NCBI GenBank assembly: GCA_016871775.1
Contig: VHCI01000011.1
Coordinates: 1 to 48,112, forward strand
DNA from: Verrucomicrobiota bacterium
Lineage (GTDB): Bacteria; Verrucomicrobiota; Verrucomicrobiia; Opitutales; Opitutaceae
Length of the DNA stretch: 48,112 nucleotides
Direction: 5' to 3'
A program made the position numbers and the translations under genes. The notes beneath the pieces are model-generated. The model worked only from the letters and a program-made list of their open reading frames with translations. It was not told where the DNA came from and ran no database searches. Numbering within the stretch: the first letter of the stretch is position 1; each line of letters begins with the position of its first letter. This document shows positions 1 through 48,112 of the stretch, piece after piece.

Positions 1-2
1 GC

Positions 3-2222
3 ACCGCAGAAATCCTGGCCAACATCGCCCTCCACCGCGGCGAGACCTGTGACCTTCGCGCAGTGGTAATGGACGAGTTTCATTATTATTCGGATCCGGC
101 CCGGGGCGGCGCTTGGCAGATCCCGCTGCTGACCCTGCCCCACGCCCGCTTCCTCCTGATGTCGGCGACCTTGGGCGAGACCGCTTTCTTCGAGCGAGAG
201 ATGACGCGCGTGACCGGGGCGCCGAGCCGCACCGTGCGCAGCGAACGGCGGCCGGTACCGCTGGAATTCGAATACTCCGAGATGCCCCTCGCCGAACGCG
301 TGGCCGAGCTGCTCGCAACCAAGCGGGCTCCGATCTACCTCGTGCACTTCACCCAGCGGTCGGCGGCCGAGGCGGCACAGGCGCTGATGAGCCTCAACAT
401 CTGTTCGCGGGAGGAGAAGGCCGCCCTGCAGGGGTCCCTGGAGTCCGCCCGCTTCAACAGTCCGCACGGCCGGGAGGTGCAGCGCTGGCTGCGCCACGGG
501 ATCGGGGTGCACCACGCCGGCCTCCTCCCGAAGTACCGCCTCCTCGTCGAGAAGCTGGCCCAGCAGGGCCTGCTCAAGGTCATCTGCGGCACGGACACCC
601 TCGGGGTGGGCATCAACGTCCCCATCCGCACCGTGCTCTTCACGCAGCTGTGGAAGTACGACGGCAAGAAGGCGGCGGTCCTCACCGTGCGCGACTTTCG
701 CCAGATCGCGGGCCGCGCCGGGCGCAAGGGGTACGACGACCGGGGCTTCGTGGTCGTGCAGGCCCCGCCCCACGTGATCGAGAACCGCCGGGCCGAGGAG
801 AAGGCCGCCGCCAGCCCCGGCCGCCGCGCGCCCCCCAAACAGCGCGCCCCGGAAGGCACGATCGCGTGGGACGAACGCACCCTCGAGCGGTTGCGCACCG
901 CCCCGCCCGAGGCGCTCACCTCCCGCTTCGAGGTCTCCCACGGGATGCTGCTGCTGATGCTCTCGCGCACGGGCGACGGCTGCCGCGACCTCCAGCGCCT
1001 GCTGCGCGAGTGCCACGAGACGCCCCACCGCCAACGCCTCCTCCGCCAACGCGCGTGGCAACTCTTCCGCGCTCTGGTCGAACGCGGCATCGTGGTCCCG
1101 CGCCCCCGAGGCGGCCATGGCCCCAAGCTCCAGGTCAACGTGGAGTTGCAGGACGATTTCTCCCTCCACCAAGCCCTCTCGCTCTACCTGATCGACACCC
1201 TGCCCCGGCTCGACCCCGAGGACCCCGACCACGCCCTCAACCTGCTCACGCTGTGCGAGGCCATCGTGGAGGACCCGGACGCGATCCTGCGGCGGCAGGT
1301 GGACCGGCAGAAGTCGGCCAAGCTCGAGGAACTGCGCGCCGCCGGTGTCCCCTACGAGGAGCGGATGGAACGGCTGGAAGAGATCGAGCACCCCAAGCCC
1401 CTGCGCGAATTCCTCTACGACACCTTCAATGCCTTCGCCGCCCAGCACCCGTGGGTCGAGCAGGAGAACGTGCGGCCAAAGTCGATCGCCCGCGAGATGT
1501 ACGAGCGGTATCTCTCCTTCTCCGCCTACGTGCGGGAGTACGAGCTGCACCGGGTCGAGGGCGTCCTGCTCCGCCACCTCGCGCAGGTCTGGAAGGTCCT
1601 CGCCCAGACCGTTCCCGACACCGCCAAGACGGAGGCCGTGCGGGAGGTGGAGGATTACCTCGGGGAACTGATCCGAGGCGTGGACTCCAGTCTGCTCGAG
1701 GAATGGGAACTGCTGGTGAATCCCGCCGCCGCCACGCCGCGGGACGACCGCGCGCCGGCGGCGCCGGCGCGCGCCACGCGGCCGGACCTCACGCGGGACC
1801 GGCCCGCCTTCCGCCGTCTCGTCCGCGCGGCGCTGCTGGGCGTGCTCCAAGATGTGGCGCTGCGGGACTGGGATGGCGCCGCGCAGCGCCTGGGCGCCGA
1901 AACGCCCGGCGGGCCCGCCGGCGACGCTCCCGGGCCCTCCCCGGCGCGCCAGGTCGAGCAGGCCTTTCAACCTTACCTCGAGGCGCGAGGCCGCCTGCGG
2001 CTCGATCCCGAGGGGCGCTCCGCGCAACACACCCATTATACCAAGGGCGACCAGCCTAGCAGCGACGAACCGTGGACGGTCGCGCAAACCCTTGTCGACC
2101 CCGAGGGGCTCAACGACTGGGAGGCGGTATTCACCGTCGCGATCCCCGCCTCGCAGGCCGCCGGCCGCGTCGTGCTCGAACTGGCTCACGTCGGCCCGAT
2201 CGGCGGGAACGCGCCGGCGTGA
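3..2222 (+). CDS. DExH-box superfamily II RNA helicase, DUF3516 type (5' end cut by window)
   Basis: ATP-dependent RNA helicase of the Ski2/DUF3516 group. The frame is open from base 3, and the residues before the GTG at 63 already look like helicase sequence ([14 protein letters not shown]), so the true start lies upstream of the window and the Walker A part is missing. Visible motifs are motif II VVMDEFH (DExH), motif III LMSATLG, motif IV/V region [14 protein letters not shown] and [12 protein letters not shown], and motif [15 protein letters not shown]. The C-terminal half is helical and charged, as in DUF3516 proteins, and ends at TGA 2220-2222. Helicase fold is certain; the RNA substrate is inferred from the family. 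It converges with the two-component regulator on the other strand. Confidence 0.9.
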
Positions 2223-2267
2223 CCCGGCGTGGCCCAGGCCGGCCCCGCGCCGGGGCTGCCGGACCAC

Positions 2268-3605
2268 TCACGGATCGACCGGGACGCCCTCGGCGCGCAG
2301 CCGCTGGAGCTTGTAGGTCAGGGCGCGGCGGCTGATCGCGAGCTCGCGGGCCGTCTCCGTGCGGTTGAAGCGGTTTTTCCGCAAGGTCCGCAAAATCGCC
2401 TCCCGCTCGATCTCCGCCAGTCGCTGCAGATCGCGCGGGGCCTCCCCGGCGGGCACGGCGGCAGCCAATATGCGGGCCGGCAGATGCTCAGGCAGGACGA
2501 CCTCGCCGCGGGAAAGCAGGGCGGCGCGCTCCATCGCGTGGCGCAGTTCGCGGACGTTGCCCGGCCAGGGGTAAGCCTGGAGGGCGGCCGCCACGGAGGA
2601 GGAGAACCGGGGCTGCTGGCGCGAGAAGAGGGCGCTGAAGTGACTCGCGAGCGGCAAAATATCCTCCGGGCGCTCCCGCAGGGGGGGCACGTGGATCTCC
2701 ATCCCGCTGAGCCGGTAGTACAGGTCTTCCCGGAAGCGGCCCGCGGCGACCTCCGCGGCCAGATCCCGGCTGGTTGCCACCAGCAATCGCGCGCGTGACC
2801 GGACGTCCCGCGTGCCGCCCACCCGGCGGAACACCCCTTCGTTCAGCAGCCGCAGCAGCCGACTTTGGAGGGCGCCTGGCAACTCGGCGATCTCATCCAA
2901 AAACAGGCTGCCCGCCTCTGCCTGCTCCAGCCGGCCAGTACGCACGAGCCCGCCCGGCAATTCCTGACCGAAGAGTTCCGCCTCCAACTGGGCCTCCGGC
3001 ACCGCGACGCAGCCCACCTTGACCAGAGGCCCCACCGCCCGGTTGCTCCAACGGTGGATCAACGAAGCCACCACCTCCTTCCCCGCCCCGCTCTCCCCGG
3101 AAAGAAGCGCGCGGGAATCAGAGCTGGCGATCGCCGCGGCATCGCGACACACCGCGCGCAGCAACGGACTGGCCACCACCACATCCGCCGGCAACGGTGG
3201 CACGCCCCCATCCGCCGGCGGCGGACCGCCCCCGACCAACGCGAGGCGCACCGAGGCTATCAGCTCGTCGAGGTCGATCGGCTTCGCCAGGTAGTTGAGG
3301 GCCCCGTCCCGCATCGCCGCCACCGCGCTCCGCACATCCGCGAAGGCCGTGACCAGCAGGACCGGCAACCGCGGGTGCTGCTCCCGCACCCGCCGCAGGG
3401 TCTCCAGCCCCGACATCCCGGGCATCCGGACGTCCGTGATCATCAGGGCGCAAGGCTCCCGCCCCAGCAGGTCGAGGGCCGCCGCGCCCGACTCCGCCCC
3501 CCGCGTGCGGAAGCCCTGCCGGCGCAGGAAGGTCTCCAGCAGGTCCCGCTGGTCGGCATCATCGTCGACAATCAGGATCCGCGGGCTCTCGGCCTCGGCT
3601 CTCAT
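2268..3605 (-). CDS. NtrC-family response regulator lacking the GAFTGA motif
   Basis: Order is REC, AAA+ and Fis-type HTH, 445 aa. REC has the acidic cluster D14-D16, phospho-acceptor D58 in ITDVRMPG and K108. The AAA+ part has Walker A GESGAGKE (about 170-177), Walker B SLFLDEI (about 233-239) and the arginine-finger region REDLYYRL. The C-terminus carries a Fis-like helix-turn-helix (NRTETARELAISRRALTYKL). Between ELFG and GRLEQA, where sigma-54 activators carry GAFTGA, there is only QELPGGLVRT, shortened and without the motif. It may therefore act without sigma-54, as known for some NtrC/TyrR-type proteins. Its start overlaps the sensor kinase stop by 4 bases, so the two form a pair at the end of the T2SS operon. 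Confidence 0.92.
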   Translation of the reverse strand: MRAEAESPRILIVDDDADQRDLLETFLRRQGFRTRGAESGAAALDLLGREPCALMITDVRMPGMSGLETLRRVREQHPRLPVLLVTAFADVRSAVAAMRDGALNYLAKPIDLDELIASVRLALVGGGPPPADGGVPPLPADVVVASPLLRAVCRDAAAIASSDSRALLSGESGAGKEVVASLIHRWSNRAVGPLVKVGCVAVPEAQLEAELFGQELPGGLVRTGRLEQAEAGSLFLDEIAELPGALQSRLLRLLNEGVFRRVGGTRDVRSRARLLVATSRDLAAEVAAGRFREDLYYRLSGMEIHVPPLRERPEDILPLASHFSALFSRQQPRFSSSVAAALQAYPWPGNVRELRHAMERAALLSRGEVVLPEHLPARILAAAVPAGEAPRDLQRLAEIEREAILRTLRKNRFNRTETARELAISRRALTYKLQRLRAEGVPVDP

Positions 3606-5050
3606 CCGGCGGAAGGGGGCCTCAGCGGGGCCATCCGGAACACCGCGCCCCGCGGCGCATTCGCCCCGCAGGTGACCTCCCAGCCGTGGGCGAGCGCGAT
3701 CTGGCGCACGACGGCCAGGCCGAGGCCCACGCCGTCCTTCCGCCGGGTGACATAGGGCCTGAAGATCTCCTCGCGCTCGGTCTCCGGCACGCCGCGGCCG
3801 TCATCCCGGACCTCGAGGGCAACCTCGCCCCCGGTACCGATCGTGGCCGCCACCTCCACCCGTCCGCCCGGCTCAACCGCCTGGATTGCGTTGAGCACCA
3901 GGTTGAACAAGGCCTGCCGAAGCAGGGCCTCGTCCGCGGCCACCCGGACCAGCGCGGCCGGCAGGAGCAGGGTCAAGCGTTTCTCCTCGAGGTCGGGACC
4001 GAGCGTCCGGCCGACGTCCGCGGCTAGGGCGGCGAGGTCGACCGGGCCGAGCACGGGCTGCCGGGGTTTGGCGTAATCGATGAACTGGTTGAGCTGGACC
4101 GTGACGCGGTCGGCCTCCTCGAGGATGGCGGCGGCGTGGGTGCGCCAACGCGGGTCGGCGGCGGGGTCCATCGACACCATCTGGGCGTGGCCGCGGATCA
4201 GGTTGAGCGGATTGCGGGTCTCGTGCGCGAGGCCCGCGGCGGCCAAGTTCATCTGGGCGAGGTGCCCGTTCATCTCGCCCACCTTGAGCAACCGCAGCTG
4301 GAGCTCGTCGTTGCGGCTCCGGTTGCGCCAAGCGAGGCCCGAGACCACCGCGACCCCCAGCCCCAGTGCGCTCACCAGGGCCCGGAGCAGGAAGTCGCCC
4401 CGCACCGCCCGGCGCAGTTCCGCCGTGGACAGCGTGATCACAAGGCTGTGGACGCCCTGCGTGCGCAGCAGGGCCTCGTACTCACTCTGGTCCATCCAAG
4501 CGGGCCGGCCGAATTGGAACCGGGGCGCGGTGGCGGCCCCACCCTCCCCGTTGGGCCGGGCGGCCGGCGTCCGCGCCGCCTTCGGCATCCGTTGCCCGCT
4601 CACCACCACGGCCGCCGGCAGCGGCCGCTCCTCCCCCGCCCCGCCCACCTGGCCGAGGTCCATCAGGTTGAGGAGCACGAGCTCCTGCGGCCGCCAATGC
4701 ACGCCCTGCGCCCGCAGCGGTTCCGGGGAAAGATCGATCGGGCGGCCGGCGCTGGCGATGGTTTCACCGGTCGGCCCGAGGAGGGCGAGGCCTTCGAGGT
4801 CCCCGGGATGGATCAGCGCCTGCAGCGTAGCCTCGATGCGCTCCCGGGCGACCAACAGGCCAAAGCGGCGCTGGGATCGGACCATGATGCCAAGGGTGGA
4901 CGTAATGTCCCGGCCCCGGTTCACCAGGGCCTGGGCGGCGGCGGCCTCGAACCGCCGGTGTTCCCCCCACTGCCAGCCAAAGAGCCCCGCCACGAAGGCG
5001 CAGAGCGCGGCGAGCAGGCCGAAACGGCGGTTGAGGACCCGGGCGGGCAT
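3602..5050 (-). CDS. Membrane sensor histidine kinase (NtrB/AtoS-like)
   Basis: Membrane sensor of 482 aa from the ATG at 5050; a GTG at 5140 in the same frame would add 30 unconserved basic residues. TM1 is about 9-25 and TM2 about 220-242, enclosing a roughly 190-residue periplasmic sensor region that I do not recognise. The HisKA box is LAHETRNPLNLIRGHAQ with the phospho-accepting H276. HATPase boxes are N (NLVLNAIQAV), G1 (DDGRG) and G2 (GVGLGLAV). It lies 97 bases after gspD-C and overlaps the regulator by ATGA, so it is the probable donor for that regulator. The signal sensed is unknown; the location suggests envelope or secretion status. Confidence 0.92.
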   Translation of the reverse strand: MPARVLNRRFGLLAALCAFVAGLFGWQWGEHRRFEAAAAQALVNRGRDITSTLGIMVRSQRRFGLLVARERIEATLQALIHPGDLEGLALLGPTGETIASAGRPIDLSPEPLRAQGVHWRPQELVLLNLMDLGQVGGAGEERPLPAAVVVSGQRMPKAARTPAARPNGEGGAATAPRFQFGRPAWMDQSEYEALLRTQGVHSLVITLSTAELRRAVRGDFLLRALVSALGLGVAVVSGLAWRNRSRNDELQLRLLKVGEMNGHLAQMNLAAAGLAHETRNPLNLIRGHAQMVSMDPAADPRWRTHAAAILEEADRVTVQLNQFIDYAKPRQPVLGPVDLAALAADVGRTLGPDLEEKRLTLLLPAALVRVAADEALLRQALFNLVLNAIQAVEPGGRVEVAATIGTGGEVALEVRDDGRGVPETEREEIFRPYVTRRKDGVGLGLAVVRQIALAHGWEVTCGANAPRGAVFRMAPLRPPSAG

Positions 5051-5147
5051 CAGAGACCCCGACCTTCGCCCGGATCCGCGCCGCTGCCAAGCCCGCGCTC
5101 GGCGGGCCGGAAGGGGCGCGGACCAAGCCGCTGCGCCCACGGGCCGC

Positions 5148-6323
5148 TCAGGGCGCCGCGGCGGCCGCGGGCTTGCCGAGCGCGCGCTCGAGCCCGTGCT
5201 CCTCGAACGCCTTGCCGGACATCTCCAGCTTCGCCCGCTCGCGGTCCGTGGTCGCGGACAGGTCCTCCGGCGTGCGGATGACGTGGGGCGTGAGGAAGAT
5301 CAGGAGTTCCGTCTTCACGTCCGTCTTCTGCTTCCGCTTGAAGGCGAGGCCGACCAGCGGGATGTCCCCCAGCAACGGCACCTTGCTGTCGCGGTCCCCC
5401 AGTTGCGAGGAGATCAGGCCGCCAATCACGATCGTCTTGTCGCTGGGCGTGACGACCACCGTGTCCGCCGAGCGCTTGTCGATTACCGGCGAGCTCACGT
5501 TGTTCCCGATCGGGACGGTGGTTGCGCTCAGGGAGGAGATCTCGGGCGAGACAATCATCTCGACCAGCCCCTCCTGCGTGATGAAGGGGGTCACCCGCAG
5601 GATGATGCCCACATCCTGGTACTGGACCGTGTTGATGGTGGTGTTCGTCTGGTCGCTCACCCGCGAGTTGGTGATGATCGGCACCGACTGGCCCACCATA
5701 ATCGTGGCCTGCTGGTTGTTGCGGGTGAGGACCGAGGGGCGGGAGAGGATCTCGGTCTTGGTGACCGCGGAGAGGGCGCGGAGGGTGGCGGTGACGTCCT
5801 GACCCAGAATCCGGTAGAACGCCCCGTACTGCGTCCCGTCCGCGAGCGCATCGGCCACCCCGAAGCGGGTGGTGGCGATGCCGCGGGGCTCCCCCTTGAC
5901 CGCGAGGGTACCGTTGAACAAGCCCTCCGCCCCGAGGTCGACCCCTTGGTCGTGGGTGACCTGGACAAAGACCACATTGATGAGCACCTGCGGCTTGGGC
6001 TGGTCCAAGCTGGTTATAATGGTGCGGATGTTCTCGTTGGTCTCTTCGTCGGTCACGACGATGAGGCGGCGGGTCTGGAGATCGCTGGAGATCATCGCCT
6101 CACCGACCATCGTCGAGTTGGTGTACTCACGCGTCGAGCCGGCCGAGCCGCCCCCGCCGCTTCCACCGGTGCTGGCGCGGGAGGAGGTGCCCGACATCGT
6201 CGAGGGCCGCGGGGTGCTGGAGGTGTTGGGACGAGCGCCGCCGGAGCTGGGCGCCTGGGCGGCGTGGAGGAGGGCGGAGAAAACGAGGGCGAGGGCGGCC
6301 GCGAGCCGGAAAGGGAGTTTCAT
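5148..6323 (-). CDS. gspD: T2SS secretin, C-terminal half (end of N3 plus secretin barrel)
   Basis: Outer-membrane channel part of the type II secretion secretin, 391 aa. It has its own signal peptide (MKLPFRLAAALALVFSALLHA), then a Ser/Gly-rich stretch to about residue 65. Residues about 74-107 are the second half of an N3 domain (RRLIVVTDEETNENIRTII). The secretin domain follows, with SRPSVLTRNNQQATIMVGQS and the signature VPLLGDIPLVGLAF. The N0-N1-N2 domains are absent here and are encoded by the gene just upstream, 19 bases away. The two products would have to assemble together. The family call is firm; the two-chain assembly is inferred. Confidence 0.93.
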   Translation of the reverse strand: MKLPFRLAAALALVFSALLHAAQAPSSGGARPNTSSTPRPSTMSGTSSRASTGGSGGGGSAGSTREYTNSTMVGEAMISSDLQTRRLIVVTDEETNENIRTIITSLDQPKPQVLINVVFVQVTHDQGVDLGAEGLFNGTLAVKGEPRGIATTRFGVADALADGTQYGAFYRILGQDVTATLRALSAVTKTEILSRPSVLTRNNQQATIMVGQSVPIITNSRVSDQTNTTINTVQYQDVGIILRVTPFITQEGLVEMIVSPEISSLSATTVPIGNNVSSPVIDKRSADTVVVTPSDKTIVIGGLISSQLGDRDSKVPLLGDIPLVGLAFKRKQKTDVKTELLIFLTPHVIRTPEDLSATTDRERAKLEMSGKAFEEHGLERALGKPAAAAAP

Positions 6324-6342
6324 GACGGGAGGAGCGGAGGGT

Positions 6343-7581
6343 TCAGCGGACCCCGCGGGTGCCGAGGGTGATATTGGAGCCGGTGGCCTGGGAGTTGGCG
6401 GAGGCGCGGGTCGAGAGCGGATCCACCTCCTGCGATCCCGTGGCGCGCACGTTGCTGCCTTGGAAAAGGTTCCGCAGCACGCTCTCCACCTGTTTCACGT
6501 CGCCGTGCTCGAGGGAATAGACGAACACCTTCTGCTTGCGCGCCGTGCTGGCATCGAGCTGGCGGATGATGCCGTCGACGTCCTCAAGGGTTTCCTTCGA
6601 GGCGCTGACGATCACCGAATAGGTGCGCGGGTCGGCCACCGCCACCACGGGAGTGCCGCGGGAGGAACCGCCGCTGGAGCGCGAACCGCGGCTGGACGAG
6701 GCGCTGGAGCCGCGGCCACCGGGGCCGCCAGGCGCGCCGGAGCCGCGGGCGGCCGCCATCGCGGCGATGGCCGCTCCGGGACCACCCCCAAAGCCGGGAA
6801 AGCCCCCGAAACCGGGCATCTGCGGCTGGCCGGAACGGGTACCGGACTGGCCGCCCCCAAAGATATTGTTGATGAGCGCCGCCATCTCCTGCGGATCGGA
6901 GTTCTTTAGCTGGAAGACCCGCATCGAGGAAACGGAGCCGGCGGAACCATCGAGCGCGGACAGCAGCTGGACGATATGACGGACGTTGCTCTGGGTATCC
7001 GTCACGACCAGCGAGTTGCTGTCGAGGTTCGCCGTGACGGTGGCGGAGTTGGGCAGGAGCGTGGCGAGGTCCGACGCGGCCTGGGCCGCGTCGATCCGCT
7101 CCAGCGGGATGATCTGCATCACCATTTCCGCGTTGTCGGGGATCTGGCGCGGATCGTTACCAGTGCGGATCGGGATGGCGCGCTTCCGCGCGTCTTCCTT
7201 GGAACTTACCACGAGGGTGCGACCCTTCAGGGTGGCGGTGTAACCATTTGCATTAATCGCCAGATTGAGCAGCTCGACCGCCTCGGTCCGCGAGACTGGT
7301 TGGGCGCTCCACATGTCGATCGTACCCCGAACCGGGGTCTCAAGCACGATCACGAAGCCCGCGGCCTCGCTGAGGTAGTTGAGGACCGTCTCCAACGGGG
7401 CGCCGCGGAAGTTAAAGCGGAGGCCGGTCGAGGTGTCGCGAGCGGGACGCTCGGGCGCCGCGGGGGCAGACTCCGAGGCGGGAGACGTGTCCGGGGCGGC
7501 GGCCACGGCCCGGGCGGGCAGGAGGGCTTCGCCCAACAACGTTAGGCTTAGGAGCAGGGGCAGGATGGGCTGGGTGTTCAT
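6343..7581 (-). CDS. gspD: T2SS secretin, N-terminal half (N0-N1-N2 and start of N3)
   Basis: Periplasmic part of GspD made as a separate 412-aa chain. A signal peptide (about 1-28) is followed by N0 (about 54-128, LRFNFRGAPLETVLNYL), N1 (about 151-212) and N2 (about 219-345). N2 is interrupted by a Gly/Ser/Pro-rich loop (about 242-309). The first strand-helix half of N3 is at about 351-375 (VFVYSLEHGDVKQVESVL). The chain stops in what is normally the Ser/Gly-rich N3 loop, and N3 resumes in the next gene. The stop is genuine: the next gene has its own start and signal peptide. Its start overlaps the GspC-like gene by 4 bases. Confidence 0.92.
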   Translation of the reverse strand: MNTQPILPLLLSLTLLGEALLPARAVAAAPDTSPASESAPAAPERPARDTSTGLRFNFRGAPLETVLNYLSEAAGFVIVLETPVRGTIDMWSAQPVSRTEAVELLNLAINANGYTATLKGRTLVVSSKEDARKRAIPIRTGNDPRQIPDNAEMVMQIIPLERIDAAQAASDLATLLPNSATVTANLDSNSLVVTDTQSNVRHIVQLLSALDGSAGSVSSMRVFQLKNSDPQEMAALINNIFGGGQSGTRSGQPQMPGFGGFPGFGGGPGAAIAAMAAARGSGAPGGPGGRGSSASSSRGSRSSGGSSRGTPVVAVADPRTYSVIVSASKETLEDVDGIIRQLDASTARKQKVFVYSLEHGDVKQVESVLRNLFQGSNVRATGSQEVDPLSTRASANSQATGSNITLGTRGVR

Positions 7582-8165
7582 TTTTTAAGCTGTTTCTCGC
7601 GTTGCTTCATCAGGCGTTTGAGGACTTCGGAGGCGTTAGCCGGCACTTCCACCGGGGCGTCATCGTTCCGCGACCGGGCCTCGGGCATCGGCGCGACAGA
7701 GGCGGTCCACTCGCCGCCTTCCACCCGCGTCAGGCGCTGCGCCACGGCCAGGGAGTAGCTGCGTTCCCCGGCGCGGAGTTCCACGGAGGAGGGAGTGACC
7801 GCGACCACGGTGAAATCGCCCAGGCGTCCCCCGGCGGCCGCCTCGCCCTTTAGGCGTAGATCAGTGCTGTGGAACACGGCGGCAGTGGCGGCGCCGAAGC
7901 CGACCACGCCCACCAAGGCGACCTCCTCGGTCCGCACGGGCTTCTCCTCCGGCGCGGCCCGAGTCCGCGCGCTGCGATTGGGGTTGAAGATGTTGCGCTC
8001 GGTGACGAGCGCGAAGGCCTCAAGGCTGCCGGCCGGGGCGGCGGTTCCCGTCGCCGCCAGCGCGCCGGCGGAGGCAGGAGCAGCCTCGAAGCCGCGCCGG
8101 CGTTCCGCGGCGCGGGAGCTCCAGATCAGCGCCACCGCGACGGTGAAAAGGGTCACGCGCTTCAT
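7578..8165 (-). CDS. GspC/PilP-like inner-membrane T2SS component
   Basis: 195 aa with an N-terminal hydrophobic segment (TLFTVAVALIWSS), a low-complexity Ala-rich linker, then ERNIFNPNR and a small beta domain (VALVGVVGFGAATAAVF, SVELRAGERSYSLAV). That pattern is typical of the homology region of GspC and of PilP, which contact the N0 domain of the secretin. No PDZ domain is present, and the C-terminus is a charged helix (VLKRLMKQREKQLKK). It overlaps both neighbours by 4 bases, directly before gspD-N, where a secretin-coupling protein is expected. The assignment rests on this motif and position, not on strong overall similarity. Confidence 0.7.
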   Translation of the reverse strand: MKRVTLFTVAVALIWSSRAAERRRGFEAAPASAGALAATGTAAPAGSLEAFALVTERNIFNPNRSARTRAAPEEKPVRTEEVALVGVVGFGAATAAVFHSTDLRLKGEAAAGGRLGDFTVVAVTPSSVELRAGERSYSLAVAQRLTRVEGGEWTASVAPMPEARSRNDDAPVEVPANASEVLKRLMKQREKQLKK

Positions 8166-8710
8166 CGGCGGCCTTCCAGCGGCGCGAGCCGCAAGCCGCT
8201 CACCAGCAGGCCGAGGGAGAGATTGCCTCCCGACTCATCCCGCGAGTTGAGCTCCAGGGAATCAATCCGCAGAGCGAGGGGCGATTTCTCGACCTCGTGC
8301 AGGAATCGCACGATCGCGGACAGCGGTCCAGTGACATCCACCCGACACTCTAGCAGCGAGTACTGGCTGGTTTGGCCCCGTTTCCACTGCGGCTTGATCG
8401 AAGCCACCTCCACCCCGCCCGCGCGGCCCCAGCGGTCAAAGGCGGTCAGCAGGTCCTGCTCCGCCTTGGCCGGATCCGTGGGCAGCGCCTCGCCTTGCAT
8501 TTCCTGCCAAAGCCCGCGCATCCGCTCCCCGCGGACAACAGTGGACTCGCCCTCCGTGACCAACTTGCCCAGCCGCGCGATCTCAGCGCTCCGCGCCTTC
8601 CACGCTCCGGTCAGAGGACTGATGACCAAACCGTCCAGCAAGAGCAGGGCCAGCGCGACCCCAGCGAGGATCAGCAGTAAACGTTGTCGGTCCAAAGCGG
8701 ATTTCTTCAT
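8162..8710 (-). CDS. GspM/PilO-like T2SS assembly platform protein
   Basis: 182 aa from the ATG at 8710, which overlaps the stop of the previous gene (ATGA); an open frame extends further upstream but inside that gene. One N-terminal TM helix (LLLILAGVALALLLLDGLVI) is followed by a coiled-coil-like stretch and a ferredoxin-like domain (LLECRVDVTGPLSAIVRFL, LALRIDSLELN), the plan of GspM and PilO. These dimerise with GspL/PilN in the inner membrane. Gene order (GspL-like then this one) agrees. Confidence 0.75.
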   Translation of the reverse strand: MKKSALDRQRLLLILAGVALALLLLDGLVISPLTGAWKARSAEIARLGKLVTEGESTVVRGERMRGLWQEMQGEALPTDPAKAEQDLLTAFDRWGRAGGVEVASIKPQWKRGQTSQYSLLECRVDVTGPLSAIVRFLHEVEKSPLALRIDSLELNSRDESGGNLSLGLLVSGLRLAPLEGRR

Positions 8711-10101
8711 GGCGTGGTCCCTCCGCTCCAGCGGAATTTGAAGGTGAACTGGGCCGGGGTCTTGCCGCGGATCTGCTCGATCTTGACCGCCTGAACCTCC
8801 CGCGACTGGCGAAGCAGGTCCTGCGTGCGCAGGAGCGAGGCGTTGTCCCGGGCGGTGCCGGAGACCGTGACGTTGGTCTGCCCTTGGATCTCGAAGGACT
8901 TGGCCGTGACGGCCCCGGTCTCCGGGAAGCATTCGGTCACCTTGCGCAGGATCGAGAGGTTGCGGAACGAGGTGTCGTGCCAGGAACGGTACTCGCGGAT
9001 GCGGGCCTGGACGGTCTCGAGTTCCTTGACCGCGGGGGCCATCGCCTCCCAGCGCGAGCGGAGGGACCACAGCCGGTACTCCTGCCAGCCGAAGCCAAGG
9101 CCCGTCAGCAGGAGCAGAGCCGCCACCGCCGCGCCGGCCGTGGCGAGGCGCCGGGAACTGTACCGGGCGGCGAGCTGCGCCCAACGACTGGGACGGGGCG
9201 GCAGGAACTCAAGGCCCCCAGCCTCCCCCACGGCCCACGCCCGCGCCAACCTTTCGACCAGTTCCTCGCCCGGAACGCGGCCCGGTCCGGCCTTCACCAC
9301 CTCGACCCCGGCTTCGGCCGCCCATCCCTCCACTGCCGTCGCCAATGCCCCGGCCAAGGCCGGATCACCCTGCAACGCGAGCCGACGGAGGACCGGCCGC
9401 ACCGCCTCCGGCACCTGCTGTAACGTGATGCGCAGCTCGCGCAGCAGCGCCGCCGAGTGCAGCACCCGTTCGCCCGCCTCCGACTCGATCGTCGCCTCGA
9501 GGGCGCGCCAAGCCACCACCGCTCCCTGCAGGCCGACGAGCAGGACCGCACCGTCGCCCTCGAGCCAAAGCGTGAACTGGCCTTCCGTCGCGGCGCCGAG
9601 CGCCCCGGACACTGCGGGCAAAGCCAGGGTGAAGCCCGCCGAGCGTAGCCCCGCGGCCCGCAGCACGAGGTCCAGCTTGTCTAACTGCGCCCGCGCCACC
9701 GCGAGGAGAGTCACTCGCCTTTCACCGCCCGCCTCCCACACCGAGCGCACGATCTGCAGTTCCTCGGGCGCGCTCGGGAAGCCGCGCTCCGCGGCCAATT
9801 GCAGGAAGCCGTCGAGATCGTCCCCGACCAGACCCGGCGGAACCGCCAACGAGAGAGTCATCACCCACGCGGGCGGGAGCGCGACCACCCCGTGCCGCTC
9901 CTTAGCTCCCGCGGCCTCCAATTGGTTCCGGATTTCCCGCCCGACCAGTTCAGGCTCGGGATGCAGCAGGTCGAGCGTCAGCGGCGCGCTAAACGCGCGC
10001 ACCTCCAGCGGCGCGGATTTGCCGCGGCGGACCAGCGCGGCGCGCAGGTGGCCCGGCTCTAGGGCTAGGACCAGAAAGGAGGGGGGCGGGCGTTGGCTCA
10101 T
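8707..10101 (-). CDS. GspL-like protein (PilM-type actin fold plus PilN-type membrane part)
   Basis: 464 aa. The N-terminal roughly 300 residues have the actin-like pattern of PilM/GspL cytoplasmic domains (FLVLALEPGHLRAALVRRG, GVVALPPAWVMTLSLAVP, LLAVARAQLDKLDLVLRAAG). A single TM helix (AAVAALLLLTGLGFGW) follows, then a coiled coil and a PilN-like periplasmic domain (TNVTVSGTARDNASLL). GspL proteins tether the GspE ATPase to the inner-membrane platform. It overlaps gspK upstream and the GspM-like gene downstream by 4 bases each. Domain type is clear; calling it GspL rather than a PilM-PilN fusion follows from the T2SS context. Confidence 0.8.
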   Translation of the reverse strand: MSQRPPPSFLVLALEPGHLRAALVRRGKSAPLEVRAFSAPLTLDLLHPEPELVGREIRNQLEAAGAKERHGVVALPPAWVMTLSLAVPPGLVGDDLDGFLQLAAERGFPSAPEELQIVRSVWEAGGERRVTLLAVARAQLDKLDLVLRAAGLRSAGFTLALPAVSGALGAATEGQFTLWLEGDGAVLLVGLQGAVVAWRALEATIESEAGERVLHSAALLRELRITLQQVPEAVRPVLRRLALQGDPALAGALATAVEGWAAEAGVEVVKAGPGRVPGEELVERLARAWAVGEAGGLEFLPPRPSRWAQLAARYSSRRLATAGAAVAALLLLTGLGFGWQEYRLWSLRSRWEAMAPAVKELETVQARIREYRSWHDTSFRNLSILRKVTECFPETGAVTAKSFEIQGQTNVTVSGTARDNASLLRTQDLLRQSREVQAVKIEQIRGKTPAQFTFKFRWSGGTTP

Positions 10102-11435
10102 AGGCGATTGCGGGTCTCCCGCAGCAATTGGCGGGCGCTCGGGCCGAGGGCCCAGCCGCTGGCCGCGAAGTCTTGATGGTAAACGATCCGCGGGGTCGAA
10201 CGGCTCGCGTCAAAGACGGTGCGCGTCCGGGCATAGCCCCGGCCCCCGCGGGCCGCGGCGACCACGTCCGCCGTGAACTGATAGGAACGATCCGTAATGT
10301 ACGGCCCAGCGCGGGTGATCGCGCCGCGGCTCAGAACTTGCGTGAGCCAAGCGAAGGAGCCGCGCATCGCGTCGGGATTCGCCCGCCGATAGGCCACCAG
10401 CGCCGCGGCGTTCTCGGGCCCAATGCCCGGGATGCAGCCCAACACCACCTCGCACGCGGTGTTCACGTTGATCCGGCCGGTCACGGTCGAGCCCGAGCTG
10501 GTCGTCAACTCATCGCGGACCTGCGCCCATTCCTCCGCGGTGAACCGTCCCTCCACCATCAGTTCCGCGGGGCTGCGCAATTCCTGGCCGCCCAGCGCGC
10601 GCGCGATCTCCTGGGCGCGGCCGCCGCCCAGCCGGCCGAGCAGCTCCCGGAAGGCCGGGGACTGCCGGGCCTGCGTCGTGGCGACGTTCAGCCGCCGGGA
10701 GCCATCGGGCCGGGTGTTCGGCTCGCGGCTGTAAACCGTCACATACTCAAGGATCCCCGGCTGGATCAGCCCGTCCCCGTTATCGCGCGGCGCCGACTGG
10801 TCGCCATCGTTCTCGTTCTCATCGAGGATGCCGTTCCGGTTCACATCCTCACCCAGCAGGACGTCAAGCGTCGCGCCGTAAACCAGCCGCAGCTCGTCCA
10901 CGGTCTCGAACGGCGCGCCCTTGTTCAGCCGCGGGGGATCGAGCAACCCGTAGGTGCTGTCGCCGCCGCCGCTTTGGCTGCGGGCACGCCACGCCACGAT
11001 CGCGTCGACCAGCTCGGGCGTGATGCCTGGGAGCAGCTCCAACATCGAGCGCGGCGCAGAGTTGAGATTGACCTTGGAGGACTCGTCGACCAACCGGAAG
11101 ACCGGCTGGTCGCCCGGACGCTGGTCCGGATCACGCCCCAGAAACCAGAAGGCCGCCCCCCCCACCGCGAGGGCCTCGGCTCGGTAATCCTCCGGATGCG
11201 GCACCACGCCGTTCAAGCCGAACTGGCCCAGCACGAAGGCCGCGTACCGTGTCCCCGCAAGCGCCGCCTGCCGGGCCTCGGTTTCCATCACCTGGTTGTC
11301 CGCCGCCCGCAGTTCCGCGGACATCTGGTCCGCCGAGTAAACGGCCAAGGCCACTAGGCCCAGGCAGACCCAGAGAACAATGATCATCACGGAGCCGCGG
11401 CGTCGCGCGGTCCCAGAGCGGGAATCGCGGCTCAC
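10098..11435 (-). CDS. gspK: T2SS minor pseudopilin GspK
   Basis: 445 aa. The basic leader (SRDSRSGTARRRGS) precedes a hydrophobic helix (VMIIVLWVCLGLVALAVYSA), as in GspK, which lacks the usual FTLxE site. The body has two helix-hairpin-helix-like segments, SKVNLNSAPRSMLELLPGIT and INVNTACEVVLGCIPGIG. An acidic calcium-type loop, DVNRNGILDENENDGD, lies between them. GspK caps the pseudopilus tip together with GspI and GspJ. It sits directly after gspJ with a 4-base overlap, the expected tip-complex order, although it is longer than many GspK proteins. Confidence 0.9.
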   Translation of the reverse strand: MSRDSRSGTARRRGSVMIIVLWVCLGLVALAVYSADQMSAELRAADNQVMETEARQAALAGTRYAAFVLGQFGLNGVVPHPEDYRAEALAVGGAAFWFLGRDPDQRPGDQPVFRLVDESSKVNLNSAPRSMLELLPGITPELVDAIVAWRARSQSGGGDSTYGLLDPPRLNKGAPFETVDELRLVYGATLDVLLGEDVNRNGILDENENDGDQSAPRDNGDGLIQPGILEYVTVYSREPNTRPDGSRRLNVATTQARQSPAFRELLGRLGGGRAQEIARALGGQELRSPAELMVEGRFTAEEWAQVRDELTTSSGSTVTGRINVNTACEVVLGCIPGIGPENAAALVAYRRANPDAMRGSFAWLTQVLSRGAITRAGPYITDRSYQFTADVVAAARGGRGYARTRTVFDASRSTPRIVYHQDFAASGWALGPSARQLLRETRNRL

Positions 11436-12142
11436 GGCAGCGCGCCCTCCTCCTCCGCCGCCACCGTCGCGGTCGTCTTGACCAGCAGCGGCACCACGAC
11501 CTCGTACGTGCCTGCGGGACCGCCCGCCGGATCACCGGCCAAGACGAGGCTAAAACGCAGCGCCCCGGGCAGGGTATCGGTCGCGGTCGAATCCCAAGCG
11601 TCGGTCCAGCCTAGGCCATCAAAATAGCTCAGCCCCGCGGACTCGACCCCGGACAGCACCAGTTCCTCCTCCGGAAATACCTCCTGGACCGGCAGCAGGT
11701 TACGGGTGACGGCCCGAATCAGGTCACGCCCGCTCCCGCCGGCGGCGGAGGGCACGAGGAAATACGCCACGCGCTGCTGATCCGCGAAGGGCGTCCACCC
11801 GTCGATGCGCCCGGTGTTGGTGCTCAGGTTGGGGGTCACCCGCTCCCCAATCGCATCCGTCATCGAACCGGAGAACGGGCTCGTCTGCAGGCCCTGTGCA
11901 AGGGAGGTCTCGCCACCCGGGAGCATCAAGCCGGCCAAATCGCGGCGCAGGATGCCCACCGCCCGCTGGACCCGCCGGTCCTCCTCGATCCGGAGGTGGG
12001 TGGTCTGGTGCAGCCGCAAGGCCCCGAAATAACTCGTCTGGATCACGATCAGCACGATCGACCCGACGACGATGCCGATCAGCAACTCGAGCAGCGTGAA
12101 CCCCCTTGGAGCGCCGCCCTGGATTGGACGCCCGCGCCGCAT
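11432..12142 (-). CDS. gspJ: T2SS minor pseudopilin GspJ
   Basis: 236 aa from the ATG at 12142 (its A is shared with the gspI stop, TGATG). The longer open frame upstream is inside gspI. The prepilin cleavage/methylation site is GFTLLELLIGIVVGSIVLIV after a basic leader (MRRGRPIQGGAPR), with E at +5. The body fits GspJ: ERRVQRAVGILRRDLAGLMLPG. GspJ forms the pseudopilus tip with GspI and GspK. Cleavage needs a prepilin peptidase, which is not in this window. Confidence 0.88.
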   Translation of the reverse strand: MRRGRPIQGGAPRGFTLLELLIGIVVGSIVLIVIQTSYFGALRLHQTTHLRIEEDRRVQRAVGILRRDLAGLMLPGGETSLAQGLQTSPFSGSMTDAIGERVTPNLSTNTGRIDGWTPFADQQRVAYFLVPSAAGGSGRDLIRAVTRNLLPVQEVFPEEELVLSGVESAGLSYFDGLGWTDAWDSTATDTLPGALRFSLVLAGDPAGGPAGTYEVVVPLLVKTTATVAAEEEGALP

Positions 12143-12555
12143 CAGCCCTCCCCTCCGGTGGCGTTCTCCGCGGTGCCCGCCGCCGGCAGGAGCGTGGCTA
12201 AAGCGATTTCCTGCGCCGAACCGCGCACCGAAAAGGACACCGTGACCGTCGCCTGCTGCAGAGCATCCTCGGGCCAATTCTCCAACCGCACAGACCAAGG
12301 GTACTCAAACGGCCCCTCCCTCGCCACGCCACTGGAGGCGCCGGTCGCGAGCTGGCCCTCGGCTAGCAATTCGCCCAGCACCCGCTCTCCCACCCGCACG
12401 GCGGCCGCCTTGCGCTGACCGAGTTCACCCGCGCGGCTCGCCACGGCCATCGCCTCCATCGCCACCGGCACCACCAGGGCGATGAGCATCAGGGAGGCCA
12501 GCACCTCCACCAAAGTGAAGGCCCGCCGCACGGAACGCGGTTCAGGGACGCGCAT
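12142..12555 (-). CDS. gspI: T2SS minor pseudopilin GspI
   Basis: 137 aa from the ATG at 12555, which lies 14 bases inside gspH; residues further upstream are unlike a pseudopilin. The leader MRVPEPRSVRR is followed by the type IV pilin motif AFTLVEVLASLMLIALVVPV. The segment AASRAGELGQRK-like to VGERVLGELLAEGQL then matches the GspI helix. It is the core of the tip complex with GspJ and GspK. The position between gspH and gspJ is canonical. Confidence 0.87.
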   Translation of the reverse strand: MRVPEPRSVRRAFTLVEVLASLMLIALVVPVAMEAMAVASRAGELGQRKAAAVRVGERVLGELLAEGQLATGASSGVAREGPFEYPWSVRLENWPEDALQQATVTVSFSVRGSAQEIALATLLPAAGTAENATGGEG

Positions 12556-13114
12556 CGGGAATCCGGATCGCATAACCAAGCCGGTTGGCCGTGAGCGCAA
12601 TTTCCAGCGCGCTCCCCTCGTTCTGGCGAAGCACCACCCGGGGCGGGGCCGCGGGATCGGGAAAACCATCGGGGTTGAAGCGGATCGCCGGCCGGTCTCC
12701 GGCGAGACCGAGCCGCTCGTCGTCCTGCTCGGAAACCAGCTCAGGCCCGGTTACGGCCACCTCGACTCGCAGGCTCGGTTCGAGGGTGAACTCGAGTCGG
12801 CGCACCTCCCCGAGGCCACCAAAACCCGGCGCCGGCTCCACGCCATAGGCCAAGCGGACCGGATCAAACCAGACCACCACCGGCACCGCCTCGGTCGCCG
12901 CCTGGCTACGCGCGTAATGCAGAAGGGAGAGGACCCGTTGCGCCTCGCCGCTAAGCGCCCGCCCCCTGAAGAAAGCGGACATCCGCGGCGTCACCAGCGA
13001 CGCCACGGTCAGCAGCAGCACCATCACCGCGATCAGCTCCACCAGCGTGAAGCCACGCCGCCCCGCGGGAGGCCGCGGGACGCGCAGAAGGCGATCGTGA
13101 TGGAGGGCGCTCAT
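12542..13114 (-). CDS. gspH: T2SS minor pseudopilin GspH
   Basis: 190 aa. The leader ends in PPAGRR, then the prepilin site GFTLVELIAVMVLLLTVASL. The helix continues with ALSGEAQRVLSLLHYARSQAATEAVPVVVW, split here as typical GspH text: an early helix, then beta strands ending in IRFNPDGFPD and VVLRQNEGSALEIAL. GspH links the major pseudopilin shaft to the tip complex. It starts 16 bases after gspG and overlaps gspI by 14 bases. Confidence 0.88.
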   Translation of the reverse strand: MSALHHDRLLRVPRPPAGRRGFTLVELIAVMVLLLTVASLVTPRMSAFFRGRALSGEAQRVLSLLHYARSQAATEAVPVVVWFDPVRLAYGVEPAPGFGGLGEVRRLEFTLEPSLRVEVAVTGPELVSEQDDERLGLAGDRPAIRFNPDGFPDPAAPPRVVLRQNEGSALEIALTANRLGYAIRIPDARP

Positions 13115-13130
13115 CGCGCGGGCAGGCGGA

Positions 13131-13592
13131 TCAATTCGCGGCCACTCGGCCGTTCACGAGGTCATCGGCAGTGTTCGCCTGGCCATCGGGACCGATGGAA
13201 CGCAGGTCGTACCCGGAAGGGTTCACCCGGCCCGGGAACTCGTACAGGTAAGGGCGACCCCAGGGATCGGCCGGGATCTGGCTCTTCAGATAAGGCCCGC
13301 GCCAGTTGGTCACGTCCGCCGGCGCCACCACCAGCTGGTTAAGGCCGTCTTGACCCCGGGGATAGCTGCCGGTGTCCACCTCGAAGGCGTCCAGCGCCGT
13401 GCCGAAGGTCGAGATCTGGGTCTGCGCCGCCGTGACCCGCGCCTGCTCGGTGCGGCCCGTAAATTTCGGGAGCACCAGCGAGGCTAGGATGCCAAGGATC
13501 ACGAGAACCAGCAGCAGTTCGACGAGCGTAAAGGCGCCGCGGCGGGCGCCCCGGAGGGCACGGGGGGGACGGGAGGTCATGGGTGAGGTCAT
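13131..13592 (-). CDS. gspG: T2SS major pseudopilin GspG
   Basis: 153 aa from the ATG at 13592, whose ATGA overlaps the expected gspF stop. The prepilin site is GAFTLVELLLVLVILGILAS. It is followed by the GspG signature TAAQTQISTFGTALDAFEVD, TGSYPRGQDGLNQLV, the PYLKSQIPADPWGRPYLYEF strand and the acidic C-terminal region SIGPDGQANTADD, which binds calcium in GspG. It polymerises into the pseudopilus. Because of a base insertion in gspF, gspG appears in-frame fused behind gspF in a raw translation. The start is chosen from the family and the ATGA junction. Confidence 0.93.
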   Translation of the reverse strand: MTSPMTSRPPRALRGARRGAFTLVELLLVLVILGILASLVLPKFTGRTEQARVTAAQTQISTFGTALDAFEVDTGSYPRGQDGLNQLVVAPADVTNWRGPYLKSQIPADPWGRPYLYEFPGRVNPSGYDLRSIGPDGQANTADDLVNGRVAAN

Positions 13593-14834
13593 TTGATGTG
13601 GTCCTGCAGGGAGAAGATTGGGATCACCATCCCGATGAAGATGGTGCCGATCAGCGCCGCGATGACGAAGAGCATCACCGGCTCCGCCAGGGCCACGACC
13701 GCCTTGAGCTGGGCGGTCGAGGTCGCCCTCGGTCGTGTTCGCGATGCGCAGCAACTCGGCGTCCAGCTTGCCGCTCTCCTCGGCCACGGAGATCATCTCC
13801 ACCACCGCCCCGGGGAAGAGGGCGCGGTTCTGGGCGAGGCTCTTGCCCAGCGCCTTGCCCTCCTTGACCCGGTCGATCGACTCCGCCACCGCATCGACCA
13901 AAATCTGGTTGCCGATCGAGCGCCGCGCGACGTTGAGCGCGCTGATCAGGGGCACTCCCGCGCCCAGCAGGGTGCCCAGCATCCGGCAGAACCGGGCCAT
14001 CGCGAATTGGGCCAGCAATGGGCCCAGCGCGGGCACGCGCAGAATCCAGCCTTCCCACGCCCGGCGGCCGCGTGGGGAGCGAAACCAGTGCCGCGCCGAG
14101 ATGGCCGCCACCGCCAGCCCGGCGGCCAGCAACAGCCCGTAGCCGCGCACAACATCGCTCACCCCCACGATCATCCGGGTGATTAAGGGCAGCTCCGCAT
14201 TGAATCCTTGGAAAACTAGCTGGAACCGCGGAATGAAGAAGACCAGCAGGAAGATCAGCACACCTAGGGCCAGCACCAGTAGGATCGCCGGATACATCAG
14301 CGCCGTCGCCACCTTGCCTTTGAGCTCCTTTTCCCGGGCCTGGAAGTCCGCGATCTGGGCGAGCACCACATCGAGGAAACCACCGGCCTCCCCCGCCTCG
14401 ACCATCGCGACATACACCCGCGGAAAGGTCTCGGGCGAACGCGCCATCGCGTCCGACAGCGGCATCCCGTCGATCACGAGGTCGTGCAACTCCTTCCACT
14501 TCACCTTGGCCGCCGGCTCCGCCGCCTCGCGGTGGATGATCACTAGGGCGCGGCTGAATGGCACCCCCGCCGCCAGCAGGCTCGAAAGCAGCCGCGTGAA
14601 GTTCTCCAAGGTTCGCGCGGAGATCTTGTTCCCGCCGCCGAAGGCGAGGCGCAACCCCGGACCCGCCCCCGCATCGGCGCCGCCGCCCACCGCACCAGTG
14701 GCCTCGCCCAAACGGACCGGACGCAGCGCCCGACCTTCCACCAACCGCAACGCCTCCTGCCGGTTCGGGGCCTCGATCAGCCCTTCGACCGCCACCCCAT
14801 CCGACTGCAGGGCCTTGTAGGCGAACTGGGGCAT
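13589..14834 (-). pseudogene. gspF: T2SS platform protein GspF, frameshifted 40 codons before its end
   Basis: Polytopic inner-membrane platform protein that contacts the GspE ATPase. The start MPQFAYKALQSDG and the two T2SSF repeats (LENFTRLLSSLLAAGVPFSRAL and FCRMLGTLLGAGVPLISAL, each followed by TM helices) are intact. After IANTTEGDLDR the frame is lost at the GGG run 13711-13713. With one base fewer it continues QLKAVVALAEPVMLFVIAAL and IGTIFIGMVIPIFSLQDHIK, then stops at 13589. That is the normal GspF C-terminus and would overlap gspG by ATGA, giving about 414 aa. Everything else is intact, so this is either a very recent mutation or an assembly/sequencing error. Without correction the last TM helix is lost. 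Confidence 0.88.
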
Positions 14835-14841
14835 CTTCGGA

Positions 14842-16554
14842 TCAGGGGGCCGCCGGCGAATTCACCGCGCGAGGGTCCTCCTCATGGACCGTCGTCACAC
14901 TCAGGATTTCCTCGATCGTGGTCTGGCCCTCGCGCACCAGCCGGCGACCATCTTCCGCGAGGGTAGTCATACCCGCCCGACGCGCCGCCTCGCGGATCAC
15001 ATCCGTGGAGGCGTTCTGGAGGATCAGCTGGCGGATTTCATTGCTGGTGTCCATCCACTCGAAGATCGCCTGCCGGCCGTGGAATCCCGTTTGCCGGCAC
15101 TCGTGGCAACCCACCGCCCGGTAGATCGGGGTCTCGTTCGGGATGCCGATGTGGCCCCGGTACGCCCGCGCGGCCGGCGAGTCATCCACCGCCTTGCACT
15201 TCGGGCACAGCAACCGCACCAACCGCTGCGCCAGCACCGCCTCCAAGGACGAGGCCACTAAGTAGGGCTCCACGCCCATATCCACGAGCCGCGTCAACGC
15301 GCCCGGGGCATCGTTGGTGTGGAGGGTTGAGAAGACCAGGTGGCCCGTCAGCGAGGCCTGCACCGCGATCTGCGCCGTCTCCTGGTCGCGGATTTCTCCG
15401 ATCAGGATCACGTCGGGATCGTGGCGCAAAATCGACCGGAGCCCCCGCGCGAAGGTCAGCCCGGTCTTCTCCGAGACCTGAATCTGGTTCACGCCCCGCA
15501 GCTGGTACTCAATCGGATCCTCAATGGTGACGATCTTTCGCTCGGCGTCGTTGATCTCCTGGAGGGCGGTGTAGAGTGTGGAGGTCTTGCCGCTGCCGGT
15601 AGGGCCCGTGACCAGCACGATGCCGTGGGGCAGCTCCAACACCCGGCGCAGGCAACGGTACTCGCGCTCGTGCATCCCGAGGTCGCGGACACCGCGCAGG
15701 GCCGCATTCTGCCGCAGCAGGCGCATCACCACCGCCTCGCCGTGCAGCATCGGGATGATCGAGACGCGGATGTCGACCTCGGCGGCCTCGATCCGGACCT
15801 TGATGCGGCCGTCCTGCGGCAGGCGCTTCTCCGCAATGTTCAGATGGCTGAGGATCTTCACCCGCGCCACAATCGCCGGCTGGAACTTCTTAATCTGCGC
15901 CGGCACCGGCACCTCCTGTAGCACGCCGTCGATCCGGTAGCGGATCCGCAACTCCTCCTCGAAGGGCTCTAGGTGGATGTCGGAGGCCCGCAGCTCGATC
16001 GCGTCCTTGAGGACCTGGTTGACGAAACGGATGATCGAGGCGTCCTCCGCCGCCTCGTCGAGATTGTTCCCGGCGGCCGCGTTCTCGTCGACCACCTGCA
16101 GGCCTCCCTCCTCCTCAATTGAACCGATGGTGTCGGCCCCCACCCCTAGCCGTTTCTTCATCTCCCTCTGGATCGCCTCCGACGGGGCCAGTACCGGTCG
16201 CAGGCGCAGTCCCGTCAGGGCCCGGAGCCCGTCCAACCCCTGAGGGTCGAACAGGCGGCTGGTCGCCACCTCGATCTGATGGTCAATCCGCCGCAACGGC
16301 AGCAGTTCGTCGCGGAGCAACAGGCGCGCCGGGAACAGCGCCAGCACCTGCTTGTCCGGCTCCAATTCGTCGAGCCGGGTGAACGGCACCCCATACTCGC
16401 GGGCCACCCAGCGCAGGACCGCCTCCTCCCCCGTTTCCGGCGCCCCGGGCTGGCGCAGATAGGCACGGGCGTCCGCCTCGGTGAGTTGGCGGGCGGCCAC
16501 CATCCGGGCCAACGGCTCGGGCAGGGCGGCAGAGGGCGAGGAGACGGCAACCAC
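14842..16554 (-). CDS. gspE: T2SS assembly ATPase GspE
   Basis: Cytoplasmic hexameric ATPase that powers pseudopilus assembly, 570 aa, GTG start. The N-terminal T2SSE_N domain (about 1-140) docks to GspL. The ATPase domain has Walker A GPTGSGKT (317-324), the Asp box (IVTIEDPIEY, about 341-350), Walker B DVILIGEIRD (381-390) and the His box GHLVFSTLHTND (about 404-415). A CPKC...CHEC four-cysteine zinc site lies at about 450-485, as in GspE/PilB. It starts 6 bases after the exported leader protein and ends 7 bases before gspF. Confidence 0.95.
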   Translation of the reverse strand: MVAVSSPSAALPEPLARMVAARQLTEADARAYLRQPGAPETGEEAVLRWVAREYGVPFTRLDELEPDKQVLALFPARLLLRDELLPLRRIDHQIEVATSRLFDPQGLDGLRALTGLRLRPVLAPSEAIQREMKKRLGVGADTIGSIEEEGGLQVVDENAAAGNNLDEAAEDASIIRFVNQVLKDAIELRASDIHLEPFEEELRIRYRIDGVLQEVPVPAQIKKFQPAIVARVKILSHLNIAEKRLPQDGRIKVRIEAAEVDIRVSIIPMLHGEAVVMRLLRQNAALRGVRDLGMHEREYRCLRRVLELPHGIVLVTGPTGSGKTSTLYTALQEINDAERKIVTIEDPIEYQLRGVNQIQVSEKTGLTFARGLRSILRHDPDVILIGEIRDQETAQIAVQASLTGHLVFSTLHTNDAPGALTRLVDMGVEPYLVASSLEAVLAQRLVRLLCPKCKAVDDSPAARAYRGHIGIPNETPIYRAVGCHECRQTGFHGRQAIFEWMDTSNEIRQLILQNASTDVIREAARRAGMTTLAEDGRRLVREGQTTIEEILSVTTVHEEDPRAVNSPAAP

Positions 16555-16560
16555 GGCGAA

Positions 16561-17175
16561 TCAGGGCAGCAGCCCGGCCATCACCGCCATCGCTTCCTGA
16601 CGCATCGTGAGCACAGCGCGCAAGTCCTCCTGAGCGCGGGCGAGCTTTGCCTCGCTGTCCTTGCGCTGGTCGCGCAGGCGGTCCAACCGGGACTTGATCT
16701 CGGCATCGGGTAACTGGTCCCGCAGCGCATTCGCCAGCGCGGTCATCTCAGCGGAACCGCCGCCCAAGCGGGGGCCTCGCCGGCCACTCCCACCCTCCTC
16801 GCGGCCCACTCCGCCCGGGCCACCGCCGAGCCAAAGACCCGTCATTATTATCCCCAGACCGCCGGGGGCGCCGCGCCTCAGTTCCGCGACCTTACCGATG
16901 CGCTCGGCAATCAGCTTCCACTCCTCGTCGTCCTTGACTTCCATCCGTTCGCGCAAACCGGCCAGCATCCGGGCCTGCATCTCTTGCGGATTAAAGTCAC
17001 CCCGGTACCCGCCGCGTTCACCGCCACCTTCGCCGCCCCAGCGGCGGCGATTCTCGCCCCCACCCGGGGAATTCTGGGCGGAAACGACGGGGGCCAGCAA
17101 CAAGGCAACGACTAGCGGTAGCAGCGCCAGACGGATTAACGAGAAACCGGCTCGGAGATAGGTTTGGGTGCGCAT
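16561..17175 (-). CDS. Exported glycine/arginine-rich protein, first gene of T2SS operon
   Basis: 204 aa from the ATG at 17175. A basic leader and hydrophobic helix (LIRLALLPLVVALLLAPVVSA) with a plausible AxA-type cleavage site form a signal peptide. Next come a Gly/Arg-rich segment (GGGENRRRWGGEGGGERGG), a helical region (MLAGLRERMEVKDDEEWKLI) and a second glycine-rich linker. The C-terminus is a charged coiled coil (KSRLDRLRDQRKDSEAKLAR). I recognise no family. It ends 6 bases before gspE, so it is almost certainly co-transcribed. A secreted or periplasmic accessory role is only an inference. Confidence 0.75.
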   Translation of the reverse strand: MRTQTYLRAGFSLIRLALLPLVVALLLAPVVSAQNSPGGGENRRRWGGEGGGERGGYRGDFNPQEMQARMLAGLRERMEVKDDEEWKLIAERIGKVAELRRGAPGGLGIIMTGLWLGGGPGGVGREEGGSGRRGPRLGGGSAEMTALANALRDQLPDAEIKSRLDRLRDQRKDSEAKLARAQEDLRAVLTMRQEAMAVMAGLLP

Positions 17176-17217
17176 CCGGATCAAACTGACGCAGCCCAGC
17201 GGACAGGGTTGCAGCAC

Positions 17218-17775
17218 GCCAAGGCTGCCGTGCTAAACGCCCCAAGCCGCGCATCCCTTGCCCAAAAGCCAGGTGTCAGACGAGCAAATTTTGCCCACTG
17301 GAGAGTTGGGAACAGCCATGGAGTTCGTTCCGGCCGGATGGAGGCGGCGCCCCAATCTGCCGAGGTAGCAGGACCTGAGGGGGGCCGACAAAGTACGGTC
17401 CCCGCGACCGTGCTAATCCATGCTGTCGGCCCCGCCTCCGCGGGCTTTGGGGTCGATGACTTCGCCGGGGATCCGGAACTCGAGATGTTCCGCGGGAACA
17501 CCTTCCTCGCCGAAAATAGGGACTGGAATGGCGCCCGCCAAGTGGCCGCGCTTTCTGCCAACGTCGGTGCGTGCGCACTGCCCCTTCACGGCAGCAAGGA
17601 CGTCTTCCCACTGCTGACCCTACCGCCTGCCAAGGACACGGCTCAGGCGACCGGAATGAACCATCGCGGGGGCTCCGCCCTCATCGAGGTCTGCAAGATT
17701 CGCTGCCCCGCGACCTTGCCGCGGGCAGCGGCTGACCGGATCACGCCGCGGATCCGGTCAGCGCACCGCGCACCG
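17218..17775. other. Gene-poor stretch upstream of the T2SS operon
   Basis: No convincing gene of normal size. It should hold the T2SS operon promoter (minus strand), but I cannot single out -35/-10 elements. Two strong adjacent hairpins lie at 17701-17762. A minus-strand open stretch, 17619-17413, has codon use like real genes (contains VPIPIFGEEGVPAEHLEF-like text) and a GTG at 17589, but I recognise no family. It could be a small gene or the tail of a decayed one. Confidence 0.4.
17701..17762. repeat. Two back-to-back strong hairpins (REP/BIME-like or terminator)
   Basis: The first inverted repeat pairs CGCTGCCCCGCG (17701-17712) with CGCGGGCAGCG (17720-17730), with one bulged C. The second pairs GCTGACCGGAT (17731-17741) with ATCCGGTCAGC (17752-17762), 11 perfect base pairs. 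They touch each other and end 14 bases past the stop of the small minus-strand ORF. There is no T tract, so a simple intrinsic terminator is less likely than a palindromic repeat element or a Rho/processing-type 3' end. Confidence 0.5.
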
Positions 17776-18093
17776 TCAGGAGGCGACGAAAACGCCCCCG
17801 CCAACCCTCTGCGTCCCCGCGGTCGGCCGCCCCGCGGGGTTCGCCAACACCACGCTTACGACCGGAAGCTGCTCAGCCAGCCCCCTGCTCGTCTGCGGGT
17901 GAAATCCTCCGGCGTCCTCATCGCCCCCGGGGGCATTCCGGCCCGCCGCTATGGTGACCCAAGTAGCCAGCACGGCGCCCGTGCCTAACCCGAGGAGTAG
18001 GATTGTCATCGTTTGTTGAAGTTTAGGCGACCCATACCCGCACGGTTCGGCCCTCACAGCGCCCACCGAAAGGGTAACCACCGCCACCAACAA
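17776..18093 (-). CDS. Small putative exported/membrane protein, uncertain start
   Basis: 105 aa if started at the TTG at 18093. The N-terminus resembles a signal peptide (LLVAVVTLSVGAVRA) and a second hydrophobic segment follows (TILLLGLGTGAVLATWVTIA). The tail is Gly/Pro-rich without known motifs. The in-frame codons before the TTG read V-K-S (GTA AAG AGT), as if a normal GTG start with its positive charge had mutated. The gene may thus be poorly translated or decaying. It is divergent from the HTH gene at 18134 across an AT-rich 40-base gap. Confidence 0.4.
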   Translation of the reverse strand: MLVAVVTLSVGAVRAEPCGYGSPKLQQTMTILLLGLGTGAVLATWVTIAAGRNAPGGDEDAGGFHPQTSRGLAEQLPVVSVVLANPAGRPTAGTQRVGGGVFVAS

Positions 18094-18133
18094 ACTCTTT
18101 ACTCGGGTTTCTAATTATGCAACTTAAAAATGA

Positions 18134-18511
18134 ATGACTCGTCCGAAAACAATCCCTGAACTACGCTCGGAAATCCAGGCATCAGCCAAACTCCAAGCCG
18201 AGTCTCAAAGCGCCATTGCGTCGTGTTTGGGCCTCAATCAAGCCACGGTGTCCCGCATCCTCCGAGGGCAGTTTAAACGCCGCTCCAAGGCGGTCGATAA
18301 AGTCCTAACATATGCAAAAATTATCTGCATCACTGATTCCCCCTTGACCCCTTTTGAGATCAAAGTGACGCAGCTTGAAAAACTGGCGGCCGTCCGCTCC
18401 CCGAACGGCCGCCACGCCGCCAAGTTGATCCGCCTCGCGGCTGAACTGGTGGAATCCAGCCTGCCGCCTGCGGAAGGGGAATCGATGCCCGCAGCGCCGA
18501 CCGCCAGCTGA
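18134..18511 (+). CDS. Small helix-turn-helix DNA-binding protein
   Basis: 125 aa. The N-terminal half has a helix-turn-helix of the XRE/Cro or transposase-like kind: QSAIASCLGLNQATVSRILR followed by a basic stretch GQFKRRSK. The C-terminal half is helical (AKLIRLAAELVESSLPP). It sits in a gene-poor island between the T2SS operon and housekeeping genes and faces the small exported ORF. It may regulate that divergent promoter, but no target site is evident. The start is the second of two overlapping ATGs (18130 is out of frame). Function beyond DNA binding is unknown. Confidence 0.7.
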   Translation: MTRPKTIPELRSEIQASAKLQAESQSAIASCLGLNQATVSRILRGQFKRRSKAVDKVLTYAKIICITDSPLTPFEIKVTQLEKLAAVRSPNGRHAAKLIRLAAELVESSLPPAEGESMPAAPTAS

Positions 18512-18523
18512 GTCCCGCGCGAG

Positions 18524-19636
18524 CTACCACCGGTCGGGCAAAGGGTTCCAGCGGCTTACCGCTGCACCCAAAAGCCCGCCTAAAAATGAACCTAAGCCGT
18601 TGCAAGACAGATCTATGGCGGATGAGACCCGTTCCGGCAGCCAGATCTGGCCCGTTTCGATGATCAGGCTAAGGAGCAGCCCGCCGCCGAGAACGCCCAG
18701 CCAGCGAAGAGCGAGTCCGCCCTGCCCGCCAGCCAGCCACGCCAGTAATCCCACAGGCAAAAAGCCTAGAATATTCACTATCGTATCTCGAGCGTCCCGG
18801 CGCCAGACCTCGGCGAGTTCCCAGCTCCCGGCCAGTGGTAGCTTGAGCGGCACCGCGTAGACCCTCGGCAGTTCCAGCCAGACGCCCGGAACTCTGCCGC
18901 CCGCCATCCGTCCGCGCCCCTCGCTCAGGGCAAAGAAAGTCGCCATTCCTCCGGCCGGAACCCATTCACCCGGCTGCCGGCGCTCCCACTCGCGGTGCCT
19001 TTCCTCGACCTGCTCGGCAGTCCGCGGGCCGCGCCCCACCCCCAGGCTGCGAAGTTCGCCGCGCCATCCCCGCTTCCCCTCCGGCGCATCTCCCAGCACC
19101 CATCGCCCCCGCCACGCCTCGGGATCTACCCGAAACTCGGCCGACCGGCGGCGCAGCACGCCATCGATGTAGATCCGGGTTTCATTCTCCCCCAAGACCA
19201 GCGTGACCAGATGCGGCCGCCCGTCCGCCAGCGTCGTCCCGATCTCCCGGATACCCCGCGGGGCGCCTGGCGAGGGGATCCTCATTAGTAGGTCCGACTT
19301 CCACTGGCAGACCGCCAATTTGGCCGGCAAACGACCCTCGTAGAGCGTCAACACGTGCTGCAGCCCGGGCACCGCCTGCGGCGACGCAACTACTTCAAAC
19401 TCGATCCAAATACCCCCGGGAGCGGCAGGTAGGATCTCCGACCGCATCGGCGGCACTAAAGCCAAGGAGGGCGGCTGAAAGACCAAGCCCGGCCCGTCTT
19501 GTCGCCACTGGACGCGGTTTTCCGGCCACGGCCTCCAAGGCCACCAACCGATTGCCAGGTAGGCGCAGGCGAGTAGACCAAGAGCCCACCAAGCCAGCCG
19601 GCGCAGTCGCGGGCCGAAAGCGGGGGTGAACTGCAC
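18524..19636 (-). CDS. LamG-like domain fused to VanZ-like membrane domain
   Basis: 370 aa. TM1 is near the N-terminus (WWALGLLACAYLAIGWWPW). An extracytoplasmic concanavalin/LamG-like beta domain follows (about 60-215: GIWIEFEVVASP, PHLVTLVLGENETRIYIDGV, GWRGELRSLGVGRGPRT). A VanZ-like C-terminal membrane part has DTIVNILGFLPVGLL, LLLSLIIETGQIWLPERVSS and IDLSCNGLGSFLGG. VanZ proteins are associated with glycopeptide tolerance and envelope functions, but this domain mix has no known substrate. It ends the trmL-side operon (30 bases after trmL) and converges with the HTH gene. Confidence 0.85.
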   Translation of the reverse strand: MQFTPAFGPRLRRLAWWALGLLACAYLAIGWWPWRPWPENRVQWRQDGPGLVFQPPSLALVPPMRSEILPAAPGGIWIEFEVVASPQAVPGLQHVLTLYEGRLPAKLAVCQWKSDLLMRIPSPGAPRGIREIGTTLADGRPHLVTLVLGENETRIYIDGVLRRRSAEFRVDPEAWRGRWVLGDAPEGKRGWRGELRSLGVGRGPRTAEQVEERHREWERRQPGEWVPAGGMATFFALSEGRGRMAGGRVPGVWLELPRVYAVPLKLPLAGSWELAEVWRRDARDTIVNILGFLPVGLLAWLAGGQGGLALRWLGVLGGGLLLSLIIETGQIWLPERVSSAIDLSCNGLGSFLGGLLGAAVSRWNPLPDRW

Positions 19637-19666
19637 CCCTCAATCCTCCCCGGCGCCCCGGCGAGG

Positions 19667-20143
19667 TCAAGCCGGTGGGCTCGGAGCCCGCCCGCGCAAC
19701 TGGCGCAACGCCTCGTAGCACGCCACCCCGGCCGCCGTGCTCAAGTTCAGCGAACGGACCTCCGGGTGCGGCTGAGGCAAAGTAAGTCGACATCCCGACA
19801 GCTCCGCGTGCAGCCAATCCGGCGCCCCCGCACTCTCGCAGCCAAACACTAACCCGTCCCCATCCCGAAATGAAATATCCCAGAACACTCGCTCCCCGCG
19901 GGTGGTGAAGAGCCAGAGGCGCGCGGGTCCGTCGGGGCTGGCCCGGAACGCCCCCCAGTCCCGGTGTTCACGATAATCGAGGTGGTGCCAGTAGTCCATT
20001 CCCGCCCGCCGCAGGTTGCGGTCGTTGATCACGAATCCAAGGGGATGGATCAGATGGAGGCGGGTGCGGGTGACGGCGCACATCCGGCCGATGTTGCCCG
20101 TGTTGGGCGCGATCTCCGGCTGGAAGAGGACGACGTGCAACAT
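19667..20143 (-). CDS. trmL: tRNA (cytidine(34)-2'-O)-methyltransferase TrmL
   Basis: 158-aa SPOUT methyltransferase that 2'-O-methylates the wobble base of tRNA-Leu with SAM. Family features are all present: N-terminal LFQPEIAPNTGNIGRMCAVT, RLHLIHPLGF, MDYWHHLDY, FGCESAGAPDWL and the knot motif RSLNLSTAAGVACYEALRQL. The length is normal for the minimal SPOUT enzyme. It follows smpB by 9 bases, so it is probably translated from the same message. Confidence 0.95.
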   Translation of the reverse strand: MLHVVLFQPEIAPNTGNIGRMCAVTRTRLHLIHPLGFVINDRNLRRAGMDYWHHLDYREHRDWGAFRASPDGPARLWLFTTRGERVFWDISFRDGDGLVFGCESAGAPDWLHAELSGCRLTLPQPHPEVRSLNLSTAAGVACYEALRQLRGRAPSPPA

Positions 20144-20152
20144 CCCGCGCCC

Positions 20153-20632
20153 TCAGCGGCGGCGCTTGAGGGCGGCCTCGACCTCCCGCTGGTGCGCGCG
20201 GGCCCGCAGGTCCTCCCGCCGGTCGAACTGCTTCTTCCCTGTGCATAGGGCCACCTCGACCTTTACTAGCGCGTCCTTGAAATAAATCCGCAGCGGCACC
20301 ACCGCCCGTCCTCCGCCGGTCTCCAACGCGACCCGGATCTGCTCCAGTTGACGGCGGTGGAGCAGCAGCTTCCGGATCCGCTTGGCGTCGTGATTATGGA
20401 TGTTGCCGAACGTGTACTGCTCGACGTGCGCATTGTGCAGCCACAGCTCGCCCTTCTCCACCCGCGCAAAGGCGTCGCTGATCTGCGCCCGCCCGGCCCG
20501 GATCGATTTCACCTCGGTGCCACGCAGCTGGATCCCCGCCTCGAAGCGCTCGTCGACGGAATAATCCCGCAGCGCCTTCGCGTTGCGGATCTCGGTGAAG
20601 CGCGGGGCGCCGGATGCTTTGGACGCGGCCAT
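20153..20632 (-). CDS. smpB: SsrA-binding protein SmpB
   Basis: 159 aa from the ATG at 20632. SmpB binds tmRNA and brings it to stalled ribosomes in trans-translation. Signatures are NAKALRDYSVDERFEAGIQL, GTEVKSIRAGRAQISDAFAR, LWLHNAHVEQYTFGNIHNHD, RKLLLHRR and the basic tail KKQFDRREDLRARAHQREVE. Codons upstream of the ATG run through a terminator and are not SmpB-like. The ssrA gene itself is not seen in the window. Confidence 0.96.
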   Translation of the reverse strand: MAASKASGAPRFTEIRNAKALRDYSVDERFEAGIQLRGTEVKSIRAGRAQISDAFARVEKGELWLHNAHVEQYTFGNIHNHDAKRIRKLLLHRRQLEQIRVALETGGGRAVVPLRIYFKDALVKVEVALCTGKKQFDRREDLRARAHQREVEAALKRRR

Positions 20633-20662
20633 CGGGGGAGGAGGGGTACCGCGAGGACTTTG

Positions 20663-20696
20663 AAAAAAAAGGCGGCGCCGACAAGGTCGCGCCGCC
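20663..20696 (-). terminator. Intrinsic terminator after rpoZ
   Basis: On the minus strand GGCGGCGC pairs with GCGCCGCC (20689-20696 with 20671-20678) and is followed by an eight-T tract (plus-strand A run 20663-20670). It lies 24 bases after the rpoZ stop and before smpB, so at least part of smpB-trmL transcription must come from read-through or a promoter inside this gap. Confidence 0.85.
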
Positions 20697-20720
20697 AAGG
20701 GATGAGATTCGGGAGGAGCG

Positions 20721-20918
20721 TCAGGACGCCAGCTCGAAACTGATCTTCCCTTCAATGACCTCGCGCAGCGCGACGTCCTCAGGAGAGAGCTTCTCGAGCG
20801 ACTCAACCAACGGACGATTGCCCCGCTTGAGCTGCTTCACGCGGCGTGACACCACGTTGATGAGTACGTTTGGATCCGGGATGGATTTGACGGCTTCCTT
20901 GATATAATCGTCGCGCAT
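20721..20918 (-). CDS. rpoZ: RNA polymerase omega subunit
   Basis: 65 aa, short but complete. It begins MRDDYIKEAVKSIPDPNVLI, then VVSRRVKQLKRGNRPLVES, and ends with the acidic ALREVIEGKISFELAS. This is the omega pattern (NRVVxxRAxQLxxG, EIxxGKI). Omega stabilises the beta' subunit of RNA polymerase. An intrinsic terminator follows directly. Confidence 0.9.
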   Translation of the reverse strand: MRDDYIKEAVKSIPDPNVLINVVSRRVKQLKRGNRPLVESLEKLSPEDVALREVIEGKISFELAS

Positions 20919-21008
20919 AGTAGGGATCGAATGAAAAACCGGTAACCTGCAAGAGCAGCAGCGTACCCACAGAGGGTCAAGGGCGAATTCCCCAGACCGC
21001 GCCTCCGC

Positions 21009-21554
21009 TCAAGATTCACGCAAGCTGAGGTCGACCATTAGGTCCACCGCGATCTGCTCCAAGTCCGCCCGCAGCGCCACCAGCGGGACCGTGGCGGGCA
21101 CCCGGATACTGACGCGAGCTTGGAAAAGAGTGCCTCCGCCCATTGGGGCGCCTTCCCGGGCAGATGAGAACTCCTCCACGTTGGCCCCATGGCGCGCGAA
21201 CACCGCGGACACCGCCCGCACGATTCCCGGGCGGTCGTGCCCGACCAACTCCACCACCGCCAGCCTCCCCTCCCCCGAGGCGGCGGCTCCGGAGGCGGGG
21301 ACTCCCACCGGTTGTTCCGCCTGCACCACCACGGAGAGACCCTCCGCGCCCAGACCCACCAAAGCGGCTTCCAATGCCAACCGGCGCGCCCCGGGCGCCT
21401 CGACGCGTACGATCCCAGCGAAGCGTCCGCCCAGCCGGCACATCCGACTTTCCAGCCAGTTGCCTCCGTGGTCCGCCACCCTCTTGGCCACCGCTTCCAC
21501 CAATCCGGGCCGGTCCTCCCCAATCAAGGACATTACCAGAGTTTCGATCATCAT
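21009..21554 (-). CDS. Two-ACT-domain protein (GcvR-like)
   Basis: 181 aa with two tandem ACT domains: VMSLIGEDRPGLVEAVAKRV (residues about 8-85) and VVELVGHDRPGIVRAVSAVF (about 98-178). Each has the conserved G-x-DRPG turn. This is the layout of GcvR, the accessory repressor of the glycine cleavage system in enterobacteria, and of related regulators that bind amino acids. No DNA-binding domain is present. It starts 21 bases after the HNH gene. Calling it GcvR functionally would need partner genes that are not here. Confidence 0.85.
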   Translation of the reverse strand: MMIETLVMSLIGEDRPGLVEAVAKRVADHGGNWLESRMCRLGGRFAGIVRVEAPGARRLALEAALVGLGAEGLSVVVQAEQPVGVPASGAAASGEGRLAVVELVGHDRPGIVRAVSAVFARHGANVEEFSSAREGAPMGGGTLFQARVSIRVPATVPLVALRADLEQIAVDLMVDLSLRES

Positions 21555-21575
21555 CTAGCCGGTCCGAGCAAAGCC

Positions 21576-22193
21576 TCACTCCTCGAGCTCCACATTCCAG
21601 TACGCGACGTCGAGGAAGTCGCGCCATTGCTCCCGCCGCCGGCCGCCGAGGGCGAGCGCGATGACGGGACGCCACTTCGGCCGCACCGGGCGGCGGATGA
21701 GCCGCATACCCGCCTCGTGCGGCAGCCGATTGGCCTTGCGGGTGTTGCACTTGATGCAGGAGCAGACAATGTTTTCCCATGTCGTCTTCCCGCCTTGATC
21801 GCGCGGAATCACGTGGTCCAGATTCAGCTGCTCTCGCGGCAAGATGCGCGAGCAGTATTGGCAGGTGTCCTTATCCCGTCCGAAAACGTTACTCCGAGTC
21901 AGCTTCAATTCCTTGCACGGAAGCTGGTCGAACACCGTAAGCAGGATAACTTTGGGCAGCAGAATGAGACGGTGCGGGGTGCGCACCGCCTCCTGCGGGA
22001 GAACCGGGGGGTTCAACGCGGAGAAGTCGATCCAATCCAGCATGGAGAAGGTGCGGTAATCATCCTCCTGCTGCAGCACCACCTGCGCCTGACCGCGGGC
22101 CAGCAAACCGAAGGCACGGCGAGCGACGACGATGTTGATCGCCTGCCAGAGGCGATTCAACACCAACACGGGCTGCTCAAGCGCGGCATCCAT
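21576..22193 (-). CDS. HNH endonuclease-domain protein
   Basis: 205 aa. An N-terminal region (VLVLNRLWQAINIVVARRAF) typical of chromosomal HNH proteins is followed by the HNH core. That core has CQYCSRILPREQLNLDHVIP, then GGKTTWENIVCSCIKCNTRK, with two CxxC pairs for zinc and the catalytic DH. Such single-copy HNH proteins are common in bacteria and need not be mobile. The biological substrate is unknown. It heads the group of minus-strand genes ending at 18524. Confidence 0.88.
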   Translation of the reverse strand: MDAALEQPVLVLNRLWQAINIVVARRAFGLLARGQAQVVLQQEDDYRTFSMLDWIDFSALNPPVLPQEAVRTPHRLILLPKVILLTVFDQLPCKELKLTRSNVFGRDKDTCQYCSRILPREQLNLDHVIPRDQGGKTTWENIVCSCIKCNTRKANRLPHEAGMRLIRRPVRPKWRPVIALALGGRRREQWRDFLDVAYWNVELEE

Positions 22194-22381
22194 TCAGCGC
22201 GACGGCTGTAGCGACGCGCCGCCCCGGCTGTCAAGGCACGCCAACGGGATCCGGACGGAAAACACCTCCGGCCCTCCTTCGTTACGACTCATACTCGCTG
22301 CGCCCTATCGCCAAAGTGCGCTCAAGAAGCTCGCACCGCCGGGCTTAAAGACCGGAGACGGTGCGATCTACGGCGGGGCGC

Positions 22382-22838
22382 TCATGCCACAAGGCGCCGC
22401 CACACCGGGTAAGCCGCGCGAACGCGAGGGGAATCCCCGATCTGGCACCCAAGCTCCCGGGCGTTTTGACCATGGAAAAAAGGCTCCCCGAGCCGCCCCT
22501 CCTCCGGAGCCGAGAGCCCGGCGCCGGCATTCTCTAACTCCATTTCCAGGCCGCCATCGCGCCCGCAGATCCGCAGGTCGGAACGCGTCCCCGGTTCCGC
22601 GAACCAGACCGCCTTGGCGAGCAAGCAGGGACAAGCATCGTCCACGGCCTGGCGGGGCAGAACCCATTGTTCGCCCGGCAAGCCCACGACTTCCCAATTC
22701 CAATCTGCCACCTCCTCCACCCAACCCGGCACGAGCGACAAGCGCGTCCAGCCACGGACGCAGTTCCACTGTCTCGCGCGGTCCCGGATCCGCGTCTCCG
22801 AGGGCGCGTTCCAACTGCTCGAACCGCTCGACCGCGCA
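22382..22838 (-). pseudogene. Histidine kinase remnant (HATPase region)
   Basis: Two reading frames together carry kinase-like text: FEQLERALGDADPGPRETVE and LRPWLDALVARAG in one, then LPRQAVDDACPCLLAKAVWF, RICGRDGGLEMELENAGAG and PEEGRLGEPFFHGQN in another. These match the N and G1 boxes of a HATPase domain. The frame change is around 22700. No single intact frame covers the domain and the G2 box is degraded (ELGCQIGDS), so it is a broken gene. It follows a response-regulator remnant on the same strand. Confidence 0.5.
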
Positions 22839-23158
22839 TCAGAGCGAGAGCAGCGATGGTTGGCCACGAGCGAGCGAACGATTGAGGGCCTGCGGCGGCA
22901 CCGGCGGTGAGCGCAGCTTCTGCAGCGCGTTGATGAACCAGCTTCTTGGAATCATAAGATCCAGCACCACCAGTTCAAACTCGAGCCGTTGGGCGGCGTC
23001 ACAAGCGGGCACCTCGCCCGCGCTCACCCGAACAACTTAAAACCCGGGATCAGGTTAATGAACGCCTCGAGCAACTGGCGCACCGCGATATGATCCACGG
23101 CAATCCGGATGCGGCGCGGCGTCTCCGCCCCTGGCGGAGCGAACCTACTGCCCGCCAC
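22839..23158 (-). pseudogene. Response-regulator receiver-domain remnant
   Basis: From the GTG at 23158 the frame reads RRIRIAVDHIAVRQLLEAF and INLIPGFKLFG, then a TGA. One frame over it continues VSAGEVPACDAAQRLEFELV and VLDLMIPR. This is a receiver domain (beta1, acidic turn, helix 1, beta3 with the phospho-acceptor D in LDLM). One of the two acidic residues after beta1 is missing and a frameshift lies near 23035. The remainder, including any output domain, is not recognisable. Confidence 0.55.
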
Positions 23159-23507
23159 CCGCGCGGCATCCTCGATGGGGTTGGGTTCATTCCGCCCCCC
23201 TAGAGGGAAAAAATTTCACGATCGCCATCACCGACTGGGTTGAAAGTCAGGGATTTTCCATCCAAACGAAAAGGGACACTCCGCCGATGCCGTATGCTCA
23301 AAGGCTCAAGACCTTTTTAGGTTAAGGTGGGCGCCATCCCCGGGTCTTCTGTCTTCCGATTTACGGCCTGACATTGCTCCCGTGGACTTCGGCTCCCGAT
23401 TGAATCCTAAGGCAACGAGCTGTTATTGAAAGCACCTCGCACACCGCAGAGTGTCAGAAGGACCCTTAAGACCCCCGACCTTTCGGTCAACGGCGAACTC
23501 CGGCGGC
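23159..23507. other. Intergenic stretch without supported genes
   Basis: Includes a relatively AT-rich patch (about 23210-23320). Short open frames on both strands have no family resemblance and disagree with the codon pattern of neighbours. It may be further decay of the two-component locus next to it. I see no clear terminator or promoter. Confidence 0.4.
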
Positions 23508-23969
23508 TCAGTTGGCCAGAATGTTGTCGCCGAGATGCTGCAGGATCAGCTCCTGCACAGTGGCGAGGAAAAGGAAGCACGCCATCGCCTTTTGGCCGCC
23601 AAGCTCGAATGGCCCCGCCTGCAAGTCGCCACTCTCCAGCGCGTCGTCCCCCCACGCCCGGAGGTACGATTCCCGGAGGCGCAGGCGGAGGACCGCGCAG
23701 GCGCGGAGGATCATCTCGGCGTTTTCCGCGTCGAAGGCCACGATCCCCTCGCGAAAAAAGACCTCGTCGAACAACGCCAGAAGGGCTCGCACTTCGGTCG
23801 CCTCCGCGGCGACCAGCTCCCCGAGCCAGGCACCTTGGAGATCCGGGTCGGCATCCGGAGGCACGATGACCCCAGGGGCCGCGACTGAGGGCGTTTCGCC
23901 AAGCGCCCGGATCACGTCGAGGAGCGGCGCCACCACCGGCACCGCCAATTTGACCTCAATACGCTTCAT
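23508..23969 (-). CDS. DUF2017-like protein next to ClpS
   Basis: 153 aa from the ATG at 23969, which lies 14 bases inside clpS; the longer upstream frame is inside clpS. It is acidic and helical: VVAPLLDVIRALGE, LGELVAAEATEVRALLALFD, AMACFLFLATVQELILQHLG. Position directly after clpS, size and helical content match DUF2017 proteins, which accompany clpS in actinobacteria. Function is unknown; the coupling suggests a role linked to the ClpS/ClpAP N-degron pathway. The family assignment rests on context and general likeness. Confidence 0.6.
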   Translation of the reverse strand: MKRIEVKLAVPVVAPLLDVIRALGETPSVAAPGVIVPPDADPDLQGAWLGELVAAEATEVRALLALFDEVFFREGIVAFDAENAEMILRACAVLRLRLRESYLRAWGDDALESGDLQAGPFELGGQKAMACFLFLATVQELILQHLGDNILAN

Positions 23970-24276
23970 CAGCTTCGACGACCGCGGAAAGGTGCCACTG
24001 CTGCAACGTGAAAGCATACGCCTCGGCCTTTTCCCGCAGGCCCATCCACACCACGGAACGCCCCTGCTCGTGGACCTCCAGCATCTTCCGCCGAGCTGTC
24101 AACTCATCGAAGCCCAGCACCTTCCTGAACACGAGGACCACGTATGACATAAGGTTGACCGGATCGTTGAGCACGACCACGCGCCAGCGCCCCACAGTCG
24201 CGACCCGCTGGGCCTCCTCCGGCAACACCTGAGTCTTGCCGCCGCTCACAGTCCCGGGCGTCCGCCCCGACCCCAA
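23956..24276 (-). CDS. clpS: ATP-dependent Clp protease adaptor ClpS
   Basis: 106 aa. ClpS delivers N-end-rule substrates to ClpA/ClpC. The core VVVLNDPVNLMSYVVLVFRK, the helix ELTARRKMLEVHEQGRSVV and AEAYAFTLQQWHLSAVVEAD hold the conserved LNDxxN motif and the hydrophobic pocket. The N-terminal tail is poorly conserved, as usual, so the start could be a few codons later. It overlaps the DUF2017-like gene by 14 bases. Confidence 0.93.
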   Translation of the reverse strand: MGSGRTPGTVSGGKTQVLPEEAQRVATVGRWRVVVLNDPVNLMSYVVLVFRKVLGFDELTARRKMLEVHEQGRSVVWMGLREKAEAYAFTLQQWHLSAVVEADEAY

Positions 24277-24375
24277 CCCGCAAAGGAAACTTTCGCTCGA
24301 CGGGGCGCCCGGAGAAAAGCGCGCGGGTGCGAACTTATTCTCAAATTAAACACTTCAGGATAAAGAGTTGCGCGC

Positions 24376-24452
24376 TGGTGGACCCTACTGGACTCGAACC
24401 AGTGACCTTTTCCATGTCAAGGAAACGCTCTAACCAACTGAGCTAAGGGTCC
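24376..24452 (-). tRNA. tRNA-Val (GAC)
   Basis: On the minus strand it begins GGACCCTTAGCTCAGTTGG. The acceptor stem GGACCCT/AGGGTCC, the anticodon loop TTGACAT (GAC), the T arm GGTTCGAGTCC and an encoded CCA end are all present. Anticodon stem TTTCC/GGAAA pairs fully. It lies between ribF and clpS on the same strand. Confidence 0.97.
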
Positions 24453-24516
24453 GCACCGGTGGGAAAAATCAGGAAAGAGTCTCGGCCCGCGGTTGCGCAA
24501 GGAAAAACCTCGGTAC

Positions 24517-25461
24517 TCACGCGGGCGGTAGCCCCAGCACCGCCCGCGCCGCAGCGCAGTCCAGCTGGATCTGCACTCGCAGCGCCGCGACGTCCGGAAA
24601 GGCCTGCTCCGGCCGCAAAAAACGCTCCCATTCCACGCTCAACACAGCCCCCTCGGCCCAGGGACAGTCGCCAAACACGTGTAACTCCAAACGGGGATCC
24701 GTCGCCTGCTCAAGCGTCGGGCGCAGGCCGTAGTTAGCCACCCCAGGTCGCGGCGCTCCGCTGGTGCCGCGCACCCGGACCGCGTAGACGCCGAACCGGG
24801 GCCCGGCCGGTGGCGACCAGATCAGGTTCAGGGTCGGAAACCCTAAAGTGCGGCCCAACCGCTTGCCGGTCACCACTGGCCCTTGGGAGACATAGGGGCG
24901 GCCCAGCATACCGGCGACTGCCGCCATCTCCCCGGCGGCCAGCAGCGTCCGGATCCGGGTGCTGCTCACCGGCGCACCCTCCCAAAGCACAGGCGGCGCC
25001 ACGACAACGGCGATCCCTCCTTCCCGACCGGTTTGCGCGAGTAAAGCCACATCGCCCCGGCGGCCGCGGCCGAAACGGAAGTTCTCGCCCACATAAAGGC
25101 CTGCCAGGCCCGGCAGCCGCGCCCGCAGCCACGCCGCGAACCCTCGCGCCTCCACCTCCGCGATCCCGGCGGAAAACGGCTCCGTCAGGATCAGCTGCAT
25201 CCCCAACCCCCGGAGCACCTCCGCCTTAGCCGCCGGATCCTGCATCACCCGGGTCGGCGCCGCGGGACGCAGCACGACACTCGGATGCGGCCAGAAGGTC
25301 AGCACGCCCGCGGTCCCGCCGGAGGTCCGTGCCGCGTCCAACGCGCGCTGGATGACCGCCTGATGCCCCCGATGGACCCCGTCGAACATTCCGACCGCCA
25401 AGTGCAGCGGGGCGGGATAAGGAGGCACCGCAGCCAGGGAGGCGAAGACTTCCGGCGGCAT
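24517..25461 (-). CDS. ribF: Bifunctional riboflavin kinase/FAD synthetase
   Basis: 314 aa from the ATG at 25461 (a TTG two codons earlier is less likely). It phosphorylates riboflavin to FMN and adenylates it to FAD. The FAD synthetase part has AVGMFDGVHRGHQAVIQRA (HxGH-type nucleotidyl-transfer site), LTFWPHPSVVL and YVGENFRFGRGRRGD. The kinase part has VVTGKRLGRTLGFPTLNL and GVYAVRVRG, GVANYGLRPT, ELHVFGDCP. It ends the nusA-infB-rbfA-nrnA-truB cluster, a common bacterial position. Confidence 0.95.
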   Translation of the reverse strand: MPPEVFASLAAVPPYPAPLHLAVGMFDGVHRGHQAVIQRALDAARTSGGTAGVLTFWPHPSVVLRPAAPTRVMQDPAAKAEVLRGLGMQLILTEPFSAGIAEVEARGFAAWLRARLPGLAGLYVGENFRFGRGRRGDVALLAQTGREGGIAVVVAPPVLWEGAPVSSTRIRTLLAAGEMAAVAGMLGRPYVSQGPVVTGKRLGRTLGFPTLNLIWSPPAGPRFGVYAVRVRGTSGAPRPGVANYGLRPTLEQATDPRLELHVFGDCPWAEGAVLSVEWERFLRPEQAFPDVAALRVQIQLDCAAARAVLGLPPA

Positions 25462-25475
25462 AACCAAAACCCCGC

Positions 25476-26201
25476 TTAGAGCGCCACGGAGGGCACTGCC
25501 GCGGCCACGGGAATCAGCCGGCGCTCGATCTCAGGGAGGGGCAAGGCGATGATCTGATCAAGGGTCAGCGCCTGCGCCACTCCGAACTGTCCCGCGCCGG
25601 TCCGGCGCAACGCCGCCAGATGGGCTCCGCAGCCAAGGCGGTTGCCGAGGTCGTGGGCCAGGGTGCGGACGTACGTGCCTTTGGTGCACTTCAGGCGGAA
25701 GTCGAACCGCGGCAGGGCGCAGCCGGTCAAAGTCCATTCCATCAAACGGATGAAACGCGGCTCGCGCTCCACCTCTTGGCCCTTGCGCGCGCTCCTGTAC
25801 AAGGGCACGCCGTCAATCTTCACCGCGGAATACATCGGCGGGGTCTGGTACTGGTCCCCGAGGAACGCGTTCATCGCCTTTTGGATCTCCGCCGCAGTGA
25901 GGGGTGGAACCGGCCGGGTCTCCATCACCTCGCCCTCCGCATCTTGCGTGTCGGTGGTCTTACCCAGCTCCACGCTCCCCTCGTACTCCTTGTCGACGCC
26001 CATCAGGTACTGGGAAACCCGGGTAGCCTTGCCCACAAGGATGACCAACAGGCCGGTGGCCATCGGGTCGAGGGTGCCCGCGTGGCCGACGCGCTTTGTC
26101 CGCAGCTTGCCGCGCAGGCGGGCCACGACGTCGTGGGAAGTGTGGTCACCGGGTTTGTCGACCAAGACAATCCCCTCCATCTCCTTAGCGGGCAGCAGCA
26201 T
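25476..26201 (-). CDS. truB: tRNA pseudouridine(55) synthase
   Basis: 241 aa; makes pseudouridine 55 in the T loop of tRNAs. Motif I is [17 protein letters not shown]. Motif II is [19 protein letters not shown] with the catalytic Asp (D45). Further motifs are [40 protein letters not shown] and [15 protein letters not shown]. It is on the short side of the family because the C-terminal PUA-like tail is reduced. It sits between nrnA and ribF with gaps of 3 and 14 bases. Confidence 0.96.
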
Positions 26202-26204
26202 GAT

Positions 26205-27221
26205 TCAGCGGGAGGGCGCAGGCGACGCCGGCAGGCGTTCGGCCATCGCGGCCAGCAGTTGTGCTTCGAAATCGGCGGGGGCCGACGGCAGGCTGAGACC
26301 GGCCGCGCAGGCGTGGCCTCCCCCCTTGAATCGCGCCGCCACCAAGTCCACGCGCAGGGACGGCTTCTTGGCCCGCAGGCTGGCCTTCGCCGTCCCATCC
26401 TTGCGCCATTCAACTAGCGCGCCAATCTCCACCCCGTCGATGCACCGGGCGTAGTCGGCCAGGCCCTCGGTATCCTCGGAGCTGGACCCGGTTTCCTCAA
26501 AGATGCCCGCCGGCAGCACCCCGAGGCAGAGCCGGCCGCCCGCCTCCAGCCTCAGCGAAGCCAGAAACCGCTGGAGCAAACGCAACTTGCCCGGGGTTTC
26601 CCGCTCGTAGAGCTCGAAACCCACTTCCGCCGGAGCCGCACCCCGGGCAACCAACTCCCCCGCCAAGAGGAAGCAGCGCCGACTGGTCGACTGGAAGCGG
26701 AACTGTCCCGTGTCCGTCAGGATGCCGGCGTAGAGGGCCCGCGCGGTCGTAGCGTCGACCGGCAGCCCCGCGTCGAGGAAGAGGCCGGCGAGGATCTCGC
26801 AGGTCGCCGCGGAGGTGCGTTGAATGAGATCCACCTCGCCGAAGCCGGCATTCGAGAGGTGATGGTCGATCACGCCGACCGGGCGCGGGAAGAGGGCCTT
26901 AAGCCGCTCGCCCCCGCGGGCGTGGTCCGCACAGTCGACGAAGATCGCGACGCGCGCCACGGGGTCACGGAGGACCTCGTCCGTTCGGCGGAACTCCAGC
27001 CCGACAGTTAGAAACTGAAGGCGCCGGGGCACGGGGTCCGGGTTCACGCAGATGACATTCTGCCCTCGGGCCGCCAGCACTCGGGCCAGGGCCACCTGGG
27101 AGCCGATGCAATCGCCATCGGGCCGCGCGTGCCCGCAAACGGCGACCGGCAGGCCGGCCACGCGGTCCAGCAGCAGGGAGAAGGACGGCCGCAACTCCGG
27201 AAAAAAGATTTCCATCTTCAC
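26205..27221 (-). CDS. nrnA: DHH/DHHA1 phosphoesterase (NrnA-like)
   Basis: 338 aa. It degrades short oligoribonucleotides and dephosphorylates pAp in the NrnA family. DHH motifs are CGHARPDGDCIGSQVAL, VAIFVDCAD and VGVIDHHLSN. The C-terminal DHHA1 part ends in ARFKGGGHACAAGLSLP (GGGH nucleotide-binding motif). The start overlaps the rbfA stop by 4 bases and truB follows after 3 bases, matching the usual rbfA-nrnA-truB order. Whether it acts on nanoRNA, pAp or cyclic dinucleotide products is not determined by sequence. Confidence 0.88.
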   Translation of the reverse strand: MKMEIFFPELRPSFSLLLDRVAGLPVAVCGHARPDGDCIGSQVALARVLAARGQNVICVNPDPVPRRLQFLTVGLEFRRTDEVLRDPVARVAIFVDCADHARGGERLKALFPRPVGVIDHHLSNAGFGEVDLIQRTSAATCEILAGLFLDAGLPVDATTARALYAGILTDTGQFRFQSTSRRCFLLAGELVARGAAPAEVGFELYERETPGKLRLLQRFLASLRLEAGGRLCLGVLPAGIFEETGSSSEDTEGLADYARCIDGVEIGALVEWRKDGTAKASLRAKKPSLRVDLVAARFKGGGHACAAGLSLPSAPADFEAQLLAAMAERLPASPAPSR

Positions 27222-27598
27222 TCCTTCGGCTCCGGCTCCAGCGCGGGTGCCGGGGTGGTCGCGGGCGGCGTCACCTCGTCCAGCACCTGCAGGATCCGGG
27301 CGCCGCGGGCGGTCGAATGATCCAGCACATATTCAAATTTGGGCAGGTACTTAAGCACGATCCGGCGGCCGACCTCAGCGCGGATGACCCCGGCCTGCGT
27401 CCGCAGCCAGCGGAGCTTGGCCTCGGCGGCCTCGGCGTCCCCCACCACCGCCACGAACACCCGCGCGTCCCGCAGGTCCGGCGAGACGCGGACCTCGGTG
27501 ATCGTGACGTGCACCGCTTCCGACTGGTAGCGGCGGCGCAGGATGTCGCCCAGCTCACGCTGGACGAGCTCGTTAACGCGCACCGTGCGGTTGCTCAT
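27218..27598 (-). CDS. rbfA: 30S ribosome-binding factor A
   Basis: 126 aa. KH-type fold needed for late 16S/30S maturation. Recognisable text is VNELVQRELGDILRRRY, ITEVRVSPDLRDARVFVAV, AKLRWLRTQAGVIRAEVGRR and LKYLPKFEYVLDHSTARGAR, with the conserved P-LxF strand. The Pro/Glu-rich tail is non-conserved. It lies 37 bases after infB and overlaps nrnA. Confidence 0.94.
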   Translation of the reverse strand: MSNRTVRVNELVQRELGDILRRRYQSEAVHVTITEVRVSPDLRDARVFVAVVGDAEAAEAKLRWLRTQAGVIRAEVGRRIVLKYLPKFEYVLDHSTARGARILQVLDEVTPPATTPAPALEPEPKE

Positions 27599-27635
27599 CG
27601 CCGGGGTGGGGAAGATCAGGGCGGACGGGCCGGGC

Positions 27636-30236
27636 CTACAGGGAAGCCCGGACCTTCTGCACCTCGAAGCACTCGATCACGTCGCCGTTCGCGTAGCCGT
27701 TGAAATCATCCAGCTTGATCCCGCACTCGAGGCCCGCGCGGACCTCGTTGGCATCGTCCTTGAACCGGCGCAGGGTGCCGACGCGGCCTTCGTGCAGGAT
27801 CTCCCGGCCCCGCCGCAGGCGCGCGCTGGCGTTGCGGTTGATCTTGCCTTCGGTGACGAGACAGCCGGCAACAAAGCCCTTGGCCAAAGGGAACACCTGC
27901 CGGACCTCCGCCGCGCCTGTCTTGATCTCTTTGAGGTCGGGATCGAGCAGGTCGGCCATCATCTCGCGGACCTTGTCGCCCATCTCGTAGATGATGTCGT
28001 AGGTCTCGATGCGCACGCCGTGGTGCTTGGCGAGCGGGGTGACGCCGTTCTCCAGCCGGGTATGGAACCCGATGATGAGGGCTCCGGAGGCCCCGGCCAT
28101 GAGCACGTCGTTCTTGGTGACGAGGCCCACCTCGATGGAAACGATCTCCAGCTGAACCTTCGCGCTCTTGATGCCGTCGAGGACGACCCGAACCGCCTCG
28201 GAGGAGCCGAAGACGTCCGTCTTGATGATGACCTTCAGAATCTTGGCCTGGGTGGCCGCGATGTTGGCGAAGAGACGTTCGACCGAGACTTCCTTGGGGA
28301 CTGCAGCAGCGGTGGTCGCCTCCTTTTTCAAGCGGAGCGACTCCTCCTCAGCGAGTTTCTCGGCCTCGCGGGCGTTCTTGACCGCCTTGAAGGCGGCGCC
28401 GCTGTCTGGGGTGCCGGACCAACCGATGACCCGCAAGGGGGTACCGGGGGTGGCCTCCCTCACGTTGCGGCCTTGGTCGTCGAACATTGCCCGGACCTTG
28501 GCGTAATTCGGGCCGCTCACGAGGGCGTCGCCCACCCGCAGGGTGCCGCGCTGGACGATGACCGTGGCGAGGGGGCCGCGACCGAAGTCGATCTCGGACT
28601 CGATGATCAGCCCGCTGGCTTCGGCCTTTGGGTTGGCCTTCAGCTCGAGGACGTCCGCCTGCAACAGGATCATCTCAAGCAGCTCGGTAATGCCCTGGTT
28701 CTTGATCGCGGCGACAGGGACGGTGATCGTCTCCCCGCCCCAATCCTCGGGGGCGATACCGCGCTGCTGCATCTGGTTCTTGACCTGGTCCAGATTGGCG
28801 CCCTTGACGTCCATTTTGTTGACCGCAACGAGTAGGGCAAAGCGCTCCGGGTGGGACTGCTTCTCGGCGAGGGCGATCTTCAGGGCCTCCTCCGTCTGCG
28901 GCATAAAGCCGTCGTCCGCCGCCACCACGAGGATCGCAATGTCGGTGACGCTGGCGCCGCGGGCGCGCATCTTGGTGAAGGCGGCGTGCCCGGGGGTGTC
29001 GAGGAAGGTGAGCTTCCGGCCGTTAAACTCGATCTGGTAGGCGCCGATGTGCTGGGTGATGCCGCCCGCCTCACCGGCGGCCACGTTGGCCTTGCGGATG
29101 GCGTCGAGGAGGGAGGTCTTTCCATGGTCGACGTGGCCGAGGATGCAGACCACCGGGGGCCGCGGGACGAAATGCTTGGATTCGTCCTCCTCGGGCTGCT
29201 TCTTCTCCTTCTTCTCCTTGGCGGCCTGCTGGGCGGCAACGTCCCCGCGGTGCTTGATCTCAAGCAGGAAACCGTACTTTTCGGCCACCTTCTGGGCGAC
29301 GGCCTCTTCAATGGTGGAGTTCATCGCCGCGAAGCCCACCAACTGATTGAGCTCCGAGATCAGCTTAAAGGGTTTCAGGCTGAGTGCGGCGGCGAAGTCC
29401 CGCACCACGATGGGCGGCTTGAGGTGCAGGACCTTGACGTCGCCCTGCATCGTGATGTGGACGACCGGGGCCGAGGCGGCGCTACCCGGCAAAGGTGGCG
29501 CCTTCGGCGCCATCACGGGAGCAGGCGCCGCGGCGCGGGGCGGCAAAGCCGGGGGCAGCGCGGGGGGCCGAGGTGCGGGGACGGAGGGCGCCGGGGCGGC
29601 TGGCGGGACCACAGCGGACGGACGCACGGAAGGCAGCCCCGGGGCTAGCCCAGGGGACGGGGACGGACGGAGTGGGGGAGCGTTCACCGCGACCGGCAGG
29701 CGGGCGACCGACGAAGCGGAACTCGGGGGAACCGTCGTCGGGGGCCGCGAGACCAGGGGCGGGGCGGAAACGGGCGGCGGCACCGAGATCGGCTTAGGCA
29801 CAGCAGGGCGGACGGGCGGGGCGGAGATGGGTTTCGGCGCCGCAGGTGCAGCCGGAGGTGGCGGAGGCGGGGGTGCTGGGGGCGGCGGAGGGCTGGAGAC
29901 GGCCTTAGTGGCGGCCGCCTTGGCCACGGCCGCGGCCTCGCGCTCCCGCTCGATGTCCTGCCGGCTCTTGACGAAGACGCCGGAGGGAAGGCTCACCCGG
30001 GGCGGGCCAGCCTCCGCCGCCGGGGCGGCCTCGGGGGCCGGGGCCTCCGCGGACGGACGGCGCGGGGCGAACTCCTCGCGCAGCGCCGCAGCGCTGATTT
30101 TGTCCACGGTACTTGAGACCGATTTGACGACCGATTTGACGTCTTGGCCAATGATCCGGCGCTCCTTGAGCAGGGCCATCATCTCCTTGTTGTCCAAGCC
30201 GAGCTCCTCGGCGAGTTTATGGATGCGGATGCTCAT
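27636..30236 (-). CDS. infB: Translation initiation factor IF-2
   Basis: 866-aa GTPase that places fMet-tRNA on the 30S subunit. An N-terminal IF2N-like domain (1-55) is followed by a very Pro/Ala-rich linker (about 60-255) with runs of prolines. A second IF2N-like segment (about 265-330) precedes the G domain. G1 is GHVDHGKT (367-374), G3 DTPGHA, G4 NKMD. Domains II-IV follow ([52 protein letters not shown]) and the end is SL. The linker is typical for IF-2 in high-GC bacteria and does not affect the call. Confidence 0.97.
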
Positions 30237-30260
30237 GCGGTCGGACCAAGACTCTGCGGG

Positions 30261-31493
30261 TTACTTCGCCTGAGCGGCGACGCGCTGGATGACAAGGCCA
30301 GCTTCTTCGGGGCTAAAGCCGGCGCCCTCAAGGTCGGCCGCCTCCACGCCTTCAAAAAGTTCAAGCGAGACAAAGCCCGCCTTAACCAGGCGTAGGGCGA
30401 GGTCCTCGGCCACCCCGAGGCCGGCGACCAGCTTGCGCTTCGCATCGCCCTCCGGGTCGGCGCCAACCGCGCGGAACTCCTCAATGTCGATTCGCCAGCC
30501 GACGAGACGGGAGGTCAGCCGAGCGTTCTGGCCCTTGCGGCCGATCGCGATGGCCAAGTCGTCGTTGGCGACCCGAAGCAGGATGCGGCGAGCCTTCTCA
30601 TCGAGGACGATCTCGCGCGGGATCGCGGGCTTCAGGGCCTCGATCACCATTTCTCGCGGATCCGCGAAGAACTTGATGATGTCGATCTTCTCCCCCCCCA
30701 GCTCGCGGACGATCGTCTTCACCCGGGCGCCGCGCGCGCCAACGCAGGCCCCCACCGGATCCACTTTGGGGTCGGTGCTGGTGACGGCGATCTTGGTCCG
30801 GTAGCCCGGCTCGCGGGCGAAGGCCTCGATCTTTACCGTGCCGTCCGCCACCTCCGTCACTTCGAGCTCGAAGAGGCGGCGGACAAAACGGGGGCTGGCG
30901 CGGCTAAGAACGATCTCGGGCCCGCGCGGCGTGCTCTGGATTTCGAGCAGGAGACAGCGGATGCGCTCGCCGGGCTGATACTCCTCGCCCGGCACCTGTT
31001 CCTTAGCGGGCATCACGGCCTCGGCCTTGCCCAGATCGATGAACAGGTCGTTGCGCTCGCGGCGCCGCACCGTGCCTGTGACGATGTTACCGACCTGGTC
31101 CTTGAAATCGTCGTAAATGCGGTCCTTCTCAAATTGCCGAAGGCGCTGCATTACCGCCTGCCGAGCGGTCTGGGCTGCGATGCGCCCGAGGGAGGAGGGG
31201 TCGATCGCTTTCTCCAGCACCTCCCCGATCACCGCGCCGGGCTTAAGGGCCTGCGCCTTCTCAACGTGCAGCTCCGTTCGGGGATTGCTGACCGAATCGA
31301 CCACCTTGAGCAGACACCAGGCCTGCAGCTGACCGTTGCGCGGGTTGATCTCGATCCGCAGTTCCTGACCGGAGTTCACGCCCTTCTGGGCGGCCGACCT
31401 CAGGGCATTCGCGATCGTCGCGATCATCTCGGCGCGCGGGATGCCCTTTTCCTTTTCCATGTACTCGAGGACGGAGAGAATTTCGCTGCTCAT
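30261..31493 (-). CDS. nusA: Transcription termination/antitermination factor NusA
   Basis: 410 aa. It binds RNA polymerase and RNA and modulates pausing, termination and antitermination. The NusA N-domain (about 1-125, [20 protein letters not shown]) is followed by S1 (about 130-205, [20 protein letters not shown]), KH1 ([20 protein letters not shown]) and KH2 ([20 protein letters not shown]). One C-terminal helix-hairpin-helix-like unit ([20 protein letters not shown]) completes it. It heads the operon; no rimP precedes it. A promoter and a terminator-like hairpin lie in its leader (31522-31608), so autoregulation is plausible. No clear Shine-Dalgarno is seen. Confidence 0.97.
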
Positions 31494-31521
31494 GGGCGAA
31501 TGGGGGTGCGGGAAAATTGGG

Positions 31522-31549
31522 AAAAAAAAAGCGGGCCACAGGGCCCACT
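31522..31549 (-). promoter_or_regulatory. Terminator-like hairpin in the nusA leader (candidate attenuator)
   Basis: On the minus strand AGTGGGCC (31549-31542) pairs with GGCCCGCT (31537-31530) around a CTGT loop, eight pairs with one G-T wobble, followed by nine Ts. This is a full intrinsic-terminator layout just 29 bases before the nusA start. No upstream gene on this strand needs a terminator, because the next gene is divergent. It would therefore act on the nusA transcript itself. Confidence 0.7.
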
Positions 31550-31579
31550 TTCCGAAGAGAGAGTGGAGGAGAACCTGTG

Positions 31580-31608
31580 AGGATTCGGCTCGGCCTCAGG
31601 ATTGTCAA
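31580..31608 (-). promoter_or_regulatory. Probable sigma-70 promoter of the nusA operon
   Basis: On the minus strand a perfect -35 TTGACA (31608-31603) is followed by exactly 17 bases and a weak -10 AATCCT (31585-31580). The predicted start near 31572 gives a leader of about 80 bases containing the hairpin at 31522-31549. The -35 and spacing are strong; the -10 matches only half the consensus. Confidence 0.55.
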
Positions 31609-31717
31609 GCCCGCCGCCCAGCGCGCGGCCTCAGGGGCAAAATCTGCTTGAGCCCGGGTTTTTTCACCGAAACCCTTCCCAATTGACTCACGTCTTACCG
31701 CGACCTTGACCTCAATT

Positions 31718-32527
31718 ATGACCCTCTCCCGCCCCGCCTCCAACCTCGGCGCCCCTGTCGGTCGCCCCGGATTCACTCTGATTGAGCTGCTCACCGTCAT
31801 CGCCATCATCGGCATCCTTGCCGCCATCGTCATCCCGACGGTCGGCACGGTCCGCGAGAAGGCGCAGCGCGCCGTCGATGCCAACAACCTCCGCGAGGTA
31901 CTCAAGGCCGCGCAAATCTACGCCGGCGACAACCAAGACCGCCTGCCGGATCCGATCAACATCGCGAACTCGGTGCTCAACGCCCCCCAACTCGCTTGGA
32001 AGTGGCCCGGCATCCTTGCCAAGAATAACATCCTGACCGACCCCACCTTCTTCTTCTCAAAGAACGATCCGGCCTTCAGCGGTACGTTCCCGACGTTCAT
32101 CATCCAGCCTTCCAACCAGCGCAACACGCTGCACACCTCCTTCACCTCTGGCCGATCCCCTTCTTGGGAATTCGTCGGCGGCGTCAAGATGAGCGACCCC
32201 GCCACCACCCCGATCGCCTACACCCGCGGCCTGCAGACCAACGGCCTGTGGAGCGAGACCTCGGGCGTCTACAAGGCCACCGGCGGCTACATCGCCTTCC
32301 TGGGCGGAAACATCTCGTTCTATCCGAACACCAATAACCCCGCCCCCTTCATTTCGAATAACCCCACTTCGACCAGCACCACGCGCCCCAACAACATCCG
32401 GCAGGCGGTGCCCTTCAACGTCACGAACGCGAACCTCAGCGCCCGCATCTACGGCATTCCGCCCGCCTCGGGCGCTGCCGGAATGATCGGCACCGCCGGC
32501 GGCACCACTGCCCAGCGCGGGCCCTGA
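31718..32527 (+). CDS. Stand-alone prepilin-like (pseudopilin) protein
   Basis: 269 aa from the ATG at 31718 (a TTG at 31706 is in frame). The leader GAPVGRP is followed by the type IV pilin cleavage/methylation motif GFTLIELLTVIAIIGILAA. A helix (REKAQRAVDANNLREVLKAA) and a large beta-rich, Asn/Thr/Pro-rich body with short low-complexity runs follow. Such single-gene pseudopilins are frequent and multi-copy in Verrucomicrobiota. It could be processed and exported by the T2SS or pilus machinery encoded at 2268-17175. Its role is unknown. Confidence 0.85.
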   Translation: MTLSRPASNLGAPVGRPGFTLIELLTVIAIIGILAAIVIPTVGTVREKAQRAVDANNLREVLKAAQIYAGDNQDRLPDPINIANSVLNAPQLAWKWPGILAKNNILTDPTFFFSKNDPAFSGTFPTFIIQPSNQRNTLHTSFTSGRSPSWEFVGGVKMSDPATTPIAYTRGLQTNGLWSETSGVYKATGGYIAFLGGNISFYPNTNNPAPFISNNPTSTSTTRPNNIRQAVPFNVTNANLSARIYGIPPASGAAGMIGTAGGTTAQRGP

Positions 32528-33108
32528 GCCGGCACCTCTGCCGGTAGCGCGATCGGTTGGGCACGAGAGGCTATTTTGGAGTCAAGACCTCAGCCTCCTG
32601 CCCCCCAAATCGGAATCTGTCCTTTCCCGCGGCCGGTTTGATCTTTGCACCCCCGCAGCCCCGAAAAGCGGGGGTTTTTTAGTTTCACAACTATCTGCCT
32701 GCTGGCAATTAAACCCACCGAGGCATCTTCTTGCCTAGAGTCGATTTGAGCCCGCCGCCGGCTTTCGGGAACCGGGAATCGGCCCAGAAAACCGGCTGGT
32801 CGGACGATGTACGAAGGCACAATGGAGGATCACTGAAGGCACCCTTGAGTCAGAGCGCGCCGCCCCAGCGCGCGTGCGGTTCAAGGTCTAAAATAGTCGC
32901 CCCAACTCAGGTGCACGCCGCGAGCCCGAGTCAGGCCGCCGGGGTAAACGACCGCCACGGAGTCACGCCCCACCCTGAGGCCACCACGGCCCGAATCACC
33001 GCGCGTCAATCCGTCCTGAAGCGTAATTCGTGATTTCGGCATCCGCTTGCGGACCAGAGCGTTCTCTGCCTCCCTCCTCGGCTTCTGTTTCCTTTGTCGA
33101 CCACGCCG
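32528..33108 (+). other. Intergenic stretch with terminator, no supported gene
   Basis: Contains the intrinsic terminator at 32650-32680. Beyond it, no frame resembles a protein on either strand. A minus-strand open frame at 32881-33195 overlaps the start of the pyrophosphatase gene and is not convincing. The pyrophosphatase promoter should be here; a clear -35/-10 pair is not visible. Confidence 0.45.
32650..32680 (+). terminator. Intrinsic terminator downstream of the pseudopilin gene
   Basis: CCCCCGC (32650-32656) pairs with GCGGGGG (32668-32674), 7 bp around an 11-base loop, followed by TTTTTT (32675-32680). It is 123 bases after the pseudopilin stop and ends that transcript. Confidence 0.8.
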
Positions 33109-34881
33109 ATGACTCCGCCCCGTGCCGCCAACGTCGCCGCTCCCCGTTCGGCGCCCGCCTCCGCCGCCGGCGGCGTCACCTACGTGGTCGGACACCGCAA
33201 TCCGGATGCGGACGCGATGTGTTCCGCGATCGCCTACGCCGCATTTAAGGAAGCCAAGGGCGAGACCGGCTTTGTGGCCGCCCGCTGCGGCAACTCAAAC
33301 GCCCGCATCGACGCGATCCTCACGCGGTTCCGCGTCCCCCTGCCCCACTACCTCAGCGACGTCTCACCACGGGTGCGGGACGTGATGACCAATGAGGTGG
33401 TCCACGTTAACGATCAGGCGACCTGCGCGGAGGCACTCGAGCTGATCGACCGCCACCAGGTGCGGGTTCTGCCCGCGGCCAACACGCGGCGTAAACCGGT
33501 CGGCCTGATCAGCCTCGCGCAGCTGGGCGGCGTCTTCATCCCGCGCGTGAGCGAGCCACGCCTGATGCGGCAGGTGCACAGCTCCCTCGCCGCCATCGCG
33601 CGGGCCCTCAAAGGCCAGGCGATCCATCTCGTCGATGCTGAGCGGGTCGAGGACCTCTTTGTGCGCTTGGGCACGATGGACATCCGCTCGTTCTGGAGCA
33701 TTTCCGTGCGCGAGAACATCCCCGCCGAGCAGTCGATTATCATCGTCGGCGACCGCGGCGACGTGCAGCGGCGGGCGATCGACCTTGGCATTCGGGCGCT
33801 GGTGGTCACGAGCAGCCTGCCGGTCGCTCCGGAGGTGGAGGCCGCTGCCCGTGAGCGCGGGGTCAGCATCATCTCCAGCCCGTACGACTCCGCGACGACC
33901 GCGTGGGTCGTGCGCACCGCCTCCAACCTGGAACGCGTCATCGACCGCAGCTTCCTCACCGTCGACGCGGACACCCGGGTGGCGGACGCCCGCAAGCAGT
34001 TCGGGCTGAGCACGCAGGCGGTGCTGGTGACGGACGACGAGGGCCGCCTTGCCGGCATTCTGACCAAGAGCGATATTCTCAAGCCGGTGCGCACCCGTCT
34101 CGTACTGGTGGACCACAATGAGCTGACGCAGGCGGTGCCCGGAGCGGAGGAGGTTGCCATCGCCGAGATCATCGATCACCATCGACTGGGCAGTCTTAAT
34201 ACCGCGCAGCCGATCCTGTTCATCAACGAGCCCGTCGGCTCCACCTGCACCATCGTGGCGGACCTGTTCCGGCGGGAGGGCCTGCAGCCCTCGCCGCCGA
34301 TCGCTGGGATAATGATGTCCGGGCTAATTTCGGACACCCTGCACCTAAAGGGACCCACGACCACGAGGAAGGACGCCCTGATTCTGGCCTGGCTGGGCGA
34401 GATCGCGGGCGTCGACTCCAACCATTTGGCGGAGGAGATCTTCAGCTCGGGCTCGGTCATTTTGGCGCAGACGCCAGACAAGATGGTGCGCTCGGATTTC
34501 AAGGTGTACGAGGAGGAGGGCGTGCGCTTCTCGGTGTCACAGGTGGAGGAGCTCGGGTTCGGCAACTTCGAGGCCAACGCGAAGGGGATCGCCCGCGCGG
34601 TGCAGGAACTGCGCGAAGGGGAGCGCCTCGCGTTCGCGGCCCTACTGGTCACGGACATCAACACCCAAAACTCCCTGCTGCTGGTGAAGGGCGAGAACGC
34701 GTTCCTCGAGCAAATTCGCTATGCCCGTCGGGAGTTGGACGACCTCTTTGACCTGCCCGGGGTGGTCAGCCGCAAGAAGCAGTTGATCCCCTACCTGACC
34801 ACCGTGATCAAGGAGATGGCCGCCGACGGCACGCTCTCGGCGGGCAAGAGCACCTCACCATCAGGCCGCCGCCGCCGCTGA
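33109..34881 (+). CDS. Family II (DHH) inorganic pyrophosphatase with CBS and DRTGG domains
   Basis: 590 aa from the ATG at 33109 (a TTG at 33094 would add 5 residues). It hydrolyses pyrophosphate with Mn/Co. DHH motifs are GHRNPDADAMCSA (28-40), LVLVDHNE and EIIDHHRLGSL. The C-terminal DHHA2 part carries VVSRKKQLIPYLT (the SRKKQ catalytic motif). Two CBS segments (VRDVMTNEVVHVNDQATCAE and LTVDADTRVADARKQF) flank a DRTGG domain (about 145-280). In characterised CBS-PPases these domains bind adenine nucleotides and regulate activity. The phosphatase gene starts 17 bases later. Confidence 0.94.
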   Translation: MTPPRAANVAAPRSAPASAAGGVTYVVGHRNPDADAMCSAIAYAAFKEAKGETGFVAARCGNSNARIDAILTRFRVPLPHYLSDVSPRVRDVMTNEVVHVNDQATCAEALELIDRHQVRVLPAANTRRKPVGLISLAQLGGVFIPRVSEPRLMRQVHSSLAAIARALKGQAIHLVDAERVEDLFVRLGTMDIRSFWSISVRENIPAEQSIIIVGDRGDVQRRAIDLGIRALVVTSSLPVAPEVEAAARERGVSIISSPYDSATTAWVVRTASNLERVIDRSFLTVDADTRVADARKQFGLSTQAVLVTDDEGRLAGILTKSDILKPVRTRLVLVDHNELTQAVPGAEEVAIAEIIDHHRLGSLNTAQPILFINEPVGSTCTIVADLFRREGLQPSPPIAGIMMSGLISDTLHLKGPTTTRKDALILAWLGEIAGVDSNHLAEEIFSSGSVILAQTPDKMVRSDFKVYEEEGVRFSVSQVEELGFGNFEANAKGIARAVQELREGERLAFAALLVTDINTQNSLLLVKGENAFLEQIRYARRELDDLFDLPGVVSRKKQLIPYLTTVIKEMAADGTLSAGKSTSPSGRRRR

Positions 34882-34898
34882 CCCCGCTTCCCCGCCCG

Positions 34899-36500
34899 AT
34901 GAGCACCAATCCTCCGCTACCGACGCCGGGCGCCGCCGACTCTCTCGAGGCCTCGCTGCTGCGGGTGCTGATGGAGACCAGCCCGGACCGGATCTACTTC
35001 AAGGACCGCGAGAGCCGCTTTGTCCGCAACAGCCACGCGCACGCCCTTTCCCTCGGCGCGGCGTCGCCGGAGGAGTGCGTCGGCCGGACGGACTTCGATT
35101 ATTTCGCCCGCGAGCATGCGGAGCGCGCCTTCGCGGACGAGCAAGAGATCATCCGGAGCGGGCGACCGGTGATTGCGAAGGTCGAGCGGCTGACCCGCCG
35201 CGATGGCACCCAAGGCTGGGCTTCGAGCACCAAAATGCCCTGGCGCGACACCGCGGGCCGGATCATCGGGACCTTTGGCCTGACGAGGGATATCACCGCC
35301 GCGAAGGAGGCCGAGGAGCGGCTGAACGAGGAGCGCATCCTGCTGCGTACCATTATCGACCACCTCCCGAGCCGGCTGTACGTGAAGGACACTGCCTCGC
35401 GGTACGTCCTGAACAACCGCGCGCACTTGGCATCGCTCGGGGCGAGTTCGCCGGAGGAGGTGCGGGGCCGGACGACGCTGGACTGCTATCCCGGCGAGCG
35501 CGGGCGCCAGGCCCTCGCGGACGACCAGCAGGTGCTGGGTGGCGGACCCCCGATCATCAACCAGGAGAAGTCGGACTTCGGCCCGGCGGGCGACGTGCAC
35601 TGGTCGCTCGTCACAAAGGTGCTGTTCCGGGACGCGCGGGATCAGGTGGTGGGTCTGGTGGGCATCAGCCATGACATCACCCGGCGGAAGCGCGCCGAGG
35701 AGGAGTTGCGGCGGAGGAGCGCGGAGATGGAGGCGGATCTGGTGATGGCGCGGCAAGTGCAGGAGGCGTTTCTGGACCGGGCGCCCCCTCACTTTGCGGG
35801 CGGGCGGACCCCGGGGGCGAGCGCCCTGCGCTGCAGCCACCGATACCTGCCGACCGCGACCCTGGGCGGGGACTTCTTCACCCTGCTGAAACTCGGCGAG
35901 CGGCGCTGTGGGCTGCTGGTGTGCGATGTGATGGGCCACGGCGTGCGGGCGGGGCTGTTGACGGCCCTCCTGCGCGGTGTGGTTGAGGAGATGGGCCCGC
36001 GGGCGGGCGAGCCGCCGCACGTGTTGCGGGAGATCAATCGGAGCCTGATGCCCATCGTCGAGCAGACCGGCCAGCCGGTCTTCGCGACCGTCTTCTTCGG
36101 GGTGATCGACCTCGACGAGGGGACGCTGGTTTACAGCAACGCCGGCCACCCACCGCCGCTGCTGCGGGGGGCGGGCGGGACGATCCGGCGGCTGGCCCCC
36201 GAGGATCCGGAGCCGGCGGCGGGCCTGCTCGGGGACTTCTCGTACAGCCGCCACGAGGTGCCCTTCCCGGCCGAAAGCACCCTGCTGGCCTTCACCGACG
36301 GGGTGTTCGAAGCGGCGAACGCGGCGGGCGAATTCTTTGGCGTGGACCGGTTGCGGGACACCCTGGCGACGGCGCCGGCTGGGGCGGTGATCCCGGCGGT
36401 CCTCGAGCACGTGCGGGCGCACTGCGGCCGGGGCGAGTTCGAGGACGATGTGTGCCTCGTGTGCCTCGAGGCGGACTTCACCACGCCGGCGTCAGGATGA
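34899..36500 (+). CDS. PAS-PAS-PP2C (SpoIIE/RsbU-type) serine phosphatase
   Basis: 533 aa, cytoplasmic. Two PAS domains, about 20-140 (SPDRIYFKDRESRFVRNSHA) and about 150-265 (LPSRLYVKDTASRYVLNN), each end in a PAC-like GLTRDITAAKEAEE or GISHDITRRKRAEE. A coiled linker is followed by the SpoIIE/PP2C domain (about 300-530). Its metal-binding motifs are LGGDFFTLLKLG, LLVCDVMGHGVRAGLLTALL, YSNAGHPPPLL and LAFTDGVFEAANAAGE. Such enzymes dephosphorylate anti-sigma-factor antagonists in partner-switching cascades. No anti-sigma or antagonist gene is adjacent, so the target is unknown. Confidence 0.92.
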   Translation: MSTNPPLPTPGAADSLEASLLRVLMETSPDRIYFKDRESRFVRNSHAHALSLGAASPEECVGRTDFDYFAREHAERAFADEQEIIRSGRPVIAKVERLTRRDGTQGWASSTKMPWRDTAGRIIGTFGLTRDITAAKEAEERLNEERILLRTIIDHLPSRLYVKDTASRYVLNNRAHLASLGASSPEEVRGRTTLDCYPGERGRQALADDQQVLGGGPPIINQEKSDFGPAGDVHWSLVTKVLFRDARDQVVGLVGISHDITRRKRAEEELRRRSAEMEADLVMARQVQEAFLDRAPPHFAGGRTPGASALRCSHRYLPTATLGGDFFTLLKLGERRCGLLVCDVMGHGVRAGLLTALLRGVVEEMGPRAGEPPHVLREINRSLMPIVEQTGQPVFATVFFGVIDLDEGTLVYSNAGHPPPLLRGAGGTIRRLAPEDPEPAAGLLGDFSYSRHEVPFPAESTLLAFTDGVFEAANAAGEFFGVDRLRDTLATAPAGAVIPAVLEHVRAHCGRGEFEDDVCLVCLEADFTTPASG

Positions 36501-37020
36501 AGCTGCAGGCGGTGTTACCCTGCCTTCGTCATAGGCGGATCCCCGTTTCCAGCGCGAGCGCGGCGAAGGGTTCCCCGAACCGCGGTCGCAGGCGCACTGA
36601 CAGGGTCGCGAACGGACAGCCCAGTCGCAGTAGTGGGGGCGGATCGAAAACAGAGGGTCCGGCTCGGCCACGCGGGATCCGTGAGCAGGCCAAACCGGAG
36701 CGTCGTTGCTTCCATCTCCCAGGCGCGGCAGACCGGAAATCAGGACCACCGCATTCCTTTGCCCTTGCCAAACCGGTTCGGGGAGGCAGCGCCCTTTGCA
36801 CTCTGCCCCCCGCCCTGGATCAAACCTCCCGGAAGCGTTTCGCGATTGCTCCGCGGGTTGCAAGAACCCTCCTTGTCTCAGACTCCGCTGATATTGTTGC
36901 TTTTCAGTGTTTTCTCGGGCGGACTCAGTTTTTCGATCAGGGCCTTGCCCCTTCGCTCACCGGCGCATTCGGGCGCCAAGGCCGGCCCCCCCAGCCTTAG
37001 ACTTTCCCCCGCCCCACCCG
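36501..37020 (+). other. Intergenic stretch, likely TonB-receptor leader region
   Basis: Several open frames exist on both strands, but none has family resemblance or neighbour-like codon use. The last part (about 36860-36940) is less GC-rich and T-rich and is the likely promoter region of the TonB-dependent receptor; specific elements cannot be fixed. An in-frame open stretch ahead of the receptor start (from 36907) is not signal-peptide-like. Confidence 0.4.
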
Positions 37021-39447
37021 ATGCACCACCCACCTACCCGCCTCTGCCTGCTCCTCGCCGGGCTGCTTTCGCTCAGCGCCCAGGCGCAGACCACCCCCGC
37101 CTCGCCCGCCGCCGTCGACCGCGCCTCCGTCACCGTGACCAAGCCGGAAGCGAAAGAGGAGGTGATCCAGCAGGAAAAGGTTGTCGTGACCTCGTTCAAG
37201 CGGGCCCTCGAGGCGTACAAGGTCCCGATCAACGTCAGTGTCCTCACGGAGGACGCGCTGCGGGAGTACAACATCACGGACATTAAGCGGCTGATGGCGG
37301 AGAGCGAGGCCATCAACGCCCCCCTCAGCGGCGCGCGCTTCGCGGACAATGTGACGGTGCGCGGGCTCAACACGGGGAATGCCAACGCCAACAACTTGGA
37401 GCAGTTCGTGCGCTCCACCCTGTCCTACTATCTGGACGACACCCCGCTGCCGAACATCGGCTTCCGAATCAAGGATGTGGCGCGCGCGGAGACGCTGATT
37501 GGACCGCAGGGAACGCTGTACGGGGCGGGTTCGCTGGGCGGCACGATCCGCTACATCACCAACCAGCCCCGCTTCGGGAAGCTCGAAGGCCGGATCTCCG
37601 GCACCGTCTCAGAGACGAAGCACGGCGGCCTATCCTTCGATGCGGACACTGTGGTGAACGTGCCCCTGACGCCGAACCTCGCTCTGCGCGTTTCGCTCTC
37701 CCATCTGGACGAGGCCGGGTTCACCGACCGAGTCGTCTCGCGTCCGTGGGCGCCGACGCCGGCCTGGATCGGCACGCCCAACGCGGGGCAGCAGCGCTAT
37801 GAGGAGGATGACTGGCAGAGGGTCACCGGCGGGCGGGCCACGCTCCGCTGGAAGGCCACCCCCACCCTCACCCTGAGCGTCTCCCACGCGGAGCAGGCGC
37901 AGGACGCCCACGGCACCTCAGGCACGCAACTGTTCCCGATCGCGCGGAATCCCGAGCCGGGAGCGCCGACGCCGCTCGCCACCCGCCAAGTGTTCAACGA
38001 GCACACGATCATCTCCCCCAACGAGGAGTACGCGGACCGGCGCATCCGCATGGACTCGCTGGAACTCGACTGGGACCTAGGCTTCGCGCGTCTGGTCTCG
38101 TCGACGGGCGACTACACGGACCGGAAGCTGGGGCAGGCTGACTACACCGCGGCCGGGAACACCTACTACAACTACATCAGCCCGCAGCTGAACATCAACA
38201 ACGCCGCCTTCAACGGCCGACCCGCGTTCATCACCTTTGACAATTACCACCGCGGGCTCGTGCACGAGACGCGGCTGAGCTCGAAGGACGCCGCCGGTCC
38301 GGTCAGCTGGATCACCGGCCTGTTCTACACCAAGACCCGGCGCAGCCTGCGCTTCAGCGAGTACGTCCCGGGCCTGGACCTCGCCGGGGCGCGTTTCGTG
38401 GTCGCAGACCCAACGCGCCGGAATAACGAGGGCTACCGCGAGAACCAGCAGACCGACTACCAGGAGCGCGCGCTATTCGGGGAGGCGAACTTCCGATTTT
38501 CCCGCCTGTGGAATGTGACCGCTGGTCTGCGCAGCTTCAGCTACGAGGATGACGGTCTCTCCAACATCCGCGACTACACCGGACCGACGAGCCGCCTCAC
38601 CGAGCGCACCGAGTCCCAGAAGGGCCGGACCTACTTCAAGCTTAACTCCTCCTACCAGTTCTCGGACCAACTGCTGGGCTATGCCACCTTCTCCCAGGGT
38701 TACCGTCGCGGCGGGGCGAACGGGTTCCGCGACTATGCGGGCAAGGTCGTCAGCCCGCAGGCCCGCGCTTACGAGCCCGATTCGGTGAACAACTTCGAGG
38801 GCGGCCTGAAGGGATACCTGCTGAAGGGAGACCTTTACGTTCAGACGGCAGTGTACGAAATGCGGTGGAAGAACCCCCAAGTGGGCTTCAGTCAGACGAT
38901 CGACGACCTCTTCCCGATCAACGGTCTGGTCAACGGAGGCAACATCCGGTCCCGCGGCCTCGAGGCGGCATTCCGTTACCGGATCAACCGCCAGTGGAGC
39001 ATCAACTACAAGACCTCGACCACGAGCGCGCGATTCATAGAGCGGCGCGTGGTCCCGCTCTACACCGTGCCCAGCGGGGAGGATCTGATCACGACCGCCG
39101 GGCTCTCCACTTGGGGTGCGCCGAAGTGGAAGCACTTCGCCGGTCTGCGCTTCTCGACGCCGCTGCGGGAGGGACTCCAGCTGACGGCCTCCCTGCGGCT
39201 ACGACGCGTGGACAAGCTGCAGTGGAGCAGCGCGACCAACAACCTCTACCCGGCCTACACGAAGTACGATGCCAACGTGGGGCTTTACCGGGACAAGTGG
39301 GACCTCTCACTGTGGGTGGACAACCTGACGAACAACCGCGCCCTCGTTTCCAACAACGCGGGCACCAGCCAGAGCGGTCAGCTTGGCTCGCGGGCCATCT
39401 ACCTCCCTCCGATCACGATCGGCACGACGGTATCCTACCGCTGGTAA
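37021..39447 (+). CDS. TonB-dependent outer-membrane receptor
   Basis: 808 aa from the ATG at 37021, which opens a proper signal peptide (RLCLLLAGLLSLSAQA). A plug domain follows: KVVVTSFKRALEAYKVPINV (TonB-box/plug start), TVRGLNTGNANANNLEQFV and IGPQGTLYGAGSLGGTIRYI. The barrel runs to the aromatic C-terminus VSYRW. Plug motifs resemble siderophore/organic-nutrient receptors of the FecA/IroN class, but the ligand cannot be told from sequence. Nearby genes give no substrate clue; TonB/ExbBD are not in the window. Confidence 0.93.
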   Translation: MHHPPTRLCLLLAGLLSLSAQAQTTPASPAAVDRASVTVTKPEAKEEVIQQEKVVVTSFKRALEAYKVPINVSVLTEDALREYNITDIKRLMAESEAINAPLSGARFADNVTVRGLNTGNANANNLEQFVRSTLSYYLDDTPLPNIGFRIKDVARAETLIGPQGTLYGAGSLGGTIRYITNQPRFGKLEGRISGTVSETKHGGLSFDADTVVNVPLTPNLALRVSLSHLDEAGFTDRVVSRPWAPTPAWIGTPNAGQQRYEEDDWQRVTGGRATLRWKATPTLTLSVSHAEQAQDAHGTSGTQLFPIARNPEPGAPTPLATRQVFNEHTIISPNEEYADRRIRMDSLELDWDLGFARLVSSTGDYTDRKLGQADYTAAGNTYYNYISPQLNINNAAFNGRPAFITFDNYHRGLVHETRLSSKDAAGPVSWITGLFYTKTRRSLRFSEYVPGLDLAGARFVVADPTRRNNEGYRENQQTDYQERALFGEANFRFSRLWNVTAGLRSFSYEDDGLSNIRDYTGPTSRLTERTESQKGRTYFKLNSSYQFSDQLLGYATFSQGYRRGGANGFRDYAGKVVSPQARAYEPDSVNNFEGGLKGYLLKGDLYVQTAVYEMRWKNPQVGFSQTIDDLFPINGLVNGGNIRSRGLEAAFRYRINRQWSINYKTSTTSARFIERRVVPLYTVPSGEDLITTAGLSTWGAPKWKHFAGLRFSTPLREGLQLTASLRLRRVDKLQWSSATNNLYPAYTKYDANVGLYRDKWDLSLWVDNLTNNRALVSNNAGTSQSGQLGSRAIYLPPITIGTTVSYRW

Positions 39448-39477
39448 GGCTCCTCCGGCAGCGGGCCGGGCGCGGAG

Positions 39478-40002
39478 CTAAGTAGCTCGGGGTCCCTTCG
39501 GCCGGGCGGAAGGCAAGTCGGACCGGCGGCTGCGCGCGGCCTGCAGCGGTCGGCGCGGCCCCGCCGGGGACGCCCCCGCGTCCATGCCGGGCTCAGCGCC
39601 AACGGCGATCGCGAGAGAGCCGCGCTCGTGCCGTTCCTCCATTCGGCCCACCAGATTGCCATCGGGGTCGCGTACGAAAGCCGGCAAGAGTTCGTGATCC
39701 GACAACCGTGCCGCCAGCCCAGGCGCCCGCTCCGGAACCGCCCCACCCGCCACCACGCGCAGATCCTACTCCTCCAGTCCCGCAACCCGATACTATAACA
39801 CGGAGTTGCGCCCTGCCTCCCCCGTCCGATCCGGCACCGTGAGCATCAGCCAGACCGCGCCCAACCCGAGGAACGAAAGCCGGGCACCCGCATAAAAGAG
39901 CGGCCGCAGGCCCAGCACCTCCGCGAAAAACCGCTTCGCCACCGCCACATCCCGCACGGCGAGCGCCACCTGACCCAAATCCGGCACGAGGGAAGCATAC
40001 AT
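39478..40002 (-). pseudogene. Glyoxalase/VOC-fold gene with two in-frame stops
   Basis: The frame begins MYASLVPDLGQVALAVRDVA with the VOC beta-alpha pattern (RFFAEVLGLRPLFY, LSFLGLGAVWLML) and reaches NSVL. A TAG at 39795-39793 stops it. The frame continues YRVAGLEE, a second TAG (39768-39766), then DLRVVAGGAVPERAPG and LLPAFVRDPDGNLVGRMEER, the expected VOC second half with the metal-site strand. One substitution each (Tyr and Gln codons to TAG) would restore it. The tail past about 39640 is non-conserved. Both stops are in one frame, so simple sequencing indels do not explain them. Confidence 0.75.
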
Positions 40003-40024
40003 CGGTGAAACTGCGGTGGTACCC

Positions 40025-40489
40025 TCAGGGCACCGCCATCGTCACCCGGGCCTGACCGCCGCCGTGCAGCACCCGCACTCGGTCGCCGTCCCTAAACAGC
40101 CCCGTCGAGGCCTCCTGCACCACCGTCACCGTGCTGCCGTCCTCCAGCCGCACGGTGATTTCTTGCGCCCGCTGGCGCGTCGCCGCTTCCTCCACCGCCT
40201 GTCCCACCACCGCGCCAGCCACCGCTGCCGAGGCCTGCACCAGGGCGCCGCCCACGCCCCGGCCCCCGCTGCCCGCCGCCGCCCCCACCATCCCGCCGCC
40301 GAGGGTGCCGAGGCCAGTGCGCCGGCCCTCGATGTTCACCTCCCGCACGCTGGTGACCACGCCCAGGTCGCTCCGTTGCAGGACGTTCGCCTGCCCCGCG
40401 GGAACGACCCGGCGGGAGGACGGGAGCGTGCACCCCGCTAGGAAAAGGCCGGCGGCGCTCAGAAGCAGCGGGACGATCGTGGGGTTCAT
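40025..40489 (-). CDS. Glycine-zipper outer-membrane lipoprotein (SlyB/Pcp-like)
   Basis: 154 aa. The signal peptide ends in the lipobox LAGC (cleavage before Cys20), so the protein is lipidated. A glycine-zipper segment follows (GLGTLGGGMVGAAAGSGGRG and GALVQASAAVAGAVVGQAVE). The C-terminal SH3-like strand region (VRLEDGSTVTVVQE, GDRVRVLHGGG) matches SlyB-type envelope lipoproteins. It lies alone upstream (23 bases) of the VOC pseudogene. Function is envelope-structural by family; precise role unknown. Confidence 0.85.
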   Translation of the reverse strand: MNPTIVPLLLSAAGLFLAGCTLPSSRRVVPAGQANVLQRSDLGVVTSVREVNIEGRRTGLGTLGGGMVGAAAGSGGRGVGGALVQASAAVAGAVVGQAVEEAATRQRAQEITVRLEDGSTVTVVQEASTGLFRDGDRVRVLHGGGQARVTMAVP

Positions 40490-40544
40490 CCGCGGAGGGG
40501 GAACGAGGGACCTGAGGGCGTGGACGGCTTGGCGAGAATAAAAG

Positions 40545-42779
40545 TTACCCGGCCCGCCCGAAGAGCAAACGAAGGGAATTCAGGCACACGATTAGCGTGC
40601 TCCCCTCGTGGGCTGCGACGCCGATGGACAGCGGCACGGCTCCGATGGTGGTGGCTACGACCATCACGAGGACCACCCCGAGGGAGAGGGCCAAATTCTG
40701 GCGGATGATGGCGCGCGCCCGGCGGCTGAGCCGCGCCGCCGCGAGGAAGTTGTCGATGCGGTCGTGCATCAAAATCACCTCCGCCTGCTCGAGGGCCGCG
40801 TCGCTGCCGCGCGCCCCCATCGCCACACTGACGTCCGCGGCGGCCAGGCTGGGGGCGTCGTTGACCCCGTCCCCGACCATCGCGACCACCCGGCCCTCCG
40901 CACGCAGGGCCTGGATCGCGGCCACCTTGTCCTCGGGACTGAGGCCGGCGCGGACCTCGGAGACCCCGAGCTCACGCGCAACTGCCTCCGCGGCGTGGCG
41001 GCGGTCCCCAGTGAGCATCACCGTGCGGATGCCGGACCGGCGGAGTTCCGCAAGCACGCGGCGAGATTCGGCGCGGATCTGGTCCCGCAGCAGAAGGCGG
41101 CCGACTAGGTCGCGGCCGAGCACCCAGACCTCGCTCAGGTCGGCGTCAGCGGGCGGGAGCTGGCGCACCCAAGCGGCCAGGGGTCCGGCCTCGAGCAGTT
41201 CCCGGCGGCCGAGCAGGAGGGTGGACTCCCCCACCCGGCCCTGGAGGCCTTGGCCAGTGAGTGAGCGGAAGTCTTCGACTGGCAACTCGCGGATGCCGGC
41301 GGCCCGGGCGTGGCGGACGATGGCGCGCGCGATGGGGTGGTGGGACTTGGCCTCGAGGGCGTGCGCCAGTTCCAGCACCTCGCGTTCGCGGCCCGGCGGG
41401 AAGCTCTCGCAGCCGGCCACGGCGAGTTCCCCTGTCGTGAGCGTGCCCGTCTTGTCGAGGGCCACCGCGTCAATGTCGGCCAATCGCTCGATCGCGGCTC
41501 CCCCGCGGAAGAGCACCCCGTGGCGGGCACCCCAGGCGATCGCGGCCAGAATGGCGGAGGGGATCGAGAGGACGAGGGCGCAGGGGCTGGCGACGACCAT
41601 CAGGGTCATCCCCCGGTAAAAGGCGGAGCGCGTCTCGCCGTCCGGGGCGAACGCGGGCAGGCCGAAGCCGAGCCACCAGACGAGGAACATCAGGCCGGAG
41701 CCGCCGATGACCAGGTAGGTGTAGCCGGTGCCGAAGCGGTCCGTGAGGCGCTCGCTGGGGGCCTTAAGCCTCTGGGCGGTCTGGATAAGCCGGATGATGC
41801 GCTGGAGCGTGCTTTCTGCCGGGAGCCGGGTGACGTCGAAGTCGACCTGACCCCAGAGGTTGAGGGTACCGCTGTAGACGGGGTCGCCCGGAGCCTTGGG
41901 AACCGGGTTGGCCTCGCCGGTGAGGGCGGACTCGTCGCAGGCGCTGCGCCCGGCGGCCACGCGTCCGTCGGCGGCGAAGGCCTGGCCCGGGCGGACGCGC
42001 AGGCGCTGGCCGGGGCGCACCGCGTCGACCGAGACCCCGTGTTCGCCGCCGTCGGCATCGAGGAGCGTCGCCTGTTTCGGAGCGGATTTGAGCAGTGAGC
42101 CGACCTCGCGCTGGGTGCGGTGCAGGGCGTAGCCCTCCATCGCGCCGGAAGCGGAGAAGAGGAACAGGAGGAGCACGGCCTCGCCCCAGGCGCCGATGGC
42201 GACCGCGCCGGCCGCCACCGCGAGCATCAGGAAATGGATGTCGATCGCGCGCTTCCGGAGGGTTTCCCAAGTGTCGATCGCAGCGTCCCAGCCGCCGGCG
42301 AAGAGAGCGACGAGGAAGAGCCCGCGGGCGAGCCAGGGCCAGTCCGGGAGGAAGTGGCTGGCGGCGGAGGCGGCGAGGCCGGCGGCGCCGCAGAGCGTGG
42401 CCAGCAGGGCGAGGAGCTTCCATTCCTGTTCCTCGGGCGCGGGCTCAGCGCGGATCTCGGGCCACTCCATCTCGCGCCAGAGCCAGAGCTTCTCGGCGGT
42501 GGGCCCGGCGAGGCGGCCGAGTTCGGTCAACCCGCCCTCGCGCCGGAGGCGGAACCCGGCGGGCGCCGGCCCCGGGGTATCGACGCCGCGGGCGGCGACG
42601 GCGGCGATCGTGGCCGCGAGGCGTTCCTCCAGCCCTAGCACGGGATCGCGGCCCCAGGTGGCTACGGAGACTCGCCGCGAGGCGGGATCGATGCGGACCG
42701 CGTTGACGCCCGGCTCGTCGCGTAGGAAGCGAGCAAGGCCGGCGACCCAGTCCTCCCCCGCGCCCGGTTGCTCGATCAT
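40545..42779 (-). CDS. P1B-4-type heavy-metal transporting ATPase
   Basis: 744 aa from the ATG at 42779. It pumps a transition metal across the inner membrane. Motifs are the TGEA actuator loop (ALTGEANPVPKAPGD, 285-299), SPC in TM6 (VVASPCALVLSIPSA, Ser398-Cys400), phosphorylation site DKTGT (442-446), the SHHPIARAI nucleotide site and GDGVND hinge. HEGST lies near the C-terminus (724-728). SPC plus HEGST marks the P1B-4 subgroup (Co/Fe/Zn-type export in characterised members), not Cu (CPC). The N-terminus has a ferredoxin-like HMA-type fold (about 1-45) without the CxxC metal pair. Divergent from the DinG gene across 82 bases. Confidence 0.9.
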   Translation of the reverse strand: MIEQPGAGEDWVAGLARFLRDEPGVNAVRIDPASRRVSVATWGRDPVLGLEERLAATIAAVAARGVDTPGPAPAGFRLRREGGLTELGRLAGPTAEKLWLWREMEWPEIRAEPAPEEQEWKLLALLATLCGAAGLAASAASHFLPDWPWLARGLFLVALFAGGWDAAIDTWETLRKRAIDIHFLMLAVAAGAVAIGAWGEAVLLLFLFSASGAMEGYALHRTQREVGSLLKSAPKQATLLDADGGEHGVSVDAVRPGQRLRVRPGQAFAADGRVAAGRSACDESALTGEANPVPKAPGDPVYSGTLNLWGQVDFDVTRLPAESTLQRIIRLIQTAQRLKAPSERLTDRFGTGYTYLVIGGSGLMFLVWWLGFGLPAFAPDGETRSAFYRGMTLMVVASPCALVLSIPSAILAAIAWGARHGVLFRGGAAIERLADIDAVALDKTGTLTTGELAVAGCESFPPGREREVLELAHALEAKSHHPIARAIVRHARAAGIRELPVEDFRSLTGQGLQGRVGESTLLLGRRELLEAGPLAAWVRQLPPADADLSEVWVLGRDLVGRLLLRDQIRAESRRVLAELRRSGIRTVMLTGDRRHAAEAVARELGVSEVRAGLSPEDKVAAIQALRAEGRVVAMVGDGVNDAPSLAAADVSVAMGARGSDAALEQAEVILMHDRIDNFLAAARLSRRARAIIRQNLALSLGVVLVMVVATTIGAVPLSIGVAAHEGSTLIVCLNSLRLLFGRAG

Positions 42780-42861
42780 CACGGCAAAGTGCGGGGGAGG
42801 GCGGCGGGCGGCAATTTCAATTGCGGGCGGCGGCAGGCCGGGGCTTCCTTTATCGCCCGCG

Positions 42862-44937
42862 ATGATCGGCCTCCGCGACGACACCGATTCCAGCCCGCCG
42901 CCGCCGGCCCTCGCGCCGGAGCTGGCCGCGCGCACCTTCGCGGCACAAGGCTGGCTGCGCACGGCCCTCGGTCTGGAGTACCGCGCGCAGCAAGAGGAGA
43001 TGGCGCGGGCCGTCGCCGGGGCCCTAGCCGACGACGAGCCGCTGCTGTTCGAAGCGGGCACGGGCGTGGGCAAGTCCCTCGCATACCTCGTGCCGGGGAT
43101 CATCCACGCCGTCGATCAATCGCGGCCGCTAATCGTCTCGACCCACACCATCGCCTTGCAGGAGCAGTTGGAGGAGAGCGACCTCCCGAAGTGCCGGCGG
43201 CTCTTCCGCGGCACCCCGGAGCTGGCGCGTTACGCCGACTTCCGGGCCACGGTGCTGGTCGGAAAGGGGAACTACCTCTGCACCACGCGGCTCGCCCACG
43301 CCTTGGCCGAGCGGGCGTCTCTGCTGGCCGATGCCGAGTACGATGAGCTGCAGCGCCTCGCCGCGTGGGCGGCGGAGACCCGGACCGGCCTGCGACACGA
43401 ACTGCGCCCGCCGCCCCGAGCGGAGGTGTGGGACGTGGTGAGCGCGGATTCGTCGGCCTGCTCGCGCAAGCATTGCGACGGGGGCCGCTGCTTTTACCAG
43501 CAGGCCCGCGCGCGCCTCCGCCAGGCCAACGTGGTCATCGTGAACCACGCGCTCCTCTTCGCCCTGATCAATGCCGGGGGCGCGCAGGCGCAGGGCGCGG
43601 CGGCCGACGCCCGCGGGGTGCTGCTGGCGGATGACTTCGTGGTGCTGGACGAGGCGCACACCGTGCCCGAGGTCGCCACCGAACACTTCGGCCTCAGCCT
43701 CTCCAGTTACGGCGTGGACCGGGCGCTGAAGTATCTCCACAATCCCCGAACTCGCCGGGGGTTGCTGCGGCGCCTTGGAGATCTGGCCGGGCCGCAGCTC
43801 GTGGTCGACGCGCTCGCGGCAGCGGAGGAGTTCTTTGCCTCGATCGCGGACACTCTGCTCGCGGCGCGGAGCGTCGTCCGCCTTCGCCAGCCGGAACCGG
43901 TGGCGCCGGTGCTGGAGGGGCCGCTGGGGGCCCTGGAGCGGCTGTTGGCGGAGCGGGCGGACCGACTGGAGGAGGGACGCGACCGGGACGAGCTGATGGA
44001 GCAGCGGCAGCGGCTGAAAGGCATCCAAGGCGGACTGAACGAATGGCTGAGCCTCGGCGCGCCGGGGCACGTGTACTGGGCGGAGCGGTCCGGGCGGCAG
44101 CAGACGATCGTGACCCTGCGGAGCGCGCCGTTGGAGATCGCCCCGGCCCTGCGCCAGCACCTGTTCGGCCGGCGGACGGCCGTGGTGTGCACCAGCGCCA
44201 CCCTTGCCCTGGGCGGCCAGGTGGGGGCGTTCGCCCAGCGGTTGGGCGCGGGCGATGCCCGCACGGGGCTTGTGCGCTCCCCGTTCGACTACGCGCGGAA
44301 CATGCGGGTGTACGTGGCCGCGGACGTGCCCCTGCCCTCCGCGAAGGACGCCCGCCTCGCTCTCGACATCCTCGCGGATTACGTGGCGTTCTGCTGCACT
44401 CGGGTGCGCGGCGGCTCGCTGGTCCTCTTCACCAGCTACACGGACCTCCGAGCGGTGGCCCAGGCCCTCGAGCCCGTGCTGCAGGCGGAGGGGCGGCCGC
44501 TGCTCTGCCAAGGCGCGGACCTCTCGCGCACGGAGCTGACCCGGCGGATGCGGGCCGCGGGCAATGCGGTGCTGCTGGGCACGGACAGTTTCTGGACGGG
44601 GATCGATGTCCCGGGCGACGCGCTGGCGCAGGTGATCATCACCCGCCTGCCCTTTGATCCGCCAGACCACCCGGTGACCGAGGCGCGCTGCGACCACCTG
44701 CGCGAGGAGGGGGGCAACCCGTTCCAGGAGCTGACCTTGCCCGATGCCCTGATGAAGTTCCGTCAGGGCGTGGGCCGGCTGATCCGTTCGGCGTCGGACC
44801 GGGGCGTGATCACCCTGCTCGACGCCCGGGTGCTGGCCAAGACCTACGGCCGGCTGTTCCTCGATTCCCTGCCCCAGCCCGCCTTCACCCCGCTGTCGCG
44901 GGCGAACCGCGAAGAGAAATTTCGTCCTTTCGCCTGA
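42862..44937 (+). CDS. dinG: DinG-family ATP-dependent helicase with Fe-S cluster motif
   Basis: 691 aa from the ATG at 42862. Superfamily II XPD/DinG-like 5'-3' DNA helicase. Walker A is EAGTGVGKS (64-72), DEAH 263-266. Four cysteines that match the Fe-S site are C140 (GNYLC), C200, C205 and C210 (SSACSRKHCDGGRC). Later motifs are VCTSATLALGG, LFTSYTDLRAVAQAL, GTDSFWTGIDVPGDAL (V) and FRQGVGRLIRSASDRG (VI). The Fe-S spacing and motif order fit DinG, not RecQ. It is followed by the TPR gene. Restart of stalled forks/R-loop removal is the usual DinG role. Confidence 0.92.
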   Translation: MIGLRDDTDSSPPPPALAPELAARTFAAQGWLRTALGLEYRAQQEEMARAVAGALADDEPLLFEAGTGVGKSLAYLVPGIIHAVDQSRPLIVSTHTIALQEQLEESDLPKCRRLFRGTPELARYADFRATVLVGKGNYLCTTRLAHALAERASLLADAEYDELQRLAAWAAETRTGLRHELRPPPRAEVWDVVSADSSACSRKHCDGGRCFYQQARARLRQANVVIVNHALLFALINAGGAQAQGAAADARGVLLADDFVVLDEAHTVPEVATEHFGLSLSSYGVDRALKYLHNPRTRRGLLRRLGDLAGPQLVVDALAAAEEFFASIADTLLAARSVVRLRQPEPVAPVLEGPLGALERLLAERADRLEEGRDRDELMEQRQRLKGIQGGLNEWLSLGAPGHVYWAERSGRQQTIVTLRSAPLEIAPALRQHLFGRRTAVVCTSATLALGGQVGAFAQRLGAGDARTGLVRSPFDYARNMRVYVAADVPLPSAKDARLALDILADYVAFCCTRVRGGSLVLFTSYTDLRAVAQALEPVLQAEGRPLLCQGADLSRTELTRRMRAAGNAVLLGTDSFWTGIDVPGDALAQVIITRLPFDPPDHPVTEARCDHLREEGGNPFQELTLPDALMKFRQGVGRLIRSASDRGVITLLDARVLAKTYGRLFLDSLPQPAFTPLSRANREEKFRPFA

Positions 44938-45058
44938 GGACCGCCGGGTGTTACCATCTCTTGATGTTGACCCTGCACGCCACTGCCGCGACCGGTACCG
45001 GGCGGATTCGTGGGGAAAAACAGGACCGCTTCCTGCTGAAAGCCGAGGCTGGTTGAGC

Positions 45059-45373
45059 GTGCCTTCGCGCCGGGAACATTTTGCGGCGCTGGTCGCGCGC
45101 CAGCCGGGAAATCAGCTCTTCCGGTTCAGCCTGGCGCAGGCCCTGATGGCCGAAGGGCAGGTGGAGGAGGCTCTGGTTCACTTCCAAACCTGCGCGGAGG
45201 GCAAGGCGGACTGGATGATGCCGCGGATTCTGCTGGGCAAGGCGCTCCTGGGGATGGGTCGCCCGGTGGAGGCGCGGCCGTGGCTGGAGGCGGCCCTGCG
45301 GCTGGCGGTCGAGCAGCACCACGAGGAGCCGGAGCAGGAACTGCGCGCGCTGCTGGCGGACCTCCGAGCCTAG
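45059..45373 (+). CDS. Small TPR-repeat protein
   Basis: 104 aa from the GTG at 45059; a TTG at 45053 is possible, and the longer upstream frame (from 44948) lacks TPR features. Two or more TPR-like helical pairs are visible: FRFSLAQALMAEGQVEEALV followed by WMMPRILLGKALLGMGRPVE and ARPWLEAALRLAVEQHHEE. Conserved positions of the motif (A8, G/A20, A27-like) are partly kept. It probably mediates protein contacts. It is 121 bases past dinG and may share its transcript. Confidence 0.7.
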   Translation: MPSRREHFAALVARQPGNQLFRFSLAQALMAEGQVEEALVHFQTCAEGKADWMMPRILLGKALLGMGRPVEARPWLEAALRLAVEQHHEEPEQELRALLADLRA

Positions 45374-45419
45374 CTCCCGCGAGGGAGGCAGGAGTTCAGG
45401 CCCTTTCCGGCGGCATAGC

Positions 45420-46869
45420 TTAAACGCTGAAGGTGGCGGTCAGGATGAAATTCCGCGGCCGGCGCAGCTCCCAGCGGATCGGCATAGGGGCGTTCGCGGC
45501 CCCGAGGACACCCTCGTTGTCGTAATCTCCGGAGACCAAGCGGGCGCCGCTCCAGTCGAACAGGTTCTCCACGTTGAGCTGCGTGCGGAGGGTGACGTTG
45601 CGCAAGATCCGCCGCTCGTGGGCAAACATCGCGCTGAAGTCCCAGAAGTCGCGGCCCCGGATCGGGCGGGCGGGGTTGATGACGCCGGTCGGCAGGCCGG
45701 CGACGAGGGCGCGTTCAAAGCCGATGGTGTTGGCGCTGCGCCAGCGGAAGTCGTCGCTGACGGACCAGCCCTTCAAGGCGCCGTCGCGGCGAAGGTGTGG
45801 GTGGCGAGGCCGTTGAAGGCGTACTTGCCGTTGCGGTGCATCGCCGCGCTCTCGATGGCAAGCTCGTCGAGGTGCGCCTGCTCGGCGGCGTCGGTCTGCT
45901 GCTCGAGGTAGAGGGCATTGGTGCCCGCCTGAGCGCGCGCGGTGGCGCTCGTTGGCTCAAGGGCGAAGGCGGTCGAGCACTGGCCGGCCTCGACGCGGCG
46001 GAGCTCGCTGGCGAAACGCCGCCAGGTGGCGAGCCCTTGGTTGAGCGTGGCAAAGTTCAAATAACACCCGCGCGAGGCGAGGTGCGTGCCCTGAGTGTTC
46101 TCGTTACTGCTGCCCGTAAGCGCGACCTGCCAGCGGGGCGAGGAATTGAAGACCACGCTCAGCTCGTAGCCCTCAGCCTGGAAGCTCGAGGTGTCGCTCA
46201 CGTCGGTGGAATCGGCCGGATGGACCCCGGCCGGGGACGAGGGGCTGGTTGTGGTCGAGGGCGGCGCGGCGGGAGCTCCAGCGGTCGTACTGAAGCTGGA
46301 CCTGCGTGCGTCGGGCGGCGAGCGTCGCGCGCTTGGTGGTGGTAACGGCGGCGCCCTGAGGGTTGCCGACCCCGATGAGGAGGGTGTTGGGGCCGCGGGA
46401 GAGCGTGATGCGCTCGAGGTTGTAGGCGTCGTTGGGCTCGAGGGCGGAGAAGAAGTCGTACGCGAGGCCCTATTCCCCGTTGTTGGAGACGAAGCCGCGG
46501 ATCGAGTACTGCTGGCCCGTGCCGAAGCGGAGTAACTGGCCGGCGGCGCGGTCGGCGTCGACGTTGTCCCCTTCGACCGAATCGACGCTCGGAGTGTAGA
46601 GGAGGTCCTTCTCGAGCGAGTTGGCGGCGAGGTCTTGGAGGAACTCGGGGGTGAGCACCGTGAGGGAGGCTGGTGCGCATCCGGGTGCCGGCGAGGGTCT
46701 CGCTCGCGGCGCAGCCGTTGTCCTTGTCGGCGGCGACGGTGAAGGGCGTGAGGACGACTGGGTCGGCCGCGGTCTGGGCCGGGCGGGCCGGTGGGGCCTG
46801 GGCGGGGGCGAGAGGGGCGATAGCGGCGAGAAACAGCGCGAGCGGGAGGCGGCGGGCGGGGGCAGGCAT
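45420..46869 (-). pseudogene. TonB-dependent receptor remnant with stop, shifts and big deletion
   Basis: From the ATG at 46869 it starts with a signal peptide (LPLALFLAAIAPLAPAQA) and an Opitutaceae-type plug start (VVLTPFTVAADKDNG, ETLAGTRMRT). The frame then shifts to SLTVLTPEFLQDLAANSLEK and IRGFVSNNGE, where a TAG (46472-46470) stops it. The same frame goes on AYDFFSALEPNDAYNLERIT and LSRGPNTLLIGVGNPQG. Most of the barrel is gone: text jumps to SFQAEGYELSVVFNSSPRWQ in another frame and, after one more shift, ends at NFILTATFSV. Total remaining protein is about half of a normal 1000-aa receptor. Clearly inactive. Confidence 0.8.
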
Positions 46870-47028
46870 CGGCAAGGAACGGGGAGAACCGGGGTGGAAC
46901 GGCGCGGCCTGCCGGGGTCTATCATCTTCCGCGAGAAGGGAGGGTCGGGCCGCGAATGGCGGCCGGCGGGCAGCCTGAATCCGCCACGCCCTTGCGCGCG
47001 AGCCGCAATCGGCTTGTTTTTCATTCTT

Positions 47029-47865
47029 ATGGCAAATTCTACCCGGGTTTGGTTCATCACGGGCGCCTCGCGCGGCCTCGGCCGCGCAGTCGCGGAAGCC
47101 GCCTTGGCGCGAGGGGATCAGGTGGCGGCGACGGCCCGCGATCCCGGCACGCTCGCGGACCTGGCGGCGGCGGCGCCGGAGCGGGCGCGCGCGCTGCGGC
47201 TGGATGTCACCGTCGCGGGCGAGGCGGCGGCCGCGGTCGCCGCGGCGCAGGCGGCCTTCGGGCGAATCGACGTGGTGGTCAACAACGCGGGCTTCGGGCT
47301 TCTGGGGGCGCTGGAGGAGTTGGGCGAGCACCAGATGCGGCGGCAATGGGAGACGAACTTTCTCGGGGCGGTGCACGTGGTGCGGGCGAGCCTGCCGCTC
47401 CTGCGGGCACAGCGGAGCGGTCACCTCGTGTTCACCAGCGCCGCCGCGGCGATCAGCAATTACCCGGGATTCTCAATCTACGGGGCCTCGAAGGCCGCGC
47501 TGGAGGCGATGGGCGAGGCGGTCGCAGCGGAGACGCGTCCGCTCGGGATCAAGGTCACGCTCGTGCAACCGGGGCCCTTCCGCACGGACTTCGTGGGCCG
47601 TTCGCTGGAGGCGGGCGAGGCGACGCTACCGGATTACGCGGGCACCAGCGGCAAGTTCCGCAAGCTGGTGGAGAGCACCCGCGGGCGCCAGCCCGGCGAT
47701 CCGGCCAAGGCGGCCGCGGCGATCCTCGCGGCAGTGGACGCTGACTCGCCTCCCCTGCGGCTGGTGCTCGGAAAATACGCGACCGACAAGGCGCGGCGCC
47801 GGCACACGGGCGGGCTGCGGGAGCTGGAGGCGTGGGAGGGCGTGGGCGCGGCCGCGGATTTCTGA
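47029..47865 (+). CDS. Short-chain dehydrogenase/reductase
   Basis: 278 aa from the ATG at 47029. Classical SDR: cofactor motif TGASRGLG (11-18), NNAG (85-88), catalytic Ser near 137 (FTSAAAAISN), and YxxxK (Y151, K155: YGASKAALEAMG). PGPFRTDF matches the classical PG motif after the active site. An Arg after beta2 (TARDPG) favours NADP(H). It is closest to the oxidoreductases that lead with TGASRGxG (ketoreductase-like). The substrate is unknown. It is divergent from the TonB-receptor pseudogene and precedes tRNA-Met. Confidence 0.93.
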   Translation: MANSTRVWFITGASRGLGRAVAEAALARGDQVAATARDPGTLADLAAAAPERARALRLDVTVAGEAAAAVAAAQAAFGRIDVVVNNAGFGLLGALEELGEHQMRRQWETNFLGAVHVVRASLPLLRAQRSGHLVFTSAAAAISNYPGFSIYGASKAALEAMGEAVAAETRPLGIKVTLVQPGPFRTDFVGRSLEAGEATLPDYAGTSGKFRKLVESTRGRQPGDPAKAAAAILAAVDADSPPLRLVLGKYATDKARRRHTGGLRELEAWEGVGAAADF

Positions 47866-47938
47866 GCCGGGGAGACCGGAACCGGCGAAGTTTGGGCTGG
47901 ATTTCTCGGGGCAAAACGCCACCCTCGCCCCTCTCCGC

Positions 47939-48013
<75 letters not shown>

Positions 48014-48037
48014 CCTTCCGCCCCGCGCCGGACGCAC

Positions 48038-48073
48038 AAAAAAGGCCCGCCGACGAACGCCAGCGGGCCTTTT
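48038..48073. terminator. Bidirectional intrinsic terminator after tRNA-Met
   Basis: GGCCCGC (48044-48050) pairs with GCGGGCC (48063-48069), flanked by AAAAAA on the left and TTTT on the right, so it can stop the tRNA transcript and anything coming from the right-hand side. A minus-strand gene may end just beyond it at 48091, but only six codons are in the window. Confidence 0.85.
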
Positions 48074-48112
48074 CTGGGAGATTTAGCGGCTCAGATTAGC
48101 TCGGTCTCGCCG

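What the first reader, a model, noticed from the sequence alone, without database searches (positions are those of the whole stretch)
5148..7581. Secretin split in two inside the N3 loop, each half with its own signal peptide
GspD is normally one chain, N0-N1-N2-N3-secretin. Here N0-N2 and the first half of N3 form one gene, and the second half of N3 plus barrel forms the next, which has a new signal peptide and Ser/Gly-rich start. The break falls exactly in the variable N3 loop, so the two exported chains could recreate an intact N3 by fragment complementation. The genes are 19 bases apart with clean starts, so this is not a simple frameshift. It would be a two-chain secretin ring.
Basis: partly seen in the sequence, partly recalled or inferred. 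Interest (0 to 1): 0.65.

Follow-up and report, generated by a model that had tools for sequence, protein, structure and literature searches.

The report
Conserved two-chain type II secretin
The outer-membrane gate of a protein-export machine, normally built from one protein, is here made from two separately encoded proteins that seem to complete a shared domain between them, and a whole lineage of Verrucomicrobiota bacteria has kept it that way.

Summary
Confirmed. On the minus strand a 412-aa chain (7581-6343: N0, N1, N2, first beta-alpha of N3) is followed after 19 bases, in another frame, by a 391-aa chain (6323-5148: hydrophobic leader, linker, rest of N3, barrel), at the end of a type II secretion cluster. 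It is no recent stop or assembly error: of 113 loci examined, all 99 with clade-level barrel scores (321 bits or more) are split there; the other 14 (136-182 bits) are other secretins. Split barrels form one clade, 100/99. The frames of the two chains are unrelated (33/32/30 of 95), against programmed fusion. N3a has the lowest dN/dS (0-0.03, five pairs, tied once). AlphaFold2 models of chains joined through their linker rebuild N3 (pLDDT 72-95), and the minimal one superposes on N3 of solved GspDs at 1.0-2.7 A. Single-chain GspD is common elsewhere in the phylum. The only precedent found, rhizobial RhcC1/RhcC2, is a partial gene replacement in a type III system. A new variant of GspD; completion of N3 between chains is inferred, not shown.

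The parts
6343..7581 (-). Chain 1 (gspD1): leader, N0, N1, N2, first half of N3, conserved tail; 412 aa
7225..7416 (-). N0 domain (residues 56-119 of chain 1), the part that binds GspC in known T2SS (recalled)
   Evidence: Pfam PF21305
6550..6924 (-). N2 domain with Gly/Ser-rich insert (residues 220-344)
   Evidence: Pfam PF03958 best stretch; alignment
6454..6543 (-). N3a: beta1-alpha1 of N3 (residues 347-376), lowest dN/dS of the segments compared
   Evidence: modelled in relatives
6406..6423 (-). Short tail motif DPLSTR (residues 387-392) after N3a
   Evidence: pattern found in 92 of 96 chain-1 tails against 12% of shuffled tails; low-confidence short helix in both models
6324..6342 (-). 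19-base gap between the stop of chain 1 and the start of chain 2
5148..6323 (-). Chain 2 (gspD2): leader, linker, second half of N3, secretin barrel; 391 aa
6252..6323 (-). Hydrophobic leader of chain 2, signal-peptide-like (about residues 1-24)
   Evidence: sequence; hydrophobicity filter; not tested with a predictor
6132..6251 (-). Ser/Gly/Thr-rich variable linker of chain 2 (residues 25-64)
5955..6131 (-). N3b: R-x-Y-x-N box plus beta2-beta3-alpha2 of N3 (residues 65-123)
   Evidence: modelled in relatives
5274..5777 (-). Secretin barrel domain (residues 183-350)
   Evidence: PF00263
7578..8165 (-). gspC-like gene, overlaps the start of chain 1
   Evidence: weak NCBIfam GspC match, 17 bits
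8162..8731 (-). gspM-like gene
   Evidence: sub-cut-off matches
8707..10101 (-). gspL-like gene (PilM/PilN-like)
   Evidence: sub-cut-off matches
10098..11435 (-). gspK
11432..13114 (-). gspJ, gspI and gspH pseudopilin genes
13131..14834 (-). gspG and gspF, run together in this assembly by a frameshift near the 3' end of gspF
14842..16554 (-). gspE-like ATPase gene, named from its translation (no family search run)
   Evidence: relatives in first place of the cluster in L083-L085

Best explanation
This is a two-chain GspD. Each half is translated from its own start and probably exported through Sec by its own leader. Chain 1 supplies the periplasmic vestibule (N0-N2) and ends with beta1-alpha1 of N3. 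Chain 2 supplies beta2-beta3-alpha2 of N3 and the outer-membrane barrel. In the periplasm beta1-alpha1 of chain 1 docks on chain 2 and completes N3, so a ring of about 15 pairs (15 chains in most solved GspD entries) replaces the usual ring of single chains. Shown: the two genes, the position of the break, its conservation, co-occurrence of the chains, selection on N3a, and that joined chains of relatives model as a closed N3. Inferred: export of both chains, 1:1 association, ring formation, secretion. Not decided: whether N3a completes its own partner or the neighbouring subunit.
For: 99 of 99 loci with a clade-level barrel score are split, 98 of them with an ATG plus hydrophobic stretch after the stop by an automatic rule. 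The split barrels are monophyletic, 100/99 support, in all 200 bootstrap trees. 21 of 113 class genomes carry a strong chain-1 match (E at most 3.3e-45); by handle, all 21 also carry chain 2. dN/dS of N3a is 0-0.029 in five of five pairs, against 0.2-0.6 in the chain-2 leader and linker where it could be computed. The model of the joined L038 pair has N3a and N3b at pLDDT 72-90 per ten-residue block, with the same order of elements as N1 and N2, and its residues 353-799 superpose on single-chain EPEC GspD 5w68 at 5.1 A over 243 residues, Z 12.8. A minimal N3 model from another family (L072) has N3 at pLDDT 85-95 and superposes on N3 of nine solved GspD entries at 1.0-2.7 A over 59-67 residues, Z 8.6-9.8, e.g. 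ExeD 6i1x 1.0 A/59; the first non-secretin row has Z 7.4. The genes end a gsp cluster in the window and in L084 (E to C), L083 and L085 (all but gspC detected) from other families of the class.
Against: No experiment. The models join the chains with a long linker, which favours closure; AlphaFold2 was trained on solved structures that include single-chain secretins, and pTM is low (0.41, 0.44). They are models of relatives (L038, L072), not of the window's pair. Foldseek alone gave no match at E <= 0.001 for the minimal model (best 0.1) and aligned mostly 30-38 columns, i.e. one half. N domains share one fold, so several rows match N1 or N2 rather than N3. Signal peptides were judged by hydrophobicity only. 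The window's own start of chain 2 has no Shine-Dalgarno-like motif; 29 of 95 loci do, against 16% at random places. N3a is only 30 codons long, and in one pair the tail of chain 2 also had dN/dS of 0.
Confidence: 0.8

Rival explanations
1. The chains are separate devices: chain 2 alone forms the outer-membrane channel with an incomplete N3, and chain 1 is a detachable periplasmic adaptor bridging GspC and the channel without completing N3, as proposed for RhcC1 in rhizobial type III secretion.
For: Abby and Rocha (passages) argue that RhcC1 was kept as a linker between SctD and a barrel of other origin. The tails and linkers around the break are long and variable.
Against: N3a would have no partner, yet it has the lowest dN/dS; the models put it into N3; and chain 2 goes from leader and linker straight to beta2 of N3 in the alignments made.
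Confidence: 0.13
2. Domain-swapped ring: N3a of each chain 1 completes N3b of the neighbouring chain 2, so the split ties adjacent subunits together. This is a form of the best explanation with different connectivity, and its odds are part of it.
For: The disordered stretch between N3a and N3b is about 115-130 residues in the joined models, long enough to reach a neighbour; a conserved tail motif could set the register.
Against: Nothing here favours it over pairing within one protomer.
Confidence: 0.2
3. One protein after all: ribosomal frameshifting or stop read-through joins the chains.
For: The gap is short (median 34 bases), and in about a third of loci the frames happen to agree.
Against: The frame relation is random (33/32/30 of 95), the stop is TGA, TAA or TAG (42/41/12), and a hydrophobic leader sits in the middle.
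Confidence: 0.02
4. Artefact: recent stop, pseudogene or assembly error in a single-chain gspD.
For: The window is from a 274-contig assembly and gspF in the same cluster carries a frameshift.
Against: The same break occurs in 99 loci, including one-contig assemblies (L025 from G071, size; L064 from G399, size); dN/dS is low in the folded parts of both chains.
Confidence: 0.01

Closest known systems
GspD / PulD / XcpQ, single-chain secretin of type II secretion
   Same: N0-N1-N2-N3-barrel order, gsp cluster context, best NCBIfam model TIGR02517 for both halves, fold of joined relatives
   Different: Two polypeptides broken inside N3, each with its own leader; neither half alone reaches the TIGR02517 cut-off (165 and 245 of 351 bits)
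RhcC1/RhcC2 (HrcIIC1/HrcIIC2), secretin in two genes of rhizobial-type T3SS
   Same: N-terminal part and barrel are separate genes; described as a split secretin gene (passages of PMC3574062; passages of PMC3459982; whole text of PMC4500985)
   Different: There the barrel is Tad-derived and replaced the original barrel, the two genes are not adjacent (one opposite ORF or more between them), and the system is type III. Here both halves match the same GspD model, lie next to each other, and are broken inside one domain
Tad secretin RcpA/CpaC and filamentous phage pIV
   Same: Short barrel chain with few N domains (recalled); pIV superposes on N3 plus barrel of the joined model (4.5 A over 212 residues)
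   Different: They are complete as one chain (recalled); chain 2 here lacks beta1-alpha1 of N3 and was never found without chain 1 among the 99 split loci

Membership tests
GspD (T2SS secretin) | GspD-type N0 domain | tested here: met
   PF21305 39.6 bits over cut-off 27 in chain 1
GspD (T2SS secretin) | Secretin_N ring-building domains | tested here: met
   PF03958 98.5 bits, two stretches
GspD (T2SS secretin) | Secretin barrel domain | tested here: met
   PF00263 162 bits; 164.5 bits
GspD (T2SS secretin) | Over the TIGR02517 equivalog cut-off (351 bits) | tested here: inconclusive
   Each chain alone is below it (165 and 245 bits); a split relative, G557, passes when its neighbouring frames are counted together (458.7 bits)
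GspD (T2SS secretin) | All domains in one polypeptide | tested here: not met
   Two ORFs in different frames, each with its own ATG; 99 of 99 loci. So it is filed as a two-chain variant that works like GspD, not as an ordinary GspD
GspD (T2SS secretin) | Gene lies in a gsp cluster | tested here: met
   gspF-K clear, L/M/C-like weak; cluster order in L083-L085
GspD (T2SS secretin) | Forms an outer-membrane ring and is needed for secretion | not testable with these tools
   needs biochemistry
RhcC1/RhcC2 split secretin | N part and barrel encoded by two genes | tested here: met
RhcC1/RhcC2 split secretin | Barrel gene of Tad (CpaC) origin | tested here: not met
   best NCBIfam model of chain 2 is GspD (245 bits), then PilQ (151); no Tad model among the eight listed. 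No Tad secretin was put on the tree by name
RhcC1/RhcC2 split secretin | Type III secretion cluster, halves not adjacent | tested here: not met
   gsp cluster; halves adjacent, median gap 34 bases, 86 of 95 within 60

The most novel reading that the evidence does not exclude
A whole lineage of Verrucomicrobiota builds its T2SS gate as a modular hetero-oligomer: a barrel crown of chain 2 onto which a separately exported vestibule of chain 1 snaps by completing N3 in trans, perhaps between neighbouring subunits, with the conserved L-x-x-R tail motif as a latch. Assembly, exchange or gating of the vestibule could then be regulated apart from the channel.
Probability: 0.3. Interest if true: 0.8.

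Novelty: new variant of a known kind. Interest (0 to 1): 0.62.

Why it matters
Secretins are textbook homomultimers of one chain. A clade in which every examined member encodes the T2SS secretin as two chains broken inside a ring-building domain gives a natural way to assemble barrel and vestibule separately, and so to ask in what order secretins assemble, whether N3 must be closed for gating, and how GspC binding reaches the barrel. It also warns annotation: neither half alone passes the GspD cut-off, so such systems may be called incomplete.

Tried and rejected
Recent frameshift or stop: rejected by conservation and dN/dS. Programmed frameshift or read-through: rejected by random frames. Single-chain copy of the same lineage: none among 113 loci. 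The eight single-chain rows fall outside the split clade, as do the six loci without an N-domain hit (open frames 318-664 aa), which were labelled single in the tree. The tree carries long-branch warnings for L120, L126, L121, L082 and others; the join of giant and PilQ-like rows beside the split clade is not to be trusted.

Rows left out before counts: 13 of the 126 loci then held were left out of the census (L001-L003, L048-L052, L082-L086), as repeats of loci already in it or as other stretches. L005, L007 and L009 were dropped as near-copies before the tree; L054 also before (no automatic start). The 99 split loci still hold near-copies (e.g. L005 and L034). The automatic start rule is rough: L054 failed it though it has an ATG with a later hydrophobic stretch, L057's picked start is probably too early, and L067's chain 2 starts 805 bases after the stop, in a stretch without a clear gene. 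In one search, 10 loci were left out beforehand and 36 more lost because my motif patterns did not fit them; 53 remained, and 35 of these went into alignment A4 (17 joined pairs, 18 pairs of separate halves). A3 held 18 joined pairs and 15 pairs of separate halves. For the class, loci were fetched for all 57 genomes outside the family with a clade-level hit.

Joint model of the window's own pair: not made, because no four-letter code word was unique in its frames; a close relative with agreeing frames (L038) was used. Foldseek on the minimal model was uninformative. Genomes of other phyla were not searched (genome search was run up to phylum; the one genome-contig scan used close peptide patterns). 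Among plasmids, 514 records match at E <= 1e-20; the 25 listed are 31-35% identical, most annotated as GspD or secretin-domain proteins, and their architecture was not examined. Papers: searches found no report of a split GspD; the library holds only open-licence papers, so this is weak evidence of absence.

Full report
What is there. The window lies in a 3.78-Mb, 274-contig assembly (96% complete); the 14 relatives found in the named collection are titled Opitutaceae, Opitutae, Opitutia, Opitutus or Verrucomicrobia/Verrucomicrobiota. On the minus strand a type II secretion cluster runs gspE, F, G, H, I, J, K, L-like, M-like, C-like, then the two secretin genes (gspE is named from its translation, and L, M and C rest on matches below their cut-offs). 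Chain 1 (7581-6343) has N0 and two Secretin_N domains; chain 2 (6323-5148) has the secretin domain. The GspD model covers profile positions 1-290 with chain 1 and 245-598 with chain 2. The stop and the next ATG are 19 bases apart and the frames differ. Two genes that read like a sensor kinase and an NtrC-type regulator follow (translations, not searched against families).

It is not an accident of this genome. Of 150 genomes of the family, 24 (own included) carry a chain-2 relative of 53% identity or more, and 126 do not; of seven members of the genus sampled, three do. Fourteen further loci came from the named genome collection. Class-wide, 62 of 384 genomes have a clade-level chain-2 match (61 at E <= 1e-94 and one partial at 9e-74); phylum-wide 9 of 387 at E <= 1e-60, four of them outside the class. 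A census script examined 113 loci: the 99 with chain-2 scores of 321 bits or more are all split; 8 single-chain loci and 6 without an N-domain hit score 136-182; nothing lies between. The 99 include the window and a few near-copies. A tree of 111 barrels puts all 96 split barrels kept for it on one side of one branch with 100/99 support. Chain 1 searched the other way gives 23 of 113 class genomes with a match, 21 of them strong (E <= 3.3e-45; the other two are single-chain ORFs of 752 and 767 aa), and by handle all 21 carry chain 2 as well.

Single-chain GspD is the ordinary form around it. So one lineage was split and then kept split.

Two chains, not one. Over 95 loci chain 2 starts in each frame relative to chain 1 about equally (33, 32, 30); the stop of chain 1 is TGA 42, TAA 41, TAG 12; the median gap is 34 bases and 86 of 95 are within 60. 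A mechanism that fuses the chains would need a fixed frame. Shine-Dalgarno-like motifs precede 29 of 95 starts against 16% at random, a modest excess; the window's own start has none.

Where the break falls. N3 of a secretin is beta-alpha-beta-beta-alpha. Chain 1 ends after beta1-alpha1 and a tail; chain 2 brings the rest. N3a shows dN/dS of 0, 0, 0, 0.029 and 0.029 against five relatives, the lowest of eleven segments each time (tied with the tail of chain 2 in one pair; 30 codons only); N3b 0.05-0.12; the chain-2 leader 0.31-0.59 in the four pairs where it could be computed, and the linker 0.21-0.50. A fragment that should not fold alone yet is so constrained must have a partner; this last step is inference.

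Models. Because no code word fitted the window's frames, a relative with agreeing frames, L038, was read through its stop and modelled with 17 other joined pairs and 30 separate halves. N3a (strand 354-359, helix 365-376) and N3b (strands 510-514 and 519-524, helix 526-539) have block pLDDT of 72-90; residues 400-505 between them are below 50. VIA-align superposes residues 353-799 on EPEC GspD 5w68 at 5.1 A over 243 residues (Z 12.8), 353-787 on PilQ 6ve4 at 4.4 A over 233 and 353-783 on pIV 7ofh at 4.5 A over 212; each of these starts in chain 1. Longer matches such as 6i1x or 6hcg have rmsd above 25 A, presumably because the domains are placed differently along the chain. A second, minimal model from another family (L072, 16 other joined pairs and 36 halves) gives N3a and N3b at pLDDT 85-95, and both together superpose on N3 (assigned by residue range, partly recalled) of nine solved GspD entries at 1.0-2.7 A over 59-67 residues, Z 8.6-9.8: for example ExeD 6i1x 1.0 A/59, V. 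cholerae 9k8v 1.4 A/59, E. coli 5wq7 1.9 A/62, XcpQ 5wln 2.0 A/67. The first row that is no secretin has Z 7.4. Since N3a and N3b are about 30-40 residues each, these lengths need both halves. Against this: the chains were joined, pTM is 0.41 and 0.44, N1 and N2 of other entries match as well because the domains share a fold, and Foldseek alone found nothing significant for the minimal model.

An extra conserved element. After N3a, 92 of 96 chain-1 tails hold the pattern [NDSTRG][PASTGQVNRI]L-x-x-R within the last 85 residues, against 12% of shuffled tails; one of eight single-chain secretins matched in the loop region inspected, which was located only roughly. Both models make it a short helix of low confidence (pLDDT about 40-57). 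In the 30 family rows chain 2 has an invariant R-x-Y-x-N box and a Gly five residues on, just before N3b. These two are the first places to look for a latch.

Known relatives. The only secretin in two genes that I found in print is RhcC1/RhcC2 of rhizobial type III systems and its Pseudomonas homologue (passages, whole text of a commentary). There a Tad-type barrel replaced part of the original secretin and the genes are not adjacent. Here both halves match the same GspD model and lie side by side. Nine paper searches showed no split GspD; many subscription papers are not in the library.

Verdict. A conserved two-chain GspD, old enough to span many families of the class, whose halves most probably complete N3 between them. 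I file it as a new variant of a known kind: it works like GspD, but it fails the single-chain feature of ordinary GspD.

Noticed in passing
L082:1987-14412 (+), and class genomes listed: Giant secretins: an open frame of 4,142 codons with a hydrophobic leader, N0-like start, 32 Secretin_N stretches and a GspD-type barrel at the C terminus. In one search (capped list) at least 17 of 384 class genomes have chain-2 matches in open frames of 2,928-4,363 aa, and 15 of the 17 also carry the split chain 2; only L082 was examined. If real, a periplasmic tube with dozens of stacked N-domain rings.
   Followed up: partly
window 13131-14834 (-): gspF and gspG form one ORF because the frame of gspF shifts near its 3' end; in a same-genus relative (L127) they are two separate ORFs. 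Assembly error or real damage, not decided.
   Followed up: partly
window 6406-6423 (-), chain-1 tails of other loci: Conserved L-x-x-R tail motif of chain 1, 92 of 96 loci; function unknown.
   Followed up: partly
L085 and many of L053-L076, chain 1: Chain 1 of many members outside Opitutaceae carries one more Secretin_N domain (three Pfam stretches in L085; double HMM hits, not in all) than in the window, where a Gly/Ser-rich insert sits instead.
   Followed up: no
G000:C71:5970-6563 and G000:C7:8551-9030: Two further secretins in the same genome with open frames of 933 and 714 aa.
   Followed up: no
L067, between the two chains: An 805-base stretch separates the chains in this locus, without a clear gene.
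   Followed up: partly
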